Source: Caldifarciminota bacterium (GTDB lineage Bacteria; Hydrothermota; Tepidihabitantia; B3-TA06). Taken from it: a stretch of 64,000 nt of DNA. Shown here one piece after another: positions 1 to 64,000 of the stretch. The number at the start of each line of letters is the position of its first letter. Positions within the stretch are counted from its first letter, which is position 1. Both the position numbers and the translations under genes were made by a program. The notes beneath the pieces were generated by a model. It was not told the DNA's origin, did no database searches, and saw only the letters and a list, made by a program, of their open reading frames with translations. The stretch spans positions 1 through 64,000 of the forward strand of contig JAFGSK010000002.1 in assembly GCA_016934635.1 (NCBI GenBank). The letters run 5' to 3'.

Positions 1-31
1 CTCCTCTATTGATCGGTTCTTCTTAACCGGA

Positions 32-2281
32 CTAATCTATTATAACCACCTTTCTTGTTGCCTCAAACCCCTCGGCTTCCATACGAACCAGGTAGATGCC
101 TGCGGCCACCTTACGCGAGTTCATATCCAGTCCGTCCCAGGTGCGTTCGTACCGTCCGGGTTGGAACTCGTCGTCAACTATCGACTTGACCAGACGTCCG
201 TTGACGTCAAAGACGGCTATCTCAACATAACTGATGTGAGGTAGGCTAAAACTCATCTGGCACTCGCTGGATTTCAGTACTCTAGGTGCTTGCAACGAGA
301 AAGTAAGCAACATCTTGGTCTTTTCTTCAGCTGCATCAGGCCACATTGTTCTTATCTCTTCGTCGTTCTCTGGACAATCATCGCCCTCAAGCTCTGTCCG
401 ACACTCGATCCTGAACCAGTCCGTACTCGGGGTTTCCCAGACCGGGAAGGTAACCTCTGCGGTGTAGGGATTGTCAAGGTCGTTGCCGCGCCAGTCAAGG
501 AAAGTGATTTCCTGCTGGTTTTGCCATACCAGGGAGTCGGGAGTCTTAGTAACATCCATGATCTCGAGGTCCACGATAACGTTGCGCTCCTCATGGTACC
601 CGAAGTTCTCTACCGTCGCTACACAGGTAAACTCGGTTCCGACAGGATAGGGGTCGGTCCAGGAGTTGCCCCATGAGTGGCCTTCTTCGTTTTGGAGATC
701 AACCACACCCACGTCGTGGGAGAGTAAGCAGGTGATGTACAACCGGCAGGTGTCGTTGTACGGACAGTGGTCTGAAAGATCAGGACCAACCTCGCCCAGG
801 CGAACCAGACCTATCATCTCGTAATGCACGCCTACGAACTCTTTCGGGATCGGGTTATTAACCCAACCGCCGTTCTCGACTACCCAATCCTTGCAGATAC
901 CTTCAGGTGTCCAGGCAGGCATCTGGACTAACATAGTGTCCGGATCGTCCGAAGGGTTCCCGAACCAGCCGATGTTGGCTACCTCTGAGGTCTCGGCATA
1001 GACCGTATCCTTGGCATAGGAGTCGTAGTCAACCACGAACATCTTGACCGGTATCTTGCCTTCACGAGGCTCTTCCTTTCGACCCAGGTTGCCCAGGGCC
1101 AGCTCGACTGCGACCGGGACACCGTCTTCCACGAACTCACGGTCAGGCTTGTTTACGCGGTAGACGGTCAGATCGTGCGGCTCGTCGATGTAGCACGGAG
1201 GCGCGGGTGCAGGGTTCTCAGGCGTGAAGCCGAGGTGCACCGTAAGCTCGACGATGAAGGTCTCGGACACGTAGTCATACCAGTCAAGCCAGCCGTGATT
1301 GTAATTTACCATCCAGACAGCCCCGCGGTGATCGGAAGGCCCGCCGTAGCAGGCTGTCGGTTCCGGCGGAACCAGAAGACCCAGACAGCTCACCCAGCCG
1401 CCTGTGCCAGCACCACCGGAACCCACGCCGGAGCTGGTTGCAGCAGCCCAGATGTTTCCTTCAACGGAGTTGGCTTTAGCATAGATGCCGAGATCTTCGA
1501 CGATCTTATCCTGGCCAGGGCCTCCCGCAGGATCGGTCTTGCGAGGACCGACCTTGCCCGGAAAACTTACTACGTTCCAGCCGTCCTGATAGGTCTGTGA
1601 AACGCCGAAGCCGACAATGCCTTCCTGGCCGGGCATTCCACAGCCGTTCTCGGATTCCCAGACGTCCAGCCTGGGCGGGTCGGTAAGGTTGTATCCATAG
1701 GCGCCCGATTTCATCGCGTCGGTTTCGTGCATGTAAATCCGGCCGCCTTTAACCAATGCACCTCCGTCAAAACGATAGGATGTGCCGTAGGTTTCCCAGT
1801 ATCCTAGAGGTGCCGAGTAAAGGGCATCGGTACTGAGATTTTCCCAGTCCCACTCATAACCCACGGTATCGTCGCAGCCTACGTAGCTCATCTCGACTAA
1901 GGTGTCGTTGGAAGGGTCCTCGTCTCCGTCAAGGGACACTATCAGCTCTTTTCTATAGTAGTGTACGCCTTCCTCGTAAAGCTCACCCGGCTGCCAGCAC
2001 GGGAAGTTGATACACGCTATCTCACCCGGGCCCGGGGGATCCGGCCAGATGGATGATACCTGGTGGTAGACCCGAGTGTCATCGTCATCGTATATATCCA
2101 GGATGACATTGAAGGTTTCGCCTTCCTCACCGAAGTTTCCTACAACCCCCCAGGGCTCGACGTGGGTATACCTGAGAACCATTCGCGGCGGTGAGATGAA
2201 CGCGACCGCTGCCATGTCGTGGGTCTGGGCAAAGCCCAATGAGATACTGAGTATCCCGATAAAACAAGTTAAGGTTTTCAT
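32..2281 (-). CDS. Large exported protein with FlgD-like C-terminal domain
   Basis: A 749-aa protein, probably a surface or secreted structural protein. I start it at the ATG at 2281 because a GGAGG Shine-Dalgarno lies just upstream and the next residues form a signal peptide (MKTLTCFIGILSISLGFAQ). The body has repeated beta-rich modules with the wording 'FTCVATVENFGY' and 'VDLEI', resembling CARDB/Ig-like adhesin modules. The last ~90 residues (VFDVNGRLV, then GIYLVRMEAEGF) match the FlgD-Ig/type-IX-like C-terminal domains of FCB-group secreted proteins. It follows a shorter paralogue with a 14-bp gap, so the two are probably co-transcribed from the sigma54-like promoter at 3673-3688. Substrate or ligand is unknown. 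Confidence 0.85.
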   Translation of the reverse strand: MKTLTCFIGILSISLGFAQTHDMAAVAFISPPRMVLRYTHVEPWGVVGNFGEEGETFNVILDIYDDDDTRVYHQVSSIWPDPPGPGEIACINFPCWQPGELYEEGVHYYRKELIVSLDGDEDPSNDTLVEMSYVGCDDTVGYEWDWENLSTDALYSAPLGYWETYGTSYRFDGGALVKGGRIYMHETDAMKSGAYGYNLTDPPRLDVWESENGCGMPGQEGIVGFGVSQTYQDGWNVVSFPGKVGPRKTDPAGGPGQDKIVEDLGIYAKANSVEGNIWAAATSSGVGSGGAGTGGWVSCLGLLVPPEPTACYGGPSDHRGAVWMVNYNHGWLDWYDYVSETFIVELTVHLGFTPENPAPAPPCYIDEPHDLTVYRVNKPDREFVEDGVPVAVELALGNLGRKEEPREGKIPVKMFVVDYDSYAKDTVYAETSEVANIGWFGNPSDDPDTMLVQMPAWTPEGICKDWVVENGGWVNNPIPKEFVGVHYEMIGLVRLGEVGPDLSDHCPYNDTCRLYITCLLSHDVGVVDLQNEEGHSWGNSWTDPYPVGTEFTCVATVENFGYHEERNVIVDLEIMDVTKTPDSLVWQNQQEITFLDWRGNDLDNPYTAEVTFPVWETPSTDWFRIECRTELEGDDCPENDEEIRTMWPDAAEEKTKMLLTFSLQAPRVLKSSECQMSFSLPHISYVEIAVFDVNGRLVKSIVDDEFQPGRYERTWDGLDMNSRKVAAGIYLVRMEAEGFEATRKVVIID

Positions 2282-2295
2282 CACATCCTCCTTTC

Positions 2296-3462
2296 CTAGT
2301 TTATGATTACTACCTTTTTTACGTCGCTGAAGCCCAGAGCCTCCATACGAATCAGGTAGATGCCTGAAGGGAGCTTGCGACCTTGGTTGTCTGAACCATT
2401 CCATATTAGATAGTGTTCGCCACCTTCGTAGAGCTTTTCGGTAATTGTTCGAAGCAGACACCCTTCAACATCGTATACGCCGATTTCCAGATAGCAGGCT
2501 TCAGGAATAATAAAACGAATCTCAAATCCACGGCAGCTTTGATTACTATGGTCAACCTCAAAGCTGAGCTGGGTAAGCTGAACCGGTTTGAAAGCCACTG
2601 CAGGCGTATCGTCGGGGGGCCGTAGTACGTGATGCGTCCATTCGTCATTTTCCGGGCACTCATCATCACGTAACTCGGTGCGAACCTCAAACCTGTACCA
2701 GTGCTCTTCAGGCATGGCGAACGTCGGAAACTCCACCTCAACCTTGTAAGGGAAGTCATCTCCCGCAGTACGGCTGTAAATATGCCTCGCCCACTGGGCA
2801 TTGTGCCATACCAGGGAGTCAGGATCCTTGGTTGCGTCCAAGATCTCGAGGTCGACGACAACGTCGTTCAACTCATTGTAACCGAAGTTCTCGACGGTGG
2901 CTATGCAGGTGAATTTTGTTCCTGCAGGGAACCGGTCCATAGGAAACCACCACGAATGACCTTCCTTGTTTCCCATATCAACCACACCCACGTCATTAGA
3001 TAGCAATGCAGTTGCGAAATCACGTGAGCTGTCGTTGGCTGGGTTCTGGTCGTTAACCTCATCAACCACCCCTATAACCTCGAAGTATTCGCCTACAAAG
3101 TAAAGATCAGGAGGTCCTCCGGCCAGGTGTTCCCAATCCTTACAGACACCACTCGGTATCCAGGCTGGAAAATCTACCTCTACCGTATCTGAAGCAGAAC
3201 TAGGGATCCCGAGGTAGGGGATGGTTGCGGATTCGGTATAGACCGTGTCGTCATCCCATATATCGACGATGATGAGCTTGACCGGAACGAACGTTTCCTG
3301 CACCCAACCAAGGTTAACGATCTTGACTCGCGGGATGATCTCAATCCCGTCCTGAATCCACGTTTCGTCGGGTACGACGATCTCGGTTACCGTAAGATCG
3401 TGGGTCTGGGCAAAGCCCGTGGTGATACTGAGTAATCCAAGAATACAACATAGAATTTTCAT
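2296..3462 (-). CDS. Exported paralogue of the preceding protein with FlgD-like C-terminal domain
   Basis: A 388-aa exported protein. The chosen ATG at 3462 follows an AAAGGAGGAGG ribosome-binding site (GTG at 3465 is an in-frame alternative) and opens a signal peptide (MKILCCILGLLSITTGFAQ). Its middle section parallels the larger downstream protein: both have 'GHSW', 'FTC.ATVENFGY' and 'VDLEI.D.TK.PDSLVW'. The C-terminus (GVYDVEGCLL, then GIYLIRMEALGF) is the same FlgD-like domain. The pair looks like a duplication in which the downstream copy gained extra modules. The start overlaps the TGA of a 57-codon upstream reading frame (TGATG), suggesting translational coupling. Function beyond a surface or secreted role is not recognisable. 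Confidence 0.85.
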   Translation of the reverse strand: MKILCCILGLLSITTGFAQTHDLTVTEIVVPDETWIQDGIEIIPRVKIVNLGWVQETFVPVKLIIVDIWDDDTVYTESATIPYLGIPSSASDTVEVDFPAWIPSGVCKDWEHLAGGPPDLYFVGEYFEVIGVVDEVNDQNPANDSSRDFATALLSNDVGVVDMGNKEGHSWWFPMDRFPAGTKFTCIATVENFGYNELNDVVVDLEILDATKDPDSLVWHNAQWARHIYSRTAGDDFPYKVEVEFPTFAMPEEHWYRFEVRTELRDDECPENDEWTHHVLRPPDDTPAVAFKPVQLTQLSFEVDHSNQSCRGFEIRFIIPEACYLEIGVYDVEGCLLRTITEKLYEGGEHYLIWNGSDNQGRKLPSGIYLIRMEALGFSDVKKVVIIN

Positions 3463-3635
3463 CACCTCCTCCTTTTCTCTTTATGATTATTAATTTGCCC
3501 TTGAATTCCTCCCGTGCGAACATAGACTAGAAAAAACCTACTCCCGTATCCTATAATTGAGTCCAGAACCACAAGAGGACTTTCACCCACTCCCCTAACC
3601 ATCTTTCCCGGACCAGAACGAAGTACTGGTTTCAT
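3462..3635 (-). pseudogene. 57-codon leader ORF or decayed exported-protein relic
   Basis: The ATG at 3635 has a strong AAGGAGGAGG ribosome-binding site, and the frame runs 57 codons to a TGA overlapping the next gene's ATG. The product has no signal peptide or recognisable domain. Near its end 'GSRFFLVYVRTGG' resembles the 'GIYLVRMEAEG' strand of the neighbouring C-terminal domains, and a +1 shift from there reads 'EEFKGKLIIIK', like their final 'KVVIID'. Two readings are possible: a relic of a third paralogue that lost its middle and shifted frame, or a real short first gene coupled to the operon. I favour the relic but the ribosome-binding site looks intact. Confidence 0.35.
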
Positions 3636-3672
3636 AACCTCCTCCTTCGCGCATAGTTACACTATAAATACT

Positions 3673-3688
3673 AGCAATTTTCATGCCA
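3673..3688 (-). promoter_or_regulatory. Sigma54-type (-24/-12) promoter of the exported-protein operon
   Basis: Read on the minus strand the sequence is TGGCATG-AAAA-TTGCT, one base off the sigma54 consensus TGGCACG-N4-TTGCW. It lies about 40 bp upstream of the 57-codon frame that opens the minus-strand operon, giving a predicted start near 3662. The inverted repeat at 3821-3842 lies about 130 bp upstream, a normal distance for a sigma54 enhancer, and a half-site of the same motif (AGTTACACT) is at 3655-3663. The link to the adjacent regulator is inference. Confidence 0.7.
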
Positions 3689-3711
3689 TAAAGCCCCTGA
3701 AATAACACCAG

Positions 3712-3789
3712 GATTATCAATACTCTGCCGATGTAGGGGTAAGGTCATATTAAATAAATTGCACAAAAGGATAACTAAGATTATCAATA
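3712..3789. repeat. Direct repeat GATTATCAATA in the divergent intergenic region
   Basis: The 11-mer GATTATCAATA occurs at 3712-3722 and again at 3779-3789, 67 bp apart, between the minus-strand sigma54-type promoter and the plus-strand regulator promoter. It could bind an accessory or bending protein; it does not fit the IHF consensus well. Function unknown. Confidence 0.4.
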
Positions 3790-3802
3790 AATATAATGGG
3801 GG

Positions 3803-3830
3803 TTGACTTTTGGCATTTTAAGTGTAACAT
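3803..3830 (+). promoter_or_regulatory. Housekeeping promoter of the first kinase-sigma54 regulator
   Basis: TTGACT (3803-3808), a 16-bp spacer and TAACAT (3825-3830). The -10 element lies inside the inverted repeat at 3821-3842 and the start codon follows 13 bp later, so the transcript would have almost no leader. This predicts autoregulation by whatever binds the repeat. Confidence 0.6.
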
Positions 3831-3842
3831 TTATATTACACT
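3821..3842. promoter_or_regulatory. 22-bp inverted repeat (probable operator/enhancer)
   Basis: Arms AGTGTAA and TTACACT flank an 8-bp centre; 18 of 22 positions are symmetric. The core matches the GTAACAT-TT-ATGTTAC dyads clustered at 8828-9017. It overlaps the regulator's own -10 and lies about 130 bp upstream of the divergent sigma54-type promoter, so one site could repress the regulator gene and activate the exported-protein operon. Confidence 0.65.
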
Positions 3843-3843
3843 T

Positions 3844-6800
3844 ATGGAAAGAGAAGAAGCACAAGCTACGCTGAATAAGGGCTTAACCCTGTTGCGAGTT
3901 TTAGGTAAGGGCGAGGGTACGGTAGTGTGGTTGGCCGCAGATGAAGAAACTGGCAAAGATGTTGCGGTAAAGATGGCTACTGAGCCAGATTCTACCCACC
4001 GTCTTGAACGGGAATTCGCCATGCTTGAGCGCTTTGACCATCCCGGTATTCTGAAGGTTTTTAAGTTCAGTATAAACAACAACCTGCCTTACTTCACTAT
4101 GGAATTTATTGAAGGTGAACCGTTTAACGAATTTCTTCTCAAGTGCCACGGGAGCGAGGATTTTTCTACCCTTTTCACTGAGGTTTTTGGCCAAGTAGTA
4201 GCGATCCTGGCCTTGATTCATCATCAAGGGGTAGTGCACGCCGATGTGAAGCCTGCGAATCTTCTGGTTCGAGATTCAGGCGAACCTGTGCTTCTGGATT
4301 TCGGGTTTGCAGAGGATTATATGCTTGAACGCGGAAGACCGCCTCGAGGAACCCTCGATTACGTGGCGCCTGAGCTTTTTCGGGGTGAAAACGTGGGCCC
4401 GGCAACCGATCTCTACTCGCTTGGCGTCATGGCTTACGAGGTACTTGCCGGGAAGAAATTATGGGAAAAGGAATCGCTACGAGATCTGGTTGCATCGAAG
4501 CTTACAACTCCTCCTGCATTCGGTAAGAACCTGCGTTTCCTTTCGGAAGAACTAAAGGATCTGATCCTGCGTCTCCTGAACCCGGAACCCGAACTCCGAC
4601 CGACCGCTTCTGAAGTTGCGGACATCGTCTCTTTGGAACTTAACAAAACCAAGGGGCTAAAGATTGCCTCCCCTGGTTTCGTACCCAGGTTGGTTTTCGG
4701 AGGCAGGGAAGAAGAAATAGAGGAGTTGGAGCGACTCCTTTTTGAAGAAAAAAAGGTTGTATTCCTTACCGGTGAACAGGGCATAGGGAAAACTCGCTTA
4801 ATGTGTGAACTTCGGTTTCGTAGCCTGGTAAAGAAACGTAATATCATAATGCTCCACTGCCGGGCTGGCCATCTATCCCTTCTGGAACATCTGGCTGCAA
4901 TAATCGGCATGCCCAGAAATGCGTTTACCGCGGATGAAGCTGTACAGAACTATGAACGGATACTTCAGGAACTCTACAAGCAGGGAATAAGCGCTTTGCT
5001 GATAGACGCGGCGTGTGAACTCTCGACCTATGAGGAACAAGCCTTAGGCTTTCTGGCACGCGGCCTGGAAGCAAAAAGCGGAGTCCTTTTGACAGGGGTT
5101 GAGGAAGAAATCCATCCTACGGGATCGAAGTTTTTACTGGCACCTTTGTCAGACCAGGAAATAGAAGAACTCGTTAAATTTAGCTTCCGCACCCTTACCT
5201 CAAGCAAGGAACTTGCATATGACCTGTCCGCCTTGAGCCAGGGTAACCCTCATAAGTTCCAGGAGCTTTTGGAGATATTCTGCCACCAAGGTTGGCTCAG
5301 GCAGGAACCGGGCTGGGTTTACAGTTCTCCAGACGATAAAAGTGCCATCTCTACTCAACTCAGCCAATGGCTTGAAGAGAAAACAGCTTTGCTCCATCCG
5401 CCCTCGAAAACACTTCTCAACGTATTGGCATTAAGTGAAGGCTCTCTTCCCTTGGACGTACTGAAGCAAATAAATCGAGGTTCTGACATAACTTGGTCTT
5501 TGAAGGAACTTTCGAGAAAGAGGTTGGTTAACCAGATCATCCATCGTGATCGGATTCATTATGCGATTCCAGGTGAGTTTATAAAGGAAGCGGCTTTGGC
5601 AAAAATTCAAACCAAAGAAGCACAAAGACTACTTAAAGACCTGGTTTATGGTTTTGAAACCACTCTTGAGGCCCGGTGGGGAAAGGACCTCAAGGGTTGG
5701 CAGGATGATGAATGCCTGATTCATCTCGCAAGGCTCTCTTTCAAAGCGAAGCTTACAGGTAAGGCCAAGACCTACCTGATACTAGCAGCTAAGCAGTTAG
5801 TTAACCTTGGTTATTTCGATCAGGCGATAACCTTCTACGAGAATCTCTTGACCCTTAATCCTGGGGTTGAAAAAAAGACAAAGGCTTTGAAGGAGCTGGG
5901 CCGCATTGCCAGCATCCGGTACGATCCCGAAGCCTGTCACGACTTTTACTCCCGTGTAATTCCCTTGACCAAGGACCCTGAAGAGAAGGCTGATTTGCTG
6001 TACCGCATAGGAATGGCCTATCAGAGGTCACGGGATCTCGACCTCGCCGGGGAATACTTCGACAAAAGTGAACAGTACCTTGGAGAAAAACCGTCTGAGC
6101 TGAGTACCCAACTCCTATCAGCGCGGGGATGGAACGCCTTACTTAGGTCCGATTTAGACGAGGCTGAGAGGTCTTTCGATAGATGCCTGGTCGAAAAGGC
6201 TTCGCCAGCCAACCACCACCGGAATCTCTTCAGTCTGGCAATCGTGCTTACACACAAGGCGGAATACGGAAAAGCCTTGAATTACGTCCGCCAGGCGCTT
6301 GAAGGCAGCAAAGCCTGCAAAGAAAACAGCGCTGCTTGTCAATATGCGATCCTGGCCGTAGACATCTGTCAAAGGCTGGGTAACCTCAAACAGGCTGAAA
6401 CTTACTTAGGTGAAGCAGAGGAGTTAAGCCTGAGGATCCAGAATCCCTTCCTGAACGCGGATATCCTGCGTTTTAAGGCAACCTTGGCCGGATACAAAGG
6501 GCAGGTAAGGAATGCTAAAGGCCTTGCCCGTCAGGCGCTCGAGATATTAGACAGGCTTCAGAGTGAAACCGAATTGCCCGCGGTCCTGGCAATAGGGGCT
6601 GAGCAATCAAGGAATCTGGGTGAGTGGGATCATGCCCACGAAACATTGCGCAAGCTCTGGAAGATCGTGGCAACCCAAAAATCCAGGCGTAACTTTATCC
6701 CTTATGTGCTTACCAACTGGTCGCATCTCTTCCTAGAGCAGGGCAAGCGATTCATTGCAGACCGGATGCTCCGTAAGATCAGGAACCTCACCAAAACTAA

Positions 6801-8829
6801 AGGATCGAAGGCGGATTCAATAGGCTGCGCTATTATGGAATGTAGATTTGCCTTTACCTGCAACGATTACCCCAAAGCACGAGAGATCCTTAAGGGTGTT
6901 TTCTCGGTTTTGGACAATGATGGTGATATATGGTCGAGATTAAATGTCGCTTTGCTTGGTGCTGAGCTTTTTTACAAAGAAGGAAAAATCTCACAAGCCC
7001 TTACCGAGTCCAGGAAGCTGATTAAGAAGGTTGAAGAATCCGGCTTCGAGGCCTTATTAGGCGAAGCCTTACGACTTGAGGGTGAGGTACTTGTTGCCAG
7101 TGATGAATATAAAAAAGGCCTAGCCGTCTTGCGCCGAAGTATAGATGTCTTTAAGAAACAGGAAAATCTCTACGAATACGGCAAGACCCTTTACATAATG
7201 TCAGCGTCGATGTTCGAGAAACAGGGCTACAGCGACGAAGCGTTGACCTATCTTGAAGAGGCAAAAACTGTTTTCCAGAGATTGAGTTTGGAACCTGAGT
7301 TGGCTCGTATCCAACGTTTTCGCGCGGAACACTTCCAGGACTGGCGTCAGCCTTTCGGGCTTTCCTTAGCTTACCTTTCCGGTCTGAAATACATAAGTGA
7401 ACTGATCAACAATCGTCTGGGTGAAGAGGATTTTATGATCCAGTTGCTATCGGTGATACTGGAACTCACCGGAGCAGAACGAGGAATGGTATTCTTTGTG
7501 GAGAAGGCTCAGCTTTATTCGGTGGCTTCAAAACAGATGGATGCTTCATCAAAAAAAGACGCCCGGCTTATCTCCCAGACGGTTATCAGGCAAGTCAAGC
7601 AAGAGCTTGCACCCATATACACTTCGGATGCAACCCAGGATGATCGATTCAACCGCGCTCAGAGTATCATACTTAATCGTATCCGTTCTATCTTGTGCCT
7701 GCCGCTCAAGATCGGTGATCGACTGATAGGAACGGTTTACTTGGACAGCCGAATGCCAGGCCTATTCGATCAACGTAAAGTAATCTACTTTGAAGCACTC
7801 TCAAACCTTCTTGCTGTCACTACGGACAAGTCTCTTGAGTTTCAGAAACTCAAAGAAGAACTCCTCTTGTCTCGCAGGCGAAAAAAGTGGGAAAGATCAG
7901 GTGTAGTTATCGGAAACTCCCCAGTAATGAAAGAAATCTGCCGCCAGTTGGAACAAGCTGCCCAATCCGAGGCTAACGTACTGCTTGAAGGCGAGACCGG
8001 GACCGGCAAAGGGGTATACGCTCGCATGATCCATGAACAGAGCACCCGACGTGACCGTGAATTCTGCTCAATCGACTGCGGGATACTTCCAGAGACTCTT
8101 TTCGAATCCGAGTTGTTCGGCGCAAAGAAGGGAGCCTATAGCGGTGCAGATCAGGATCGTATGGGGCTTCTGGAAGCAGCGGACGGCTCAACCGTATTCC
8201 TCGACGAGATCACCAACATGACCCTGGCTACCCAGGGTAAACTTCTTGAAGTAATCGAAGAACGTGTGATACGTAGATTAGGTGAGACCAGAAAGAGACA
8301 GGTAAACATAAGGTTCATATTTGCCACTAATCGGAACCTTGTAAAGGAAGTAAGGGACGGTAACTTCAGGGAGGACCTCTACTATCGCTTGGCAACCTTT
8401 AAAATCCATATCCCTTCTCTGCGTGACCGTAAAGAGGATATCCCGGAGTTCGTTGATTTTTTCGTGAAGAAATACTCATCAGAATTGTCAAAAGAAGTAA
8501 ACCAGGTAGGTTCAAACACGATCCAAGCGCTCATGAATTATTATTGGCCAGGCAATATCCGTGAGTTGGCCAACGTTATGGAAAGAGCCGTACTCCTAGC
8601 AAAAAGTGGGCGCATATCACCCAGACATCTGGATCAACGTTTCTGGCCTCAAGTTACCCCAAGACTGAAGGATATCCGAAGGATTGAAGACGCGGAACTG
8701 ATCAGGCGAACTCTTTTTCAAACCCGAGGTAACGTGACCCAGGCGGCAAAAAGGCTGGGGATATCACGTCAACATCTTATCAGGCTTATCAAACGCTACG
8801 GAATATCACGCGATCCAACCAAGGGGTGA
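3844..8829 (+). CDS. Ser/Thr kinase-ATPase-TPR-GAF-sigma54 activator-Fis HTH regulator (first copy)
   Basis: A 1661-aa one-protein signalling relay, presumably cytoplasmic. Domain order by approximate residue: Ser/Thr kinase 10-265 (loop GKGEG, Lys in VAVKMA, catalytic HADVKPAN with D134, DFG, APEL); AAA_16-type ATPase 284-560 (Walker A GEQGIGKT); TPR array about 620-1160; GAF 1183-1335; sigma54 AAA+ 1354-1592 (Walker A GETGTGKG, Walker B VFLDEI, sigma54-contact loop GAYSGA where GAFTGA is usual); Fis-type HTH 1612-1661 (GNVTQAAKRLGISRQHL). The kinase is non-RD (HAD instead of HRD). I start at ATG 3844 rather than 3796 because the -10 overlaps the upstream sequence. It is flanked by sigma54-type promoters on both sides and by private inverted repeats, so it probably activates both neighbours and controls itself. 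The sensed signal is unknown. Confidence 0.92.
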   Translation: MEREEAQATLNKGLTLLRVLGKGEGTVVWLAADEETGKDVAVKMATEPDSTHRLEREFAMLERFDHPGILKVFKFSINNNLPYFTMEFIEGEPFNEFLLKCHGSEDFSTLFTEVFGQVVAILALIHHQGVVHADVKPANLLVRDSGEPVLLDFGFAEDYMLERGRPPRGTLDYVAPELFRGENVGPATDLYSLGVMAYEVLAGKKLWEKESLRDLVASKLTTPPAFGKNLRFLSEELKDLILRLLNPEPELRPTASEVADIVSLELNKTKGLKIASPGFVPRLVFGGREEEIEELERLLFEEKKVVFLTGEQGIGKTRLMCELRFRSLVKKRNIIMLHCRAGHLSLLEHLAAIIGMPRNAFTADEAVQNYERILQELYKQGISALLIDAACELSTYEEQALGFLARGLEAKSGVLLTGVEEEIHPTGSKFLLAPLSDQEIEELVKFSFRTLTSSKELAYDLSALSQGNPHKFQELLEIFCHQGWLRQEPGWVYSSPDDKSAISTQLSQWLEEKTALLHPPSKTLLNVLALSEGSLPLDVLKQINRGSDITWSLKELSRKRLVNQIIHRDRIHYAIPGEFIKEAALAKIQTKEAQRLLKDLVYGFETTLEARWGKDLKGWQDDECLIHLARLSFKAKLTGKAKTYLILAAKQLVNLGYFDQAITFYENLLTLNPGVEKKTKALKELGRIASIRYDPEACHDFYSRVIPLTKDPEEKADLLYRIGMAYQRSRDLDLAGEYFDKSEQYLGEKPSELSTQLLSARGWNALLRSDLDEAERSFDRCLVEKASPANHHRNLFSLAIVLTHKAEYGKALNYVRQALEGSKACKENSAACQYAILAVDICQRLGNLKQAETYLGEAEELSLRIQNPFLNADILRFKATLAGYKGQVRNAKGLARQALEILDRLQSETELPAVLAIGAEQSRNLGEWDHAHETLRKLWKIVATQKSRRNFIPYVLTNWSHLFLEQGKRFIADRMLRKIRNLTKTKGSKADSIGCAIMECRFAFTCNDYPKAREILKGVFSVLDNDGDIWSRLNVALLGAELFYKEGKISQALTESRKLIKKVEESGFEALLGEALRLEGEVLVASDEYKKGLAVLRRSIDVFKKQENLYEYGKTLYIMSASMFEKQGYSDEALTYLEEAKTVFQRLSLEPELARIQRFRAEHFQDWRQPFGLSLAYLSGLKYISELINNRLGEEDFMIQLLSVILELTGAERGMVFFVEKAQLYSVASKQMDASSKKDARLISQTVIRQVKQELAPIYTSDATQDDRFNRAQSIILNRIRSILCLPLKIGDRLIGTVYLDSRMPGLFDQRKVIYFEALSNLLAVTTDKSLEFQKLKEELLLSRRRKKWERSGVVIGNSPVMKEICRQLEQAAQSEANVLLEGETGTGKGVYARMIHEQSTRRDREFCSIDCGILPETLFESELFGAKKGAYSGADQDRMGLLEAADGSTVFLDEITNMTLATQGKLLEVIEERVIRRLGETRKRQVNIRFIFATNRNLVKEVRDGNFREDLYYRLATFKIHIPSLRDRKEDIPEFVDFFVKKYSSELSKEVNQVGSNTIQALMNYYWPGNIRELANVMERAVLLAKSGRISPRHLDQRFWPQVTPRLKDIRRIEDAELIRRTLFQTRGNVTQAAKRLGISRQHLIRLIKRYGISRDPTKG

Positions 8830-9017
8830 CACATAAATGTTACATCTTCTTTATTCCGTAAGCGAAACATAAATTTAACTTAGGAGGATAACAGTGGGAA
8901 TCCTTCAAAAAAACCGTAACATTTTGGTTACTATTTTTTTCTTACCTAAACAACAATCTAGCTGAGGTTAGAACAACTTTGTTCAAGTCCGTAAAAAGGG
9001 TGTAACATTTATGTTAC
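8828..9017. promoter_or_regulatory. Array of GTAACAT-TT-ATGTTAC inverted repeats (enhancer sites)
   Basis: Between the regulator's stop codon and the sigma54 promoter at 9160 lie dyads of one design (7-bp arms, 2-bp centre): 9002-9017 is perfect (GTAACATTTATGTTAC); 8916-8931 has one arm mismatch; 8828-8843 and 8864-8879 are weaker; 8970-8985 carries the variant AGAACAA-CT-TTGTTCA. Centres are 36, 52, 54 and 32 bp apart, several close to whole helical turns. The nearest lies about 160 bp upstream of the -12 element, typical of sigma54 upstream activating sites. Binding by the Fis-type domain of the adjacent regulator is inference. Confidence 0.7.
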
Positions 9018-9159
9018 GTTTTTTAGGGTGTCCAATTTGCCTCTTGCGTTCGTGCTGTCGTATGTCCTAGTTATACGCAGCTTACAAATTATTTTCGTGA
9101 TATTATATATGATATAAAAATCGATCTATTTAAGCCACGCTTTACCGCATCTTGCAACC

Positions 9160-9175
9160 TGGCACGAAAGTTGCA
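9160..9175 (+). promoter_or_regulatory. Consensus sigma54 promoter
   Basis: TGGCACG-AAAG-TTGCA is a full match to the -24/-12 consensus. The predicted start is near 9186, followed by a TTGGAGG ribosome-binding site and the ATG at 9212. The dyad array lies directly upstream. Confidence 0.85.
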
Positions 9176-9211
9176 GGAATATGGATTAAACCAACTTTTG
9201 GAGGCTGAATT

Positions 9212-9448
9212 ATGTTTAAGAAATGGATTAAGCTTTTAGGAATATCCCTTGTAATCCTTGGGGCCATGGGCCTGATGGTTCCCGTGGTTGCGGCCAGTCA
9301 ATCCTCTCTGACTACACTTGATATCACGAAGGATCTGTCTGAATATATAACAGATCCTCCTCCGGATACCAACGATTCAACACCGGACGGTGGCGGAACC
9401 ACTCCTCCACCTTACGAAGAACCGCCGCAACCCCCGCCCCACGTCTGA
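9212..9448 (+). CDS. Small exported proline-rich peptide under sigma54 control
   Basis: A 78-aa product. Residues 1-29 form a textbook signal peptide or single anchor (FKKWIKLL, then ISLVILGAMGLMVPVVAAS). The remaining ~50 residues are acidic and increasingly proline-rich (DPPPDT, TPPPYEEPPQPPP) with no cysteine. No family recognised. The TTGGAGG ribosome-binding site is well placed. It is the first gene after the sigma54 promoter at 9160 and 30 bp ahead of another small gene, so both are probable outputs of the adjacent regulator. It could be a secreted signal peptide, a wall- or surface-tethered peptide, or a bacteriocin-like peptide; nothing in the sequence decides. Confidence 0.75.
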   Translation: MFKKWIKLLGISLVILGAMGLMVPVVAASQSSLTTLDITKDLSEYITDPPPDTNDSTPDGGGTTPPPYEEPPQPPPHV

Positions 9449-9478
9449 CAGTCGGGTCCAATCATCCAGGGAGAAGAT

Positions 9479-9754
9479 ATGTGGAATTTAATCGAGGGCA
9501 AGCACCGTTCTCAATCAAATCAGGAGGACCTTTTGGGTAATACAATCTTAGAAGTGGGGTCCAACGCGCGTGTTTTGACTCACCCGGACGTACATGGTAT
9601 CCGTGTCAAGTGCGACTCTGCGAGTAAAAATTTGACGGTGGAACTTTTTGTTGATCGGATCAACGATTCTTTAAAAAACATGCTCCTTGAAGAGTTCGAC
9701 GGCCACAGGATACGTCTTCATCATTTAGGGTGGAGGTTGATCTTCGAGTTGTAA
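9479..9754 (+). CDS. Small cytosolic protein of unknown function, second gene of the sigma54 operon
   Basis: A 91-aa protein without signal peptide or membrane segment, starting after a GGGAGAAG ribosome-binding site. It has a mixed alpha/beta pattern: HGIRVKCDS, a hydrophobic NLTVELFVD strand, then an amphipathic LKNMLLEEF helix and a basic end (GHRIRLHHLGWRLIFEL). I recognise no family. It lies 30 bp after the proline-rich exported peptide and is followed directly by a terminator, so the two genes form a closed sigma54-driven unit. It might be a partner or immunity-type protein for the exported peptide; this is speculation from position. Confidence 0.7.
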   Translation: MWNLIEGKHRSQSNQEDLLGNTILEVGSNARVLTHPDVHGIRVKCDSASKNLTVELFVDRINDSLKNMLLEEFDGHRIRLHHLGWRLIFEL

Positions 9755-9770
9755 TTACCCCTCCTCCAAA

Positions 9771-9818
9771 AGGGCCAACCTATGCTTTTCAGGGCATCTC
9801 TTGGTTGGCCCTTTTTTA
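9771..9818 (+). terminator. Rho-independent terminator of the sigma54 operon
   Basis: AGGGCCAACC (9771-9780) pairs with GGTTGGCCCT (9803-9812), followed by a run of T. It closes the two-gene unit starting at 9212. Confidence 0.9.
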
Positions 9819-9934
9819 TTTCTGTATAAGGTAATTGTCCCTACATGGATCAATACTCAAAAAGACCTGTGTAACTTTGGGAATAACGAATACTAACTCG
9901 CGGACACTGCTTTAAAAACTGGGTGTACCTGAAT

Positions 9935-10516
9935 CTAAAACCTGTATCTTATACCGCAATAAATACCCGCTCCATCCTCGATAAACCTGACTCCGAAACG
10001 AATACGAGAACTGTCTTCATTTACCCACCCAAATCTCCTGACCAGGGCATCACCTGCGAAAGCCCCACCCACGCCAAGCGCAATCGGCAACGCAGCTGCC
10101 ACTATCTCTGCCGGAGAGTCTATAAGAGGGGTAGTATCAGCTGGGCTTCCAGAAAGGATTAAAAGCGATAACCCTGCTCCGGTCAAAGAACCAATCTCGG
10201 CACCTGCCCAACGTGCCCATAGGCATGACGGTTGAGAGGTAGTCAAGGAACCAAGGTGAACACCCAGTGCCGCTCCAAGAGGTACTCCTATCCCGTAGCC
10301 TGCGGTAAGAGCAGCAGGCAGCTCCACGCGGTAAGGATCCTCTTCATCGTCGAACTGGGGAGCGGCTACCCATGCTATCTCTCCTGAGACGAATCCGAAA
10401 AGGACTGAAAACATAGCACCAACCGAGGCCTGCTCGACCACCTCACCGACTTTAGAGTCGACCGTGCTTCCGGGGAGAGTGATTAACAATACCATAATTG
10501 CCAAGGTCTTCTTCAT
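9935..10516 (-). CDS. Exported glycine/alanine-rich probable membrane protein
   Basis: A 193-aa protein with an N-terminal signal (MKKTLAIMVLLITLPGSTV) and several Gly/Ala-rich hydrophobic stretches (VGAMFSVLFGFVSG, GYGIGVPLGAALGVHLG, AAALPIALGVGGAFAG). It ends in FGVRFIEDGAGIYCGIRYRF; alternating residues and a terminal Phe are typical of outer-membrane proteins. No family recognised. No Shine-Dalgarno is visible; a TTGACG-N16-CATAAT promoter ends 8 bp before the ATG, so the transcript may be leaderless. Single-gene unit. Confidence 0.75.
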   Translation of the reverse strand: MKKTLAIMVLLITLPGSTVDSKVGEVVEQASVGAMFSVLFGFVSGEIAWVAAPQFDDEEDPYRVELPAALTAGYGIGVPLGAALGVHLGSLTTSQPSCLWARWAGAEIGSLTGAGLSLLILSGSPADTTPLIDSPAEIVAAALPIALGVGGAFAGDALVRRFGWVNEDSSRIRFGVRFIEDGAGIYCGIRYRF

Positions 10517-10524
10517 ATTGATAT

Positions 10525-10552
10525 ATTATGCGCGAAATCCCTCAAACGTCAA
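10525..10552 (-). promoter_or_regulatory. Promoter with -10 next to the start codon
   Basis: On the minus strand: TTGACG, 16-bp spacer, CATAAT, then 8 bp to the ATG at 10516. Confidence 0.65.
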
Positions 10553-10673
10553 GATTGAAAGACACCATATAAACACGGATTCATATGTTGCATCCGGTTG
10601 CGTAATAAGCTAAGAGCCTAGTTGTATAATGATGGTCCTTTTAGACAAAATTCCAGGAAGACCGAAGTGGTAA

Positions 10674-11792
10674 CTAGAGGTCTTTCCGGTACAAGCGGTG
10701 GCGTTTGTAGATCCTGCCTCCCAAGCGCTCCATTTCACCGCGCATCTTGACATTCGACTCCAACTCGTGATGGCTGTCCGCATGAGTAATACCCATCTTT
10801 TGACCGCTTGAATGCAGGGCGTTTGCCATCAGAACATCGAGACCTTTACCTCGGTGCTCTTCTTTGATTGCTCCTAACAACATATCCAATCGTTTGGAGC
10901 GCCTGCGTGCACGGATGATCTTTAAGATACCGAAGGGAAAAAGCTTACCTCTAGCTGAACGTATCCCTTCTGAGATATCCTGAAGACCGACGGCAAATGC
11001 AATCACCTTACCGTCAAGGGTAACCATTTTCACCAGCCTTGGATCAAGCACAGGCAGGTATTCATTTGAAATCTTATCTATCTCCTGATCGGTCAACGGG
11101 GAAAAACCGTAAAGCCCGCGGTATGTCTCATTCATAAGATAAAAAGCCGGCTTCACCCAGTGTTTTAATTCATTTCGGCTTGAAAATTCCCACAGCTCGT
11201 ATCGGCTGCGACCCAGGACCCTATCTCCTATCTTTTCATATACCGCAGGCCAGTTCCTAAAGTCAACATAATAAGTTACCCAGTCAACCTCCTTTCGGTA
11301 CCCTGCATGTTCGATCAATTTATGGGTATAGGCCGGATGCCAGGGTGCGCCAACCGCCGCCCTTTCTTCAAAACCTTCCACCAATACACCTAAAGGATCA
11401 GTATTGGTAAATCCGAGGGGACCGACTATATACCTATATCCTTTCGCACTTACCCAATTCTCGACAGTTGTTAGTAGGGAAGAGGCAACATCCTGATCTT
11501 CGATGCAATCAAAGAAGGCGAAACGCGATTCTCGAATCTTGTGGAACTCATTGACACGATGGTTTATTATTCCCATGACCCTGCCAACCGCATTGTCATC
11601 TCGCCAGGCAAGGTATAGGATTGCATCAGAGAAACTCCAAGGTTTATGCCTCCTGGGATTGAAGAACTTCTTTTGGCTAGGGTAGATAGGATGAACCCAT
11701 TGAGGATACTGTTTCTCGTAAAGCTTTTCTGGGAGGTATATAAATAAACGCTTCTCCTTGGCCGTTTTTACTTCTCGAATCTCCAGAGGCAT
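10674..11792 (-). CDS. GNAT-like N-acetyltransferase-fold protein (copy 2)
   Basis: A 372-aa cytosolic protein with the look of a GNAT-type acyltransferase: an N-terminal part reading 'VGRVMGIINHRVNEFH' and 'FGFFDC'-like FAFFDCIED, a central 'GPLGFTNTDPLGVLVEGF', and a C-terminal half with 'VIAFAVGLQDIS' and 'EEHRGKGLDVLMANALH', the last resembling an acetyl-CoA-binding R/Q-G-x-G turn. It ends in 'THADSHHELESNVKMRGEMERLGG'. A paralogue of the same length and wording starts at 13569. The AGGAGT ribosome-binding site supports the start. Substrate unknown. A 21-bp dyad sits just upstream. Confidence 0.75.
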   Translation of the reverse strand: MPLEIREVKTAKEKRLFIYLPEKLYEKQYPQWVHPIYPSQKKFFNPRRHKPWSFSDAILYLAWRDDNAVGRVMGIINHRVNEFHKIRESRFAFFDCIEDQDVASSLLTTVENWVSAKGYRYIVGPLGFTNTDPLGVLVEGFEERAAVGAPWHPAYTHKLIEHAGYRKEVDWVTYYVDFRNWPAVYEKIGDRVLGRSRYELWEFSSRNELKHWVKPAFYLMNETYRGLYGFSPLTDQEIDKISNEYLPVLDPRLVKMVTLDGKVIAFAVGLQDISEGIRSARGKLFPFGILKIIRARRRSKRLDMLLGAIKEEHRGKGLDVLMANALHSSGQKMGITHADSHHELESNVKMRGEMERLGGRIYKRHRLYRKDL

Positions 11793-11815
11793 TAGTACTC
11801 CTGAAGCTGAATTGC

Positions 11816-11836
11816 GTGAGCATACCGTATACTCAC
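11816..11836. promoter_or_regulatory. 21-bp inverted repeat upstream of the second GNAT-like gene
   Basis: Arms GTGAGCATAC and GTATACTCAC match at 9 of 10 positions around a single central base. It lies 24 bp before the ATG at 11792 and after the small winged-helix gene. It could be an operator or a leader hairpin. Confidence 0.4.
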
Positions 11837-11946
11837 CCCGCCAACCTTCCTTAAGTGCTTACCGCTGTTGTCAATACTCACTCAATCGTTCCTTCGCAGA
11901 CCTAATCCAAGATTCATCGAGTAATCCCCAGTTATCCGCTTGATGA

Positions 11947-12243
11947 CTAATCAAGTGGCTTGCGAAGTACTGCCAACCTTTGTGCAAGTACCTTACCGAC
12001 CTCACTCAAGGCATAGGTATCTTCAGCAGAATGAACCACAATTCCCGCTTCACCGAGGATATAAAGTGAGCTTTCTATGGCGGTTTGAGGCAACTCCATC
12101 CGCCTTATGTCTCGAACATTGGCCAGTATCTCTGCAACATCCAAACTAGATTGGACTCCGGTCAGGCTCTCCACAATGGCCGAAGAAACGGTTGTCGCGT
12201 AGAAAAATTTCACCAAGGCCTCTGACAAGCTATCTGAATGCAT
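11947..12243 (-). CDS. Small winged-helix-like protein
   Basis: A 98-aa protein with a helical N-terminus followed by a pattern typical of a winged helix: SLDVAEILANV, a second helix with QTAIESSLYILGEAGIVV, and a wing-like YALSEVGKVLAQRL. It resembles the DNA-binding or dimerisation half of small regulators and methyltransferase-associated winged helices. It overlaps the preceding 73-aa frame by 14 bp and lies between two GNAT-like paralogues, so it may regulate or partner them. No clear ribosome-binding site beyond coupling. Confidence 0.6.
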   Translation of the reverse strand: MHSDSLSEALVKFFYATTVSSAIVESLTGVQSSLDVAEILANVRDIRRMELPQTAIESSLYILGEAGIVVHSAEDTYALSEVGKVLAQRLAVLRKPLD

Positions 12244-12451
12244 CTCTTCTCCTGACCGGATATCCGCCTAACACTCTTAAGTCTTCAATAACCGCCTCCT
12301 TTGCTAGAGGTTTCTTAAGGGGAATTATCGCCAACTGAACCTCACTGTCAACCTCATTCGCCTTGGGATGCCGGACGAGTCTTCCGTCCATGTGCCCCAA
12401 CAATACGTGCAAATGCTGACAATTCAGATTGTCTAAAACTCTTAAGGTCAT
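12230..12451 (-). CDS. Small protein of unknown function, translationally coupled
   Basis: A 73-aa frame whose ATG overlaps the stop of the upstream GNAT-like gene (ATGA) and whose end overlaps the start of the winged-helix gene. The tight overlaps on both sides are the main evidence that it is real. It contains 'QHLHVLLGHMDGRLV' and 'VQLAIIPLKKPLAKEAVIEDLRVLGGYPV'; I recognise no family. It looks cytosolic. Confidence 0.5.
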   Translation of the reverse strand: MTLRVLDNLNCQHLHVLLGHMDGRLVRHPKANEVDSEVQLAIIPLKKPLAKEAVIEDLRVLGGYPVRRRDAFR

Positions 12452-13569
12452 AGATTCTTGCGGTATATTCGGTAACGCTTGTATAACTTGCCCCCCAGCT
12501 TTTCCATCTCGCCTCTTACCCTGGTATTGGTCTCCAGTTCGTGATGACTGTCTGCATGAGTAAAACCGGATTGGACAGCGCTTTCATGAAACGCAACTGC
12601 CATCAACATATCCAAGCCCTTGCCCCGATGGTCTTCAGCGACCGCGCCTAACAACATATCCAGACGCTTCGAGTGTTTAGCCGAGGATTGGATGTGAAGG
12701 AATCCAAAAGGAAAAAGTCTGCCTCTGGCCTTTCTGATTCCAGGTGTCATGTCCGGTATTCCTATGACAAAGGACTTAACATCACCATTTAAGGTAACAA
12801 TCTTTACGAAACGGGGATCCAATAATGGGATATACTCTCGTGCAATCTTGTGAATCTCCTCTTCGGTTAATGGAGAAAATCCGTAGAGGTCTACGTAGGT
12901 TTCATTAATAAGCCTGAATACCGGCACGGCAAAAGGCCACAGATCTTTACGCCTTGTGAACTGATGGAGTTTGTACTTTGAACGGAATTTTAATCGGTCT
13001 GCAACTTTATTGTATACTTCGGGCAGAGGCCTGGACAGGTCAACCAGGTAAGTTACCCAATCGATCTCCTTTTTGTAGCCTGCGCCCTCTACAAGATTAA
13101 AGGTGTATGGAGGGTGCCACCAGGTTGAAATCGAGGTTTGTTCATCAAATCCTTCAACTAACATACCTTCAGCGTCCATATCTGTAAAGCCAAGTGGTCC
13201 TACAATGCACTCACAACCTTTCGATTTGGCCCATTCCTCGGCCGCTTTCAGGAGACTTGATGCAACTTCCTGGTTATCTTCGCAGTCGAAAAAGCCGAAT
13301 CGTGCGTGACGCTCTCCTCGAAGCCGGTTCACCTTGTGGTTAATAAACACGAGAATCCTGCCCACAGGATCGTCCTCCTGCCAGGCAATCAAGAACTCCC
13401 CCTCGCAGAAACCCCATGCATCGTTCTTGGCCGGGTTAAGAAGATCCTTCTCAATCACATATATAGGGTGCACCCAGTTTTCAAACCTCTTCTCGTAAAG
13501 CCTCTCCGGGAGGTGTATAAATATTCTTTTTTCTCTTGCACTCCTAGCAGCCCGGACCTTAACCGACAT
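12448..13569 (-). CDS. GNAT-like N-acetyltransferase-fold protein (copy 1)
   Basis: A 373-aa paralogue of the protein starting at 11792, sharing motifs along its full length: 'VGRILVFINHKVN', 'FGFFDCEDNQEVASSLL', 'GPLGFTDMDAEGMLVEGF', 'YGFSPLTEEEIHKI', 'EDHRGKGLDMLMAVAFH', 'THADSHHELET'. The ATG at 13569 follows a strong AAAGGAGG site. It heads a minus-strand cluster: GNAT copy 1, 73-aa protein, winged helix, GNAT copy 2. The cluster looks like a tandem duplication separated by two small genes. Substrate unknown. Confidence 0.75.
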   Translation of the reverse strand: MSVKVRAARSAREKRIFIHLPERLYEKRFENWVHPIYVIEKDLLNPAKNDAWGFCEGEFLIAWQEDDPVGRILVFINHKVNRLRGERHARFGFFDCEDNQEVASSLLKAAEEWAKSKGCECIVGPLGFTDMDAEGMLVEGFDEQTSISTWWHPPYTFNLVEGAGYKKEIDWVTYLVDLSRPLPEVYNKVADRLKFRSKYKLHQFTRRKDLWPFAVPVFRLINETYVDLYGFSPLTEEEIHKIAREYIPLLDPRFVKIVTLNGDVKSFVIGIPDMTPGIRKARGRLFPFGFLHIQSSAKHSKRLDMLLGAVAEDHRGKGLDMLMAVAFHESAVQSGFTHADSHHELETNTRVRGEMEKLGGKLYKRYRIYRKNL

Positions 13570-13592
13570 CCATTCCTCCTTTGGTTCACTAC

Positions 13593-13621
13593 ATTATGCA
13601 AACAATTAATATATTCGTCAA
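13593..13621 (-). promoter_or_regulatory. Promoter of the GNAT-like cluster
   Basis: Minus strand TTGACG, 17-bp spacer, CATAAT, about 24 bp before the start codon at 13569. Confidence 0.55.
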
Positions 13622-13711
13622 GTGTATTGTTTTAACTGGTTAAATGTTTGCTCGCTCCATTACAATACTTCGCCTGATCATTGAATGCCTAAACCCAAAA
13701 AAGCAAAAAAC

Positions 13712-14437
13712 CTACAACCCCTCCTCCTTCCAGCTATCGTCTTCTTGTTTAATTCTTTCGTACCCTATTACGAAGTTGACGCCCAACACAGGTGTGTGGG
13801 AATGAAAATCAGGGATACTAGCGTTCTTATAGCCACCGCGTGCATCCCACTCGTCATCCGGGGTCAAGGGTAGAAGGTAGTGTGCCTTTGCACCCACTCC
13901 TATGACTACGTTGTTTTCAAACTTCCAGACATAATCCAACTCAGCTCCAGCAGCGAAGGAGAAGCTGTAGTAATCGTAAGTGCGTGAAATGAGATCAACA
14001 TCCTCAGGATCGCCAAAACCGCCGTCGTCTTTTTCCGAGATACACATTGTGATACTGTAATTACCGATCCCGAATAAGGGCGCAACCATGAAATGCTTTC
14101 CGATTTCAAACAAATAACCCATAGACGTGATGTTTATGTTGTGCTCGAACCAGGTTTGCCAGTCATCTCCCTTGAAGTTAGGCCAGGAGTAGACGTTACC
14201 CGCACTCACTACGAAATTCTCCAGGCGGAATGTCACAGGAATTACCAGTCCGATCTGATAGTTGTCGAAGAGACCTATGTCATAGTCCGGGAAGATGTCA
14301 TCAGCTTGTAATATCTCGTCGTGAACAACATCCATCCTGGTCAGAGCTAAACCTGCGCCAGGGCCTCCCCAGATTCCCCAGTTCAAACCAAATCCTGTTG
14401 AGATAACTGACATACCGAGAACAAGTGCTTTCTTCAT
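13712..14437 (-). CDS. Probable outer-membrane beta-barrel protein
   Basis: A 241-aa exported protein. The N-terminus MKKALVLGMSVISTGFGL is a short signal sequence; the rest alternates hydrophobic and polar residues with many aromatics and glycines (NYQIGLVIPVTFRLENFVVSAG, HFMVAPLFGIGNYSI, YSFSFAAGAELDYVWKF, VVIGVGAKAHYLLPL, PVLGVNFVIGYERI), the pattern of an 8-10-strand barrel. It ends in a short acidic tail rather than a terminal Phe. The GGAGG site upstream supports the ATG at 14437. No specific family or ligand can be named. Confidence 0.7.
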   Translation of the reverse strand: MKKALVLGMSVISTGFGLNWGIWGGPGAGLALTRMDVVHDEILQADDIFPDYDIGLFDNYQIGLVIPVTFRLENFVVSAGNVYSWPNFKGDDWQTWFEHNINITSMGYLFEIGKHFMVAPLFGIGNYSITMCISEKDDGGFGDPEDVDLISRTYDYYSFSFAAGAELDYVWKFENNVVIGVGAKAHYLLPLTPDDEWDARGGYKNASIPDFHSHTPVLGVNFVIGYERIKQEDDSWKEEGL

Positions 14438-14608
14438 GCATCCTCCTAATTTAGCCTTCTTGATTTAAGCTCTCAGTGATTAAGACGAAAAAAAGCCTGC
14501 CGAGTTGCGGTTTCAAAAATCAATATATCAAATGTATCTGCTGATGTTCTTGCAAGTACTTGACCTACGCCCCGGATGCTACATCGTCTACTAAGTAGGT
14601 GTTTGTAT

Positions 14609-16297
14609 CTACTTGGTTGTAGGCGGTTTTACTTTATGCTCTGACTCTGGTTGCGCCTCGACAGTCCCTGCCTGAACGTATATCTCGACCCCACGTAGAG
14701 AGGTATAACTGCCTGAACCTGATGTGTTGTAAATCGCCAGCTTGCCGCTTGAAACCCCGTAGGAAATCAGAGCCCCGGCAACTGCCTGTAGACGTTTTTC
14801 TGCAACCGATCGATCCGTGCTGAAGGAAAAAAGTTGTGCGGTTGCACCCGGGTTTTCCTTTAAGATAACCGCAGCACTCTGGATTACGACCATGTCGGAG
14901 TAGTCCAGGCTCGAACTCGCAGGTTCAAAGTAAACGACAAACCAGGTGGGCTGGGATGCATCCTCAGGCAGTTCGTGGAAGGTTAGAAGGGAAGGCTGTT
15001 GGTATCCTCCATACGCTCCTGATGTTCCATAACCGTAAGTTTCACTGGTACTATAGTAAGGATACCCTTGCGGCTGAGTGCTGTAGATGCCAGATGATGT
15101 ACCGCCGTAAATCCCTGTCCCATAGGACGTCTGACCCCCTGTTTCCTCGGTATGGAAGTAAAGCAGGCCTCCGGAAGGCTGAACCGGATAGCCGTATGTA
15201 CCGTAGGTTGAAGAATAGCCGGTATACCCGGTTGCATAGGAGCCCGGAGATATGACTACCGGTACGGTACCTGCGGGAGGTTCGGTCGAATAGTATCCTT
15301 GACCTGGATATGAGGATTGCCCGGGTGAGATAATCACTGGAACGGTCTGCTGTGCGACCTGGGCACCTTGGTAGCCTGGCTGAGGTGAGATTATTACCGG
15401 TGCAGTTGAGTGAGTTGAGGGCTGCCCTGATGCAGAAGAGGGAGGCGAGGTCATGATTACGGGTGTTGGCTGAGCAAATGGTTGTTGAGGGTAGTTGTGG
15501 ATGATAACCTCTACGTTGACCGGAGATTGACTCTCAGGTTCTCCTTCTACTGCTTGTGTTTCGCCTGTTGAACCCGCTGCTTGAACCTCTTCTTCTCCCG
15601 CCTCCATTTCTTCCTCTGCCGTAACTCCAGGAGTGGACTCCGACTCCGCAACAACGATTGGTTCCTCTTCGGACAAGGTTCCGGCAACAAGAGGTTCGCT
15701 CTCATCAACCGGTTCCTCCACAGGCTCGGTAATATCGGCAAGATCGCCGTTCTTGCGAACCAGCTTGGATAATCTCTTCTCAAGTGCCTTCTCGTTGTCT
15801 TCGCTGTAGCCCACCAGCTTTTCCACGAGTTCCCCCTGCTGATCCAGTACACAATAGGTGGGTACGGCATCTATGGCAAACTTGTCCAGTACGGTCTGAT
15901 CCGCCGTCAACACCGGTATATCCAGAACCAGATTAGCCCACAGCTCCTGGATCTGCTCAGGTGTATCATTCCACGCATCCACCGCATAAATCCAGGCCTG
16001 GCTGCCGTATTCATCGACCATCTTCTGTGTAAAGAGCAGGGCGTTGTGGCAGGGACCGCAGGCAACACCGAAGAAATCAAGCACCACCGGCATGCCCAGA
16101 AGATCAACGTCACTTAACTCCTTGCCGTCCAGGGTTGTGAGCACGAATCCCGTGGCAACCTGCTCCTCGTCAGGAACGCTGACCCAGCCGTTCTCCTCCT
16201 CGGTTTTCTCGTCTTTCTTCTTTTTAGCAAACGTCCCGGTGGTCATTACCAACAACATTAGTAAAACCACGAGGAACGGCTTGAATATCCGTTTCAT
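14609..16297 (-). CDS. Thioredoxin-like (TlpA-type) protein fused to an OmpA-like domain
   Basis: A 562-aa exported protein. Start at ATG 16297, which has a TAGGAGG site and opens a signal peptide (MKRIFKPFLVVLLMLLVMTTG). Residues about 40-185 are a TlpA/thioredoxin fold with an intact CGPC pair (C80, C83) and the cis-Pro region AVPTYCVL. A long low-complexity linker follows: acidic first, then rich in Gly, Tyr, Ser, Pro and Thr with repeats of 'PVIISPG' and 'YGTSGAYGG'. Residues about 449-545 resemble an OmpA/MotB peptidoglycan-binding domain (YFEPASSSLDY, AAVILKENPGA, AEKRLQAVAGALISYGV), though without all canonical residues. It is probably a peptidoglycan-anchored periplasmic thiol oxidoreductase. 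Confidence 0.8.
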   Translation of the reverse strand: MKRIFKPFLVVLLMLLVMTTGTFAKKKKDEKTEEENGWVSVPDEEQVATGFVLTTLDGKELSDVDLLGMPVVLDFFGVACGPCHNALLFTQKMVDEYGSQAWIYAVDAWNDTPEQIQELWANLVLDIPVLTADQTVLDKFAIDAVPTYCVLDQQGELVEKLVGYSEDNEKALEKRLSKLVRKNGDLADITEPVEEPVDESEPLVAGTLSEEEPIVVAESESTPGVTAEEEMEAGEEEVQAAGSTGETQAVEGEPESQSPVNVEVIIHNYPQQPFAQPTPVIMTSPPSSASGQPSTHSTAPVIISPQPGYQGAQVAQQTVPVIISPGQSSYPGQGYYSTEPPAGTVPVVISPGSYATGYTGYSSTYGTYGYPVQPSGGLLYFHTEETGGQTSYGTGIYGGTSSGIYSTQPQGYPYYSTSETYGYGTSGAYGGYQQPSLLTFHELPEDASQPTWFVVYFEPASSSLDYSDMVVIQSAAVILKENPGATAQLFSFSTDRSVAEKRLQAVAGALISYGVSSGKLAIYNTSGSGSYTSLRGVEIYVQAGTVEAQPESEHKVKPPTTK

Positions 16298-16368
16298 TCC
16301 TTGCCTCCTAGCAAATTGCAAGTCAACATCTGTGGTCGTTAACCTCAAACTCTGATTTTTATTGTAAT

Positions 16369-16397
16369 AGTTTACCACCGATATTGATGCTTGTCAA
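16369..16397 (-). promoter_or_regulatory. Promoter of the thioredoxin/OmpA-like gene
   Basis: Minus strand TTGACA, 17-bp spacer, TAAACT, about 70 bp upstream of the start codon. Confidence 0.5.
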
Positions 16398-16451
16398 GCC
16401 GGCGAACGGCTCGCCGCCTACCGCTCCTGTGACGAACACACACAAGATCAA

Positions 16452-16479
16452 TTGACATGCTGAATTCGGTGGTTATGAT
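16452..16479 (+). promoter_or_regulatory. Promoter giving a leaderless trmO transcript
   Basis: TTGACA (16452), 16-bp spacer, TATGAT (16474-16479). Only 5 bp separate the -10 from the GTG at 16485, so transcription should start at or within a few bases of the start codon. Confidence 0.75.
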
Positions 16480-16484
16480 ATTCT

Positions 16485-16937
16485 GTGAGGAAATCGCTCG
16501 AGTTTACTACGATCGGTCTAGTCCATTCACCATACAGTAAACCTGGTGAGATCCATCCTCTTAAGTCGCGGTTTGCAAAAGGGACGATTGAGGTCTTCGA
16601 GCACTTCGAGAAAGGTCTTAAAGACATAGATGGATTTTCACACATCTACGTCATCTGGTGGTCTCACCTTGTTCGAGGTTATGATCTTCTCACTACGCCG
16701 ATAATGAGGCCTCGACCCAAACGGGGCATGTTCGCAACCCGGATTCCGGCAAGACCCAACCCGATTTGCCTGACAGTCCTCCGGCTCATAGAAAAGGAAG
16801 GCAGATACCTTAAGGTCAAAGGTGTCGATATGGTCGATCGAACCCCGGTTCTTGACATCAAGCCGTACACTTCTCGAGACATAAGGTCGCACTTGAGCAT
16901 AGGCTGGCTCGACGAGGTGGAGCGCAGCAATCAATAA
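16485..16937 (+). CDS. trmO: tRNA (N6-threonylcarbamoyladenosine37-N6)-methyltransferase TrmO (TsaA/UPF0066 family)
   Basis: A 150-aa cytosolic protein matching the core of the TrmO/TsaA family, which uses S-adenosylmethionine to methylate t6A37 in certain threonine tRNAs. Motifs seen: TTIGLVHSPYS at the start, 'IEVFEHFEKGLKDIDGFSHIYVIWW', 'GMFATRIPARPNPICLTVLRL' (the hallmark R-x-P-x-R-P-N-P-I block), and 'GVDMVDRTPVLDIKPY'. The length equals the minimal single-domain form. The GTG start at 16485 has no Shine-Dalgarno but lies directly behind a good promoter. Confidence 0.9.
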   Translation: MRKSLEFTTIGLVHSPYSKPGEIHPLKSRFAKGTIEVFEHFEKGLKDIDGFSHIYVIWWSHLVRGYDLLTTPIMRPRPKRGMFATRIPARPNPICLTVLRLIEKEGRYLKVKGVDMVDRTPVLDIKPYTSRDIRSHLSIGWLDEVERSNQ

Positions 16938-16957
16938 GCGCGACTCTTGAAAGCACC

Positions 16958-16985
16958 TTGACAAACACCAATTTTTGCAGACAAT
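16958..16985 (+). promoter_or_regulatory. Promoter of the 280-aa lipoprotein gene
   Basis: TTGACA, 16-bp spacer, GACAAT; a GAAAGGAG ribosome-binding site and the ATG at 17012 follow. Confidence 0.55.
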
Positions 16986-17011
16986 AGAATGAACCCTCGA
17001 AAGGAGTACTG

Positions 17012-17854
17012 ATGAAGAAAATAGCGTATATTACGGCTGCTTTAATTGCCCTGGCCTTCATTGTTGTTGGTTGCCAGAATGTAGATGAAGAAATGGAGGC
17101 AATAAAGCAATGGGTTCTGGAAGATACGACATATTTCGATGCCAGCACACCGGTGGATTCTACAAATGGTGAATCATCAAACATCCTGATGGCTACTGCG
17201 GACTCCATCTTCTGGTGGCGCGCTGCTCAGAATCTTGAATCGCCTGATGTTGATGTCGATGTCAAAGGCGATTCCGGCTGGGTAGAATGGACAAGACACC
17301 ACACCGCAAAATTGAACATATTCGCCTTCGTGCCTGATACCGGTATTTGGGTGCATTGGGTGAAAGACTTCGGCGAGACGGCAAAGATACGCGGCATCTT
17401 CCGTAAGACCGGTGTGGATTCGGATCCCTATCGGGGCTGGACGCTTGAAAAGATTTCGTGCGCCGTGGGAAATTCGGATAACAGCACTGTAGCGATCGAC
17501 AGCATAAAGATCACGAGCCAGGCAAACGATTTACTTCTCAAGCCCCCGTACGAGGATCAGTTCTTCGACCTCGACAGCCTGATCAAGTTTAAATCCCTTG
17601 AACCTGTATCGATAACCTTGTACGCGAACGGCGAGGAAACGGTAGCTCACCTTCACACCACATTAGGACTCATCCTGGTTCGAGACACATTCTCAAATAC
17701 AGCAGGCGTCCACACAGGAACCTGGAACACCCAGTTCTGGCCGTCCTTCCGGTTCGCCATCTTCGACCTTATGAAGAAATCCACGCTCTGGGAAGAAGAA
17801 GCCGCCTACGATTACGACGGCGTTCTCCTGCCCTACCTTATAAAGAACGATTAG
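17012..17854 (+). CDS. Lipoprotein of unknown function
   Basis: A 280-aa protein with a lipoprotein signal (MKKIAYITAALIALAFIVVGC), lipobox VVGC at Cys21. The mature part is rich in Asp, Trp and Ser (SGWVEWTRHH, IWVHWVKDFG) and appears mostly beta. I recognise no domain family. It has its own promoter and terminator, so it is a single-gene unit in the periplasm or outer membrane. Confidence 0.8.
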   Translation: MKKIAYITAALIALAFIVVGCQNVDEEMEAIKQWVLEDTTYFDASTPVDSTNGESSNILMATADSIFWWRAAQNLESPDVDVDVKGDSGWVEWTRHHTAKLNIFAFVPDTGIWVHWVKDFGETAKIRGIFRKTGVDSDPYRGWTLEKISCAVGNSDNSTVAIDSIKITSQANDLLLKPPYEDQFFDLDSLIKFKSLEPVSITLYANGEETVAHLHTTLGLILVRDTFSNTAGVHTGTWNTQFWPSFRFAIFDLMKKSTLWEEEAAYDYDGVLLPYLIKND

Positions 17855-17879
17855 CAAGATCCCAAAGATTCAGGTTAAA

Positions 17880-17909
17880 GGCGTCGGCTTCGGTCGGCGC
17901 CATTTTTTT
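17880..17909 (+). terminator. Rho-independent terminator
   Basis: A GC-rich 9-bp stem (two G-T pairs) with a TTCG loop spans 17880-17901, followed by a seven-base T run. It ends the lipoprotein gene at 17854. Confidence 0.85.
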
Positions 17910-17910
17910 G

Positions 17911-17945
17911 TGCTCCTTTTGCCCATCGGGCAAAAGATCGCATGC
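17911..17945. repeat. Intergenic hairpin element, copy near the first parS
   Basis: TTTTGCCC (17917-17924) pairs with GGGCAAAA (17928-17935), within the context TGCTCCTTTT...AAAAGATCGCATGCGG. The inverse complement of the same framework, with a different stem, lies next to the second parS (22650-22688). A partial third copy (GCAGGCGGCC near 18166) sits between. This looks like a short dispersed repeat. Confidence 0.5.
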
Positions 17946-18036
17946 GGTCTTCGACCTCATCTTTGGGGTCAATTGTCAACAATAGATCGTTAAGTGTCGG
18001 CTGTAAGCGATAAGAGGTGAAGTATCGGGGAGGAAA

Positions 18037-18052
18037 TGTTTCACGTGAAACA
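18037..18052. promoter_or_regulatory. parS: parS centromere-like site 1
   Basis: TGTTTCACGTGAAACA is a perfect 16-bp palindrome identical to the conserved chromosomal parS consensus bound by ParB. It lies about 9 kb upstream of dnaA, within the usual origin-proximal zone. No parA or parB is present in this window. Confidence 0.93.
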
Positions 18053-18194
18053 TGTGATGCTTCTTTTTTTGATCTACACTTGAGCATCAATTCAAATAGA
18101 AGCTCGAATAGTAGCTGCGTGAGTTTTTGTTACGTGTCCCATTATTTTTCCAATCGCAAAAAAGCGCAGGCGGCCTTCTGCTCCTTTCTTACTG

Positions 18195-18250
18195 TCAGAG
18201 GTTAGCTGTTAGCTGTCAGCGGTTGGCGGTGAGCGGCTTGCGCTCAGCGC
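18195..18250. repeat. Degenerate GCTGTCAGCGGT-type repeat cluster (copy 1)
   Basis: A run of short imperfect units such as TTAGCTGTTAGCTGTCAGCG and GGTGAGCGGCTTGCGCTCAGC. Clusters of the same wording occur at 22528-22626 and 42630-42687. They are intergenic and noncoding. Confidence 0.5.
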
Positions 18251-18257
18251 ATCCTTC

Positions 18258-18285
18258 TTGACAGTAAACGAAAAGTGTATATATT
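18258..18285 (+). promoter_or_regulatory. Promoter of the two-gene TPR operon
   Basis: TTGACA, 16-bp spacer, TATATT, then a GAGGAGGATC ribosome-binding site and ATG at 18316. Confidence 0.7.
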
Positions 18286-18315
18286 AAATCGATACCAAAC
18301 ACGTGAGGAGGATCG

Positions 18316-20001
18316 ATGTTTTTTGTCTTTTTACTTCTGGCTGTATCGAACATGGCAGGTACAGATCAGGATTTGAGCGCGTGGATGCCTGAAATCGAGC
18401 AGAGACCTAAGCTGCATCTTGCCTGGGAGTTACCACCGGACCTCGATCAGGACCTGGCTCAAAAAATCAAGCTGGCTTTGGCGTCCAAGGATCCGCCTTC
18501 TCCTCCAGTACACTATTCACCGCAGGAGTTGTTTGTCTACGAAGCCGCCCTGGGGTCCCGTACGAACAAACTCAACCAGGAGGGAGCCTATAAAAAGGCA
18601 TCGATAGGACCAAAAAGCTACATAGCCTCGATTTCTTACGACTCAATACCACTTCGGTACGGCGGAGACCTGCGTGCGTTCCTCTTATACAACCTTGCCG
18701 ACGCCCTCTACTATTCCTCATCCGATCCATCTTCGGTACTTGCCAGTGAAAATCGTAATGAAGCCCGCAAGATTTACGGAGAAATCGTCCGTACCTTTCC
18801 CGAGTCTTACGTGGCGTCCTTTGCTCGCCTGGCCCTTGCATGGTATACCCTGCAAGGTGATCCTGGAGAGGCGATCCCGGAATTCAGGAACGTATTCTAC
18901 TCGACCGGCAAGCAGGACGTTCAGATACTTGCCGCATACGGCAAAGCCCTGGCCCACTATTACAACATGGAATTCGACTCGGCCTGGGTGTGGTTCCTGG
19001 ACAAGGAGGGGTATAAAGAGAATCTCTATGTCGTCGCCGACCCTGAAGAGGCGACCGGGGAACTAACCTACAGTCCGTTACTTAACGATCTGATAGATAA
19101 GGCGCTTTTCTGGAAAGCAATGTCGGCGGAAAGCGGCGAGTGGTGGGGAGATGCCCTGGACGTCTATATTCACATAACCGAGGCCTATCCGGACCGACCC
19201 ACGGCAGGTTTCTCATACGAGAAGATAGTAGATTTCTATATACGTGGCGGTAAGCCCGAGAAAGCGGTTGACGCAACCAAGGCTCTCAGGAAAAAGATGA
19301 AACACAACCCCGTTATCTACAAGGAAGCATACGAATATGCTATTTGGCTGCTGTACGAGAACTCTCTATCCACAGGTGATGATAAAACAGCCGGGAAGTA
19401 TGCCAGAACCTTGTACAAAGAAACAGGCAACTCTCAGAAACTGGAGGAGTTTTACTACGACCAGACCATGAGAATCAGCGATGCTTCTGAAATAAAGCGA
19501 CTTAAGAAGAAGATCGAGCAAATACGAAGGTATAACCCTGCCAGCATGTATTTAGTTGAACCGATGTTCAACCTCAGCGTCCTTTATGGTCAAGACGGGC
19601 GCTGGGAAGAGGCTTTAGGGATACTGGAGGAGTTAAAAAAATGGCCTGATCTCACCAGGGATATTATGCCGGATCTGGTATTTCAGTCAGGAAGGGCGTA
19701 CTATGAATTAGAGGACTTCGAGGCCTGCGCCACAGAGTTGGAGCTTTGGATACAAACCTACACCGCAGGCAACCAGGCAAGGTTAGACCTTGCTCCCAAT
19801 GCTTACTGGATGCTGGGCCTGGCTTACTTCCAGCGGGCTAAGAACGAGGCCTCACCTCAATCGAGCGTTTTCTATTACCGCAAGGCAAAGGAAACCTTGG
19901 AAACCATCAAGACGGAGTATTCAGATTCCGAATATCACGATAAAGAGTTCTTTGATACGGTTGATGCGCTTATCGAGGAGTGCAAGAGGCACATCCAGTG
20001 A
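18316..20001 (+). CDS. Exported TPR protein
   Basis: A 561-aa protein with a short N-terminal signal (MFFVFLLLAVSNMAG) and repeated TPR-like helices: ALADALYY-type, 'YVASFARLALAWYTLQGDPGEAIPEFRNVFY', 'ILAAYGKALAHYYNMEFDSAWVWF', 'PEKAVDATKALRKK', 'WEEALGILEELKKWPDLTRDIMPDLVFQSGRAYYELEDFEACATELELW'. It resembles outer-membrane-associated TPR scaffolds (YbgF/BamD-like), but no specific family can be assigned. The last module recurs in the larger downstream gene, which starts 15 bp later. Both lie between two parS sites. Confidence 0.8.
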   Translation: MFFVFLLLAVSNMAGTDQDLSAWMPEIEQRPKLHLAWELPPDLDQDLAQKIKLALASKDPPSPPVHYSPQELFVYEAALGSRTNKLNQEGAYKKASIGPKSYIASISYDSIPLRYGGDLRAFLLYNLADALYYSSSDPSSVLASENRNEARKIYGEIVRTFPESYVASFARLALAWYTLQGDPGEAIPEFRNVFYSTGKQDVQILAAYGKALAHYYNMEFDSAWVWFLDKEGYKENLYVVADPEEATGELTYSPLLNDLIDKALFWKAMSAESGEWWGDALDVYIHITEAYPDRPTAGFSYEKIVDFYIRGGKPEKAVDATKALRKKMKHNPVIYKEAYEYAIWLLYENSLSTGDDKTAGKYARTLYKETGNSQKLEEFYYDQTMRISDASEIKRLKKKIEQIRRYNPASMYLVEPMFNLSVLYGQDGRWEEALGILEELKKWPDLTRDIMPDLVFQSGRAYYELEDFEACATELELWIQTYTAGNQARLDLAPNAYWMLGLAYFQRAKNEASPQSSVFYYRKAKETLETIKTEYSDSEYHDKEFFDTVDALIEECKRHIQ

Positions 20002-20016
20002 TTTAAAGGAGGAGTT

Positions 20017-22530
20017 ATGTGGGTTTTATTATTATTCTCGGCAGCGCAGCCTGTCGAGGTTGAGTTGGATTCGATAAAAACCCTCTACTTGCAGGCTGTT
20101 GAATTAACCGAAGCCGAGGATATAGGAGCCTTGGAAACCATAATCGAGCGGATGAGGGACCTTAACGATACCAGCACTTATCTCATAGACCCTGTGTACA
20201 ATCTTGCCGTGCTCTACATCGAGGCTGAAGACTACGTTGTAGCAAAAGAAACCCTTCTCGAACTCATTAATTGGCCGGACAGCAATGCTGTTAGAGGCTG
20301 GATGCCCGAGATAGTATATCAGCTTGGGAATCTCCACTACAAAATCGGGGAGTTCGAGGAGGCATTCAATAATCTGGAATACTGGACAGAGAACTATACA
20401 TTAGGTGAGTTGTTTAGGCCATATCTTGCACCACAGGTCTATTTGTTAAAAGGGCAGGCAGCGGAAGAGCTCAAGTGGTGGGGTGATGCATTAAGTGCTT
20501 ACAGAGAGCTTACCGATAAGTACCCTTATCATCCTCTGGCAGGTGAAGTTTGGGTAAAGCTGGTGGACTTCTACCTCAGTGCCAGAGAGGCGGATAAAGC
20601 GGTTGCCGCAGTAGACGAGTTAAAATCGCTCAAAGCCAAAAACCCTAAGATATACAAGGAGCCTTACAACAAGGCCCTCGCTCTGATGTATGATTACATG
20701 GAGAAAATAGCCCAGGTTGACACGACTTGTGAAATGTATCCAGGTACAATCATAGTCCCACCTTCAAGCACAGAAAAGATAGAGATTCTTTACTACCACA
20801 AGGCCGTGGAACTGGCGGCCAGGGGTGATGTAGACGAATTGTTTAACACAGTCGAGCGAATACGCGATTACAACGACCGAAGCCCATACCTGGTTGAGCC
20901 TGCATACAACCTTGCGTTCCTCCTCACAAATCTCGAGCGTTACGAAGAAGCCATTGATTACTGGACACTGCTTAAGGGTTGGCACGACCAGGACACGGTG
21001 AAAGCGTTCATGCCGTTTATTATCTTCTATCTGGGGAAATCCTACTACCAAATCGAGCATTACTACAAGGGGGCAACCGAGCTTGAGGCTGGTTTACCTG
21101 TACTGGAGGAAAGCGAGGATCAGAGAATCCGTGAGTTGTACGTCGAAGCCTTAAAACTGCTTTACGAGTATTACTTGAATATCTCCCAGAACGAGGAGAA
21201 AGCCGAATACTACGCGAAAAAAATAATCTCTGAAACCGGAAGCACCGATGCAATCGAAATGCTATATTATAGCCGTGAGGTGGAATCCACTGAACTTGAC
21301 GGAGATGAGGAGCTTCGAAAAGCTATTGAGAGCCAAAAACCAAAAAACCCTGACCCTAGTCCATACCTTGTAGAACCTAACTACAATCTTGCCCTTCTGC
21401 TCATGGAAGCCGACCGCTATCAGGAAGCAATAGACGTATTGAATACGCTTAAGAACTGGCCTGATACTGCGGCGGTGAAAGAGTATATGTCGGGTATCAG
21501 GTTCAATCTGGGAAAGGCGTTCTTGATGAACGGCGACTACGAGGCGGCATTCGTCGAGCTTGACGTCTGGTCCTCGTTTCATGCCCAGGCAGATTCGGTA
21601 AGGCTCAACCAGGCCCAGGAGATGATGAGCCAGGCCATGGACAGTATATCCGCTTCTACCGGTGCAATGGACATCTACAGGAAGATTGTCGAGGCCTACC
21701 CTGAGCGTCCTGCAGCCGGCATAGCGTACCAGAAGATAGTTGAGCTGTACCTTGATAACGATAAGTTAGACAGCGCTGAAGCCTTATGCAAGGAACTTAA
21801 GGAGAGAAAGGCCAAGAATCCGAGGATTTACAAGGAGCCGTATACCTTTGCCCTGGCGCTGCTTTATGATTACTACCTGAACGTTGTAGGCGACACGGTT
21901 AAGGCCGAGGAATACGCGAAAATACTGATAAGCGAAACAGGTCACACGGAAAAGATTGATTGGTCCGATCCAGTTTACCCAAACATATGGGAAATTGCTG
22001 ATATTGACAGTCTCCAGAATAGCATTAAGCGAGTTGAGGAAATCAATTTTCAAAGCCCTTATCTGATAGAACCTAACTTCAATCTTGCCCTTCTGCTTAT
22101 GCAAGAAGACCGTTACCAGGAAGCCATCAAGGTTTTGAATTATCTTAAGGACTGGCCCGATAAGGCGGAAGTAAGAGATATGATGCCTGAGATTGAGTTC
22201 CAGCTGTGCAGGGCGCATTACGAGATGGGGAAGTACTCTGAATCCGCTCAAGAATTCGAGACATGGGTGAAGAAATATTCTACCGGCGAGGAGGAACGTA
22301 TGGACCTTGCTCCCAACGCATACTGGATACTTGCCCTGGCCTACGTGCAGCAAGGGATTAACGAGCAGGATTCCGATAAACGAATCGAGCGCTATCGCAA
22401 GGGAAAGGAGAACCTGGAGATACTGAAGAACGAGTACCGAGATACCGAAGCGTACGCGAAGCTTTCTCGGGATATCGATTCCTTGCTTGAAGAGATAGCT
22501 GAGTTCGAGAAGCAGATGGGCGACCGCTGA
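20017..22530 (+). CDS. Exported TPR protein with repeated ~230-residue modules
   Basis: An 837-aa protein with a very short signal (MWVLLLFSAAQP) behind an AAAGGAGGAG site. It contains about four copies of a module reading 'YL(V/I)EPxYNLALLLMEADRYQEAIDVLNTLKNWPD..AVK.YMPEI.FQLGKA', starting near residues 50, 287, 454 and 687, alternating with 'AYPERPAAGIAYQKIVELYL' and 'KNPRIYKEPYTFALALLYDYY' blocks. These are TPR-type helical pairs expanded by internal duplication. The 561-aa upstream protein carries one such set. Probably a periplasmic scaffold; partner unknown. It is free of catalytic motifs. Confidence 0.8.
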   Translation: MWVLLLFSAAQPVEVELDSIKTLYLQAVELTEAEDIGALETIIERMRDLNDTSTYLIDPVYNLAVLYIEAEDYVVAKETLLELINWPDSNAVRGWMPEIVYQLGNLHYKIGEFEEAFNNLEYWTENYTLGELFRPYLAPQVYLLKGQAAEELKWWGDALSAYRELTDKYPYHPLAGEVWVKLVDFYLSAREADKAVAAVDELKSLKAKNPKIYKEPYNKALALMYDYMEKIAQVDTTCEMYPGTIIVPPSSTEKIEILYYHKAVELAARGDVDELFNTVERIRDYNDRSPYLVEPAYNLAFLLTNLERYEEAIDYWTLLKGWHDQDTVKAFMPFIIFYLGKSYYQIEHYYKGATELEAGLPVLEESEDQRIRELYVEALKLLYEYYLNISQNEEKAEYYAKKIISETGSTDAIEMLYYSREVESTELDGDEELRKAIESQKPKNPDPSPYLVEPNYNLALLLMEADRYQEAIDVLNTLKNWPDTAAVKEYMSGIRFNLGKAFLMNGDYEAAFVELDVWSSFHAQADSVRLNQAQEMMSQAMDSISASTGAMDIYRKIVEAYPERPAAGIAYQKIVELYLDNDKLDSAEALCKELKERKAKNPRIYKEPYTFALALLYDYYLNVVGDTVKAEEYAKILISETGHTEKIDWSDPVYPNIWEIADIDSLQNSIKRVEEINFQSPYLIEPNFNLALLLMQEDRYQEAIKVLNYLKDWPDKAEVRDMMPEIEFQLCRAHYEMGKYSESAQEFETWVKKYSTGEEERMDLAPNAYWILALAYVQQGINEQDSDKRIERYRKGKENLEILKNEYRDTEAYAKLSRDIDSLLEEIAEFEKQMGDR

Positions 22531-22626
22531 CCGCGATCCGCTCACAGTTGACAGCTCACCGCTGAGAGCCGACCGCCGACAGTTATCTGCTGACGGCTGC
22601 CTGCTACCAGTTACCTGCTGATCTCT
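22528..22626. repeat. Degenerate GACAGCTCACCGCT-type repeat cluster (copy 2)
   Basis: Starting at the TPR gene's stop codon, short units such as GCTCACAGTTGACAGCTCAC, CGCTGAGAGCCGACCGCCGA and CAGTTACCTGCTGATC recur imperfectly. The wording matches the clusters at 18195 and 42630. Confidence 0.5.
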
Positions 22627-22638
22627 GACAGAAAGAAC

Positions 22639-22688
22639 GCGGCCGAAGGCCGCCTGCGATCTTTTTTCGCAAGCGAAAAAAGGAGCAT
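22639..22688. repeat. Intergenic hairpin element next to the second parS
   Basis: Two hairpins follow each other: GCGGCC-GAA-GGCCGC (22639-22653) and TTTTTTCGC-AA-GCGAAAAAA (22662-22681), ending in AGGAGCATCC directly before parS site 2. Its inverse complement frames the hairpin at 17911-17945. Confidence 0.5.
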
Positions 22689-22692
22689 CCTA

Positions 22693-22708
22693 TGTTTCAC
22701 GTGAAACA
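22693..22708. promoter_or_regulatory. parS: parS centromere-like site 2
   Basis: A second perfect TGTTTCACGTGAAACA, 4.7 kb from the first and 4.4 kb upstream of dnaA. Confidence 0.93.
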
Positions 22709-22793
22709 CAGGGTTAACGAACAGGTCGCTATTCCTTTTGATACCTATCATTAGATTAAATATGGTAAACATATGTTTAATTGTAGCGCCCAT

Positions 22794-22819
22794 CCACCTG
22801 CACTAGGTGGTGGTTTTTT
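22794..22819 (+). terminator. Rho-independent terminator
   Basis: CCACCT-GCACT-AGGTGG followed by TGG and six T. It could end read-through from the TPR operon. Confidence 0.7.
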
Positions 22820-22855
22820 ATCCCCCAAGCGTCATAAAGCCATTTAAGGATACAC

Positions 22856-22883
22856 TTGACAACCCCTTATAAACGAGTAAGAT
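22856..22883 (+). promoter_or_regulatory. Promoter of the 43-aa peptide and membrane-protein genes
   Basis: TTGACA, 16-bp spacer, TAAGAT, about 60 bp ahead of the GTG at 22945. Confidence 0.65.
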
Positions 22884-22944
22884 ATGTCATGGATGGCCGC
22901 ACACGGCTGAGTGTAAAATCTGGCGTGTTTTCAGGGGGTGCGGG

Positions 22945-23076
22945 GTGAGACGGAAGTTCTTTAAACGTCGCACTCACCGCATCCCGTACAAGATCATCCT
23001 GATCTTTGCGATGCTGGCTTTCGGGGCGATCTGCGTCTTGATCTTTATGCTCTTCATGCCGTCGTGCTGGCGTTAG
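22945..23076 (+). CDS. 43-aa single-pass membrane peptide
   Basis: GTG start behind an AGGGGGTG site. The product has a strongly basic N-terminus (RRKFFKRRTHRIPYK) followed by one hydrophobic helix (IILIFAMLAFGAICVLIFML) and a short tail ending CWR. The positive-inside rule puts the basic end in the cytoplasm. It has a clear promoter and lies 43 bp ahead of a polytopic membrane protein, so the two may be co-expressed. Too short for family assignment; its coding status rests on the ribosome-binding site, promoter and membrane pattern. Confidence 0.55.
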   Translation: MRRKFFKRRTHRIPYKIILIFAMLAFGAICVLIFMLFMPSCWR

Positions 23077-23119
23077 AACCAAGCAATTAACTACTAGCAT
23101 TTCAAGGAGGCTTTGAACT

Positions 23120-24475
23120 ATGACAAAACTCCATTTCAACTATAAGGACATATTCCGTGCTTTCCGGCTCGGCTTCTCCGCCAAGAATATCTGGGTCGGA
23201 TTCCAGGGATTACTCTTCGCCTGGCTCGGATATGCCGGTGTTACCTATCTTGCCTATTGGGTCTCCGGAGTCAATGTGGCGGATATTTGGGGTGCATACC
23301 GTCTGTTCCCGATGCCTGGATGTACATTTACTGCAGATTGGGCCTGGTGGGTATGGATAATCTGGGCAGTAGGTGTAGTTTGGTTCGTTTTCGTAAGCAT
23401 GGTCGCAGGTATCGCCATCTCCAAATTGACATACGAAAGGCTTAGGGGAGACGAATTCTATGAAGTCAAAGAAGCGTGGAAACAAGCAATCAAGAGTGCA
23501 GGTGCACTCATCGCCACACCCATACTGCTGGGACTCTTTATCGTACTCCTGCTCGTGGCAGGTATCCTTCTAGGACTCCTCGGCCGCATACCTTTTGCAG
23601 GTGAACTGATCGTAGGAATCTTTGCGGTTTTTGCCTTTGCTGTATCCCTGTTCATCGTATATCTCATAATCGTGTTCTTCTTCACCTTTACCATAAGCCC
23701 GGCTGTAATAGGAACCACGCGCAGTGATGCGTTTGACAACCTGTTCGAGGTCTTTTCCTGCGTCTCGGATCAATCCTGGCGACTCATCTGGTATCAACTA
23801 ATGTTGCTCGTGTTCACCGTCGTCGGTATGGCAATTCTTTTATTTTTCAGCGCGAAAGCCGTCCAACTCGGTCGCTGGGTGGTTGACTTGACCATGAACG
23901 TATCGCCTGAGAAGGCTAAGGGCGCCCAGGTCGCAGGCAAGCTGGGTATGATGTTAGACCACGCCAGGCACATAGTCATTCCCGCCTGGGTGGCTGATAT
24001 AAAGGGTTTCTTTGCAGGCATCAAGTGTGGATTCTGGAAATTCTTCGTCGCACCTCCTGAGCCGGTAGTTGCTGAAATCTCTTCCGGATCACAAACAGTA
24101 GTTTTAACTGCTGAAACCAGCATGGTTGCCGAAACCGCTGCCGGAGCAGCCCCTGTGTTCGCCCAGGCGCCTCTTTCGGTAAAGATCGGCTCCGTACTCT
24201 TCTCTATCGCCTATCACATCGTTATCCTGTTCATATTCGCATACGGAACGGCTATCTGGTATGCGGGCAATACACTCATCTACCTCATCCTGGTTCGCAA
24301 AAAAGACGACCGCAACCTGTTGGAAATCCGAGATGAAGAAATCGAAATCCCGGAGAAGATAGACGTAACACCCCCGGAACCGGAAAAACCCAAAAAGCCA
24401 ACTGCAAAGAAGAAAACATCTGCCAAGAAACCGACTCCAACCAAGAAGAAACCAACCAGGAAGAAGAAAACGTAA
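23120..24475 (+). CDS. Polytopic membrane protein with histone-H1-like lysine/proline tail
   Basis: A 451-aa protein with about six transmembrane segments (e.g. WWVWIIWAVGVVWFVFVSMVAG; LIATPILLGLFIVLLLVAG; LIVGIFAVFAFAVSLFIVYL; LIWYQLMLLVFTVVGMAILLF; IAYHIVILFIFAYGTAIWY). The last ~45 residues are extremely basic and repetitive (PEPEKPKKPTAKKKT, then SAKKPTPTKKKPTRKKKT), like the tails of bacterial H1-type proteins. The AAGGAGG site supports the ATG at 23120. No transporter family recognised. The tail may bind nucleic acid or phospholipid headgroups; location next to parS and dnaA is suggestive but not proof. Confidence 0.8.
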   Translation: MTKLHFNYKDIFRAFRLGFSAKNIWVGFQGLLFAWLGYAGVTYLAYWVSGVNVADIWGAYRLFPMPGCTFTADWAWWVWIIWAVGVVWFVFVSMVAGIAISKLTYERLRGDEFYEVKEAWKQAIKSAGALIATPILLGLFIVLLLVAGILLGLLGRIPFAGELIVGIFAVFAFAVSLFIVYLIIVFFFTFTISPAVIGTTRSDAFDNLFEVFSCVSDQSWRLIWYQLMLLVFTVVGMAILLFFSAKAVQLGRWVVDLTMNVSPEKAKGAQVAGKLGMMLDHARHIVIPAWVADIKGFFAGIKCGFWKFFVAPPEPVVAEISSGSQTVVLTAETSMVAETAAGAAPVFAQAPLSVKIGSVLFSIAYHIVILFIFAYGTAIWYAGNTLIYLILVRKKDDRNLLEIRDEEIEIPEKIDVTPPEPEKPKKPTAKKKTSAKKPTPTKKKPTRKKKT

Positions 24476-24570
24476 AGAAAGATCGCCGGTTCCTTAAGGT
24501 GTTCCTTCAGGATGCCCTGGTTTTTAGGATACAGGGTTGATTTGAGAAGGTAACCGGTATAAAACTTGCC

Positions 24571-24609
24571 GCGGTTCGCGTGAGCTTTGTTGCGCGAACC
24601 GCCTTTTTT
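24571..24609 (+). terminator. Rho-independent terminator
   Basis: GCGGTTCGCG (24571-24580) pairs with CGCGAACCGC (24593-24602), followed by six T. It separates the membrane protein from hypF. Confidence 0.9.
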
Positions 24610-24623
24610 ATTAGTATTAGTAA

Positions 24624-26951
24624 ATGCCTGCACGCCGAATTCAAATAAGGGGGACGGTTCAAGGGGTTGGATTCAGGCCGTTCGTGTACCGCCAGGCTAC
24701 AAAACGCAACCTTACCGGGTTTGTATTGAACGATCTTGGCGGGGTAACCGTACATCTCGAAGGAACCCTAGAAGCGGTAGAAGGCTTCCTGGAAGCCTTA
24801 AAGGAAAGTCCTCCACCTGCCGCACGAATTACGGGTATAGAAGTCCGGGAGGCCGAAGAGCATGGCTATACGGATTTCAAGATAACTGAAAGTAAAGTCG
24901 GTGAGGCTTCACAATCGCTTGAGGTATCAGCCGATCTCGCTACATGCCAGGAGTGCAGGAGAGAAATCCTCGACCCACGTGACAGGCGTTACGGTTATGC
25001 ATTCACCAACTGCACCGACTGCGGTCCTCGATACACCATCATTTCTGAACTCCCTTACGACCGGCCAAAGACCACTATGGCAACCTTCCGGATGTGCCCT
25101 GATTGCACCTCTGAGTACGAAGATCCGCTTGACCGCCGCTTTCATGCCCAACCCAACGCATGCCCGGCCTGCGGGCCTGAGCTCGTACTGTTCGATGCTC
25201 GAGGAAGGGCAGTAAGGTGTCCGGATCCTGTAAAGGAAACGGTGAATCTTTTGGCCTCAGGTAAGATAGTGGCGGTTAAGGGCCTTGGCGGGTATCACCT
25301 GATGTGCGATGCATTGAGCCCTGAGACAGTCGCAGAACTACGCAGGCGTAAACGCAGACCCCACAAGGCACTGGCTCTCATGTGCAGGGATGTCGAACAG
25401 GCCAGGGTCCTGGCTGAGGTCTCATCCCATGAGGAAAGCGCTTTGCGCTCTCCAGCCGCGCCCATACTGCTCCTTCGCTGGAATCCCCAGGTGTCGAGAA
25501 AAGTACGCGACGCCATAGCACCTCTCAACCCAGGTGTCGGGATCATGCTGGCCTACACCCCGGTTCACCATCTTCTCTTTGCTACACCCGTATCTGGAAC
25601 CGCCCTATCCCTAGGTCCTTTGATTGCAACAAGCGCCAACCTCGGGGACGAACCTATCATTTCGGAAGAATGCGAGCTATTCGCCAAGCTCGCAGACGTG
25701 TTTGACGCGGTGCTCGCTCACAACAGACCCGTCCGGAACCGGATCGACGATTCGGTCGGCTTCATCGAACCCAAGAGATCTGAGCGTCCCAGGACTTTAA
25801 AGAAAAAGATAAAAAATCATGGTCTTTGCATAGTCCGCCGGGCGCGCGGATTCGCGCCCGCTCCCTTTGAAACACCTCTCAGGTTCCCGTCCCTACTTGC
25901 GGTCGGAGCGGAAATGAAGGGCTCGTTCGCGCTTTCAGACTGCAACCGGGTCTGGCTCTCCCCGCACATCGGCGAGCTTACCAACCGGGAGACTATCGGT
26001 TTCTTCGAGACAACCCTCGGAACCTATCTGCACTGGTTCCGGGTCAAGCCCGAAGCAGTGGCTTGTGACATGCACCCGGATTACCTCTCCTCGCGATGGG
26101 CCGAACGATACGCAGAAGAAAACGACATACCGTTGATTCGCGTGCAACACCACCATGCCCACATCGCCGCGGTGATGTTCGAGCACCGAATAGACGAGCC
26201 GGTAATTGGTCTTTCCCTTGACGGAACAGGGTACGGCCCGGCAGGTTCTATCTGGGGGTGTGAGCTTCTCTACGTTCCAGGAGAGGGAGACAGCTTTGAG
26301 AGATTAGGCCGTCTACGCGGTATTCCCCTTGTTGGTGGTGAGGCTGCTATCCTGAATCCTGTAAGGATGGCGGCAGGTGTTATCGCCGATATTTTCGGCA
26401 AGGAAAAGGCAACCGAGATATTCGGCAAAGAAGGAGAGCGTGCTGCCCGACAGCTGGAATCCGGGATCGGTGTTATCAAGGGGGTATCGAGTGCAGGTCG
26501 GCTGTTTGACGTGGTTGCCGGACTGCTGGGACTGGTTAGAGAAATAACCTTCGAGGCCCAGGCGCCGATTGCGCTGGAATCCTTTGCCCTCGATGAAATA
26601 GACCGACCTTACCGCTTCGAGATCGGTAGCGACATGATCCTTGATCCTGAGCCTGCACTCGAAGCTATCCTGGATGAGATAAAGAAAGGTTCGGACCTTA
26701 CAACGATGTCGAGCAGGTTCCATATCGGTTTTGCTCAAGCCCTCGCCTCCTGGGTCGAACTTGCGGCCGCAAAGCTGGGAACGCGAACGGTTTGCTGTTC
26801 AGGCGGTGTTTTCGCCAATCGCAGTCTGGCGAGAATCCTGGGAGAAAAAGTAAGAGAAAAGAATCTCACCCTGTATCTACCCAACCTCATTCCAGTCTCT
26901 GACGGCGGGCTGTCGATCGGGCAACTCTTAGTTGCACGTTCACTTATGTAA
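24624..26951 (+). CDS. hypF: Carbamoyltransferase HypF, [NiFe]-hydrogenase maturation
   Basis: A 775-aa full-length HypF, which makes the thiocarbamate (CN ligand precursor) on HypE from carbamoyl phosphate and ATP. Domain order: acylphosphatase 1-90 (RIQIRGTVQGVGFRPFVYR), zinc-finger pairs about 109-180 (TCQECRRE, NCTDCGPRY, MCPDCTSEY, ACPACGPEL), YrdC/Sua5-like 195-390 (KGLGGYHLMCDA), and Kae1-like carbamoyltransferase 400-775 (QHHHAHIAAVMFEH, SLDGTGYGPAGSIWGCE, SGGVFANRSL). All hallmark residues are present. No other hyp or hydrogenase gene is in the window. The start lacks a clear Shine-Dalgarno; TAGTAT lies 6 bp upstream and could be a -10. Confidence 0.96.
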   Translation: MPARRIQIRGTVQGVGFRPFVYRQATKRNLTGFVLNDLGGVTVHLEGTLEAVEGFLEALKESPPPAARITGIEVREAEEHGYTDFKITESKVGEASQSLEVSADLATCQECRREILDPRDRRYGYAFTNCTDCGPRYTIISELPYDRPKTTMATFRMCPDCTSEYEDPLDRRFHAQPNACPACGPELVLFDARGRAVRCPDPVKETVNLLASGKIVAVKGLGGYHLMCDALSPETVAELRRRKRRPHKALALMCRDVEQARVLAEVSSHEESALRSPAAPILLLRWNPQVSRKVRDAIAPLNPGVGIMLAYTPVHHLLFATPVSGTALSLGPLIATSANLGDEPIISEECELFAKLADVFDAVLAHNRPVRNRIDDSVGFIEPKRSERPRTLKKKIKNHGLCIVRRARGFAPAPFETPLRFPSLLAVGAEMKGSFALSDCNRVWLSPHIGELTNRETIGFFETTLGTYLHWFRVKPEAVACDMHPDYLSSRWAERYAEENDIPLIRVQHHHAHIAAVMFEHRIDEPVIGLSLDGTGYGPAGSIWGCELLYVPGEGDSFERLGRLRGIPLVGGEAAILNPVRMAAGVIADIFGKEKATEIFGKEGERAARQLESGIGVIKGVSSAGRLFDVVAGLLGLVREITFEAQAPIALESFALDEIDRPYRFEIGSDMILDPEPALEAILDEIKKGSDLTTMSSRFHIGFAQALASWVELAAAKLGTRTVCCSGGVFANRSLARILGEKVREKNLTLYLPNLIPVSDGGLSIGQLLVARSLM

Positions 26952-26977
26952 TTACACACCAATAACACTCAAAGTAC

Positions 26978-27005
26978 TTGACAAGTTTCTCCGAAGGAGT
27001 ATAGT
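26978..27005 (+). promoter_or_regulatory. dnaA promoter
   Basis: TTGACA, 16-bp spacer, TATAGT, about 80 bp ahead of the dnaA GTG. Confidence 0.75.
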
Positions 27006-27084
27006 TTACTCATCCTCAGCCCCAACTACTGTAGGAGCCAAGAGGGTCAAATATCACAAAATCGTAACTTAGAGATGGAGTCTA

Positions 27085-27093
27085 TGTGGATAA
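27085..27093 (-). promoter_or_regulatory. DnaA box overlapping the dnaA start codon
   Basis: The minus strand reads TTATCCACA, a perfect DnaA box, and it covers the GTG start codon of dnaA (27086). Bound DnaA would block elongation or translation initiation, suggesting autoregulation. Confidence 0.7.
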
Positions 27094-28441
27094 CTCTGTG
27101 GAAAAGTCGAAAGGGATAGATGACTTGAAATTAATATGGGATCAGGTTCTAGAGCAACTTAAAACAAGGGTTACAGAAGAAGGTTTCAACACCTGGTTTA
27201 AGCCAACCCGGTTGATCGAGCAGCGCAACGGGGTCTTACTCGTTGAGGTTCCCAATCCTTTCTTCGTCGAGTGGATTGAAGAGTACTACGGTAAGACCCT
27301 TGCAGCGGCCTTAGCAGAGGTTAATTCAGCCGAACTCAGGGTAGCCTTCCAGCCCAGAAAGATTGAACCTGATACCGCAAGACCCAGGTTTATCAGAAAA
27401 CGTACACTCTACACCCAGAACGGCTCTCGTTTGCAAGATCGCTACACCTTCAAGGATTTCGTGGTCGGAGAGAACAATCGTTTTGCTCACGCCGCCGCCT
27501 TGGCTGTTGCCGAAGCCCCTTCCGAAGTTTACAATCCGCTTTTCCTTTACGGAGGCGTAGGTCTTGGTAAGACCCACCTGCTCCAGGCGATAGGTAACTT
27601 TCTTGTCAGGACTCAACCTAAGCTCGCGGTTACCTACATACCTGCCGAGACCTTGTTCATCGAGCTCATCGATGCAGTTGAAAAAGGAACACGTATGGAG
27701 TTCAAGAACCGCTATCGGTCCAAAGACATACTTCTCATTGATGACATACACTTCCTGCGTGGAAAAGAATCCCTGCAGGAGGAGATATTCCACCTTTTCA
27801 ATCACCTCTATGAAGGTGGGAAGCAGGTGGTTTTGACCTCGGATCGACCTCCACGAGAGATACCTACCCTTGAAGAACGCTTAGCTTCCCGCTTTTCAGG
27901 AGGCCTGGTCGTAGACATTCAGCCTCCTGACCTGGAAACCCGCATCGCAATCCTGTTAAGGAAGGCGGAATCTGAAGGGCAAAACCTGCCAAAGGACGTC
28001 GCATTCTACATTGCATCCAAGATCCGTTCCAACATACGGGAACTCGAAGGGGCACTCATCAAGCTCCTTGCCCTTTCCTCGTTGACCGGACGAGGTCTCA
28101 CCACCGCTCTTGCAGATGAGGTTCTCCATGATCTATTGCGGAACAGACCCAGAACCACGCCGAATCGTGTTGTAAAACATGTTGCCAAAACGTTCAACGT
28201 TACGGTCGAAGAAATCAATAGCAGAAGGCGCACCGCTCCCCTGGCCCTGGCTCGTCAATCTGCCATGTATCTCATACGCAAACTACTTGGTTTCTCCTTG
28301 AAAGAGATCGGGCGTTGCTTTGGGGGAAAGGACCACACCACCGTTCTTCACGCAATTGATAAGATTAAAAAAATGATGGGGGAAGATATGGAGTTCAAGG
28401 AGAAGATGATGGGGATAGAACAGAGGATAAACCGTGGATAG
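27086..28441 (+). CDS. dnaA: Chromosomal replication initiator protein DnaA
   Basis: A 451-aa DnaA of normal length. Domain I (LIWDQVLEQLKTRVTEEGFNTWF) is followed by a short linker and the AAA+ core: YTFKDFVVGENNRFAHAAA, Walker A GGVGLGKTHLLQ near residue 156, Walker B LLIDDIHFL near 214, sensor region EERLASRFSGGLVVDI. Domain IV carries the DnaA-box-binding signature GGKDHTTVLHAI near 413. The GTG start fits homologues; an out-of-frame ATG two bases upstream is not used. dnaN follows after 204 bp. Confidence 0.98.
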   Translation: MDNSVEKSKGIDDLKLIWDQVLEQLKTRVTEEGFNTWFKPTRLIEQRNGVLLVEVPNPFFVEWIEEYYGKTLAAALAEVNSAELRVAFQPRKIEPDTARPRFIRKRTLYTQNGSRLQDRYTFKDFVVGENNRFAHAAALAVAEAPSEVYNPLFLYGGVGLGKTHLLQAIGNFLVRTQPKLAVTYIPAETLFIELIDAVEKGTRMEFKNRYRSKDILLIDDIHFLRGKESLQEEIFHLFNHLYEGGKQVVLTSDRPPREIPTLEERLASRFSGGLVVDIQPPDLETRIAILLRKAESEGQNLPKDVAFYIASKIRSNIRELEGALIKLLALSSLTGRGLTTALADEVLHDLLRNRPRTTPNRVVKHVAKTFNVTVEEINSRRRTAPLALARQSAMYLIRKLLGFSLKEIGRCFGGKDHTTVLHAIDKIKKMMGEDMEFKEKMMGIEQRINRG

Positions 28442-28612
28442 AAAGTGGATATAATGGCTTTTGACAGTCGAAAAGTATATTTTTCAACCTTTTTCCTCTT
28501 TAGTCAACATAATTCTCAACATAACGTTGCTGGTTTAAGTCAAACCAGAATTGCCAGTTGTGATGTAATCCACCTTTTCCACATTGACAACAACAACAAC
28601 CTATGTATGATT
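28433..28612. other. oriC: Candidate replication origin between dnaA and dnaN
   Basis: The dnaA-dnaN gap holds several DnaA-box-like 9-mers: CGTGGATAG (28433) and AGTGGATAT (28444) on one strand, and two abutting boxes TAATCCACC (28566-28574) and TTTTCCACA (28575-28583) on the other. Directly after the second comes a trinucleotide run ACAACAACAACAAC, an arrangement recalling box-plus-trio unwinding elements. A matching TTGTTGTTG lies 40 bp on. The region is AT-rich. With two parS sites nearby, an origin here is plausible, but only one perfect box exists (27085). Confidence 0.5.
28584..28611 (+). promoter_or_regulatory. dnaN promoter abutting DnaA boxes
   Basis: TTGACA (28584-28589), 16-bp spacer made largely of CAA repeats, TATGAT (28606-28611). 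The -35 begins immediately after the box TTTTCCACA, so DnaA may regulate dnaN. Confidence 0.7.
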
Positions 28613-28645
28613 CAATTCTGTTGTTGTTGAATTTTAGGAGGAAAT

Positions 28646-29746
28646 ATGTGGTTCAAAATCGTAAAAGAAACGCTTGATAGATTAATCAGCCGGGTAGTGT
28701 CGGTAATTCCGTCCCGTACCCCGTATCCGATTATTCAAAATATCCTCTGTTTTACCGAAAAGAATCAACTGACCCTTTTGGCGACCGATCTAGATATTTA
28801 TGTAAAAACATTTTCCGAGATAAAGACTAAAGAGGATTTTCGAGTCCTACTGCCCGGCCGAAAGCTTTCAGGAATAGTCAAGGAAAGCTCTTCGGACGAG
28901 ATTGAATTCGTAAAGGAAGAGAATCGGGTTATTCTGAAAGCGGGCAGAAGCACCTTCCGCATACCGATACTGGATCCTGACGAATTCCCGCGTATGTTCG
29001 AGAGGCCTTCTGAAGTGCAATTTAATATGGAATCAAGGGAATTAAAGCACCTGTTTGAATCCGTGGAATTCGCCGTGTCAAGGGGTGAAGATCGTCCTGC
29101 AATGACAGGTGTACTCTGGGAGATCAAACCCGATCATAACAGAATGGTGGCAACCGACGGTCACCGAATGGCGCTCGGTGATGAGAAGGATAATCTCCCT
29201 AAGGTCTCGGAGCAAACCCACATACTTCCAACCAAGATCTTTAGTTTTATGCCCAAGGAGTTTGACGGACCGGTTGACGTTTTCTTAGACGAGACCAAGA
29301 TAGGTTTAAGCTTCGAGTCTACCGAGATCGTTTCAAGACTCATAGAAGGTCCGTATCCTGATTATGAGAAGGTTATTCCCCAGGAGATCAATAACATCCT
29401 TACTGTCAATCGTGAAGGATTCACTGCCGCACTACGAAGGATGATGATATTCTCAAACCAGGTGACCAGGCAGATCAAGCTTGCTTTGGGGAAGAAGTCC
29501 CTAAAACTTTATTCAACATCCCCGGAAGGTGAAGAGGCCCTGGAAGAACTGGAATGCACCTACCAGGGGGAGAATTTCGAGGTTGCTTACAACGGTACAT
29601 ATCTTCTCGACGTGCTCAGGCACCTTGAAACCGATGAGGTTGTATTCGAGATAACCGGGGCATTGTCTGCTGCCTTAATAAGAGGGTCAGGAGAACGAAC
29701 CAAACAGGATCGTCTTTACCTGCTCATGCCTATCCTGCTTGACTAG
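28646..29746 (+). CDS. dnaN: DNA polymerase III sliding clamp (beta subunit)
   Basis: A 366-aa beta clamp of typical length, three repeated clamp domains. Recognisable elements are 'RLISRVVSVIPSRTPYPIIQNILC', 'LTLLATDLDIYVKT', 'GRKLSGIVKESSSDEIEF', 'MTGVLWEIKPDHNRMVATDGHRMAL' and the C-terminal 'RLYLLMPILLD', which lacks the usual terminal M-P-M/V-R/K-L wording but is alignable. TAGGAGGAAAT precedes the ATG. Its position after dnaA follows the usual bacterial order. Confidence 0.97.
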   Translation: MWFKIVKETLDRLISRVVSVIPSRTPYPIIQNILCFTEKNQLTLLATDLDIYVKTFSEIKTKEDFRVLLPGRKLSGIVKESSSDEIEFVKEENRVILKAGRSTFRIPILDPDEFPRMFERPSEVQFNMESRELKHLFESVEFAVSRGEDRPAMTGVLWEIKPDHNRMVATDGHRMALGDEKDNLPKVSEQTHILPTKIFSFMPKEFDGPVDVFLDETKIGLSFESTEIVSRLIEGPYPDYEKVIPQEINNILTVNREGFTAALRRMMIFSNQVTRQIKLALGKKSLKLYSTSPEGEEALEELECTYQGENFEVAYNGTYLLDVLRHLETDEVVFEITGALSAALIRGSGERTKQDRLYLLMPILLD

Positions 29747-29867
29747 CTCGATCAGCTCCGTGTAATAAGTCAGAGAGAATTGTAAGTTAGGCATACCAGT
29801 TATAGTAAAATAGTTCGTTCTGACTCTAGGTTGAATTGACAAATGAGTAGCACGAACACGACAAAAC

Positions 29868-29895
29868 TTGACACGCACAAGATTTATACTAAAAT
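29868..29895 (+). promoter_or_regulatory. tRNA-Leu promoter
   Basis: TTGACA, 16-bp spacer, TAAAAT, 13 bp before the mature tRNA 5' end. Confidence 0.75.
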
Positions 29896-29908
29896 ATATC
29901 AAAAATTT

Positions 29909-29994
29909 GCCGAAGTGGCGGAACTGGCAGACGCGGCGGACTCAAAATCCGTTGGGGCTTACACCCCGTGAGGGTTCGACTCCCTCCTTCGGCA
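29909..29994 (+). tRNA. tRNA-Leu (anticodon CAA)
   Basis: An 86-nt class II tRNA. The acceptor GCCGAAG pairs with CTTCGGC, discriminator A. The anticodon arm GCGGA-CTCAAAA-TCCGT gives CAA (reads UUG). A long variable arm (TTGGGGCTTACACCCCGT) and the T arm with GGTTCGACTCC are clear. CCA is not encoded. Confidence 0.95.
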
Positions 29995-30037
29995 TCCGAA
30001 ACAATCCTTGATTAATCAATCAAAGGAGGCAGCCAAG

Positions 30038-30703
30038 ATGGGAATGTTGAAGGAAGAGGACAAACAATACATACGAGAACAATTTGAAGGCAAGCTTGTA
30101 GGACAGGTCAAGATATTGCTATTTACCCAGAAGCTGGAATGCGAGTACTGCCAACCCACCGAAGAGATACTCAAGGAATTGTCTGAACTTTCAGAATTGC
30201 TCACCCTTGATGTCCATAATCTTCAAATAGACTCGGAAGACGCCAAGCAGTATAACATTGATAAGGTTCCTGCCATTATCCTATTAGATGAAAAGGACAA
30301 GGACTACGGTATACGTTTCTTCGGAATCCCCTCAGGTTATGAGTTTTCATCCTTGCTCGCCGATATCATCGACGTATCCAACGGCGCTTCAGACTTGGCC
30401 CAGGAGCTCGTAGCTAAGATTGCGGGGATTCAGGAACCTGTCGATATCAAGGTTTTCGTTACTCCAACCTGTCCCTACTGTCCAGGCGCGGTACGAGCCG
30501 CTCACAAGATCGCCATAGCTAACCCTGGGATGATCAAAGCCCAGATGATCGAGTCTACCGAGTTTCCCCACTTGGCGAACAAGTACGCCGTGTACGGGGT
30601 ACCCAAGACGGTGATCAATGAGCGCGTACAGTTTGAAGGAGCCATGCCTGACCAGGCCGTTGTCGAGCAGGTACTTGCGGCGATCCAGGTAACTGATTCG
30701 TAA
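30038..30703 (+). CDS. Protein disulfide oxidoreductase with two thioredoxin folds
   Basis: A 221-aa cytosolic protein of the PDO/glutaredoxin-like family, in which two thioredoxin folds each carry a redox pair: C35-E-Y-C38 in the first and C145-P-Y-C148 in the second (TPTCPYCPGA). Such proteins keep or form disulfides in the cytoplasm and are typical of thermophiles. The ATG at 30038 is preferred over 30008 because AAAGGAGG lies 8 bp upstream. A thioredoxin reductase follows, its natural reductant, then two TlpA-like exported proteins, so this is a thiol-redox operon. Confidence 0.88.
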   Translation: MGMLKEEDKQYIREQFEGKLVGQVKILLFTQKLECEYCQPTEEILKELSELSELLTLDVHNLQIDSEDAKQYNIDKVPAIILLDEKDKDYGIRFFGIPSGYEFSSLLADIIDVSNGASDLAQELVAKIAGIQEPVDIKVFVTPTCPYCPGAVRAAHKIAIANPGMIKAQMIESTEFPHLANKYAVYGVPKTVINERVQFEGAMPDQAVVEQVLAAIQVTDS

Positions 30704-30791
30704 TGTTAGGGGTTGGATCTTTCATCTTGACATCCTGTGCTGAGCCAGGTGATGCATTTGATGAACGTCGGTTTTAGCAAGGAGTAAGGTA

Positions 30792-31757
30792 ATGGAGTTT
30801 TCGTTTTCCGTTTCCGCTCCGACCAAGGTCGATCTTGCCGAAACCTACGACCTAGTAATAATCGGCGGGGGTCCGACCGGACTCACCGCAGCCATCTACG
30901 CATCCAGGGCCAAGCTAAAAACATTGGTTGTCGAGAAGGGTGCACCCGGAGGCCTGGTAACGACTACCGAGTGGATTGAGAACTATCCTGGATTCCCTGA
31001 AGGCGTTGCCGGACCGGAACTCGGCAGGGCTATGCAAGAACAGGCGCAGAGATTCGGTACCGAGATATTCAAAGGCCAACCGGAAAATATCAACCTCACC
31101 TCGAACCCTAAAGAAATGACGCTGGGTGGGAAAAAGGTTACTGTCAGGGCGGTAATCATCGCAACCGGAACCAAGCCGCGCAAACTCAACATCCCTGGAG
31201 AAGCGGAACTTTCAGGACGGGGGGTAAGCTACTGCGCGACCTGTGACGGTCCGTTCTTTGCAGGAAAGGAACTCGTCGCGGTTGGCGCCGGTAATTCCGG
31301 TGTCCAGGAATCCATATTCCTCCTAAAGTACGCGACAAGAATCACGATAGTCGAATATCTTCCGACCATCCAGGCGGAAAAGATACTTGTAGAGCGCTTC
31401 AATTCTACAGGCAAGGGTTCGTTTCTTCTCAACCATGAGGTGCTGTCTATCGAGGGTTCGGATAAGGTTACAGGCGTCAAGGTACGTGATCGGGTCTCAG
31501 GAGCCGAGACATTGATACCTTGTGCCGGGGTGTTCGTATGGATAGGTCTTGTACCACAGACCGATGAATTCAAAGACATACTCAAGCTCGATAAATGGGG
31601 CTATGTAGAGGTAGACTCCGAACTCAGGACCAATATCGAAGGGGTCTGGGCTGCCGGTGATGTGATTTCCGGGGCAACCCGTCAGATAGCCGCAGCAGTG
31701 GGTTCAGGTGTCACTGCAGCGATGAGTGTTGAGCACAAGCTTTCGCAACAATCTTAA
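30792..31757 (+). CDS. trxB: Thioredoxin reductase
   Basis: A 321-aa FAD/NAD(P)H flavoprotein. FAD-binding GGGPTGLTAAIYASRAKL near residue 25, redox pair CATC (C147, C150) in 'SYCATCDGPFFAGK', pyridine-nucleotide motif GAGNSGVQE near 164, and the C-terminal 'GVWAAGDVISGATRQIAAAVGSG' flavin-contact block. It probably reduces the upstream two-domain oxidoreductase. The nucleotide motif GAGNSG with few downstream arginines leaves NADPH versus NADH (or another donor) open. Confidence 0.93.
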   Translation: MEFSFSVSAPTKVDLAETYDLVIIGGGPTGLTAAIYASRAKLKTLVVEKGAPGGLVTTTEWIENYPGFPEGVAGPELGRAMQEQAQRFGTEIFKGQPENINLTSNPKEMTLGGKKVTVRAVIIATGTKPRKLNIPGEAELSGRGVSYCATCDGPFFAGKELVAVGAGNSGVQESIFLLKYATRITIVEYLPTIQAEKILVERFNSTGKGSFLLNHEVLSIEGSDKVTGVKVRDRVSGAETLIPCAGVFVWIGLVPQTDEFKDILKLDKWGYVEVDSELRTNIEGVWAAGDVISGATRQIAAAVGSGVTAAMSVEHKLSQQS

Positions 31758-31776
31758 TCAAAAGGAGAAGTACTGA

Positions 31777-32430
31777 ATGAAGTTTGCAAAAATCACAGGA
31801 ATCATGATTGCAGGAGCGGTCTTAGTGATCTTACTCGCAGGATGCCCGTCTAAGACATCGGACGGAGGGGATTCAGATACACTCACCTCACCTCTTGACA
31901 CCCCAACGATAGTGATTTCTGATTCGGTCCAGGTTGATACTGCAGGGATAAATCCTCGAGAAGATTCCAATACATCAAAAAACGACACTCTGAGACCTGA
32001 TCCCGGTGCGGGCCGAAAGGCCTCGCCTGATTTTACGTTAGAGGATATGTCGGGAAAATCTCACGTCCTGTCGGCATATCAGGGTAAGGTCGTTTTACTG
32101 GATTTCTGGGCAACCACTTGCGGTCCCTGCAAACAGGAGATACCCCATCTCGTTGCACTCTACAATAAGTATAAGAGCCAGGGTTTCGTGGCATTCGGGA
32201 TCGGGTTGGATAAGAAGTCAAATCTGGAGCGGTATCTGGGCGCCAACCCTATTGCATACCCCGTCCTGGTCGATGAGCGCGGTAGCGCCGCCACCCTCTA
32301 CGGCGTCAATGCCATTCCACGAACCTTGCTTATTGACAAGAAAGGGCGCGTCGCCTTTGACCACATCGGTTACAAACCGGGCATGGAAGCCCAGATAGAA
32401 CAGGAGATTACCGCCCTTTTGGCCGAATAA
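31777..32430 (+). CDS. TlpA-like thioredoxin lipoprotein
   Basis: A 217-aa lipoprotein: signal MKFAKITGIMIAGAVLVIL with lipobox LAGC, a Ser/Thr/Asp-rich spacer (about 22-75), then a TlpA/AhpC-TSA fold (SPDFTLEDMSGKSHVLSAYQGKVVLLDFWA) with redox pair C115-G-P-C118 and cis-Pro segment NAIPRTLLID. It acts in the periplasm as a thiol reductant. The ATG follows AAAAGGAGAAG. The gene next door is a close paralogue without a lipobox. Confidence 0.92.
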   Translation: MKFAKITGIMIAGAVLVILLAGCPSKTSDGGDSDTLTSPLDTPTIVISDSVQVDTAGINPREDSNTSKNDTLRPDPGAGRKASPDFTLEDMSGKSHVLSAYQGKVVLLDFWATTCGPCKQEIPHLVALYNKYKSQGFVAFGIGLDKKSNLERYLGANPIAYPVLVDERGSAATLYGVNAIPRTLLIDKKGRVAFDHIGYKPGMEAQIEQEITALLAE

Positions 32431-32453
32431 CAACCGAGAACGAGAAAAGGGTG

Positions 32454-33092
32454 ATGTTAATAAAGACGGGTTTAATCGTTCTTTTGACTGTACTTTTTAG
32501 TAGGGCTGTGGAACCAGGGAAGAGGAAAGCCTCAAACCTGCCTTACCTTGATTCGCCTGAACTCGAACTCCCAGATACAGGACAGAGAGAATCCGATACC
32601 GCAGGTATTGTGGTCGTCCAACCGGATACCTCAGTCGATGATAGTGTCTATTCCGATCCTGGCAAGGATCGCCTGAAAGCACCTGAATTAACACTCCCTG
32701 ATATCACGGGTGAACCGCATTCCCTTTCGACTGACAGCGGGAAGGTTGTAGTAGCAGTTTTCTGGGCCCCTTGGTGCGGTCCCTGCAGGAAGGAGATACC
32801 TTATCTTGTAGAACTCTATAACACTTACAACACCCAGGGCTTGGAAGTACTGAGTATAGGTCTTGACAGACGCATCAACCTCGAGCGCTTTGTATCCAAG
32901 AACCCTATTCCCTACACCGTGCTGTTGGATGAGGACGCCAGCTCCGCCGAAACGTATCATGTTTCGGCGATCCCGCGCTCGATAGTTATCGACAAGAAGG
33001 GTCGTATCGCCTTTGACCATACAGGTTACAGTCCTGATTCACACAAGCAGTTGGAGCAGGAGATAATTACCCTTCTGGCAGAAGAGTACTGA
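32454..33092 (+). CDS. TlpA-like periplasmic thioredoxin
   Basis: A 212-aa paralogue of the upstream lipoprotein. The N-terminus (MLIKTGLIVLLTVLFSRAV) is a signal peptide or anchor without lipobox Cys; then a polar spacer, 'APELTLPDITGEPHSL' and redox pair C108-G-P-C111 in FWAPWCGPCRKEIPYL, with SAIPRSIVIDKKG. ATG 32454 is preferred; GTG 32451 is possible. Last gene of the redox operon. Confidence 0.88.
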   Translation: MLIKTGLIVLLTVLFSRAVEPGKRKASNLPYLDSPELELPDTGQRESDTAGIVVVQPDTSVDDSVYSDPGKDRLKAPELTLPDITGEPHSLSTDSGKVVVAVFWAPWCGPCRKEIPYLVELYNTYNTQGLEVLSIGLDRRINLERFVSKNPIPYTVLLDEDASSAETYHVSAIPRSIVIDKKGRIAFDHTGYSPDSHKQLEQEIITLLAEEY

Positions 33093-33339
33093 GATCCTGT
33101 AGGACTGCTGAGCCGGGATTATGTGACAAACGTAGTTTCTTGTTTTCTCGGTATATCATACGGAACAAAACGTAGGATAATTGCGTCTTTCTCCTTGTAA
33201 GAAGGCGGGGAAAAAATCTTAAAAATTCCCCGAAGAAATTATAACGAAGGCGGTATGGAACTTGAGTTGATTTATAGACGATTAGGATCTTGTGATGCAG
33301 GATGATGTTTCTCAGCCTCCACTTACGGCGGGAGAGTCG

Positions 33340-33367
33340 TTGACATCCCATCGAGTGAGCCTAGAAT
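33340..33367 (+). promoter_or_regulatory. Promoter of the V4R-like gene
   Basis: TTGACA, 16-bp spacer, TAGAAT. It lies inside the longest open frame, which argues for the downstream TTG start at 33394. The rest of the 300-bp gap before it shows nothing recognisable. Confidence 0.7.
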
Positions 33368-33393
33368 TAATCACAAACGCCAAAGGAGAGCAC

Positions 33394-34011
33394 TTGAGTA
33401 AGAAACAGCCAGCGATTGAGACGTCGAGAATCCAGGTCAGAAAACCCGCCACCGGTAATGATAAGGGTGATTATTTCGAGCCTTTGTACTTATGGGTTCT
33501 CGATCGTTTAGGTAAAGAGGCATTTGAGGGGTTGAGAGAGGCGGTCGGTCCTGAGCTGGCCAGGCTTCTACCCGGTGCAGATCCTGATAAATGGTATCCT
33601 ACCGAGTACAGTGCTCGTATTTACGATGCCTTATTCAAACTGGTCGATGAAGATGCAGATAAGATAGCCGACTTTGCCCGGTTTTACCTTTATGAACAAA
33701 CCAAGGGCTTCATGCGGGTACTCATGACCTTTGCCTCTCCGCTTCAGTTGGCGTTGCGTGTCGGTAAGATGTGGCGCCGCTTCCACGACCAAGGTCGGGC
33801 TCAGGTGGAACTGGTCGAGGCTGATAAGACCAAAACTCATGCCAGATTCACCATCCTAGATTGGTGGGCATCGCCTGTGAACTGCCTGGTTAACACCTTC
33901 TTCTATGAAGAGATGGTGAGGGTTGCTGGCGGCAAACACGTTTCCTGTGAAGAGATAAACTGTGTTCACCGGGGTGATGAGTTCTGCCGCTGGGAGATCT
34001 ACTGGGAGTGA
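33394..34011 (+). CDS. V4R/heme-NO-binding-like small-molecule-binding protein
   Basis: A 205-aa cytosolic protein. Features: 'YSARIYDALFKLVDED', a helical 'KIADFARFYLYEQTKGFMRVLMTFASPLQLALRVGKMWRRFHDQGRAQVEL', then 'FTILDWWASPVNCLVNTFFYEEMVRVAGG' and a C-terminal 'VSCEEINCVHRGDEFCRWEIYW'. The ending resembles V4R-type domains and related myxobacterial families (G-D-x-C-x-x). Start TTG 33394, with AAAGGAGA 4 bp upstream and a promoter ending at 33367. Single gene; ligand unknown. The C-terminal cysteines could bind metal. Confidence 0.7.
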   Translation: MSKKQPAIETSRIQVRKPATGNDKGDYFEPLYLWVLDRLGKEAFEGLREAVGPELARLLPGADPDKWYPTEYSARIYDALFKLVDEDADKIADFARFYLYEQTKGFMRVLMTFASPLQLALRVGKMWRRFHDQGRAQVELVEADKTKTHARFTILDWWASPVNCLVNTFFYEEMVRVAGGKHVSCEEINCVHRGDEFCRWEIYWE

Positions 34012-34144
34012 TAGGTTGTTGATGACCTTTAAGGAAGTATTCTAAATCTAATCGCCAAGTTTGATCGTGACGACGATCTTATGATTTCTTGCACTTTTTT
34101 TACCCTCCGGGCCGCAAGCGTGATCCTCAGAGCCTCGAGCGCTA

Positions 34145-34169
34145 CCCTCCGGTCGCGAGGGGTTGTTTT
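34145..34169 (+). terminator. Weak terminator-like hairpin
   Basis: CCCTC (34145-34149) pairs with GAGGG (34157-34161), followed by GTTGTTTT. It lies between the V4R-like gene and recG in a 276-bp gap that otherwise shows nothing clear. Confidence 0.4.
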
Positions 34170-34287
34170 ACTCAAATAAAAGTATTCATACCGGCTTGAT
34201 TTTTATCCCCCGAGGCTTAGAATAAAAAGATGAAGTCTTACAGGGCGGTTGTTTGTGGGGTAATATCCATGGAACCAAGGAGGCCTT

Positions 34288-36345
34288 ACGCCGGTCAAGC
34301 CTGATACTCCGGTACAGTACCTTAAAGGGATCGGACCCAAGAGGGCAGCCAGGCTAGCTAAGCTGGGCATCCGGACAGTCGAAGACCTTTTGTTCCACCT
34401 TCCGAGTCGCTATATCGACCGGTCAAACCCTCTAGCTTTGGCCTCCGCAAAGGTTGGAGAGGAGGGGACCTTCATCGTGAAGGTCATTGGGGCAGGCGTT
34501 CGCAGAACTCGTAAAGGACCTCTTGTTCAAGTCTTGGCTGGTGATGGAAGTGCACAGATAACGGCTGTTTGGTTTAACCGACCTGACTTGCAGGGAAAAT
34601 TCAGGCCCGGAGAGCGGCTTCTTTTATCGGGTCAGGTTACCTTCTATAGCGAGCTTCAAATAGTCAATCCTTTTTTTGAAAGACTCGACGAGAACCCTGA
34701 TTTCTTTGAACATCCGGTATTTGCAGTATACCCTCTGACTGAAGGTCTGGCTGCCTGGGAGGTTCGCAGGGCGCAGGCACGTGCACTTGCCGAACTTGAA
34801 GGGATGGACGAGACCCTGCCGGCTGAAATACTCTTGAAATACAAGCTTCCAGGGATCATGGAGGCCTTAAGATGCGTCCACAGTCCGCGCATTATCGATG
34901 AGATAACGAGAGGCCTAGAACGATTGATCTACGAGGAACTCTTCTTCTTTGAGGTATTGGTGGGTATTCGCCGTAACACCCTGGAGTATGCTGTAGGGGG
35001 TCAGGCTTTACAAACTCAGGGAAAGCTCACAGATGCATTTCTAGCGAGTCTACCATTCGAGCTTACCGGAGACCAGAAGAAGGTAATTGATGAGATTACA
35101 GCGGATATTAACCTACCCCGTGCAATGCACCGACTCCTGCAGGGCGATGTGGGTTCGGGTAAAACCGTAGTTGCCCTTTATGCGATGCTTACCGCTGCTC
35201 AGAGCGGCAGGCAGGCGGCAATGATGGCTCCTACCGAGATATTAGCAGAGCAGCACTACGACGTGTGGCATCAGCAGCTTAAAAAGATCGGTGCCAGGGC
35301 CTTGCTGCTGACCGGCAGCCTGTCAAACAAAGAAAAGCAGGAACGCAGGGCCATGATTGCGCAAGGCGAGGTGGATATGGTGTTCGGTACACATTCCCTT
35401 ATAGAAGAGCACGTTGAGTTCACTGACCTGGCCCTGGTCGTTGTCGACGAGCAGCACAGATTCGGGGTGATGCAGCGTGCCGCTTTATCCAAGAAAGGGG
35501 AAACGACACCCCACGTTCTGGTTATGTCAGCCACCCCCATCCCTCGTACATTGACCCTTACCTACTACGGCGACCTTGACGTGTCGGTAATCAAGGAGAA
35601 ACCCGAAGGTCGGGCAGAACTTGTGACCAAGTTGACCTACGAGAGCCGCAGAGAAGGGGTATATCGCTGGCTCGGGGAGCGGCTCCAGGAAGGAGAGCGG
35701 GCCTACGTGGTGTGTCAGTTGATCGAGGAATCTGAGAAGCTGGAGGTTTCTTCGGCTGTCCAGACCTTTGATGAACTTGTTGCCTTGCTCGGTTCGGAAG
35801 GTATCGCACTCATGCACGGCAGGATGCGCACCGATGAACGAACTCAGGCTATGGATCGGTTTCGAAAAGGCGAGGTTCAGGTTCTAGTTTCCACCACCGT
35901 AATAGAGGTGGGTGTGGATGTGCCTGAAGCTACCATAATGATTATCCGTCATCCTGAGCGTTTTGGACTTGCCCAGCTCCACCAGTTACGAGGACGCATC
36001 GGTCGTGGCGAAAGGGCATCCCGATGCATACTGCTTTTACCGCCAGGTCTTTCACCTGAGGCACGTGAGCGTTTACGTTTCTTTTCCTCAACCCAGGACG
36101 GCTTTGCCCTGGCTGAGAAGGACCTGTGCATCAGGGGTCCGGGTCAGATAATGGGAACACGCCAGCACGGACTTCCCGATCTGCGTATAGCCGATCTGGT
36201 TCGTGATCAAAGGTTCTTGGATGCAGCAAGACAGGATGCATTGAAGATATTATTAGATGATCCCAAACTCACGAGACATCCGCGTGTTGCAGTCACCGTA
36301 CGCCGCAGGCACGCGAAAAGCCTTGAACTTTTAGGAGTAGCATGA
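34288..36345 (+). CDS. recG: ATP-dependent DNA helicase RecG, apparent ACG start
   Basis: A RecG of 685 aa if translation starts at ACG 34288. The N-terminal 'TPVQYLKGIGPKRAARLAKLGI' and 'VEDLLFHLPSRYIDRS' are RecG hallmarks and lie upstream of the first in-frame TTG (34390). Between the stop codon at 34261 and this block there is no ATG, GTG or TTG; an AAGGAGG site sits 4 bp before ACG. Wedge/OB domain, then helicase motifs: LLQGDVGSGKTVVALYAM, DEQHRFG, VMSATPIPRTL, TTVIEVGVDVPEATIM, QLRGRIGRGE. RecG remodels stalled forks and Holliday junctions. An out-of-frame ATG (34269) opens an 11-codon frame. The stop overlaps the next gene (ATGA). Confidence 0.93.
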   Translation, partial: TPVKPDTPVQYLKGIGPKRAARLAKLGIRTVEDLLFHLPSRYIDRSNPLALASAKVGEEGTFIVKVIGAGVRRTRKGPLVQVLAGDGSAQITAVWFNRPDLQGKFRPGERLLLSGQVTFYSELQIVNPFFERLDENPDFFEHPVFAVYPLTEGLAAWEVRRAQARALAELEGMDETLPAEILLKYKLPGIMEALRCVHSPRIIDEITRGLERLIYEELFFFEVLVGIRRNTLEYAVGGQALQTQGKLTDAFLASLPFELTGDQKKVIDEITADINLPRAMHRLLQGDVGSGKTVVALYAMLTAAQSGRQAAMMAPTEILAEQHYDVWHQQLKKIGARALLLTGSLSNKEKQERRAMIAQGEVDMVFGTHSLIEEHVEFTDLALVVVDEQHRFGVMQRAALSKKGETTPHVLVMSATPIPRTLTLTYYGDLDVSVIKEKPEGRAELVTKLTYESRREGVYRWLGERLQEGERAYVVCQLIEESEKLEVSSAVQTFDELVALLGSEGIALMHGRMRTDERTQAMDRFRKGEVQVLVSTTVIEVGVDVPEATIMIIRHPERFGLAQLHQLRGRIGRGERASRCILLLPPGLSPEARERLRFFSSTQDGFALAEKDLCIRGPGQIMGTRQHGLPDLRIADLVRDQRFLDAARQDALKILLDDPKLTRHPRVAVTVRRRHAKSLELLGVA

Positions 36346-37346
36346 TGAGAAAAACAGTTATAATCATCTTAGCGTTTCTTTTGTTGATCCTATCTTCATT
36401 TGGATGCACCTACAAACCCGACGCTGTAGGTATGGCTCGAGAGGTGGTTATATTCACCGATCACAAGGAGCTTGTTGAAGACGAGCTTTCTTTTGCGCTT
36501 AAGAACACGATATATACACCCCAGCCAGGGGACGAGTTTTTCCTCAGGTACAAGAAGATAAATGAACTTGAGGCTAATCTGATTCGCCACAGCCTACTTT
36601 TCGTCGGATTAGAGCAGGACTCGATCATAAACTTTATGAAGGGCATGTATCCGGAGCTGAACTCTCATGATTCCTTCAGCCTTTACGCAATAAGAGACCT
36701 GTGGGCGAAGGGGCAATCGGTGATTGTGTTCGTGGCTCGAGATTCGCAGTACATGGTTGAAGGTCTTGGCTCGGTCAGGGCGAATCTGCGTAAAGAGTTC
36801 AAGATAAAACTCCTGGAACGTATGGAAGGGGTAACCTACGCAGAAGGCGTGGACAGGAAACTGTCCACCGAGATTGAAAAGTATGGATTTAAGCTACGTA
36901 TTCCCGACGGTTGGATTCTCGATGAACGGTATGCCGACGATAACTTCGTTTGGGTACATAACTTCTACCCCAACCGTCTGGTCTTCATCTACTGGGAGGA
37001 GACAGAACGCGAGAACCTTTCAAGAGAGGAGATTTTGGCTTTGCGCGATTCCCTGACGACAAAATTTTATGAAGGCGATTCGTTGTACCTGCCACTCACT
37101 ATCGCTGGTCCTTACTACTTCAGGGGCTACGAGGCTATTCGTATCGACGGGGTATGGCAGAACGACAGCCTCGAGGTGAACGGTCGCAAGATTACCGGCG
37201 GCGGTCCGATGATAAGCTTCGCCTTTAATGCAAAAGGACGGTTCTGGATGATAGACGGGATGTTGTTTCTTCCTGAAACACCGAGAAAGAAGATCTTCTG
37301 GCTCAATCAGCTGGAGGTCATACTTGCAAACTTCCAGCCGCTTTAG
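36342..37346 (+). CDS. Lipoprotein resembling DUF4837
   Basis: A 334-aa lipoprotein: signal MMRKTVIIILAFLLLILSSFGC with Cys22. The mature part matches the pattern of the DUF4837 family of Bacteroidetes-type lipoproteins: 'EVVIFTDHKELVEDELSFAL', 'YTPQPGDEFF', 'SVIVFVARD', 'LRIPDGWILD', 'NFVWVHNFYPNRLVFIYWE', 'SLYLPLTIAGPYYFRGYEAIRIDGVWQND'. Function of the family is unknown. The ATG overlaps the recG stop and has a GGAG site inside recG, so the two are coupled. Confidence 0.82.
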   Translation: MMRKTVIIILAFLLLILSSFGCTYKPDAVGMAREVVIFTDHKELVEDELSFALKNTIYTPQPGDEFFLRYKKINELEANLIRHSLLFVGLEQDSIINFMKGMYPELNSHDSFSLYAIRDLWAKGQSVIVFVARDSQYMVEGLGSVRANLRKEFKIKLLERMEGVTYAEGVDRKLSTEIEKYGFKLRIPDGWILDERYADDNFVWVHNFYPNRLVFIYWEETERENLSREEILALRDSLTTKFYEGDSLYLPLTIAGPYYFRGYEAIRIDGVWQNDSLEVNGRKITGGGPMISFAFNAKGRFWMIDGMLFLPETPRKKIFWLNQLEVILANFQPL

Positions 37347-37443
37347 GGTACTGTCCTTTAACCACGAATCCGGCAATGGATAATTGATTTGTTGAGCCTG
37401 GTGCAGATTTATTTATTCGGTTCAGGCGATTAAAGGACTCCTT

Positions 37444-38472
37444 ATGCGAGTATTCATCTCCACTGCCGAGCGCTCGGGCGAGCTTTACGCAGCCCTCATT
37501 GCAGACGACCTCAGGATGAACTACTCTAATGTAGAGATACTCGGATTCAGAGACAAGGAATGCGAGCTTGCTCCGGTAGGATTCGGTGCAGGTGTTGCAT
37601 CGGCCAGTAACGTCATGGTAAAGATGGGGTCTATCGAGCGAGAGGTGCGCAGGCTCAGACCCGACGTATTCCTGGCCGTGGCATGGTCTGAGCCGAACAC
37701 CATCCTGGGTTTGCGATTAAGGGATATTCGGGGTATGAAACGAGTCTTCTTTGCACCGCCCCAGCTATGGGCCTGGGGTCGCTGGCGGTCCGGGCTGCTG
37801 CGACGTGGGTATGACGCCCTTTACTGCCTTTATCCTAAGGAGGCTCGATTCCTTCGCTCACTCAATCTGCCCGCCTATTTCCGAGGTAATCCATTAGTCA
37901 GGCATCTTCGGCCCTATTTTAAGTCTAAAAGGGACAGGAACTTAATTGCATTGCTTCCAGGCAGCCGAAGTTGTGAGAAATCTCGCCATATTAATCTTTT
38001 AACTCAGTTCCGCCGAAGATGGCTTAGTCTTTACCCATCCTCAAAGGCTGTCTGGCTCTTCCTGACATCGGAAGAAGCTCGAGAGGCTACTTTACCCCTT
38101 GAGTATGGTGACGGTGCCGTGGGCGGCGAAAGCAGGTACGCCGAGCTTGCCCGGGCAGGTCTGGCTGTCGTTACCTCAGGCACCGCATCTCTGGAGGCCG
38201 CGCTCCTTGGCACACCTCAGGCGGTTTTCTACACTATGCCCGGGTTTGAGGTTGCGCTTGCCCGAACGTTGACCCATGTCAGACACTTCGCTTTACCCAA
38301 CATCATCCTGGGTGAGAGGAGGGTACCTGAGCTTTTGAACCCATCTGTGGAGTCCTTACTCGAGGCTGCCCTGAATCTCAGCCGCGAAGAAGGCAGGAAA
38401 CTTGCAACACGTCTGCGGACCGAGCTCTCGGCACCTATTGACAAGCCGCCCTTTCCCCTTAGTATGTTATAG
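37444..38472 (+). CDS. lpxB: Lipid-A-disaccharide synthase
   Basis: A 342-aa GT-B glycosyltransferase of the LpxB family, which joins UDP-2,3-diacylglucosamine and lipid X. Motifs: 'STAERSGELYAALIADDL' at the start, 'FFAPPQLWAWGRWRSGLLRR', 'LIALLPGSRSCE', 'VVTSGTASLEAALLGTPQAVFY', 'LPNIILGERRVPELLN'. It is about 40 residues shorter than most LpxB, with a compact end, but all key blocks are present. It indicates LPS synthesis. A 141-aa membrane protein starts 2 bp after its stop. Confidence 0.9.
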   Translation: MRVFISTAERSGELYAALIADDLRMNYSNVEILGFRDKECELAPVGFGAGVASASNVMVKMGSIEREVRRLRPDVFLAVAWSEPNTILGLRLRDIRGMKRVFFAPPQLWAWGRWRSGLLRRGYDALYCLYPKEARFLRSLNLPAYFRGNPLVRHLRPYFKSKRDRNLIALLPGSRSCEKSRHINLLTQFRRRWLSLYPSSKAVWLFLTSEEAREATLPLEYGDGAVGGESRYAELARAGLAVVTSGTASLEAALLGTPQAVFYTMPGFEVALARTLTHVRHFALPNIILGERRVPELLNPSVESLLEAALNLSREEGRKLATRLRTELSAPIDKPPFPLSML

Positions 38473-38474
38473 AG

Positions 38475-38900
38475 ATGGCTGAGAAGCAAAAGAAAGGTAA
38501 AAAACGCAAATTCACGTTCGAAGGGCACTGGCATAATATCTATTTCGTAGCCAATGCCCTCATCTGGGCGGGCTTGATTACCATGATATTTCTCCTTTTT
38601 CCCCAGATGCGTTTCGCTTTGCGAAGTTCAGGCTGGGCAATCGTGGTCTGCTCGGCCGTTTCCATAACCTCTTCTGCTGTGTTTCTTAGGCCCGGTCGTC
38701 GTATCGTCGGGGTCGTAATCCAGATAGTGGCGTGGGTTTCGGTGACAGTTCTGAGCTTCTTGCTGTACAACCAGGCCTTGTTGATGGTTCTCACGCTCGT
38801 CTTGCCTGCCGCCGTGCTCAGTCTGGGCACATTGGCTCTCCTCAGCAGCCTAACCTGGCGTAAGGAGCATCACCTGAGACATGCGATGCGGCGTTCGTAG
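38475..38900 (+). CDS. Small four-helix membrane protein
   Basis: A 141-aa protein with a basic start (EKQKKGKKRKFTFEGHWHN) and about four hydrophobic helices (IYFVANALIWAGLITMIFLLF; WAIVVCSAVSITSSAVFL; IVGVVIQIVAWVSVTVLSFLLY; LLMVLTLVLPAAVLSLGTLALL). No family recognised. It starts 2 bp after lpxB and is surely co-translated, so a link to lipid A or envelope biogenesis is possible but not shown. Confidence 0.7.
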   Translation: MAEKQKKGKKRKFTFEGHWHNIYFVANALIWAGLITMIFLLFPQMRFALRSSGWAIVVCSAVSITSSAVFLRPGRRIVGVVIQIVAWVSVTVLSFLLYNQALLMVLTLVLPAAVLSLGTLALLSSLTWRKEHHLRHAMRRS

Positions 38901-38965
38901 GGATACCGACACAAATCGACCTGAGAACTTATTCTGTACTATACCGTTAGGTTTGAGGAAAGTGC

Positions 38966-38993
38966 TTGACACACGCAATTTAAAGGCTAATAT
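38966..38993 (+). promoter_or_regulatory. Promoter of the carboxypeptidase-regulatory-like protein
   Basis: TTGACA, 16-bp spacer, TAATAT, then an AAAGGAGG site and ATG at 39026. Confidence 0.75.
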
Positions 38994-39025
38994 TAATACG
39001 TGGTCATTCATTAAAGGAGGTTAGG

Positions 39026-40219
39026 ATGTACCGTAAATTGCTTCTACTTTTCTTCCCCCTTATAGTCTGGTTTCTTTGTGGAAGCAGACCGTCAAGTCGG
39101 TTATCCGGACAGGCAATAGATGCAGAGACCGGTGAACCGATAGCCGGGGTTCATGTCGTTGGTTACGATTATAACCTCAGGGATAATTACAGCGTAGCTT
39201 TCGAAACCATGACCGGCGAGGATGGCAGATACGTGGCGCAGACAGTCAAACCGATTCTAATCCTGTATTCAAAAATAGGCTACGAACCCAGCCTGATCGA
39301 TGTAAGACATGAGGAGATTAAGAAAGATAAGTTATTCGTAGGTGAACTAAGGCGTTCAAGAATTGAAGAGAGAAGCAAACCTGGGTATATAGCAGGTTCC
39401 GTCCAGGAAGAGGCGAGCAACGAGAAAAGGCTGGCTTCGGAAGTTAGAGTCGTTCTCTGTGAAGGAGAAAAAAACACCGAATACGCAGGCATAACTGATT
39501 CCCTTGGTTTTTTCATAATTGATAGAATACCTGAGGGCAGTTACCTCCTTAAGCTCTCAAAGAAAGGGTATCTGACAAAAAAGGTTGACAGTATTCGTGT
39601 TGCAGCCGATAGCGTAACCTTCCAGAAGCTAGACATTCACAGCTTAGACGAACCTGTCAAGCTTTGCGGTCAGGTAAGAGATAGTAAAGAGTACAACCCC
39701 TTGAACAAAGTTAAGGTTGAGCTTGTAAACGAAAACGGATTAGTAGTATCTTCCGATACAACTGACAACAACGGTTTCTATTTCATCGATAACGTACCGC
39801 GAGGCAACCCCTTAATTCGCTTCTCACGGAAGGGTTATAACGTAAACAATAAGAGCATGCAACTTCTTCGGGTTGATGATACACTGGTTAATGCAGAACT
39901 TACCCCCAAGCCCTTTTGGCTGTTCAGATTATTCAGCAAGAAATACGCTTCCGTTGCAGGGCAGGTTCTGGACGATGAAACCGGAGTCCCTTTAATGGTT
40001 GCAAAAGTTACGGTTTTAACAAATTTAACAAAAGGAGGGACTTATACAGACGGAAAAGGAAAATTCCGAATCTTTAACATCCCACCCGGTGAGTGTGAAT
40101 TAGTATTTGACCGGATCGCTTATGAGCTTTACGAGTTGAGTGTAAAGCTTGAACCCGGAGGCGAGTATTACTTTCAAGTCAGACTAACTATGACGAAGGC
40201 AATAAGAGTAGAATACTAG
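39026..40219 (+). CDS. Exported protein of repeated carboxypeptidase-regulatory-like domains
   Basis: A 397-aa exported protein with an N-terminal signal (MYRKLLLLFFPLIVWFLCGS) and about four beta-sandwich repeats of the CarboxypepD_reg type, each reading 'G.v.d.etg.Pl..v.V.l......t.tD..G.F.i.niP.G.Y.L..sk.GY': near residues 28, 118, 208 and 312. Such domains occur in surface and TonB-linked proteins as adhesive or structural modules. A Cys at about 18 could be a weak lipobox. No catalytic domain. Confidence 0.82.
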   Translation: MYRKLLLLFFPLIVWFLCGSRPSSRLSGQAIDAETGEPIAGVHVVGYDYNLRDNYSVAFETMTGEDGRYVAQTVKPILILYSKIGYEPSLIDVRHEEIKKDKLFVGELRRSRIEERSKPGYIAGSVQEEASNEKRLASEVRVVLCEGEKNTEYAGITDSLGFFIIDRIPEGSYLLKLSKKGYLTKKVDSIRVAADSVTFQKLDIHSLDEPVKLCGQVRDSKEYNPLNKVKVELVNENGLVVSSDTTDNNGFYFIDNVPRGNPLIRFSRKGYNVNNKSMQLLRVDDTLVNAELTPKPFWLFRLFSKKYASVAGQVLDDETGVPLMVAKVTVLTNLTKGGTYTDGKGKFRIFNIPPGECELVFDRIAYELYELSVKLEPGGEYYFQVRLTMTKAIRVEY

Positions 40220-40235
40220 AGCAGTACTAAACTCC

Positions 40236-40263
40236 TTGACACGCGTGAACAAAAGAGTACTAT
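40236..40263 (+). promoter_or_regulatory. Promoter of the DUF3795-like gene
   Basis: TTGACA, 16-bp spacer, TACTAT, 24 bp before the ATG at 40288, which has an AAAGGAG site. Confidence 0.75.
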
Positions 40264-40287
40264 TCAATATCAACAAAGGAGTAATCG

Positions 40288-40773
40288 ATGGGAGATAACG
40301 AATACGTTTACGATACTTACTGCGGGCTTTACTGCGGTGCGTGCCCGATTCTGATGGCAAACGAGCGAGAAGACACATCCTGGCTCGAAGCCACAGCGAG
40401 CCAGTGGAAAATCAAGCCCGAAGACCTGCGCTGCCGCGGCTGCAAGACCGAGGTAACCGCCGCATTCTGCGCCGACTGCAAGATGAGGGTATGTGCACGC
40501 CAAAAGGGCTTCGAGTTCTGCTCCGAGTGCTCCGACTGCCCATGCGAGATAGTTTCAAGCTTCCGCAACGACGACGCACCGCACCACTCGGTAATCATAA
40601 AGAACCTTGAACGGATCAAGGAGATCGGGAAGGAGAAATGGTTGGCAGAACAGAAGGAGCGCTGGGCATGCAAGGAGTGCGGCGTCAGGTTCGGCTGGTT
40701 CACCGAGAAGTGCTCAAAGTGCGGTGCCGAAGCATACAATGCAAAAGCTGAGGAGAATGATCTCGTCGTCTGA
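40288..40773 (+). CDS. Cysteine-rich DUF3795-type protein
   Basis: A 161-aa cytosolic protein with many CxxC pairs: 'TYCGLYCGACPI', 'LRCRGCKTEVTAAFCADCKMRVCARQKGFEFCSECSDCPC', and a C-terminal 'WACKECGVRFGWFTEKCSKCGAEAY'. This is the DUF3795 layout plus an extra zinc-ribbon-like end. It should bind Zn or an Fe-S cluster; biochemical function is unknown. Single-gene unit. Confidence 0.85.
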   Translation: MGDNEYVYDTYCGLYCGACPILMANEREDTSWLEATASQWKIKPEDLRCRGCKTEVTAAFCADCKMRVCARQKGFEFCSECSDCPCEIVSSFRNDDAPHHSVIIKNLERIKEIGKEKWLAEQKERWACKECGVRFGWFTEKCSKCGAEAYNAKAEENDLVV

Positions 40774-40873
40774 GACTCACGCCTGATTAGTCTGTAAGTT
40801 TATTCTCAAGGGGGTTATTAAAGTGATGATCTCGATGTTCAGGAAGGAGCGCTTTAACACCGCCAGGATCAAC

Positions 40874-41146
40874 TTAACTTCCCTCGCGGCGCTTGCGTAC
40901 AAAGTAGGCTGCGGTAAGGCCGAAGAGAACCGTAAAGAATCCTGTGGCAGCTATAATCCAGCCCAGGGACAGGTTTGATACGGTTATGCCGAAAAGGTAA
41001 CACCCACCCGGGAAAGGGATTATCCCCGCCCACATCAGGAGACGTGAGCCTTTACGGTCTCTGTACCTGGTGGCGAGCCACGCAAAGAAAGAAAAGACGG
41101 CAACCGTACCCAGTGCAATCAAGAAGGGCAGTAGTATTTGCAGCAT
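40874..41146 (-). CDS. Small three-helix membrane protein
   Basis: A 90-aa protein with three hydrophobic segments (LQILLPFLIALGTVAVFSFFAWLA; LLMWAGIIPFPGGCYLFGI; LGWIIAATGFFTVLFGLTAAYF) and a basic end (VRKRREGS). Its ATG overlaps the stop of the upstream 115-aa gene (TAATG). No family recognised; it probably forms a complex with its neighbour. Confidence 0.7.
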   Translation of the reverse strand: MLQILLPFLIALGTVAVFSFFAWLATRYRDRKGSRLLMWAGIIPFPGGCYLFGITVSNLSLGWIIAATGFFTVLFGLTAAYFVRKRREGS

Positions 41147-41493
41147 TACCTGTTCTCCCGGGTGCGAGATATACTCCGCGCAAGCTCGCCTATAAAAACC
41201 ACTCCCAGAACCCCCATCGCAGGAACCGTAACCAGAAGGATGCCTCCAAGGAGCATCGAGAGACTGCTATGTATGATTGAGAGTACTACGCCTGCGGCCA
41301 GGGCCAAACCCAGGGGGATGAAGCTCCACATCCATCTGCGCTGGCTGCGTCTGAGTCCTTCGGGATCAAGGAAAGGAAAAAGGTTGCCGGACTTTGGGGT
41401 TGCACGCAATACGAAAATCAACGCCGCGAATACGAGGGCGGTAAAGGCCGCACCGAAACACATTACTGTAAATAAGACAACCAGCCACCGCAT
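41146..41493 (-). CDS. Small four-helix membrane protein
   Basis: A 115-aa protein with an N-terminal hydrophobic segment (WLVVLFTVMCFGAAFTALVFAALIFVL), a basic loop (PEGLRRSQRRW) and two or three further segments (FIPLGLALAAGVVLSII; MLLGGILLVTVPAMGVLGVVFIG). Overlaps the 90-aa gene downstream. Divergent from the patatin gene. No family recognised. Confidence 0.7.
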   Translation of the reverse strand: MRWLVVLFTVMCFGAAFTALVFAALIFVLRATPKSGNLFPFLDPEGLRRSQRRWMWSFIPLGLALAAGVVLSIIHSSLSMLLGGILLVTVPAMGVLGVVFIGELARSISRTRENR

Positions 41494-41551
41494 CCTGAGA
41501 GCATAGGGGATTGGACGATAATGTCAATATTATCTTAACCAAGTATTTTCC

Positions 41552-41579
41552 TTGACTTCTCCTCATACCTACCTAGAAT
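41552..41579 (+). promoter_or_regulatory. Promoter of the patatin-like gene
   Basis: TTGACT, 16-bp spacer, TAGAAT; ATG 41613 follows a GGTGGGAGA site. Confidence 0.65.
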
Positions 41580-41612
41580 TCATCCAATGAGACCTTTAAA
41601 GGTGGGAGATTT

Positions 41613-42629
41613 ATGTTAGGTTTTGAAAAAAAGATAGGGTTCGTCTTCTCGGGAGGGGCCGCTCGGATAGCCCAGGAATGCGCGCTTACCGAGGCCCTTG
41701 TGGAAGGTATGACCCCGTCCGGCAAGAAGGTTCGTCCGCACGTTATCGCAGGCACGAGTTCCGGGGGTCTCAACGCAGTAGCATTAAATGCCGTTCTCAG
41801 AACCAAAGACGGCATGGGCGGTAAACATGCCTTTGACTGGCACGATTACCAACGAATACTCTTCAGCCTTACCGACGGCAACGTATTCGACATAACGCCT
41901 TTGGGCATCGGAAAGATTATCATCGAGAACATACCGGCAGGCTTCGTACTGGATACTAAACCCCTGCGTAAACTGCTTTCAGAGACTTTATCGAAGATGG
42001 GTTTCGACACCTTGGGAAGTCTGTATCTTCCCACCTATATCTCGGTTGTTGACCGGTATACAGGCAAGGCCTACCGCTTGTTCAGCCGCGATCCAGACCC
42101 TAGTATCCGCGACCTACCCCTGCTCGACGTGCTGATGGCTACGGCTGCGATACCGGTGGCTTTCGAGCCGGTCAAAATCAAGGGATTTAAAGGAGAGTTC
42201 TTTGACGGCGGGGTGGGAAGAGACGGAATACCTGTGGAAGCGATGATCGATGAGCGCTGCAGTGATCTTTATTTGATCACGAGGATGCGTGGTGATGAGA
42301 CGATGGTAGGTGTAACCGCATTCAAGGAAAAACGCCCAAAGATACCAAAGATTCTATTAAACACATTACTGGCAATGGAGTACATGATGAACGATCTCTT
42401 CGAGTGCGAGGTGGACATCGCTCCGCGCATCGCTCGCCGGGCGTATCTTTATCTTCCCAAACTCTACAAACAGTATCCGCTTTTAGGTTTCAATACCCAG
42501 CGCAAGCAGTACGAGGAAACCCTGGCATGGGCAAGGAATAACGACCCGGTCAGGATCAAGAAGGCTCCGCGCAAGGTAGGCAGACGTTTGAGGTTCTTCC
42601 ACCTCATGGATTACATAAAACCGAAATAG
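41613..42629 (+). CDS. Patatin-like phospholipase
   Basis: A 338-aa protein of the patatin family (Ser-Asp dyad lipid acyl hydrolase). It shows the oxyanion-loop motif FSGGAARIAQ (G-G-A-A-R), the nucleophile elbow GTSSG (VIAGTSSGGLNAVAL, Ser near residue 51) and the catalytic Asp in FFDGGVGRDGIPVEA. No signal peptide, so cytosolic or peripheral on the inner membrane. Typical length for bacterial single-domain patatins. No operon partner. Confidence 0.92.
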   Translation: MLGFEKKIGFVFSGGAARIAQECALTEALVEGMTPSGKKVRPHVIAGTSSGGLNAVALNAVLRTKDGMGGKHAFDWHDYQRILFSLTDGNVFDITPLGIGKIIIENIPAGFVLDTKPLRKLLSETLSKMGFDTLGSLYLPTYISVVDRYTGKAYRLFSRDPDPSIRDLPLLDVLMATAAIPVAFEPVKIKGFKGEFFDGGVGRDGIPVEAMIDERCSDLYLITRMRGDETMVGVTAFKEKRPKIPKILLNTLLAMEYMMNDLFECEVDIAPRIARRAYLYLPKLYKQYPLLGFNTQRKQYEETLAWARNNDPVRIKKAPRKVGRRLRFFHLMDYIKPK

Positions 42630-42687
42630 CGTACCGCTGACCGCGTTCCGCTTACGGCTCACAGGCGACAGCTAACCGCCTACGGTC
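42630..42687. repeat. Degenerate CGCTGACCGCGTTCCGC-type repeat cluster (copy 3)
   Basis: Immediately after the patatin gene: units such as TACCGCTGACCGCGTTCCGC and CACAGGCGACAGCTAACCGC, the same wording as at 18195 and 22528. Confidence 0.5.
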
Positions 42688-42735
42688 GAGATTGCTTCGT
42701 CCTTCCTCCTTGCAGTCGTAAGTTCTCGCAATGAC
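42688..42735. repeat. GTCATTGCGAG...GAAGCAATCTC dispersed element
   Basis: The minus strand begins GTCATTGCGAG and ends GACGAAGCAATCTC, the two ends of a short noncoding element known from many bacterial genomes. One copy seen here. The remaining ~190 bp to the LRR gene show nothing recognisable. Confidence 0.6.
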
Positions 42736-42927
42736 ATCTTTTTTGGAGTGTAGGGCTTTTTGAAGGATGGGCTTTACCGTGCGGTGAAATGGATGAATCG
42801 TGTGTGAAATAGGTTCTCTAACTTCTCCAATGAGTGCCACTCAGTAGAGCGGTTAAAGATGGTAAGTTCAATAATGAAGTTCGACACTCTGGAGAGGGGG
42901 AGGAAAGGCTGGGTTAGGAGGGTATCT

Positions 42928-44238
42928 TTACCGGCGGATCTTGCAGGAAGGCAAGGCCTGTTGAAGCTCCTCTACTCCCTGATCCGTTACCTTGGTTTCC
43001 CAAAGAATCACCCATTGCAGGTTGGTCAGGTCTTTAAGGTATTCGAGACCCGCATCCGTGATCATGGTGCTGGAAAGGTCCAACTCTTCGAGATTTACCA
43101 GGCTCTTTATGTGCTGTAGTCCGCCGTCGTTAACCTTTGTGCCGTCCAGGTATAATTTCCTGATTTCAACATGACCTGCAAGATAGAGAAGACTGGGATT
43201 TGAGATAGCGGTCCCTCCCAGGTCAAGTTCTGAGAGCTTGACAAGGGATGAGATGTGTCTGAATCCCTCATCGGTGATTCTGGTGTCGGCGAGATCGAGC
43301 TTTACCAGATTTTCAAATCCTGCAATATACTCTGCACCTTCATCGGTGATAGAGGCGCTCGGCAGATACAATTCAAGAAGTTTTTCACACCCTTTAAGCT
43401 GTTTGAGGCCGACATCGGTTATGTCGGTATTCCCGATATCCAACTCTCTGAGATTAACCAGGCTCTTAAGGCAACGCATACCTTCGTCGGTTACGGCGGT
43501 ATTTCCCAGATAGAGTACGGTAAGATTCGGTAATCCTGCCAGGTGTTCGAGACCCTTATCGGTGATCCCAGTACCATGAAGGCTAAGACCCCTCAGGTTG
43601 GTTAACTCTGCAAGATATTCGAGGCCTTGATCACTTACCGACGTGTTTCCAAGATAGAGCTCCCTTAACCCTTTGAATTTGGCAAAATACTGCATCCCTC
43701 CGTCGCTTACCGCGGTATAGGAGAGGTCCAACTCGGAAAGATTTGAGAGTTCTTTAAGATGCTTCAGCCCCTCGTTCGAGATCGCCGTATACGAAAGATC
43801 CAACGCCATCAAGTTTTCAAATGCCTGAAGGTGCACGAGTCCGTCATCGGTAATCGGGGTGTAGGATAGATTCAGATTTCTCAGATTTGTTAGCACCTTG
43901 AGCTCGGCAAGACCTGCATCGGTGATTCGAGTGTCGTTAAGGTTGAGTTCACTCAAATTCTGTAGTGTCTTAAGGTGCACCAGCCCGGCGTTCGTGATGT
44001 CGGTGCCGTCCAGACGCAATACCCTCAGGTTCGTAAGACCCTCAACATTGGCTAGTTCCACATCGGTGATGGGTGTAAAACTCAGATTCAGCTCTCTGAG
44101 ATTGACCAGGGTCTTGAGGTACTCGAAGCCTTTAGTGGAGGCATCAGTGGATTCGCTTTCCTGGGCCAGGACAACCGTCGTTATAAGAAATACACTCAAA
44201 ATCACGGTGATCCGTTTTATTACCGAATAATACATCAT
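42928..44238 (-). CDS. Exported leucine-rich-repeat protein
   Basis: A 436-aa protein with a signal peptide (IKRITVILSVFLITTVVLAQ) and about 16 tandem 24-residue LRRs of the form 'L.NL..L.L..T.ITD.GL.HL..L', running from residue ~38 to the C-terminus. The repeat type (T-x-I-T-D-x-G-L) is the bacterial class related to RNI/GALA LRRs. No enzymatic domain. AAGGAGGAG precedes the ATG at 44238. Likely periplasmic or surface protein-binding solenoid. Confidence 0.9.
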   Translation of the reverse strand: MMYYSVIKRITVILSVFLITTVVLAQESESTDASTKGFEYLKTLVNLRELNLSFTPITDVELANVEGLTNLRVLRLDGTDITNAGLVHLKTLQNLSELNLNDTRITDAGLAELKVLTNLRNLNLSYTPITDDGLVHLQAFENLMALDLSYTAISNEGLKHLKELSNLSELDLSYTAVSDGGMQYFAKFKGLRELYLGNTSVSDQGLEYLAELTNLRGLSLHGTGITDKGLEHLAGLPNLTVLYLGNTAVTDEGMRCLKSLVNLRELDIGNTDITDVGLKQLKGCEKLLELYLPSASITDEGAEYIAGFENLVKLDLADTRITDEGFRHISSLVKLSELDLGGTAISNPSLLYLAGHVEIRKLYLDGTKVNDGGLQHIKSLVNLEELDLSSTMITDAGLEYLKDLTNLQWVILWETKVTDQGVEELQQALPSCKIRR

Positions 44239-44268
44239 AACTCTCCTCCTTGGTTGGGTTAACGATAT

Positions 44269-44297
44269 ATCCTACTCCGGTTTTCCTGTCGTGTCAA
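44269..44297 (-). promoter_or_regulatory. Promoter of the LRR gene
   Basis: Minus strand TTGACA, 17-bp spacer, TAGGAT, about 30 bp before the start. Confidence 0.55.
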
Positions 44298-44468
44298 GGG
44301 GGACATTTCCCTCCCTTCATTCATAGGGTTGTCGTATACAACCACAAAGAGTATAAAGAATCTGAAACTTAACGAGGGCAGTAGGTTTCGTTAGTTTGTA
44401 CAATCTGCGGATTATTCGATATTCTCCTCAGAGGGGAGGAGATATGTCGTTACCCATCGCGCCCATTC

Positions 44469-45674
44469 TTAATGCAGTACAATGACTTTGCATGTAGCTC
44501 TACCTTCTTCACTTACCACCCTCGTAAAATACACCCCCTGGGGCAGCGCTGCTTTAGGCGCTGCCCAGGTTTCCTTACCTACCACTCTCTCTTCCAGCAT
44601 CTTTCGACCATCCGACGAGTAGACGGTGAGCAAAGCTTCACCCTGCACCTCGTAGGAAAGACGGTTGAGAGTTGCGGCAAGCAGGATGGGTGGGACAGTA
44701 GAATCCGGATCTTCTTCAATATCCCCCCAAAGAAGGTTTTTGAAAATCAACAGCCCCGATTCCGAATCGGTAACATACACATAAGGGCCCACCGCGAAAA
44801 CGCTTCCCGAATGACCAGGGATTGTACAGAAATCCACCTTTTTCGGGCTTGAAGGTGTAGATATATCTAGCATTGATAGTTCGTCACCTACCACATATGC
44901 AAACTTACCGGATACGTAAACCGCGTCGGCATCGCCCGAGATGCCGCAGAAGCCGATCTCCTGGGGCTTTTCCGGCCTGGTTACGTCCACTACACGCAAA
45001 CCGCTGCTGTGGTTGGCGACGTACGCATACGAAACGCACACGCAGATCCCTGTAGGTCCGCTGGGTGCACTAAAATAACCCTCTTCTCTTGGGTTTGAAG
45101 GGGTTGAAACGTCGATTATTTGCAGGCCGCCTTTGTCCATATAACTCGAGGTTATGTAGGCGTACGAGCCTGATACATATATGTCGGTAGCCCAGCTTGT
45201 GTTTTCGCAAGAGCCGACCTCGCATGGGTTGTTTGGGCTGGATATGTCAACTACACTAAATCCATTATCCCACGCGTTGGCAGAAACGTAGGCATAGGAG
45301 CCTGCAACGTGGACGTTGTTGGCACTGATATTACAGGAACCGATTATCCTCGGATTTGAAGGTTCAGATACGTCTATTATCGAAAGCTTACTCAGATTGG
45401 CCACATAGGCCACATTTCCTGAAACGAAAACATCCAATGCCATGCCTTCCAGGGGACAAGAACCGACCGCTTGTGGTTCCTGGGGGACGGATACATCAAT
45501 TACCTGAAGTCCGCTTCCATCGGTCACATAGGCATAAATATCGGATACATGGACCGAGTGAGGGATACCGGATGTCGGATAGGCGCCTGTCAATTCCAGG
45601 TTAGTGAAATCGGCACGTACGGTAATCCTCGTGAAGGATGCCATCACAAGTATTGCGAATGCAAATCTTTTCAT
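44469..45674 (-). CDS. LVIVD-repeat beta-propeller exported protein with C-terminal sorting-like domain
   Basis: A 401-aa exported protein: signal MKRFAFAILVMASFTRITVRA, then about seven LVIVD repeats reading 'A.GSYAYVTS...GLQIIDVSTPSNPREVG', a predicted beta-propeller, and a C-terminal ~85 residues (LSYEVQGEALLTVYSSDGRKMLEE, then LPQGVYFTRVVSEEG) like FCB-type sorting domains. ATG 45674 follows GGAAGAG; GTG 45677 is an alternative. It starts 11 bp after a larger paralogue and is the second gene of the sigma54-driven unit. Confidence 0.87.
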   Translation of the reverse strand: MKRFAFAILVMASFTRITVRADFTNLELTGAYPTSGIPHSVHVSDIYAYVTDGSGLQVIDVSVPQEPQAVGSCPLEGMALDVFVSGNVAYVANLSKLSIIDVSEPSNPRIIGSCNISANNVHVAGSYAYVSANAWDNGFSVVDISSPNNPCEVGSCENTSWATDIYVSGSYAYITSSYMDKGGLQIIDVSTPSNPREEGYFSAPSGPTGICVCVSYAYVANHSSGLRVVDVTRPEKPQEIGFCGISGDADAVYVSGKFAYVVGDELSMLDISTPSSPKKVDFCTIPGHSGSVFAVGPYVYVTDSESGLLIFKNLLWGDIEEDPDSTVPPILLAATLNRLSYEVQGEALLTVYSSDGRKMLEERVVGKETWAAPKAALPQGVYFTRVVSEEGRATCKVIVLH

Positions 45675-45685
45675 CACTCTTCCAA

Positions 45686-47887
45686 CTATCTTAATACGAT
45701 TAGCTTGGCTTCAGCCGTGCAGTTCTCGGTAGCGAGTTTTGCAAAGTACACCCCCTGGGGCAGCGCCTGCGGCGCTGCCCAGGTGCCCCTTCCTTTTAGT
45801 ATTTCCTCAAGCGCCTTCCTGCCATCCGCAGAGTATACCACCAACCGAGCCTCACCCGGTAGATCGTAGGAGAGGCTGCCGTAACAACCAGAGAGCTTAA
45901 TGGTTGATTCGGGAATTACGGGTCCTTCCTCGACGCTTACATTGTATTGTTCGTATATCTGCAGACCGGCACATATATCAGCAACGTAAATGTACGAATC
46001 AAGGACAAAAACATCCATTGACTCACAAGGCATATAGTAGTAACCTACTTCTCTGGGGTTTGAAGGCACAGATATATCTACAACATTTAGTCGCTCCCAA
46101 TCAGCCAGATAAACGTAAGGGTATGAAACATAAATGCCATTACTTGTACCTTGAGTATCACAGAAGCCAATCAATTTAGGGCTGCATGGATCAGATACGT
46201 CGAATATATGTATTCCGCCACCGCGCCACTCGGTAACATAAGCATAAGGACCTAAAACCTTTATGTCAGAAGCACAACCAAAATGCTCGTAGCGGCCTAC
46301 CTCCTGGGGGTTTGAAGGTTCCGATATATCTATTACATACAAGCCGGAGTCCCAAGAAGTCAGATAAGCATACTCCTCCTGTACATAAACACTTGAAGGT
46401 CCTATGGGCATTTCATAGAAGCCAATTTCACGGGGGCGGGAAGCCCGACTTATATCGATAATACGAAGACCAGGGTCGCCGTCTGCAACATATGCATAAT
46501 TATCCGTAACATGAATTGCCATGAGTGGCCCGGGAGTTCTACAGATGCCTCTTATCATTGGTTTTGACGGAATTGAGATGTCTAAAACGTAGAGAGAGCC
46601 CGAGTCTCGTCCTCCGCATGCAACATAAGCGAATGGTTTCCTTACCCACACATCGTAGGCCCAATCAGATAGAAGACAAAATCCCACTTCGTTCGGAAAA
46701 CGAGGATCAGAAACATCAATAATAGAGACCCTTTCACGCCATGGCTCAGCGATATAGGCGTAGGACTCTGAAATGAAAACACTATTTGCCCAACCTGGGA
46801 TACCGTCTACACTGTTGACCTCGAAAGGCTCTGTTTGACTAAATACGTTTATTACGCGAAATCCATTATAACAAGACACAAAGGCATAAGGCCACGAAAC
46901 CGAAACACTGCTTGAACTTGAACCCTTAATGTCTATACTGCCAATTCCTTTCGGCTCAGATGGAACAGATACATCTATTATACTAAGCCCTGTACCTGCG
47001 ACGTAAACAAACGAATTTGAGATATGGACATCCCCATGATTAATATTCGACGTATTGAGCCGACCAACTTCAAATGGGTCAGAAGGATTTGATATATCGA
47101 TAATACGCAGGAATCCATCCTCAAGTGTATCATTTGGATAATTGACGCCAACGATATAGGCAAAGGAATCTGAAACACATAAGTGTTCAACCTGATCTGG
47201 TATTGGATAATAACCAACTTTAAGTGGTTCAGTTGGATTTGTCACGTCTATAACTTGAAAGTACGCATTAATAAAACCTTGCCCTCCTGCAACACAGATA
47301 TGTGAACCAGAACCGTCAATACTTTTAGCCCCCGCCCGGATATAAATACTACCCATCTCTTGAATCTCAGAAGAATTCGATATATCAAATACCCGCAACG
47401 TATCCCAACCAATAACATAAGCGTAAGGAAAAGATACATGAATACCCCTGGCACCTTTTGAATAGCAATCACTGAGTTTCATTGGCGAGGTTTTTTTTGA
47501 TATATCCCATATCTGAAATCCCCACGTGGCGGCAACATAGAGTTGCTTCCACGATTTCTCGTAACATAAATCATATACAATCCCTTGCGTACGAATTGTG
47601 TCAGAGATTAACACCGGTTTATCGATGTCTGTGACATCATAAATATAGACACCTCCACCTGATCCGAGAAAGACGAGCCGTCTTTCCTCATCGTATGCTA
47701 TTGCATAGGAAGGTCCGAACGGCCAGTTGCCTATGAAACGCACGTTCAAGGAATCTTCTTCAGACATGAGAATCCCGGCATACTCAGTTGGTTTACCATC
47801 GAAGGCCCACGGGTTATCGAAATCCACCGGCTGAGATAATGCTGCTCCTGCCAGGGTTAAGCACAGTATAATTTCAAATCTTTTCAT
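45686..47887 (-). CDS. Large LVIVD-repeat beta-propeller exported protein, first gene of a sigma54 operon
   Basis: A 733-aa exported protein: signal MKRFEIILCLTLAGAALSQ, then about a dozen LVIVD repeats ('VSDSFAYIVG...LRIIDISNPSDPFEVG') enough for two propellers, and a C-terminal sorting-like domain ('LSYDLPGEARLVVYSADGRKALEE', 'LPQGVYFAKLATE') nearly identical in design to its downstream neighbour. TGGAGGAG precedes the ATG at 47887. A consensus sigma54 promoter lies 31 bp upstream, and beyond it GTCTC dyads and the second giant kinase-sigma54 regulator, of which it is the probable target. Confidence 0.9.
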   Translation of the reverse strand: MKRFEIILCLTLAGAALSQPVDFDNPWAFDGKPTEYAGILMSEEDSLNVRFIGNWPFGPSYAIAYDEERRLVFLGSGGGVYIYDVTDIDKPVLISDTIRTQGIVYDLCYEKSWKQLYVAATWGFQIWDISKKTSPMKLSDCYSKGARGIHVSFPYAYVIGWDTLRVFDISNSSEIQEMGSIYIRAGAKSIDGSGSHICVAGGQGFINAYFQVIDVTNPTEPLKVGYYPIPDQVEHLCVSDSFAYIVGVNYPNDTLEDGFLRIIDISNPSDPFEVGRLNTSNINHGDVHISNSFVYVAGTGLSIIDVSVPSEPKGIGSIDIKGSSSSSVSVSWPYAFVSCYNGFRVINVFSQTEPFEVNSVDGIPGWANSVFISESYAYIAEPWRERVSIIDVSDPRFPNEVGFCLLSDWAYDVWVRKPFAYVACGGRDSGSLYVLDISIPSKPMIRGICRTPGPLMAIHVTDNYAYVADGDPGLRIIDISRASRPREIGFYEMPIGPSSVYVQEEYAYLTSWDSGLYVIDISEPSNPQEVGRYEHFGCASDIKVLGPYAYVTEWRGGGIHIFDVSDPCSPKLIGFCDTQGTSNGIYVSYPYVYLADWERLNVVDISVPSNPREVGYYYMPCESMDVFVLDSYIYVADICAGLQIYEQYNVSVEEGPVIPESTIKLSGCYGSLSYDLPGEARLVVYSADGRKALEEILKGRGTWAAPQALPQGVYFAKLATENCTAEAKLIVLR

Positions 47888-47917
47888 TACTCCTCCATGG
47901 TACTTTACCCTATATTA

Positions 47918-47933
47918 AGCAATTGGCGTGCCA
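47918..47933 (-). promoter_or_regulatory. Consensus sigma54 promoter of the LVIVD operon
   Basis: Minus strand TGGCACG-CCAA-TTGCT, a full -24/-12 match. The predicted start near 47907 leaves a ~20-nt leader with a good ribosome-binding site. Confidence 0.85.
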
Positions 47934-48007
47934 GGCAAAGGATTAAACGCCTGAAGCTAAGTCACAGATTAAAGGGAAGTTATGGCAAGTCTGATAATGA
48001 AAATCCA

Positions 48008-48119
48008 GTCTCTTTGTCTCATTTTTGAGACTTGGCTGTCTCTGCATTCTCAGGGATTGAATAACGTCTCGAAACATAAAGACTTAGGATTGTGTATTGA
48101 TTTGTCTCAAAAATGGGAC
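48008..48119. promoter_or_regulatory. GTCTCA-N4-TGAGAC inverted-repeat array (enhancer sites)
   Basis: Two full dyads, GTCTCATTTTTGAGAC (48016-48031, perfect 6-4-6) and GTCTCA-AAAA-TGGGAC (48104-48119, one mismatch), centres 88 bp apart. Extra GTCTC half-sites lie at 48008, 48038 and 48066. The array is about 90-200 bp upstream of the sigma54 -12 element and directly after the regulator gene's stop codon. Its sequence is unrelated to the first module's dyads. Confidence 0.7.
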
Positions 48120-48160
48120 AATACCTGCCCTTAAACCCTTATTGTGGCTGCGGGTCGAGT

Positions 48161-51100
48161 CTACCCGATCTTTATGCCGTAGAACTTTATAAGCCTATAG
48201 AGGTGGCTGCGGGATACGCCCAGACGCCTTGCAGCCTCGGGAACCTTCCCTCCGGTCTCGATAAGGACACGTCTTATGAACTCTTTTCTCTCCACGTTGC
48301 CCAGCTCTTTCAAGCTTTCCGCGGTAGACGTAACCACCGGGAAAAAGTGCTGTTTGAGAAGGGTTTTGGTGATTCTCGGTCCTCTTGACATGAGCACTAA
48401 TCGTTCTATCACGTTCCGGAGTTCCCGTACGTTGCCAGGCCAGGGGGCGTTAACCAGGATGTCCATGGCCTCTTTCTCAATCCCGACAACCGGTTTCTTG
48501 AGATCGGTGGAGAAACGTCCCAGGAAGAAGTCGATCAATTGTGGTATGTCTTCTTTTCGCTCCCGCAGAGGGGGCAGCTTCAGGGTCAGGGCGCTTATGC
48601 GGAAGTAAAGGTCCTTGCGGAACCGGCCCTCGGCGACCTCTTCCTTGAGGTTGCGGTTGGTGGCGAAGATGAAGCGCAGGTCTACGTTCCTCTTGCGCGA
48701 TTCACCGATGCGCCGTATCACCCTTTCTTCGATTACTTCCAGCAGCTTGGCCTGCATCGAAGGCGAGGTGTTGGTTATCTCATCGAAGAAAACTGTCGAA
48801 CCGTTGGCCGCCTCGAGAAGCCCTGCGCGGTCATGGTCGGCGCCGGTATAGGCCCCCTTCTTTGCCCCGAAAAGCTCTGATTCGAAGATGCTCTCGGTAA
48901 CCGATCCGCAGTTTATTGAGCAGAACTCACGCTCACGACGCGGGCTCCGCTCGTGTATCATTCTTGCGAATACCCCCTTTCCTGTGCCGGTTTCTCCCTC
49001 GAGAAGGATATTGGTATCGGATGCCGCTATCCGCTCGAGCTGTGCGTATAGTGCCTTGATCGCGGGAGATGATCCCAGAACGATCCCGTGCATCTTCAGG
49101 CTGTCCTTCTGCCTGGCCAGGTGCAACTCGTCCTGCAACCGGTAAAACTCGACCGACCTGTCGATGGTCGCCGCAAGCAGGTTCCCTAACGCTTCGAAAT
49201 AAAGGGTATTCTCGGCATCGAAAAGCCCTGGTTTACGGCTGTCAAGGTACACTGTCCCGACAAGGCTACCTTCGGTCGTTCTCAACGGAATACAAAGAAG
49301 CGAACGGATATCGTTCAAGAAGATGCTTTGAGACCTGCTGAAACGTTCGTCCGAGGCGGTGTCTTTAGTGTAGACAGAGGCGGTTCCCTCCTTTACCTTC
49401 TCGATAACGGTTCTGGAAATCCTTTGGGCATCCTTTGCGGTCGCCTTATCTATTCCCCTTGACGCGACAGGGTGGAGCTCTCCAGCGTCTGCAAGGAAAA
49501 CCATGCCCCGCTCGGCACCGGTAAGGTCAAGGGCTACGGTCAAAAGCCTGGTCATGAAATCTTCCTCGCCCAGATGAAAGTTAATGAGTTCGGAGACCTG
49601 CTTAAGGCCTTCCAGGTATTTCTGGGAGAGCACGGGTTGAGCGTCGAGGACATGCTTTGCTTTTAGATCCTTGATTCGCCGTAACTTATGCCTTGCCCCC
49701 AGGCGCTCGAAGATCGGGCGGGCTTCATCCAACGCCCGAACCGCTTCATCCGAACGTCCCTGATGCTCGAGCGTCGCCTCAGCGATTGCAAGAAGGGCGA
49801 GCGCTTGCTCGTAAGGCTGCTCGCGAGTCTGATATATCTTCAAGGATTCCCTGAGCATTTCCAACCCTTTCTTTAGATTGCCTGTTGCGGCAAGGGACCT
49901 ACCTGTCTGGTAAAGGGAGTGAGCGTAGAATCTATCCTCGGCTTCCCTTTGGATTCGGTCCAGGACCCGGGACGAAAGCTCTGCTGCGCTTTCGTTTTTG
50001 CCTTCAGCCAGAAAAAGCTCAGTTTCTAACATCTCGAAACGCAGATCAACCGAAAGGTTACTTTGGGTCTTCAATCGTTGCTTGGTTTCTTTAAGCAATC
50101 GCCTGGCTTTGACAGGATCTCCAGCGTCTATCTCCAGCCAGCATAGATCCATTTCAAGCTCGAGGGATTTGTTCTTATCATTGAAGACCTCAGCTCTCCT
50201 TTTTGCCTTTTTGAGCATACGCCGACCGACATTGAAGTCGCCCTGTCTGCCGTATAACAGTCCCCAGAACCTAATTATCTCGGTAGGGAAGGGTGCGAAT
50301 ATCCTGTCCGGGGTTCGTGGGAGCTTTCGCCACAGTTCGAGCAGAGTCTCTTGAGCGAATTTCCAGTCCCCAAGACAGGTGGAATAAACGGCTTCGTAGA
50401 ACCGGTGCGATTCAAGCGCCATCTTTTCACCAAGCTTTGAGGAAATCTCGATAGCTTCTCTGACAAGGTCTCGTGCCTTACGATAACGGCCTTGAGTATA
50501 AAGATGAAAAGCGGTTTTTCCCAGTACGTGAGCTCGCAGCGAGGGGAATTTTAAATCTTCACATATTTCAAGGGCTTTTTTTAACCATTTATCAATCTCG
50601 GAAGTGCGCCCAAGAACCCAAAGCACATGTATCATCTCAAGGATATAAATGCTCTTATTGCCCTTATCCTTAGCAGCCTCGGCCAGCCCGACAGCCTTCT
50701 CAGCATGATAGAGCGCCTTTTCAGGATTCCCGGAAAGGTTGAACATTGTACCCAGGCCGTTATGGGCCAGAGCCTTTTCCCTTTCTGAAGGGGCTATTCC
50801 AAGGGATTTTTCAAACAATACTCGAGCCTGATCCCATTTGCCTTGAAAAAGTGCATTCCATCCGCGTCTTTGAACCAGTTCACATCGAAGCTTGGGCGGA
50901 GCATTCGGGCATTCTGCAAGGCTTTTCTCACACTCGTCAAGAAAGTAATCGACCTTATTAAGCTCATGAATTCTTTGATATGCCTGGCCTATTCGTAAAA
51001 GTACATCCGCTTTATCCGAAGGGTTCCCATGCGTTAAAGGAAGAACCTGTGAAAAATACTCCTCTGCAAGACTGGGGTCATTCTCGATGACAGCGATACG

Positions 51101-53176
51101 ACCCAGCCTGTAGAGGGCTTGCTTCTTCTCCTCAAGCCCGGGATTACTCTCAAGCACTTGCTCTAGTAGCTCTCTCGCCTTTGGATAATCGCCTGCTACG
51201 ATCAGACGCTTGCCTGATTCGAGAAGATAGGCTCGAGCCGCTGACGTGTCACCTGCCTTGAAGGAAAGCGAGGCCACCTGGACTAGGGAAGTTATATCCC
51301 AGGCCTCGAGATCATTGCCCCAAGATTCTAGGCAGTGTCTTTCTAAAGCCTGGGCCAGCTTGCCGGCCAGGGATTTCCGATCCTTTTCGGTAAGTTTAGA
51401 ATCCACATAGGATCTTATCAGCTCGTTTCCCGACTCGAAGTGAGGTATTTCACCGTGAAGAAATGAGTTAACCAAACCTTCGTTGACCACTCCGGAAAGA
51501 GCCAGGTTTGAATCCTTCCGGAGTAGATCGGTGATTATATCGCAGGATATAGCTGATTCCGCTTGGGAAAGAAATTGAAGAGCAAGCCTTGAATCAGAAT
51601 CGAGCCTTTCAATCCTAACCTGCAACCATTTATCGAGTTTTCCCTTCAACCCTTTCTCGTCCTTACTAGGTTCGTAGGTCCAGCCTTGTTCGTATGAAAG
51701 CCATCCTTCACGGTACAAAAGTTCCAGAAGCTCGTTCATCCGGCGAGGATTACCGTCGGCTACCGAATATAACGTATCGCAAATGCTATGAGTATTTTTA
51801 AGGCCTGCAAATGTCCTCGAAACAAGTTCGGCTATCTTTCCCTTATCCAATGGGATTATCTTCATCCTCACTCCCTCAGGATAGGTTTGGATATCTGAGC
51901 CTGCAATGATTGCCCCGAGCTTTGCGTCAAACCCTTGAGCCACATAATCCAGAAAGCCCCTCTCATCTTCACTCACATTAGGCGGTGTATCAATTATTAC
52001 CGCATCAAAACCTTTCTTGCGAGTGGTCTGGAATACATTATCGTATCGATGCCACTTATCCCTGTGTTGATCGGTTTCGACATCCTCCCTGGTTTCGGGT
52101 TTCGCACCAACCGACGCTGCCAGATAATCAACCAATGAAAGGTGGGCTCCCCGTCCTTCCAGAAACAACACCTTGCGGCCGCGGGCTAAAGCCCGAAACC
52201 GCAACTCCCTTAGCAGACGGGTCTTGCCTATTCCGGTTTCACCGTCGAGAAGCACAACCCTTTTCTCGCGAAAGATCAACTCCTCCAGGTCTTCGATCTC
52301 CTTTTCGCGCCCGCCGAAACACAGCTTTGGGACCGAATCACGAGGCTTGACATCAGCTCTCATGCCTTTGGATATCCACTGTATCTCACAGGCTACCTCT
52401 TCTGCCGACGGTCGCAAAAACTTTTCCGGATTTAGCATTGAAACGACCAGACCTTCGATTCCTGAGGGCAGGTTAATCCCTCGTTCGCCAAAACCCGATG
52501 GTGTATTGAGCTTTGCCGAGATAAGCTCTTGTATCGATACCCCCTGAAGCATTCTCTTCCCGGTTATTGCCTCGTAGGCCATCACCCCAAGGGAGTATAT
52601 GTCAGCGGCGGTCGTTACCTGGCCCGTGGAAAAAAGCTCCGGCGCCGCATAGTCAAGGGTGGCGCCGGTCGCTTCGGCTGTAGGACTCAAGAGGTAATCT
52701 TCTGAAAAACCGAAATCCAGAAGCGCCGGATCTCCTGCTTCCGTCACGAGAAGATTCCCGGGTTTCAGATCAAGGTGGACTATCCCTTGCCTGTGAAGCT
52801 CTGCAAGGATGAGTGCGGTCTTCAGCAATACCTCAAGAAACAACTCCGAGAAACTTGTTTCGTTACGGTGCTCGATCAAGTACTCGGTAAACGACCCGCC
52901 CTTTATTAACTCCATGGTAAAATACTCTCTATCCTGGTGCTTTCCGAACCTATCCACCTTTACGATCCCTGGTATATCGAGCCTTTCCAGGACGGCGAAC
53001 TCGCGCTCTAACCTGCGGGCAGGATCGAATTCCTTGGCAATTTTTAGGGCGAATCTCTCATCTGAGGCTTCGTGCCTTACCTCCCAAACATCGCTGTCTA
53101 GACCTTGACCGAGCTTTTTAACTTCAACGAAACCTGGCGGAAGATCAGCGTTTCCCGTCCCACTTTTGTTAGCCAT
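48161..53176 (-). CDS. Ser/Thr kinase-ATPase-TPR-GAF-sigma54 activator-Fis HTH regulator (second copy)
   Basis: A 1671-aa full-length paralogue of the regulator at 3844, same domain order. Approximate residues: kinase 12-275 (GQGLDSDVWEV loop, Lys in FALKIA, HLDLKPGN with D136, DFG, APEL); AAA_16-type ATPase 290-560 (GETGIGKTRLL); TPR 620-1170; GAF 1190-1345 (LDLTGAERGMVFLADAGELHPVAS); sigma54 AAA+ 1365-1600 (GETGTGKGVFARMIHE, GAYTGA loop, VFFDEI); Fis-type HTH 1625-1671 (KVPEAARRLGVSRSHLYRLIKFYG). The kinase is non-RD (HLD). ATG 53176 lies 6 bp after a TATAGT -10 and lacks a ribosome-binding site. Downstream are the dyad array, a sigma54 promoter and LVIVD genes, its presumed targets. Confidence 0.93.
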   Translation of the reverse strand: MANKSGTGNADLPPGFVEVKKLGQGLDSDVWEVRHEASDERFALKIAKEFDPARRLEREFAVLERLDIPGIVKVDRFGKHQDREYFTMELIKGGSFTEYLIEHRNETSFSELFLEVLLKTALILAELHRQGIVHLDLKPGNLLVTEAGDPALLDFGFSEDYLLSPTAEATGATLDYAAPELFSTGQVTTAADIYSLGVMAYEAITGKRMLQGVSIQELISAKLNTPSGFGERGINLPSGIEGLVVSMLNPEKFLRPSAEEVACEIQWISKGMRADVKPRDSVPKLCFGGREKEIEDLEELIFREKRVVLLDGETGIGKTRLLRELRFRALARGRKVLFLEGRGAHLSLVDYLAASVGAKPETREDVETDQHRDKWHRYDNVFQTTRKKGFDAVIIDTPPNVSEDERGFLDYVAQGFDAKLGAIIAGSDIQTYPEGVRMKIIPLDKGKIAELVSRTFAGLKNTHSICDTLYSVADGNPRRMNELLELLYREGWLSYEQGWTYEPSKDEKGLKGKLDKWLQVRIERLDSDSRLALQFLSQAESAISCDIITDLLRKDSNLALSGVVNEGLVNSFLHGEIPHFESGNELIRSYVDSKLTEKDRKSLAGKLAQALERHCLESWGNDLEAWDITSLVQVASLSFKAGDTSAARAYLLESGKRLIVAGDYPKARELLEQVLESNPGLEEKKQALYRLGRIAVIENDPSLAEEYFSQVLPLTHGNPSDKADVLLRIGQAYQRIHELNKVDYFLDECEKSLAECPNAPPKLRCELVQRRGWNALFQGKWDQARVLFEKSLGIAPSEREKALAHNGLGTMFNLSGNPEKALYHAEKAVGLAEAAKDKGNKSIYILEMIHVLWVLGRTSEIDKWLKKALEICEDLKFPSLRAHVLGKTAFHLYTQGRYRKARDLVREAIEISSKLGEKMALESHRFYEAVYSTCLGDWKFAQETLLELWRKLPRTPDRIFAPFPTEIIRFWGLLYGRQGDFNVGRRMLKKAKRRAEVFNDKNKSLELEMDLCWLEIDAGDPVKARRLLKETKQRLKTQSNLSVDLRFEMLETELFLAEGKNESAAELSSRVLDRIQREAEDRFYAHSLYQTGRSLAATGNLKKGLEMLRESLKIYQTREQPYEQALALLAIAEATLEHQGRSDEAVRALDEARPIFERLGARHKLRRIKDLKAKHVLDAQPVLSQKYLEGLKQVSELINFHLGEEDFMTRLLTVALDLTGAERGMVFLADAGELHPVASRGIDKATAKDAQRISRTVIEKVKEGTASVYTKDTASDERFSRSQSIFLNDIRSLLCIPLRTTEGSLVGTVYLDSRKPGLFDAENTLYFEALGNLLAATIDRSVEFYRLQDELHLARQKDSLKMHGIVLGSSPAIKALYAQLERIAASDTNILLEGETGTGKGVFARMIHERSPRREREFCSINCGSVTESIFESELFGAKKGAYTGADHDRAGLLEAANGSTVFFDEITNTSPSMQAKLLEVIEERVIRRIGESRKRNVDLRFIFATNRNLKEEVAEGRFRKDLYFRISALTLKLPPLRERKEDIPQLIDFFLGRFSTDLKKPVVGIEKEAMDILVNAPWPGNVRELRNVIERLVLMSRGPRITKTLLKQHFFPVVTSTAESLKELGNVERKEFIRRVLIETGGKVPEAARRLGVSRSHLYRLIKFYGIKIG

Positions 53177-53182
53177 AGTAAA

Positions 53183-53210
53183 ACTATAGAAACTACAATT
53201 CGGAAGTCAA
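53183..53210 (-). promoter_or_regulatory. Promoter giving a leaderless transcript of the second regulator
   Basis: Minus strand TTGACT, 16-bp spacer, TATAGT, then 6 bp to the ATG at 53176. Unlike the first regulator there is no GTCTC dyad over this promoter. Confidence 0.75.
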
Positions 53211-53359
53211 CCTTCTTACATACCTTCATGACCCTGTCAGTGGTAGATGTTTTATTGTCAAGAGCGCGATCTAGCCCTTATAGTAAGAGTGGGCATTTTG
53301 TCGGGTTCCCCCAGAAGAGTGCGTTGGTTCTTTGGATCAAGTGATAGTGGGGCGTACAG

Positions 53360-55783
53360 TTACTCCCCGTCTGTGAACTGCTCGAACATACCCTTACCCA
53401 ACTGGATGTCGGGGAGTTCCTTTATCCTGAAGTAGAGACTCCAATCCAGGCTCTCCAACTCGAGATTCTTGGATCTGACCTCGAAAACCATCTCCCAGCA
53501 GTGCAGTCCTTTTACGAGCTCCATGTTATAGTTGGTCAAGTAGTCCTTCCAGGTCTGTTTGCTATCAGGTGTCAGATTAGTACTCGCAGAAAGTCTTAAC
53601 TCTATATCCCAGGGAAGGTATAAGGCGGTGTTCAGGGAAAGCATATGGCTGGTAGTTGTTAATCCTTGCGTAGACAATTGGCCACCCAGGGACCAGTAAT
53701 CCGTTATGTAGAGCCTGCTCTTCGAGAACCGCTCAAGGAAGGTTTCCTTTTCTTCGCGAGTAAGGGTGTCGGCTGGAAGGCTGTCTGTAAGGGACGTATC
53801 TTCGGGAAATAGACTGTCAACCGGTTCTTCTTCCCACAAACCCAGGGTATCCTCTTCCCATAGTGCGTCTTCGGTCAATATCCGGGATTCTCGTCTTTTT
53901 TCGCGCCATCCCAGCAGGGGGAAGACTATCTCGTCTATTGAGAGGTCTACGTTACTGGTTAATGTAAGTGTATCGTTGTAGATGTTGTAGGCGGCTGACA
54001 GATTGGCATAAACCGGTAGACCGGAAGGGAGAAGCACAGATGCCTTGATTCTGTCTAGGCTATCGGTCAGGAGATTGTAACCCGAACCAGTAGAGATGGT
54101 CAAAAGAGTTTGCTTATTGAACTTGGTGGTATCACTCCGGCTTCTGAACTTGGTCTGGAAGGTCTGGGTTATATCAAAGTTGAGGCTGTGGGAGGCCAGG
54201 GTTGTATCAAATCTAGGGTAAACCAGCCAAGGGTGAATAGTATCGGTGCGTGGGGTAACATAATGGGTGATGCGAGGGGTAATGGTATGCAAGAGCCCGT
54301 TCATCCCGATTGCATACACACCGAAAAGGCGAAAAAGCTGGGTACTGAGTCCGTGACTAAACGAGTAGCTACCACCCCTGATAAGGGTATCCTGGGTCCA
54401 GGTCAGGCTCTGCCCCGCGCCCCAGTTCTGGTTATAGGTGTAGGCACCGAAAAACTTGTAGCTCCAGGCGAGGGAAAGGGGCTGATTGAACGTGGTGATT
54501 CGCGAATCTTCGGTCATGCGGGTGCTGTCACCTGTGAGTGTATCCTGGATCCAGGTCACGTCGTGCGCGTAAGCGTTGTTGACCCTGAAGCTTCCGAATC
54601 CTAACGAAAAGAAATCCCAAAGGCTTACTGAAGGCCACGAAAAGTTGAAGGTCGGCAGGTTCATGTCCCAGGATCCGGTTTGCAGATCGTCTTTTCGGGA
54701 TGCGGTAAGCGCTGCCTGTCTGCCCAAGAGCCTGCGAGAGACCGAGAGATTTGCATAGGTTTGGCGGTCCCTATCCAGGACAAGTGTCGTGCTGTCTTCG
54801 TCTTCCATATACTCCTGGAGATAGGTCTGGTCGCTTTCGTAGTTGGCATCGACCGTGATTACGGTTCCATCAGGTATGTAACTGGTATTGTCCAGGCTTA
54901 AGTTCCAGCGCGCAAATCTGGTTCCGGACGCTGTTCTCTCGTTGATGTAGTTTCCGCTCGCTTTTCCTGAAAGGTATTTCGCCCTCTGGGGACCGTAATC
55001 CCATTCGAAGTAGGCCCCGGGACGGAAGCCCTTCTCGCTCATTATATCCAGGCTGAAGGTAGCCTGGGAATAATCGTTGGTTACCCAGTAGTAACGTATC
55101 TGTTTGGCATAGTAGCCTTCCTGAGGATTGTGTCCGACCTTGAAAGGCATGAGGCCTGATTTGCGGTCGGAGCCTATCGGCAGATACCAGAACGGTGCGG
55201 CAAGCACAGGAACTTTCCACCTGTTGAACAGCCTGAAACGCAAGAATATGGGCTTGGAAATTACCATGTCGTCCAGGAGCACCTTGAGCTGGAGACCGTA
55301 GAAGTCGTAGTGAGGGTTCTCCTTGTCACATGTCGTATAATAACCGTTGGTTATGAGCAATACGTCCTCCTCAACCAGCCAGATGCCTTTTCCGTAAAAG
55401 TACCCTTTCTCTATCTGGGTCTTGCCGTGCTCCATCATCCCTTTTCCAGACTCCACCGCGTAGTGCATTACCGAGCCTACCACGCTGTCCCGATCTGAAA
55501 ATAGGCGGGCTTTTTTATATGCCGAAAGCACCCTCTCGGAGGTGGAAAACCTGATTGAGTCGGAAAAAACTTTTGTGTCACCGTACTCTACCCAGCCGTT
55601 GTGAAGAAGCAGCACCTCCTTGGTCTCGGTGTAGAAGATGAGGGTGTCGGCTCCGAATTTTACACTGCTTACACCCAAGCTTATCGAATCCTGGTATGTC
55701 GTATCCCCGGGCAGCGTATCCGACACTTCCGACTCAACACCCCCGAGCTCGAACTGACCTGCAAGAAGAAAGAATAAGAGCAA
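53360..55783 (-). CDS. lptD: LPS-assembly outer-membrane protein LptD
   Basis: An 807-aa protein with a short signal (MLLFFLLAGQF). The N-terminal part is an OstA/LptA-like jellyroll (ADTLIFYTETKEVLLLHNGWVEYGDTKVFSDSIRF, 'GYFYGKGIWLV', 'NGYYTTCDKENPHYDFYGLQLKVL'), followed by the conserved barrel entry 'VPVLAAPFWYLPIGSDRKSGLMPFKVGHNPQEGYYAKQIRYYW' and a long beta-barrel. It inserts LPS into the outer leaflet. TTG start at 55783, 4 bp after the upstream stop with AGGTAGGA overlapping it. Only one N-terminal Cys is obvious, so the E. coli-type disulfide pattern is not conserved. Confidence 0.88.
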   Translation of the reverse strand: MLLFFLLAGQFELGGVESEVSDTLPGDTTYQDSISLGVSSVKFGADTLIFYTETKEVLLLHNGWVEYGDTKVFSDSIRFSTSERVLSAYKKARLFSDRDSVVGSVMHYAVESGKGMMEHGKTQIEKGYFYGKGIWLVEEDVLLITNGYYTTCDKENPHYDFYGLQLKVLLDDMVISKPIFLRFRLFNRWKVPVLAAPFWYLPIGSDRKSGLMPFKVGHNPQEGYYAKQIRYYWVTNDYSQATFSLDIMSEKGFRPGAYFEWDYGPQRAKYLSGKASGNYINERTASGTRFARWNLSLDNTSYIPDGTVITVDANYESDQTYLQEYMEDEDSTTLVLDRDRQTYANLSVSRRLLGRQAALTASRKDDLQTGSWDMNLPTFNFSWPSVSLWDFFSLGFGSFRVNNAYAHDVTWIQDTLTGDSTRMTEDSRITTFNQPLSLAWSYKFFGAYTYNQNWGAGQSLTWTQDTLIRGGSYSFSHGLSTQLFRLFGVYAIGMNGLLHTITPRITHYVTPRTDTIHPWLVYPRFDTTLASHSLNFDITQTFQTKFRSRSDTTKFNKQTLLTISTGSGYNLLTDSLDRIKASVLLPSGLPVYANLSAAYNIYNDTLTLTSNVDLSIDEIVFPLLGWREKRRESRILTEDALWEEDTLGLWEEEPVDSLFPEDTSLTDSLPADTLTREEKETFLERFSKSRLYITDYWSLGGQLSTQGLTTTSHMLSLNTALYLPWDIELRLSASTNLTPDSKQTWKDYLTNYNMELVKGLHCWEMVFEVRSKNLELESLDWSLYFRIKELPDIQLGKGMFEQFTDGE

Positions 55784-55786
55784 ATC

Positions 55787-57223
55787 CTACCTTTCCTCGA
55801 GAATATCAATTTTAATCTGCCCCACGATTGCAATCACACGGGCCTGTTCGTCAAGTTCGCCCTCGTGCAGCTGAACGTGGGTGGGATCGGCAGGAAGCTG
55901 ACCGAAGGTCGCGTCTGCAGGCACCCAGGTTCCGCCGATCCAGAATGAGTTCCAGGCATGGTAATAGAAAGCCCCTTCAAGATAGACAAGCCCTACGTTT
56001 ATCTTTGTGGGTATACCTGCCGCTCTTCCGAGGGCTGCAATAAGTATCGCGTGTTCGTTGCAGTCGCCTTCCTTTGTGGCAAGGACCTCTACAGCCGAAG
56101 GTACCGATGCGGTGGCGCGTTTCTTAAGATTTTTGTGCACCCATGAAACAAGCTTGGCTGCGGCGTTCATTGCGTCCTGCTCACCGGCCACTATCTCAGA
56201 AGCTTTTTTACGTATTTTTTCGTTATCGGCCTGGATGTAAACACTCGACGAAAGGAACTCGGCCGGTTCTTCAGACGGACGGGTTGAGCGGGCGATCTTC
56301 GAGGTGTCGGGCGCGGTTATCGTAAGTTCCACTCCGCCCTTTGTCTTAGTAATCTTCTGTGTCGGCGAGGAGAGGATGAGTTCGGCCTCTTCGTCGAGCC
56401 CTTCAATGCGAAGCTTAAGTTCTGAAAGATCGCGGGGATTCTGGATAACGTCATCGGTCTTGACCGCGAAAAAGCTCAGAAGATCGAGCTGAGCAGGCGC
56501 CGGGATCTCGGCCAGGGCTTCTTCCTTGGACTCCCTGACCATGACTATCTGGGGCTTCTGGATCTCTTTTATACTGGTTCCTGTCGAGTCGAGCCACACG
56601 TCCGAGGTCATTGCCATCATGGTGGTCGTAACGTGCAAAGCCGGGATGCCGATACCGTTTATTTCAAGTGTATCCGGCCCTACCGTCTTGATTGTAACCG
56701 GGACGGTCTTCAAAAGGGTAGGCTCTAATATGGTGACCTTGAACTTGCCCCCCGGCTTTGGTGACTGGGCAAGCAGCCACATCCCAAGGGCAGGCGGAGC
56801 GATCAGTTCTCCTTTTGCAGGGATTTCCTTGGTCTCTTTTTCGCCGGCGGTTTCAACCGTAACCTTGACCATATCGTTTTCACGAACACCTTCGGCATAG
56901 AAACTCGTTTTTTCAGATGAGATATCGAACGTGAATCCGATGAGGTTGAGCTTTGGGTCGGCGGTTACCTCAAGGTTTGTATAAAATTCCTCGTGCGTGC
57001 CGAGCATCTCGAGTTTCATGGTCGATTTCTGTATGAATCTCAGGGTGTCGCCCGAGGTCTCCTGCCGCGAGTACACGTAACCGATCTTCGTATCCTTGAT
57101 ATAGATACCCATCCAGTCTTCCGAAGCTGTGAGGTCTACCGGTTGTACTACCTGGGCACCTTCCTTGTTTCCTCCTCCACAGGCAAGGAGTATCGCTAAT
57201 AAGGGAATGATTTTCTTAAACAT
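55787..57223 (-). CDS. Transglutaminase-like lipoprotein
   Basis: A 478-aa lipoprotein: signal MFKKIIPLLAILLAC with Cys15 in a lipobox. The first ~330 residues are beta-rich and not assigned. Residues ~350-440 are a transglutaminase/protease-like core: 'AAKLVSWVHKNLKKRATASVPSAVEVLATKEGDCNEHAILIAALGRAAGIPTKINVGLVY', catalytic Cys in GDCNEHA, His in 'FYYHAWNSFW' and Asp in 'WVPADATFGQ'. It might act on envelope proteins or peptides as a peptidase or crosslinker. Followed 3 bp later by lptD in the same operon; a promoter ends 5 bp before the ATG. Confidence 0.88.
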   Translation of the reverse strand: MFKKIIPLLAILLACGGGNKEGAQVVQPVDLTASEDWMGIYIKDTKIGYVYSRQETSGDTLRFIQKSTMKLEMLGTHEEFYTNLEVTADPKLNLIGFTFDISSEKTSFYAEGVRENDMVKVTVETAGEKETKEIPAKGELIAPPALGMWLLAQSPKPGGKFKVTILEPTLLKTVPVTIKTVGPDTLEINGIGIPALHVTTTMMAMTSDVWLDSTGTSIKEIQKPQIVMVRESKEEALAEIPAPAQLDLLSFFAVKTDDVIQNPRDLSELKLRIEGLDEEAELILSSPTQKITKTKGGVELTITAPDTSKIARSTRPSEEPAEFLSSSVYIQADNEKIRKKASEIVAGEQDAMNAAAKLVSWVHKNLKKRATASVPSAVEVLATKEGDCNEHAILIAALGRAAGIPTKINVGLVYLEGAFYYHAWNSFWIGGTWVPADATFGQLPADPTHVQLHEGELDEQARVIAIVGQIKIDILEER

Positions 57224-57228
57224 GGGAG

Positions 57229-57256
57229 AGTATATGACGGGCTAATGACGTGTCAA
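57229..57256 (-). promoter_or_regulatory. Promoter of the transglutaminase-lptD operon (leaderless)
   Basis: Minus strand TTGACA, 16-bp spacer, TATACT, then 5 bp to the ATG at 57223. Confidence 0.75.
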
Positions 57257-57268
57257 GTGAAGCCTTGT

Positions 57269-57296
57269 TTGACATTCCAGGTGGCTTACATATGAT
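57269..57296 (+). promoter_or_regulatory. Promoter of the 173-aa exported protein
   Basis: TTGACA, 16-bp spacer, TATGAT, 34 bp before the ATG at 57331; divergent from and nearly abutting the promoter of the transglutaminase operon. Confidence 0.75.
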
Positions 57297-57330
57297 GTCT
57301 TACGAGTAAGTAATGAATATGGAGGTCGAG

Positions 57331-57852
57331 ATGATAAGGAATCTTAGCATAAATACGTTGACGATTGTAGCAACATTAGCTTTCGTCGTGCCGTTGGCGG
57401 CGGTCGGGGAAACAACCTACCCAGAACCGAGTGCTGTGGAGGACCTTAGCGTTGATCCGGTACTTGCTGAGCGCCTTCCGGGCTATTTTGGAGAAGACGG
57501 AAGCTACTATTATTTTCGCGGTTCGTTGGAAGAAGAAAACCTGGTCATCGCCGATTGGGAAGGGAAATTCACTTTTTTGGTCCCAAAGAGAGAAATGACG
57601 GAGGAGATCATGGAGATTAAGGAAAAGTACAAATCTGATTTCGAAGATGAAGGTATCCCGCAAGGCTTCGTTCCGGAACGCGACATCTACGCTTATGTCG
57701 GAGAAGATGAAGACTACTATCTAGTTAAGGCGAAGGAGGACGAAAACGGATATCTCATTGCCGATCCGGATGGGGATAAGCTTTTTCGAGTATTAAAGTC
57801 GGATTACCATCAGTGGCTTACTGAATGCCCTCTTCCTGTGAATTCTGAGTAA
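57331..57852 (+). CDS. Exported acidic protein with duplicated YY motif
   Basis: A 173-aa exported protein. Start at ATG 57331, which has GGAGG 5 bp upstream and opens a signal (IRNLSINTLTIVATLAFVVPLAAVG). The mature part is acidic and contains two similar halves: 'GYFGEDGSYYYFRGSLEEENLVIADWEGKFTFLV' and 'AYVGEDEDYYLVKAKEDENGYLIADPDGDKLFRV'. The exported protein at 60055 ends in the same motif. No family recognised. Its 3' end overlaps the convergent amidotransferase gene by 35 bp. Confidence 0.75.
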   Translation: MIRNLSINTLTIVATLAFVVPLAAVGETTYPEPSAVEDLSVDPVLAERLPGYFGEDGSYYYFRGSLEEENLVIADWEGKFTFLVPKREMTEEIMEIKEKYKSDFEDEGIPQGFVPERDIYAYVGEDEDYYLVKAKEDENGYLIADPDGDKLFRVLKSDYHQWLTECPLPVNSE

Positions 57853-58552
57853 CTATCTTGGCGAAGTTGGCGGCTATCTGGTGTCCGCTCGCGCCTGACC
57901 TCTCAGGATGGAACTGAATAGCCCATAAGGGGCTTTTCTTGTGCCTGATTGCTTCGACCTTGCATGTACTCGATTCTGCTAATATAATGAAGTTCCTTTT
58001 TAGCGCGTGATTTCTTCGAACCTGTTCCTTGTAACATTCAAAAGCCGCAAAATACGTACCCAAGCCTTCAAGAAACTCATCATTCTGTAACAGTGTGATG
58101 TCGTTTAGTCCTTCCAGATAGGAGGCTTTCGGTACCAACATAGGTGCCGGGGCCACTAAAGGACCTACCGTGTAATAAAAACCCTCGATTGCTTCCATGC
58201 GTTCTGATTCAATTGCCTTCCGATGTATATATCTCTTGGGGATAATTTCAGCACCCCAAGTTGCAGCCAGGGCGCAGTGACCGTATCCGATGCCTAGAAG
58301 AGGTTTGGTTGTTTCCAGGTAGAGGCTTTTAAGTACGGGAGTTATCTCCATACTTTCGTACTGCGGTTTATCGCTGAGTAGCTGTTCTGAATCTGAGACC
58401 ACCACCGCATCCTGACCAACCTGAGACGTGGTTAAATCATCAACACGGATTACCACGACCTCGAAGTGCGGCTCAAGCCACTTTACATACTCTTCGATCC
58501 GTTCATCGTCCGGTAACCTGCAGCAATTGATCAAAAGTACCGAGGGTTCCAC
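57818..58552 (-). CDS. Class I glutamine-amidotransferase-like protein lacking the catalytic Cys
   Basis: A 244-aa cytosolic protein of the GMP-synthase-type amidotransferase fold. The nucleophile elbow reads LLGIGYGHCALAA, with Gly89 where the catalytic Cys should be; the His-Glu part is kept (WAIQFHPERS). It is probably an inactive or repurposed paralogue. GTG start 58552 lies 6 bp behind a TAAACT -10. First of three tandem paralogues, each with its own near-identical promoter arrangement. Confidence 0.8.
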   Translation of the reverse strand: MEPSVLLINCCRLPDDERIEEYVKWLEPHFEVVVIRVDDLTTSQVGQDAVVVSDSEQLLSDKPQYESMEITPVLKSLYLETTKPLLGIGYGHCALAATWGAEIIPKRYIHRKAIESERMEAIEGFYYTVGPLVAPAPMLVPKASYLEGLNDITLLQNDEFLEGLGTYFAAFECYKEQVRRNHALKRNFIILAESSTCKVEAIRHKKSPLWAIQFHPERSGASGHQIAANFAKIVTQNSQEEGIQ

Positions 58553-58558
58553 AACCTT

Positions 58559-58586
58559 AGTTTACACGGAAATAGGTTGTAGTCAA
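58559..58586 (-). promoter_or_regulatory. Leaderless-type promoter, amidotransferase paralogue 1
   Basis: Minus strand TTGACT, 16-bp spacer, TAAACT, 6 bp to the GTG. Confidence 0.7.
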
Positions 58587-58662
58587 CTCCTCGAGCTAAG
58601 GTCTCACGAGAAAGGCTCCGAGGGTTGTAACTAATAGGGCTTGGTAGAGCTTGGTCTGCGGA

Positions 58663-59262
58663 TTAAATAATTGACGGGTTGCGAGCAATGCGTGCAAGGT
58701 TGATAGCGATCTGCCTGCCTGCGATCTTCGAACGTTCAGGGTGAAACTGCACACCCCACAAAGGCCTTTCCTTGTGTCTTATCACCTCGACCTTGCACGA
58801 GTCGGAGTAGGCTCTGAGGTGAAAATTTCGCTTCAACTTTCCGTCCGCGACGACGTGCTCGTAGTGGGATTCCCAGGCCATGAAGAAAAGCCCCAGATAA
58901 TCCAGCATCTTATCGGCTTCCTCGACACGTATCGTTTCGTCTTTCTCAATAAACGTCTTTTTGACGACCTTGGCTCCCCATGCCGCGGCAAGCGCCTGAT
59001 GGCCCCAGCAAATAGCCAGTAGAGGTTTTTGAGTCTCGCGAAAGAGTCTGATCAGGTTTTCAGGTACAGGGTCTTTTGCAAGCTGCCATTTGGAGCCGGT
59101 TACCACAATGCAGTCCTGGCTGACCTCGGTCGAGTTAAGGTCCTTGATGTAAACGTTATTAATCTCAAACTGGGGGGAAAGCCAATCGATGTAGTATTGT
59201 AGATCCGCGGGACTAGGCTCGGGATGAGCTTCAATCAATAGTAAACTCGACTTATTTTCCAC
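58663..59262 (-). CDS. Class I glutamine-amidotransferase-like protein with intact Cys
   Basis: A 199-aa paralogue with nucleophile Cys85 in LLAICWGHQALAAAWG and the His-Glu pair in WGVQFHPERS. It is the only member of the tandem trio with a complete triad, so it may be the active enzyme. Substrate and synthase partner are unknown; no adjacent synthase domain is seen. GTG start 59262, 7 bp behind its -10. Confidence 0.85.
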   Translation of the reverse strand: MENKSSLLLIEAHPEPSPADLQYYIDWLSPQFEINNVYIKDLNSTEVSQDCIVVTGSKWQLAKDPVPENLIRLFRETQKPLLAICWGHQALAAAWGAKVVKKTFIEKDETIRVEEADKMLDYLGLFFMAWESHYEHVVADGKLKRNFHLRAYSDSCKVEVIRHKERPLWGVQFHPERSKIAGRQIAINLARIARNPSII

Positions 59263-59269
59263 GGAAAGG

Positions 59270-59297
59270 ATTTTAACTATAATCGAACCTTAGTCAA
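59270..59297 (-). promoter_or_regulatory. Leaderless-type promoter, amidotransferase paralogue 2
   Basis: Minus strand TTGACT, 16-bp spacer, TAAAAT, 7 bp to the GTG. Confidence 0.7.
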
Positions 59298-59350
59298 TAC
59301 CTTGAAGGTTAATCAAATACCGACTCGTTGGCCCGGACAAGGACTCGTTG

Positions 59351-59950
59351 CTACTTTGTCTGCTTGACTATTCTTGCGAAATTTTCCGCGAGTTGTCTGC
59401 CTTCGGGGATCGATTTCTCGGGATGAAACTGAACACCCCATAAGGGTCTCTCTTTATGCTGTATAGCCTCAACCGGGCAATTGGAAGATTCAGCCAGGAC
59501 ACAGAAATTCTTCATAAGCTTATTGTTTCTTAAAACCTGGTCGGAATGGGACTCTAAGCCCGTAAAGAAAAGACCGAGATTATGAATAATCCCTTTAGGG
59601 TACTGGGTCCTGATGGTTTCTTCACCTTCGATCCTGTCCTTCGTCACTATCTTTGCTCCCCAGGCGGCGGCAAGTGCCTGGTGCCCGTAACCTATACCTA
59701 AAAGAGGTCTTGTTGTTTCAAGACATATGGTTTCAAGTGCCTTAGGTACAGGCTCGGCGCTGAGACTTCTTTCTGATCCTGAGATGATTATCGCGTCTGT
59801 ATCCACCTTTGTTGGGGATAATCTGTCGACGTGAACTTTTTCGATGTTGAAAAACGGCTCAAGCCAGCTGATGTAATCGGTTATCTGTTTATCATCGGAG
59901 GTTTGATGACAGTCGATAAATAAAACCTTTAGTTTAACGTTGCCTTCCAT
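59351..59950 (-). CDS. Class I glutamine-amidotransferase-like protein lacking the catalytic Cys
   Basis: A 199-aa paralogue in which Gly87 replaces the nucleophile (LLGIGYGHQALAAAWG); WGVQFHPEKS is kept. Closest in length to the active copy. ATG start 59950, 5 bp behind its -10, no ribosome-binding site. Likely a pseudoenzyme, perhaps regulatory. Confidence 0.82.
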   Translation of the reverse strand: MEGNVKLKVLFIDCHQTSDDKQITDYISWLEPFFNIEKVHVDRLSPTKVDTDAIIISGSERSLSAEPVPKALETICLETTRPLLGIGYGHQALAAAWGAKIVTKDRIEGEETIRTQYPKGIIHNLGLFFTGLESHSDQVLRNNKLMKNFCVLAESSNCPVEAIQHKERPLWGVQFHPEKSIPEGRQLAENFARIVKQTK

Positions 59951-59955
59951 GGATT

Positions 59956-59983
59956 AGTGTACTGAGTTGATAGGAGGAGTCAA
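59956..59983 (-). promoter_or_regulatory. Leaderless-type promoter, amidotransferase paralogue 3
   Basis: Minus strand TTGACT, 16-bp spacer, TACACT, 5 bp to the ATG. Confidence 0.7.
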
Positions 59984-60054
59984 GGAGTTAAACCTTTTTG
60001 GCATCTTGAGGTCTAACTATGGTGTGGTCAAATATCCATATAAAGGAGGTTCGG

Positions 60055-60495
60055 ATGTACAAGCCCACAATGTTAATCTTGGCCCTTTTCTCGGCCGTAA
60101 TTCCCGTAAACGTAGCCGGTTCGCCTAGAGTAAGGATTGAAGGAGAAGGCACAGTAATCAGCGCAGAACGCGCGACTCTTTACCCCGCAGACGGGGAAGC
60201 CGAACTCGCGGGCGCCCAGGTCAGGTTTGACGGCCTGACGGTTCGTGCCGATTGCATCAGCTACTACAGCCAGGCTCAAGTACTGGCCGCATCCGGGGAT
60301 TGTGAGTTTACGGCAGAAGCCCTGACCGTGGATACCGAGGCGAAAACCAGACTTCCCGGCTACATCTGCGAGACAGATGGCTACTATTTCATAAAAGGAA
60401 CCTTGACATTTGACGAAGATGGAGAAATCGTGATAACCGAAGGAGACGATATCGTAATAGTCCGCAAACAAGTCCTCGAAGAAAAGCTGGATTGA
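60055..60495 (+). CDS. Exported OstA/LptA-like small protein
   Basis: A 146-aa exported protein, ATG 60055 behind AAAGGAGG, signal MYKPTMLILALFSAVIPVNVAG. Residues ~25-95 look like the OstA/LptA jellyroll ('VRIEGEGTVISAERATLYPADGEAELAGAQVRFDGLTVRADCISYYSQAQVLAASGDCEF'), a fold used in LPS transport. The end ('GYICETDGYYFIKGTLTFDEDGEIVITEGDDIVIV') matches the YY motif of the 57331 protein. Being near lptD, it may take part in LPS transport, but it is shorter than usual LptA. Confidence 0.65.
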   Translation: MYKPTMLILALFSAVIPVNVAGSPRVRIEGEGTVISAERATLYPADGEAELAGAQVRFDGLTVRADCISYYSQAQVLAASGDCEFTAEALTVDTEAKTRLPGYICETDGYYFIKGTLTFDEDGEIVITEGDDIVIVRKQVLEEKLD

Positions 60496-60778
60496 GATTA
60501 CTTCGTTGAGTCAGTGAATCTGTTAAACAGGCGGTTAAATGATTAAACCTTTTCGGGAACACGGTGTCTAAATATCGTGTGGAATTCTCCAGACGATAAG
60601 GAAGTTAAGCTGCACAAACGCTTAACCGTTGAGTCAAATACCACAGTAGAGCTGGTAATCCCATTGAAGGTTAGAAAACCTTCTAAAGAAACCTCTTCTG
60701 AACCTGCTTCAGGGGAGGCGGTGAGCGACTGAATTTCAGCCATCGCTGCGGTCTTTGTAGCGTATTTTGTCGGACTGA
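60496..60778. other. Noncoding stretch without recognisable features
   Basis: About 280 bp between the OstA-like gene and the terminator. Minor open frames on the minus strand lack a promoter or a plausible product. I see no conserved element. Confidence 0.4.
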
Positions 60779-60816
60779 ATAAAAAGGGCCGGTTTTTTGA
60801 ACACAGCCGGCCCTTA
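60779..60816 (-). terminator. Rho-independent terminator of the HNH gene
   Basis: On the minus strand AAGGGCCGG pairs with CCGGCCCTT, followed by TTTATT, just past the HNH stop codon. Confidence 0.85.
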
Positions 60817-60819
60817 ATG

Positions 60820-61125
60820 CTAGAGCCTGAGGTGGCTTACGGGCTTTCGCCTGAGTGGCTGCCAAAAAGGACGCCCGACAACTATGCGTTTGGATTTACG
60901 TGTCCTGCAATGCGTGGGTTTGAGGTTACTGATTTCATCTTTGCCGCCCAACGCGATGGGAATAATATGAGTTACCTCCCAACCGAAGATGGATTCGTGG
61001 TTCCCGTAATGTTCTCTGTACATCAATACACCATGATCGTCGGCTCTCCATAAGGCGGGATTTTTTCCTTCCAGTATCTGCGCCTTTTCCCATACCTTCA
61101 GTATTATGTTATATGTATAGTTCAT
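60820..61125 (-). CDS. HNH-type endonuclease-like protein
   Basis: A 101-aa protein with the HNH layout: 'ALWRADDHGVLMYREHYG', then 'WEVTHIIPIALGGKDEISNLKPTHCRTRKSK', i.e. T-H-I-I-P, the central N in SNL, and a final H in PTHC. It lacks an upstream CxxC pair. AAAGGAGG precedes the ATG at 61125. It is divergent from an ATPase/DUF4276 pair that looks like a defence cassette; relation not shown. Confidence 0.75.
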   Translation of the reverse strand: MNYTYNIILKVWEKAQILEGKNPALWRADDHGVLMYREHYGNHESIFGWEVTHIIPIALGGKDEISNLKPTHCRTRKSKRIVVGRPFWQPLRRKPVSHLRL

Positions 61126-61161
61126 TTCCGCCTCCTTTCCACATCTCTCTCTCCTATATTG

Positions 61162-61189
61162 ACTATAATGTGGGATTGGCGGTCGTCAA
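61162..61189 (-). promoter_or_regulatory. Promoter of the HNH gene
   Basis: Minus strand TTGACG, 16-bp spacer, TATAGT. Confidence 0.65.
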
Positions 61190-61242
61190 GGTGTTTACGT
61201 TCTTACATCCGCAGTTTACGGATGGGGACAAAATTAATTGTA

Positions 61243-61270
61243 TTGACACTTGTTAACCAACTCGTATACT
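61243..61270 (+). promoter_or_regulatory. Promoter of the ATPase-DUF4276 pair
   Basis: TTGACA, 16-bp spacer, TATACT. It shows that the in-frame start at 61250 cannot be used from this promoter and supports ATG 61286. Confidence 0.75.
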
Positions 61271-61285
61271 TGCGTTGAGGAATTT

Positions 61286-62530
61286 ATGGAAGATAAACAA
61301 GAGACACGATCTGTCCCTCGAATAGAATATCTGAGGGTTAAGAACTACCGTGCACTTAAAGACCTTGAGCTTAAAAACCTTACACCTCTGACAGTTTTCC
61401 TTGGACCAAATGGCAGCGGTAAGTCGACTATATTTGACGTTTTCGCGTTCCTCTCAGAATGTTTTTCTGTTGGTCTAAGGAAAGCGTGGGACAAACGCAA
61501 TCGCTTTAAGGAACTTCGTACAAGAGGTTCTAGTGGCCCAATCGTAATTGAGTTAAAGTACAGAGAGGAGCCAGAGTCACCACTTATAACTTATCATTTA
61601 GGGATTAATGAAGGGCCTAAAGGGCCCTTCGTGGCTGAAGAATGGTTGCAGTGGAGAAGAAAACCAAGAGGTAGATCTTTTAGATTTTTAGACTTTAAAT
61701 GCGGAGAAGGTCAGGTTACAACCGGAGAAGTCCCAGATGAACAAGATGATAGGGTCCCGGAAAGATTGGACTCTCCTGAGCTGATAGCAGTAAATACACT
61801 TGGACAATTTGCTAGGCATCCTCGAGTTAGCGCATTACGCCGTTTTATAACCGGCTGGTATCTTTCTTACATTACCGCTGATAGCACAAGGGGGATACCT
61901 GAAGCCGGCCCTCAAGAACGTCTTTCTCAAATAGGCGATAATCTACCTAATGTAATTCAGTTCCTAAGGGAGCGCCATGAAGAAAGACTTAACAAAATAC
62001 TTGAAGTATTATCGGAGAGGGTTCCAAGGTTAGAAAAGGTTGATGCGGAAATAATGGCTGACGGTAGACTCTTACTACAGATAAAGGACGCACCTTTTGA
62101 AAAACCAATATTAGCCAAGTTTACTTCAGATGGTACGCTAAAATTATTGGCATATTTGACCATTCTTTACGACCCAGAACCACCTCAATTAGTGGGTATT
62201 GAAGAGCCCGAAAATCACCTGCACCCAAGATTATTGCCCGGTTTAGCTGAAGAATGTCGATTAGCTTCTGAAAGGACACAGTTAATGGTTACCACCCACT
62301 CTCCTTTTTTTTCTAATGGTCTGAAACCTCATGAACTCTGGGTGCTTTATCGAGACGAGTTTGGCTATACACGGGCAAAAAAAACAGCCGATATGGATGG
62401 CATAAAGGAATTTGTAGAAGAAGGGGCGCTACTCGGACATCTTTGGGTTGAAGGTCATTTCGAATTTGGAGACCCCTTAACGAATTCAGGCGGCCCTAAG
62501 CAATTAAGATTATTTCCGAACGCCAAGTAA
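61286..62530 (+). CDS. AAA_21/OLD-like ABC-type ATPase
   Basis: A 414-aa ATPase: '[44 protein letters not shown]' (Walker [10 protein letters not shown] near residue 40), '[30 protein letters not shown]' (Walker B) and '[15 protein letters not shown]' (switch His). This is the RecF/SMC-like AAA_15/AAA_21 group found in OLD, Septu and PARIS-type defence systems. The downstream DUF4276 gene starts 5 bp later, so both form an operon. The region is more A+T-rich than its neighbours to the eye, suggesting transfer. The target is unknown. Confidence 0.88.
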
Positions 62531-62535
62531 GTTTG

Positions 62536-63153
62536 ATGCATATCGAGTTTTTAGTTGAAGAACCATCTGCAGAGGAGGTATTAAAAAGGATAATTCCCAG
62601 GTTATTTTATAAAGAAATTATCTACAGGATTCTTACGCATCAGGGAAAGAAAGATCTCCTATCAAAACTTCCGTGTAGGTTGAAAGGTTATAGTCGTTGG
62701 ATCCCCAAAAATTATCGAATTGTAATTCTTGTTGACAGAGATAATGAGAATTGCCATACATTGAAGAGTGCCCTTGAGCAGGCAGCTCTTATATCTGGTT
62801 TGACGACAAAATCATCCGTACAAACTCACGAACCCTTTCAGATACTAAATCGACTTGCTATTGAGGAGATAGAGGCTTGGTTCTTTGGAGACGTTCAGGC
62901 TTTAAATTCTGCGTTCCCTAGAGTTCCTGAAACACTTGGTAGAAAGGCAAAATACCGCAATCCAGATGCCATCTCGGGGGGTACAAAGGAAGCGCTAGAA
63001 AAAGTTTTTCAGTCATACGGTTACTACAAAACTGGGATGCCGAGAATTGAGGTTGCAAAAAAAGTATCTTCATTTATGAATCCTAGTATAAATAAATCTA
63101 AAAGCTTTCAAACCTTTAAGGACGGTATTGAAAAATTACAGTTAAGGAATTGA
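62536..63153 (+). CDS. DUF4276-type protein, effector partner of the ATPase
   Basis: A 205-aa protein with the DUF4276 layout: 'IEFLVEEPSAEEVLKRIIPRLF' with an early Glu, 'YRIVILVDRDNENCHTLKSAL' (D-x-D) and 'LAIEEIEAWFFGDVQALNSAFPRVPE'. The Glu and Asp arrangement resembles a Toprim-like nuclease. Start ATG 62536 preferred over TTG 62533. Paired ATPase plus DUF4276 genes recur in bacterial accessory regions and are thought to be anti-phage or toxin-like; activity here is inferred. Confidence 0.82.
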   Translation: MHIEFLVEEPSAEEVLKRIIPRLFYKEIIYRILTHQGKKDLLSKLPCRLKGYSRWIPKNYRIVILVDRDNENCHTLKSALEQAALISGLTTKSSVQTHEPFQILNRLAIEEIEAWFFGDVQALNSAFPRVPETLGRKAKYRNPDAISGGTKEALEKVFQSYGYYKTGMPRIEVAKKVSSFMNPSINKSKSFQTFKDGIEKLQLRN

Positions 63154-63232
63154 AGACCTCTTGAGACCGGCCTTCAATCTATGTTAATCTGTGACCGTAG
63201 GAGAACGATCGCAGGGAGTTCTCATCTGTGGT

Positions 63233-64000
63233 TTATAACCTTTCCGCTACCGCCTCGGCGACCTCAAGGGTGGTGTTCGACCCGCCCATGTCGTAGGTGC
63301 GGACCTTTCCTTCGGCTATGACTGCGGCAATCGCCTGCTCCAGGGTTTGGGCAGAATCCTTCTTATCCAGCCACTCAAGCATGAGCTTTACGGTCAGGAG
63401 CATGGCCATGGGGTTGACCTTGTACTGGCCCGCGTACTTTGGCGCCGACCCGTGGGTGGGCTCGAACACCGCGTACTCGTCGCCGATGTTTGCCGAGGCT
63501 GCAAAGCCCAAACCACCCACAAGCTGCCCGCACAGATCACTGATGATGTCGCCGAACATGTTGGACGAAACTAGCACATCGTAGTCGAGGGGGTTTTTGA
63601 GAAGCCACATGCACATGGCGTCCACGTTGGTCTCCCACAGTTCGATGCCAGGATATTCGGCGGCTATCTTGCGCGCCTCACGCACCATCAGCCCCGAGGT
63701 TTCCCGAATAACGTTGGGTTTTTCAATCACGGTTACGGTTTTGCGACCGTGCTTTTTCGCGTACTCGAACCCGGCACGTACAATCCTCTGACAACCTTTC
63801 CGTGTAAACAGGCGTAAGGATACTGCCATATCTTCGTTGGAGGTATCAGTAAACTTCTTGGCATTAGGATGTGAATCGATCGCGGCGCGTACATTTTCAG
63901 GCACTGGATGCCACTCGATCCCTGAGTACAGCCCCTCGGTGTTCTCACGGAAAACGATAAGGTCGATCCCTTCCTTGTAGACTAGGGGATTCCCCTGGTA
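63233..64000 (-). CDS. Isocitrate/isopropylmalate dehydrogenase family protein (5' end outside the window)
   Basis: The last ~255 residues of a decarboxylating beta-hydroxyacid dehydrogenase; the open frame continues past 64000. Motifs: 'LIVFRENTEGLYSGIEW' (substrate loop), 'VIEKPNVIRETSGLM' (catalytic Lys), 'NVDAMCMWLLKNPLDYDVLVSSNMFGDIISDLCGQLVGGLGFAAS' (metal Asp residues), 'AVFEPTHGSAPKYAG' (nucleotide loop). NAD-dependent isocitrate dehydrogenase is the likeliest activity; isopropylmalate or homoisocitrate use cannot be excluded without the N-terminus. Product side ends at TAA 63233. Confidence 0.93.
   Translation of the reverse strand, partial: YQGNPLVYKEGIDLIVFRENTEGLYSGIEWHPVPENVRAAIDSHPNAKKFTDTSNEDMAVSLRLFTRKGCQRIVRAGFEYAKKHGRKTVTVIEKPNVIRETSGLMVREARKIAAEYPGIELWETNVDAMCMWLLKNPLDYDVLVSSNMFGDIISDLCGQLVGGLGFAASANIGDEYAVFEPTHGSAPKYAGQYKVNPMAMLLTVKLMLEWLDKKDSAQTLEQAIAAVIAEGKVRTYDMGGSNTTLEVAEAVAERL

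Follow-up and report, generated by a model that had tools for sequence, protein, structure and literature searches.

A very large sigma54-dependent activator gene, p2, is followed by a cluster of GTCTC repeats and then by two genes for LVIVD-repeat proteins, and this arrangement raises the question of which protein reads the repeats and what they control. The locus lies in a 64,000-nucleotide stretch of a Caldifarciminota genome, which we refer to as the window. From the sequence comparisons described below we consider it very likely that p2 binds, as its enhancer, the dyads behind its own gene and so activates sigma54-dependent transcription of both LVIVD genes. The features of this module and of two others used for comparison are listed in Table 1.

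Table 1. Features of the p2, p1 and C74 modules; positions are those of the window unless a locus is named.
Feature	Position	Strand	Basis or remark
p2 activator, 1,671 aa	48161..53176	-	Pfam domains and motifs
p2 recognition helix SRSHLYRLIKF	48182..48214	-	translation; residue numbers from alignment A1
Distal dyad GTCTCAAAAATGGGAC, GTCTCA-AAAA-TGGGAC	48104..48119		one mismatch; centre 180 bp upstream of -24 element
GTCTC half-site	48066..48070	+	between dyads
GTCTC half-site	48038..48042	+	between dyads
Proximal dyad GTCTCATTTTTGAGAC, GTCTCA-TTTT-TGAGAC	48016..48031		perfect; centre 92 bp upstream of -24 element
GTCTC half-site	48008..48012	+	promoter side of perfect dyad
Sigma54 promoter TGGCACGCCAATTGCT (-24/-12)	47918..47933	-	zero mismatch; faces LVIVD gene starting at 47887
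LVIVD-repeat secreted protein, 733 aa	45686..47887	-	PF08309, 271 bits, 9 stretches
Second LVIVD protein, 402 aa	44469..45677	-	PF08309, 178 bits, 5 stretches
p1 activator (first module), helix SRQHLIRLIKR	3796..8829	+	Pfam, translation
p1-module dyad GTAACATTTTGGTTAC	8916..8931		one mismatch
p1-module dyad GTAACATTTATGTTAC	9002..9017		perfect
p1-module sigma54 promoter TGGCACGAAAGTTGCA	9160..9175	+	
Small proline-rich peptide gene, 78 aa	9212..9448	+	behind p1 promoter; no counterpart in p2 module
C74 activator, 423 aa (G000:C74), helix DRRSLWRKRK	L173:17948-19219		

The presence of a consensus -24/-12 promoter facing the LVIVD genes, claimed in an earlier note on this DNA, is borne out: TGGCACGCCAATTGCT matches the consensus at every position, and in pattern searches of the 3.33-Mb MAG that contains the window TGGCAYN5TTGCW has 36 matches against 5 for the reversed control pattern. 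The genome also encodes rpoN (sigma54). Both p2 dyads are within the gap between the p2 stop codon and the LVIVD gene start at 47887, so that regulator, putative enhancer, promoter and target are consecutive on one strand. The dyad and its one-mismatch copy 88 bp away had been described correctly, and the palindrome pair scores above all 300 dinucleotide shuffles; the three accompanying half-sites are likewise all present, but rather than lying behind the dyads one (48008) is on the promoter side and the other two are between them. Together GTCTC and GAGAC occur 6 times within 136 bp where 0.19 are expected (Poisson p ~6e-8), and start-anchored 131-bp stretches with more than two such motifs are confined, within the window, to this array.

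The p2 protein has the domains of a sigma54 activator joined to an elaborate N-terminal region. Pfam identifies a Ser/Thr kinase, a STAND/AAA_16 ATPase, a TPR array, a GAF domain, a sigma54 AAA+ domain (PF00158, 216 bits, residues 1367-1532) and a C-terminal Fis-type HTH (PF02954, HTH_8; 31.8 bits, cut-off 22). The kinase motifs HLDLKPGN and DFG are intact, and the loop that contacts sigma54 is GAYTGA, compared with GAYSGA in p1 and GAYTSA in a third paralogue, p3. The TPR array (TPR_12 and others) is found in both p1 and p2.

The two LVIVD genes are separated by 8 bp and presumably form a single operon. The 733-aa protein has a C-terminal T9SS sorting domain (TIGR04183, 26.3 bits, cut-off 23), the 402-aa protein scores just below the same cut-off (22.4 bits), and the genome contains the SprA translocon (TIGR04189, 363.7 bits joined, cut-off 200); these LVIVD propeller proteins are probably exported by the T9SS. 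A single-sequence fold of the 402-aa protein has a mean pLDDT of 55 and PDB matches that are mostly beta-propellers, a low-confidence model that hints at a propeller-like structure. We keep an LRR gene further down out of the operon because it has its own sigma70-like promoter match (TTGACA-17-TAGGAT), although such matches are no commoner there than in shuffles. A number of the sigma54 sites in this genome precede genes whose products have a signal peptide or a tail of the T9SS type, which agrees with the view that sigma54 governs the bacterial exterior (PMC3162934).

For signal, binding and activation we infer a course of events from these domains and from the known mechanism of the family. 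The kinase, STAND/TPR and GAF domains of p2 would integrate a signal, and p2 dimers would occupy the two GTCTCA-N4-TGAGAC dyads through the Fis-type HTH, with the three half-sites helping. The DNA would then loop from the dyads at 92 and 180 bp to the promoter, where the AAA+ ring, with its GAYTGA loop touching sigma54, would open the holoenzyme and permit transcription of the two propeller genes. The earlier proposal that a sigma54 promoter with activator-type dyads serves the LVIVD operon is supported at the level of sequence.

The earlier note had regarded GTCTC dyads scattered throughout the genome as a refutation of its proposal, and such scatter is rejected, with intergenic copies at two loci only. 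There are 2 perfect copies of GTCTCA-N4-TGAGAC genome-wide, and when one mismatch is allowed the only two intergenic loci in 3.33 Mb are those of p2 and of another activator, C74, both behind an activator gene and in front of a sigma54 promoter; the remaining 5 copies are within long ORFs. The exclusivity that the note implied for the GTCTC dyad is not upheld. The C74 gene is followed by a three-copy GTCTCA-type array of its own (GTCTTAATCGTGAGAC, GTCTCATCACTGAGAC and GTCGTATTTGTGAGAC), a sigma54 promoter (TGGCACGGAAATTGCT), and an operon for a T9SS-tailed protein of 1,608 aa and a second protein whose HEAGH motif is metalloprotease-like, and cross-binding is therefore plausible. Since p2 and C74 have the same GTCTCA half-site and different helices, the mapping of helix to site is not one-to-one; either two helices read one site, or p2 and C74 would share targets. 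In the latter case C74 might also bind the p2 dyads, and the LVIVD and C74 secreted-protein operons would constitute one regulon with two activators, as could be expected from the three dyads and sigma54 promoter behind C74 and from the secreted, T9SS-tailed proteins in both target operons. We regard this as possible but somewhat doubtful, given that the two helices are unlike at several positions, that each array adjoins its own activator gene, and that the flanks and spacers of the half-sites are not alike.

The reading in which p2 acts on the array behind its own gene can be compared with the arrangement at its paralogues. The p1 protein, which is 42% identical to p2 and whose true start is probably the ATG at 3844, also has a dyad pair and a sigma54 promoter behind its gene. 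The helix strings of p1 and p2 had been read correctly in the earlier note; its statement that the p2 motif shares nothing with that of the first module is in error, as GTCTCATTTTTGAGAC and GTAACATTTATGTTAC are identical at 11 of 16 positions, the mismatches being x and y of each half-site and one spacer base, and GTNNCATTTNTGNNAC occurs genome-wide only at the p1 and p2 modules. The p3 gene (contig C25, within the module at L019:1-16482; helix SRTTLWRKMSS) is accompanied by dyads GTTTCATTAATGAAAC and GTTTCAACAATGAAAC, with GTTTCA half-sites, each preceding a sigma54 promoter. Comparison of the p1, p2 and p3 dyads yields one frame, GTxyCA-N4-TGy'x'AC, filled with AA, CT or TT. The two p3 promoters precede a run of about 7 related secreted proteins, one of which was compared with Pfam and NCBIfam and has no match in either.

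Two further observations concern the upstream region of p1. A divergent sigma54 site (TGGCATGAAAATTGCT, 3673-3688, minus strand) precedes a secreted-protein gene at 2296-3465, and a further p1-type dyad (GTAACATTTATATTAC, window 3824-3839) is found upstream of this site at a distance of about 145 bp. The dyad overlaps the promoter region of p1 itself, which suggests autoregulation or a second p1 target. The regions upstream of the f1 family of regulators (for example window 3800-3846, L074 and L076) share a conserved TTGACTTTT...TATATTAC...ATG, and because the ATG is only a few bases past the -10 element these sequences suggest a leaderless sigma70 transcript for the regulator.

The claim that the dyad difference follows the recognition-helix difference extends well beyond this pair, and the two track over 32 non-redundant modules after correction for relatedness. 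Helix and half-site distances are correlated (Mantel r 0.41; partial r 0.44 given AAA+ distance; p 1e-4) in a sample whose rows are not fully independent, in which several half-sites were read by eye, unblinded and with the helix in view, and in which the register of one module (G010a) is uncertain. We observe Arg at helix residue 6 with C at half-site base 5 in 22 of 22 cases, and Lys, Asn or Ser with A in 10 of 10. This rule was fixed in advance of fetching the phylum-wide loci, and base 5 followed it in the later modules with readable dyads. On the AAA+ tree both traits change 6 times, giving 6 independent pairs over all branches and 4 over well-supported branches only, all of them concordant (sign test p 0.125 for the 4). 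Individual comparisons include G128 (GRATLWRYIK) and p3 (SRTTLWRKMS), both with GTTTCA; G035 and G077 (TRRTIYKYI), both with GTATAC; and the sister helices SRPTLDR and SRPTLYK, found with GTAACA and GTAAAG respectively. G144 has C5 but G6 rather than A6. A second rule, in which T4 accompanies an aromatic helix residue 5, held only in part, with G086 contradicting it and G024 being ambiguous; among Arg-6 modules every T4 case has Trp or Tyr, and Tyr also occurs with A and C.

Across the modules the Arg equivalent to Fis Arg85 and the outer G are constant, and the inner bases vary together with the variable helix residues. The p2 dyad is one member of a 15-16-bp family, G-T-x-y-C-A...T-G-y'-x'-A-C, in which the outer G is probably read by the conserved Arg that begins the helix, as it is by Arg85 in Fis, residue 6 goes with base 5, and residues 2, 3 and 5 with bases 3 and 4; with such pairing the p1, p2 and p3 half-sites would differ within one frame. 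This series bears on the suggestion that some unrelated local repressor uses the dyads as its operators and that the LVIVD genes are under sigma54 with some other activator. Repressors too are generally known to use dyads of this size, but related regulators have their own dyads at the equivalent place and the site series tracks the activator HTH, and we judge a repressor very unlikely.

Regulators of the p2 kind recur across the class (38 of 65 genomes) and the phylum (57 of 147), and 4 related loci in named records belong to Candidatus Stahlbacteria or candidate division WOR-3. Directly behind many of them we observe a dyad pair and a sigma54 promoter, the pair being spaced by 69-75 bp in families f4 and f5 (mostly 15-bp dyads) and by 78-88 bp in f1 (16-bp dyads), with p3 irregular; for most regulators of families f7 and f10 the search for palindromes gave no clear pair. 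In five modules the distances from the -24 element to the two dyad centres are 144.5 and 73.5-74.5 bp although the half-sites differ (GTATAC in G035, GCGACA in G020a and G010b, GTGTCA in G022 and GTGCCA in G017), and constant geometry with exchanged letters is as a protein-bound enhancer predicts. We reject as extremely improbable that the dyads work at the RNA level, by forming hairpins or a terminator in the 3' part of the transcript from p2. The perfect dyad does fold to a 6-bp hairpin (-7.4 kcal/mol, z -2.3) but is followed by no U-run, the imperfect copy is hardly better than shuffles (z -1.0), lone half-sites would be of no use in RNA, changes in the dyads go with changes in the recognition helix of a protein, and the distance to -24 is fixed in relatives. 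Within its family p2 itself is found in only one genome, and its dyads are thus without a direct phylogenetic footprint. At G018 (L108:12417 onward) LVIVD-like fragments, apparently of a broken gene, lie behind the sigma54 site of a module from another family; this was rejected as an independent LVIVD association, the module being degraded and lacking a clear dyad.

Most sister modules contain a type of gene that p2 and p3 lack downstream. A small proline-rich ORF is present behind 39 of 55 regulators compared with 3 of 236 control ORFs, and where visible it is under the module's sigma54 promoter. These ORFs are 16-105 aa long (for example at L074, L085, L087, L088, L096, L098, L114 and L190) and include MDGPIIPILPPPRPAPPMD and a form with a signal peptide and DGIPHPPKPVPPT repeats; L088 has a signal peptide and tandem repeats, and L190 and L116 have repeats as well. 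The examples tried match no Pfam family. The second gene of many modules, past the peptide gene (as at L094), is a small conserved ORF, MKSSHLYEVKMLDGTRYKGEI..., also with no Pfam match. One can speculate that the ancestral module was a peptide-signalling system of an undescribed type, in which the giant regulator senses, or is tuned by, the proline-rich peptide that it switches on, with p2 and p3 being duplicates that retained the switch, took over surface-protein operons and had their enhancer dyads re-coded; we think this rather unlikely.

These modules amount to a natural experiment: dozens of regulators share one architecture, and each comes with its probable binding site at a nearly fixed location, which allows residues of the recognition helix to be matched against DNA bases. 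The long-standing question of how Fis-type activators distinguish their enhancers after duplication thus becomes directly testable. The modules also point to, in an almost uncultured phylum, a proline-rich peptide family tied to these regulators that is apparently undescribed.

An activator beside its target with several UAS is an established arrangement. Fis-HTH sigma54 activators of Clostridiales adjoin their targets, whose -24/-12 promoters are preceded by several UAS at 100-250 bp, the UAS of these regulons are more alike where the HTHs are more alike, and TGT-N10-12-ACA sites of the NifA/FhlA type are established (PMC6615313). The p2 module is similar in its AAA+ sigma54 domain and PF02954 HTH, its position adjoining the target, its several UAS, and its distal dyad TGTCTCAAAAATGGGACA, which conforms to TGT-N12-ACA. 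It differs in that the Clostridiales N-termini are mainly PAS, with some receiver and PRD domains (PMC6615313), whereas that of p2 is Ser/Thr kinase-STAND-TPR-GAF and its target a secreted LVIVD pair, and in that the dyad series described here keeps one frame and near-constant geometry with the inner bases exchanged. We found no description of the kinase-STAND-TPR-GAF-activator architecture in a library of open-access papers, and as far as we could find there, this receptor architecture and the fixed geometry with swapped sequences are undescribed. In RRNPPA systems the gene of a TPR-bearing regulator is directly followed by one for a small peptide, and tandem repeats occur in some precursors (PMC9765709); the sister modules resemble them in pairing a TPR-bearing regulator with a downstream small peptide gene, some of these with tandem repeats. 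Unlike RRNPPA, the sister regulators have a C-terminal Fis HTH, a sigma54 AAA+ domain and a kinase, the hosts are not Bacillota, and p2 itself has no peptide gene; an RRNPPA-type N-terminus (HTH or Rap-type) was looked for in the regulator and is absent, the N-terminus being a protein kinase. Finally, the Fis core site is 15 bp long with an AT-rich centre and a G at both ends that is contacted by Arg85, the first residue of the recognition helix (PMC4784862). The f4 and f5 dyads are like it in being mostly 15 bp and in having the outer G and the equivalent Arg, but the present dyads are specific, palindromic and conserved in their inner bases, and those of p2, at 16 bp, are one base longer.
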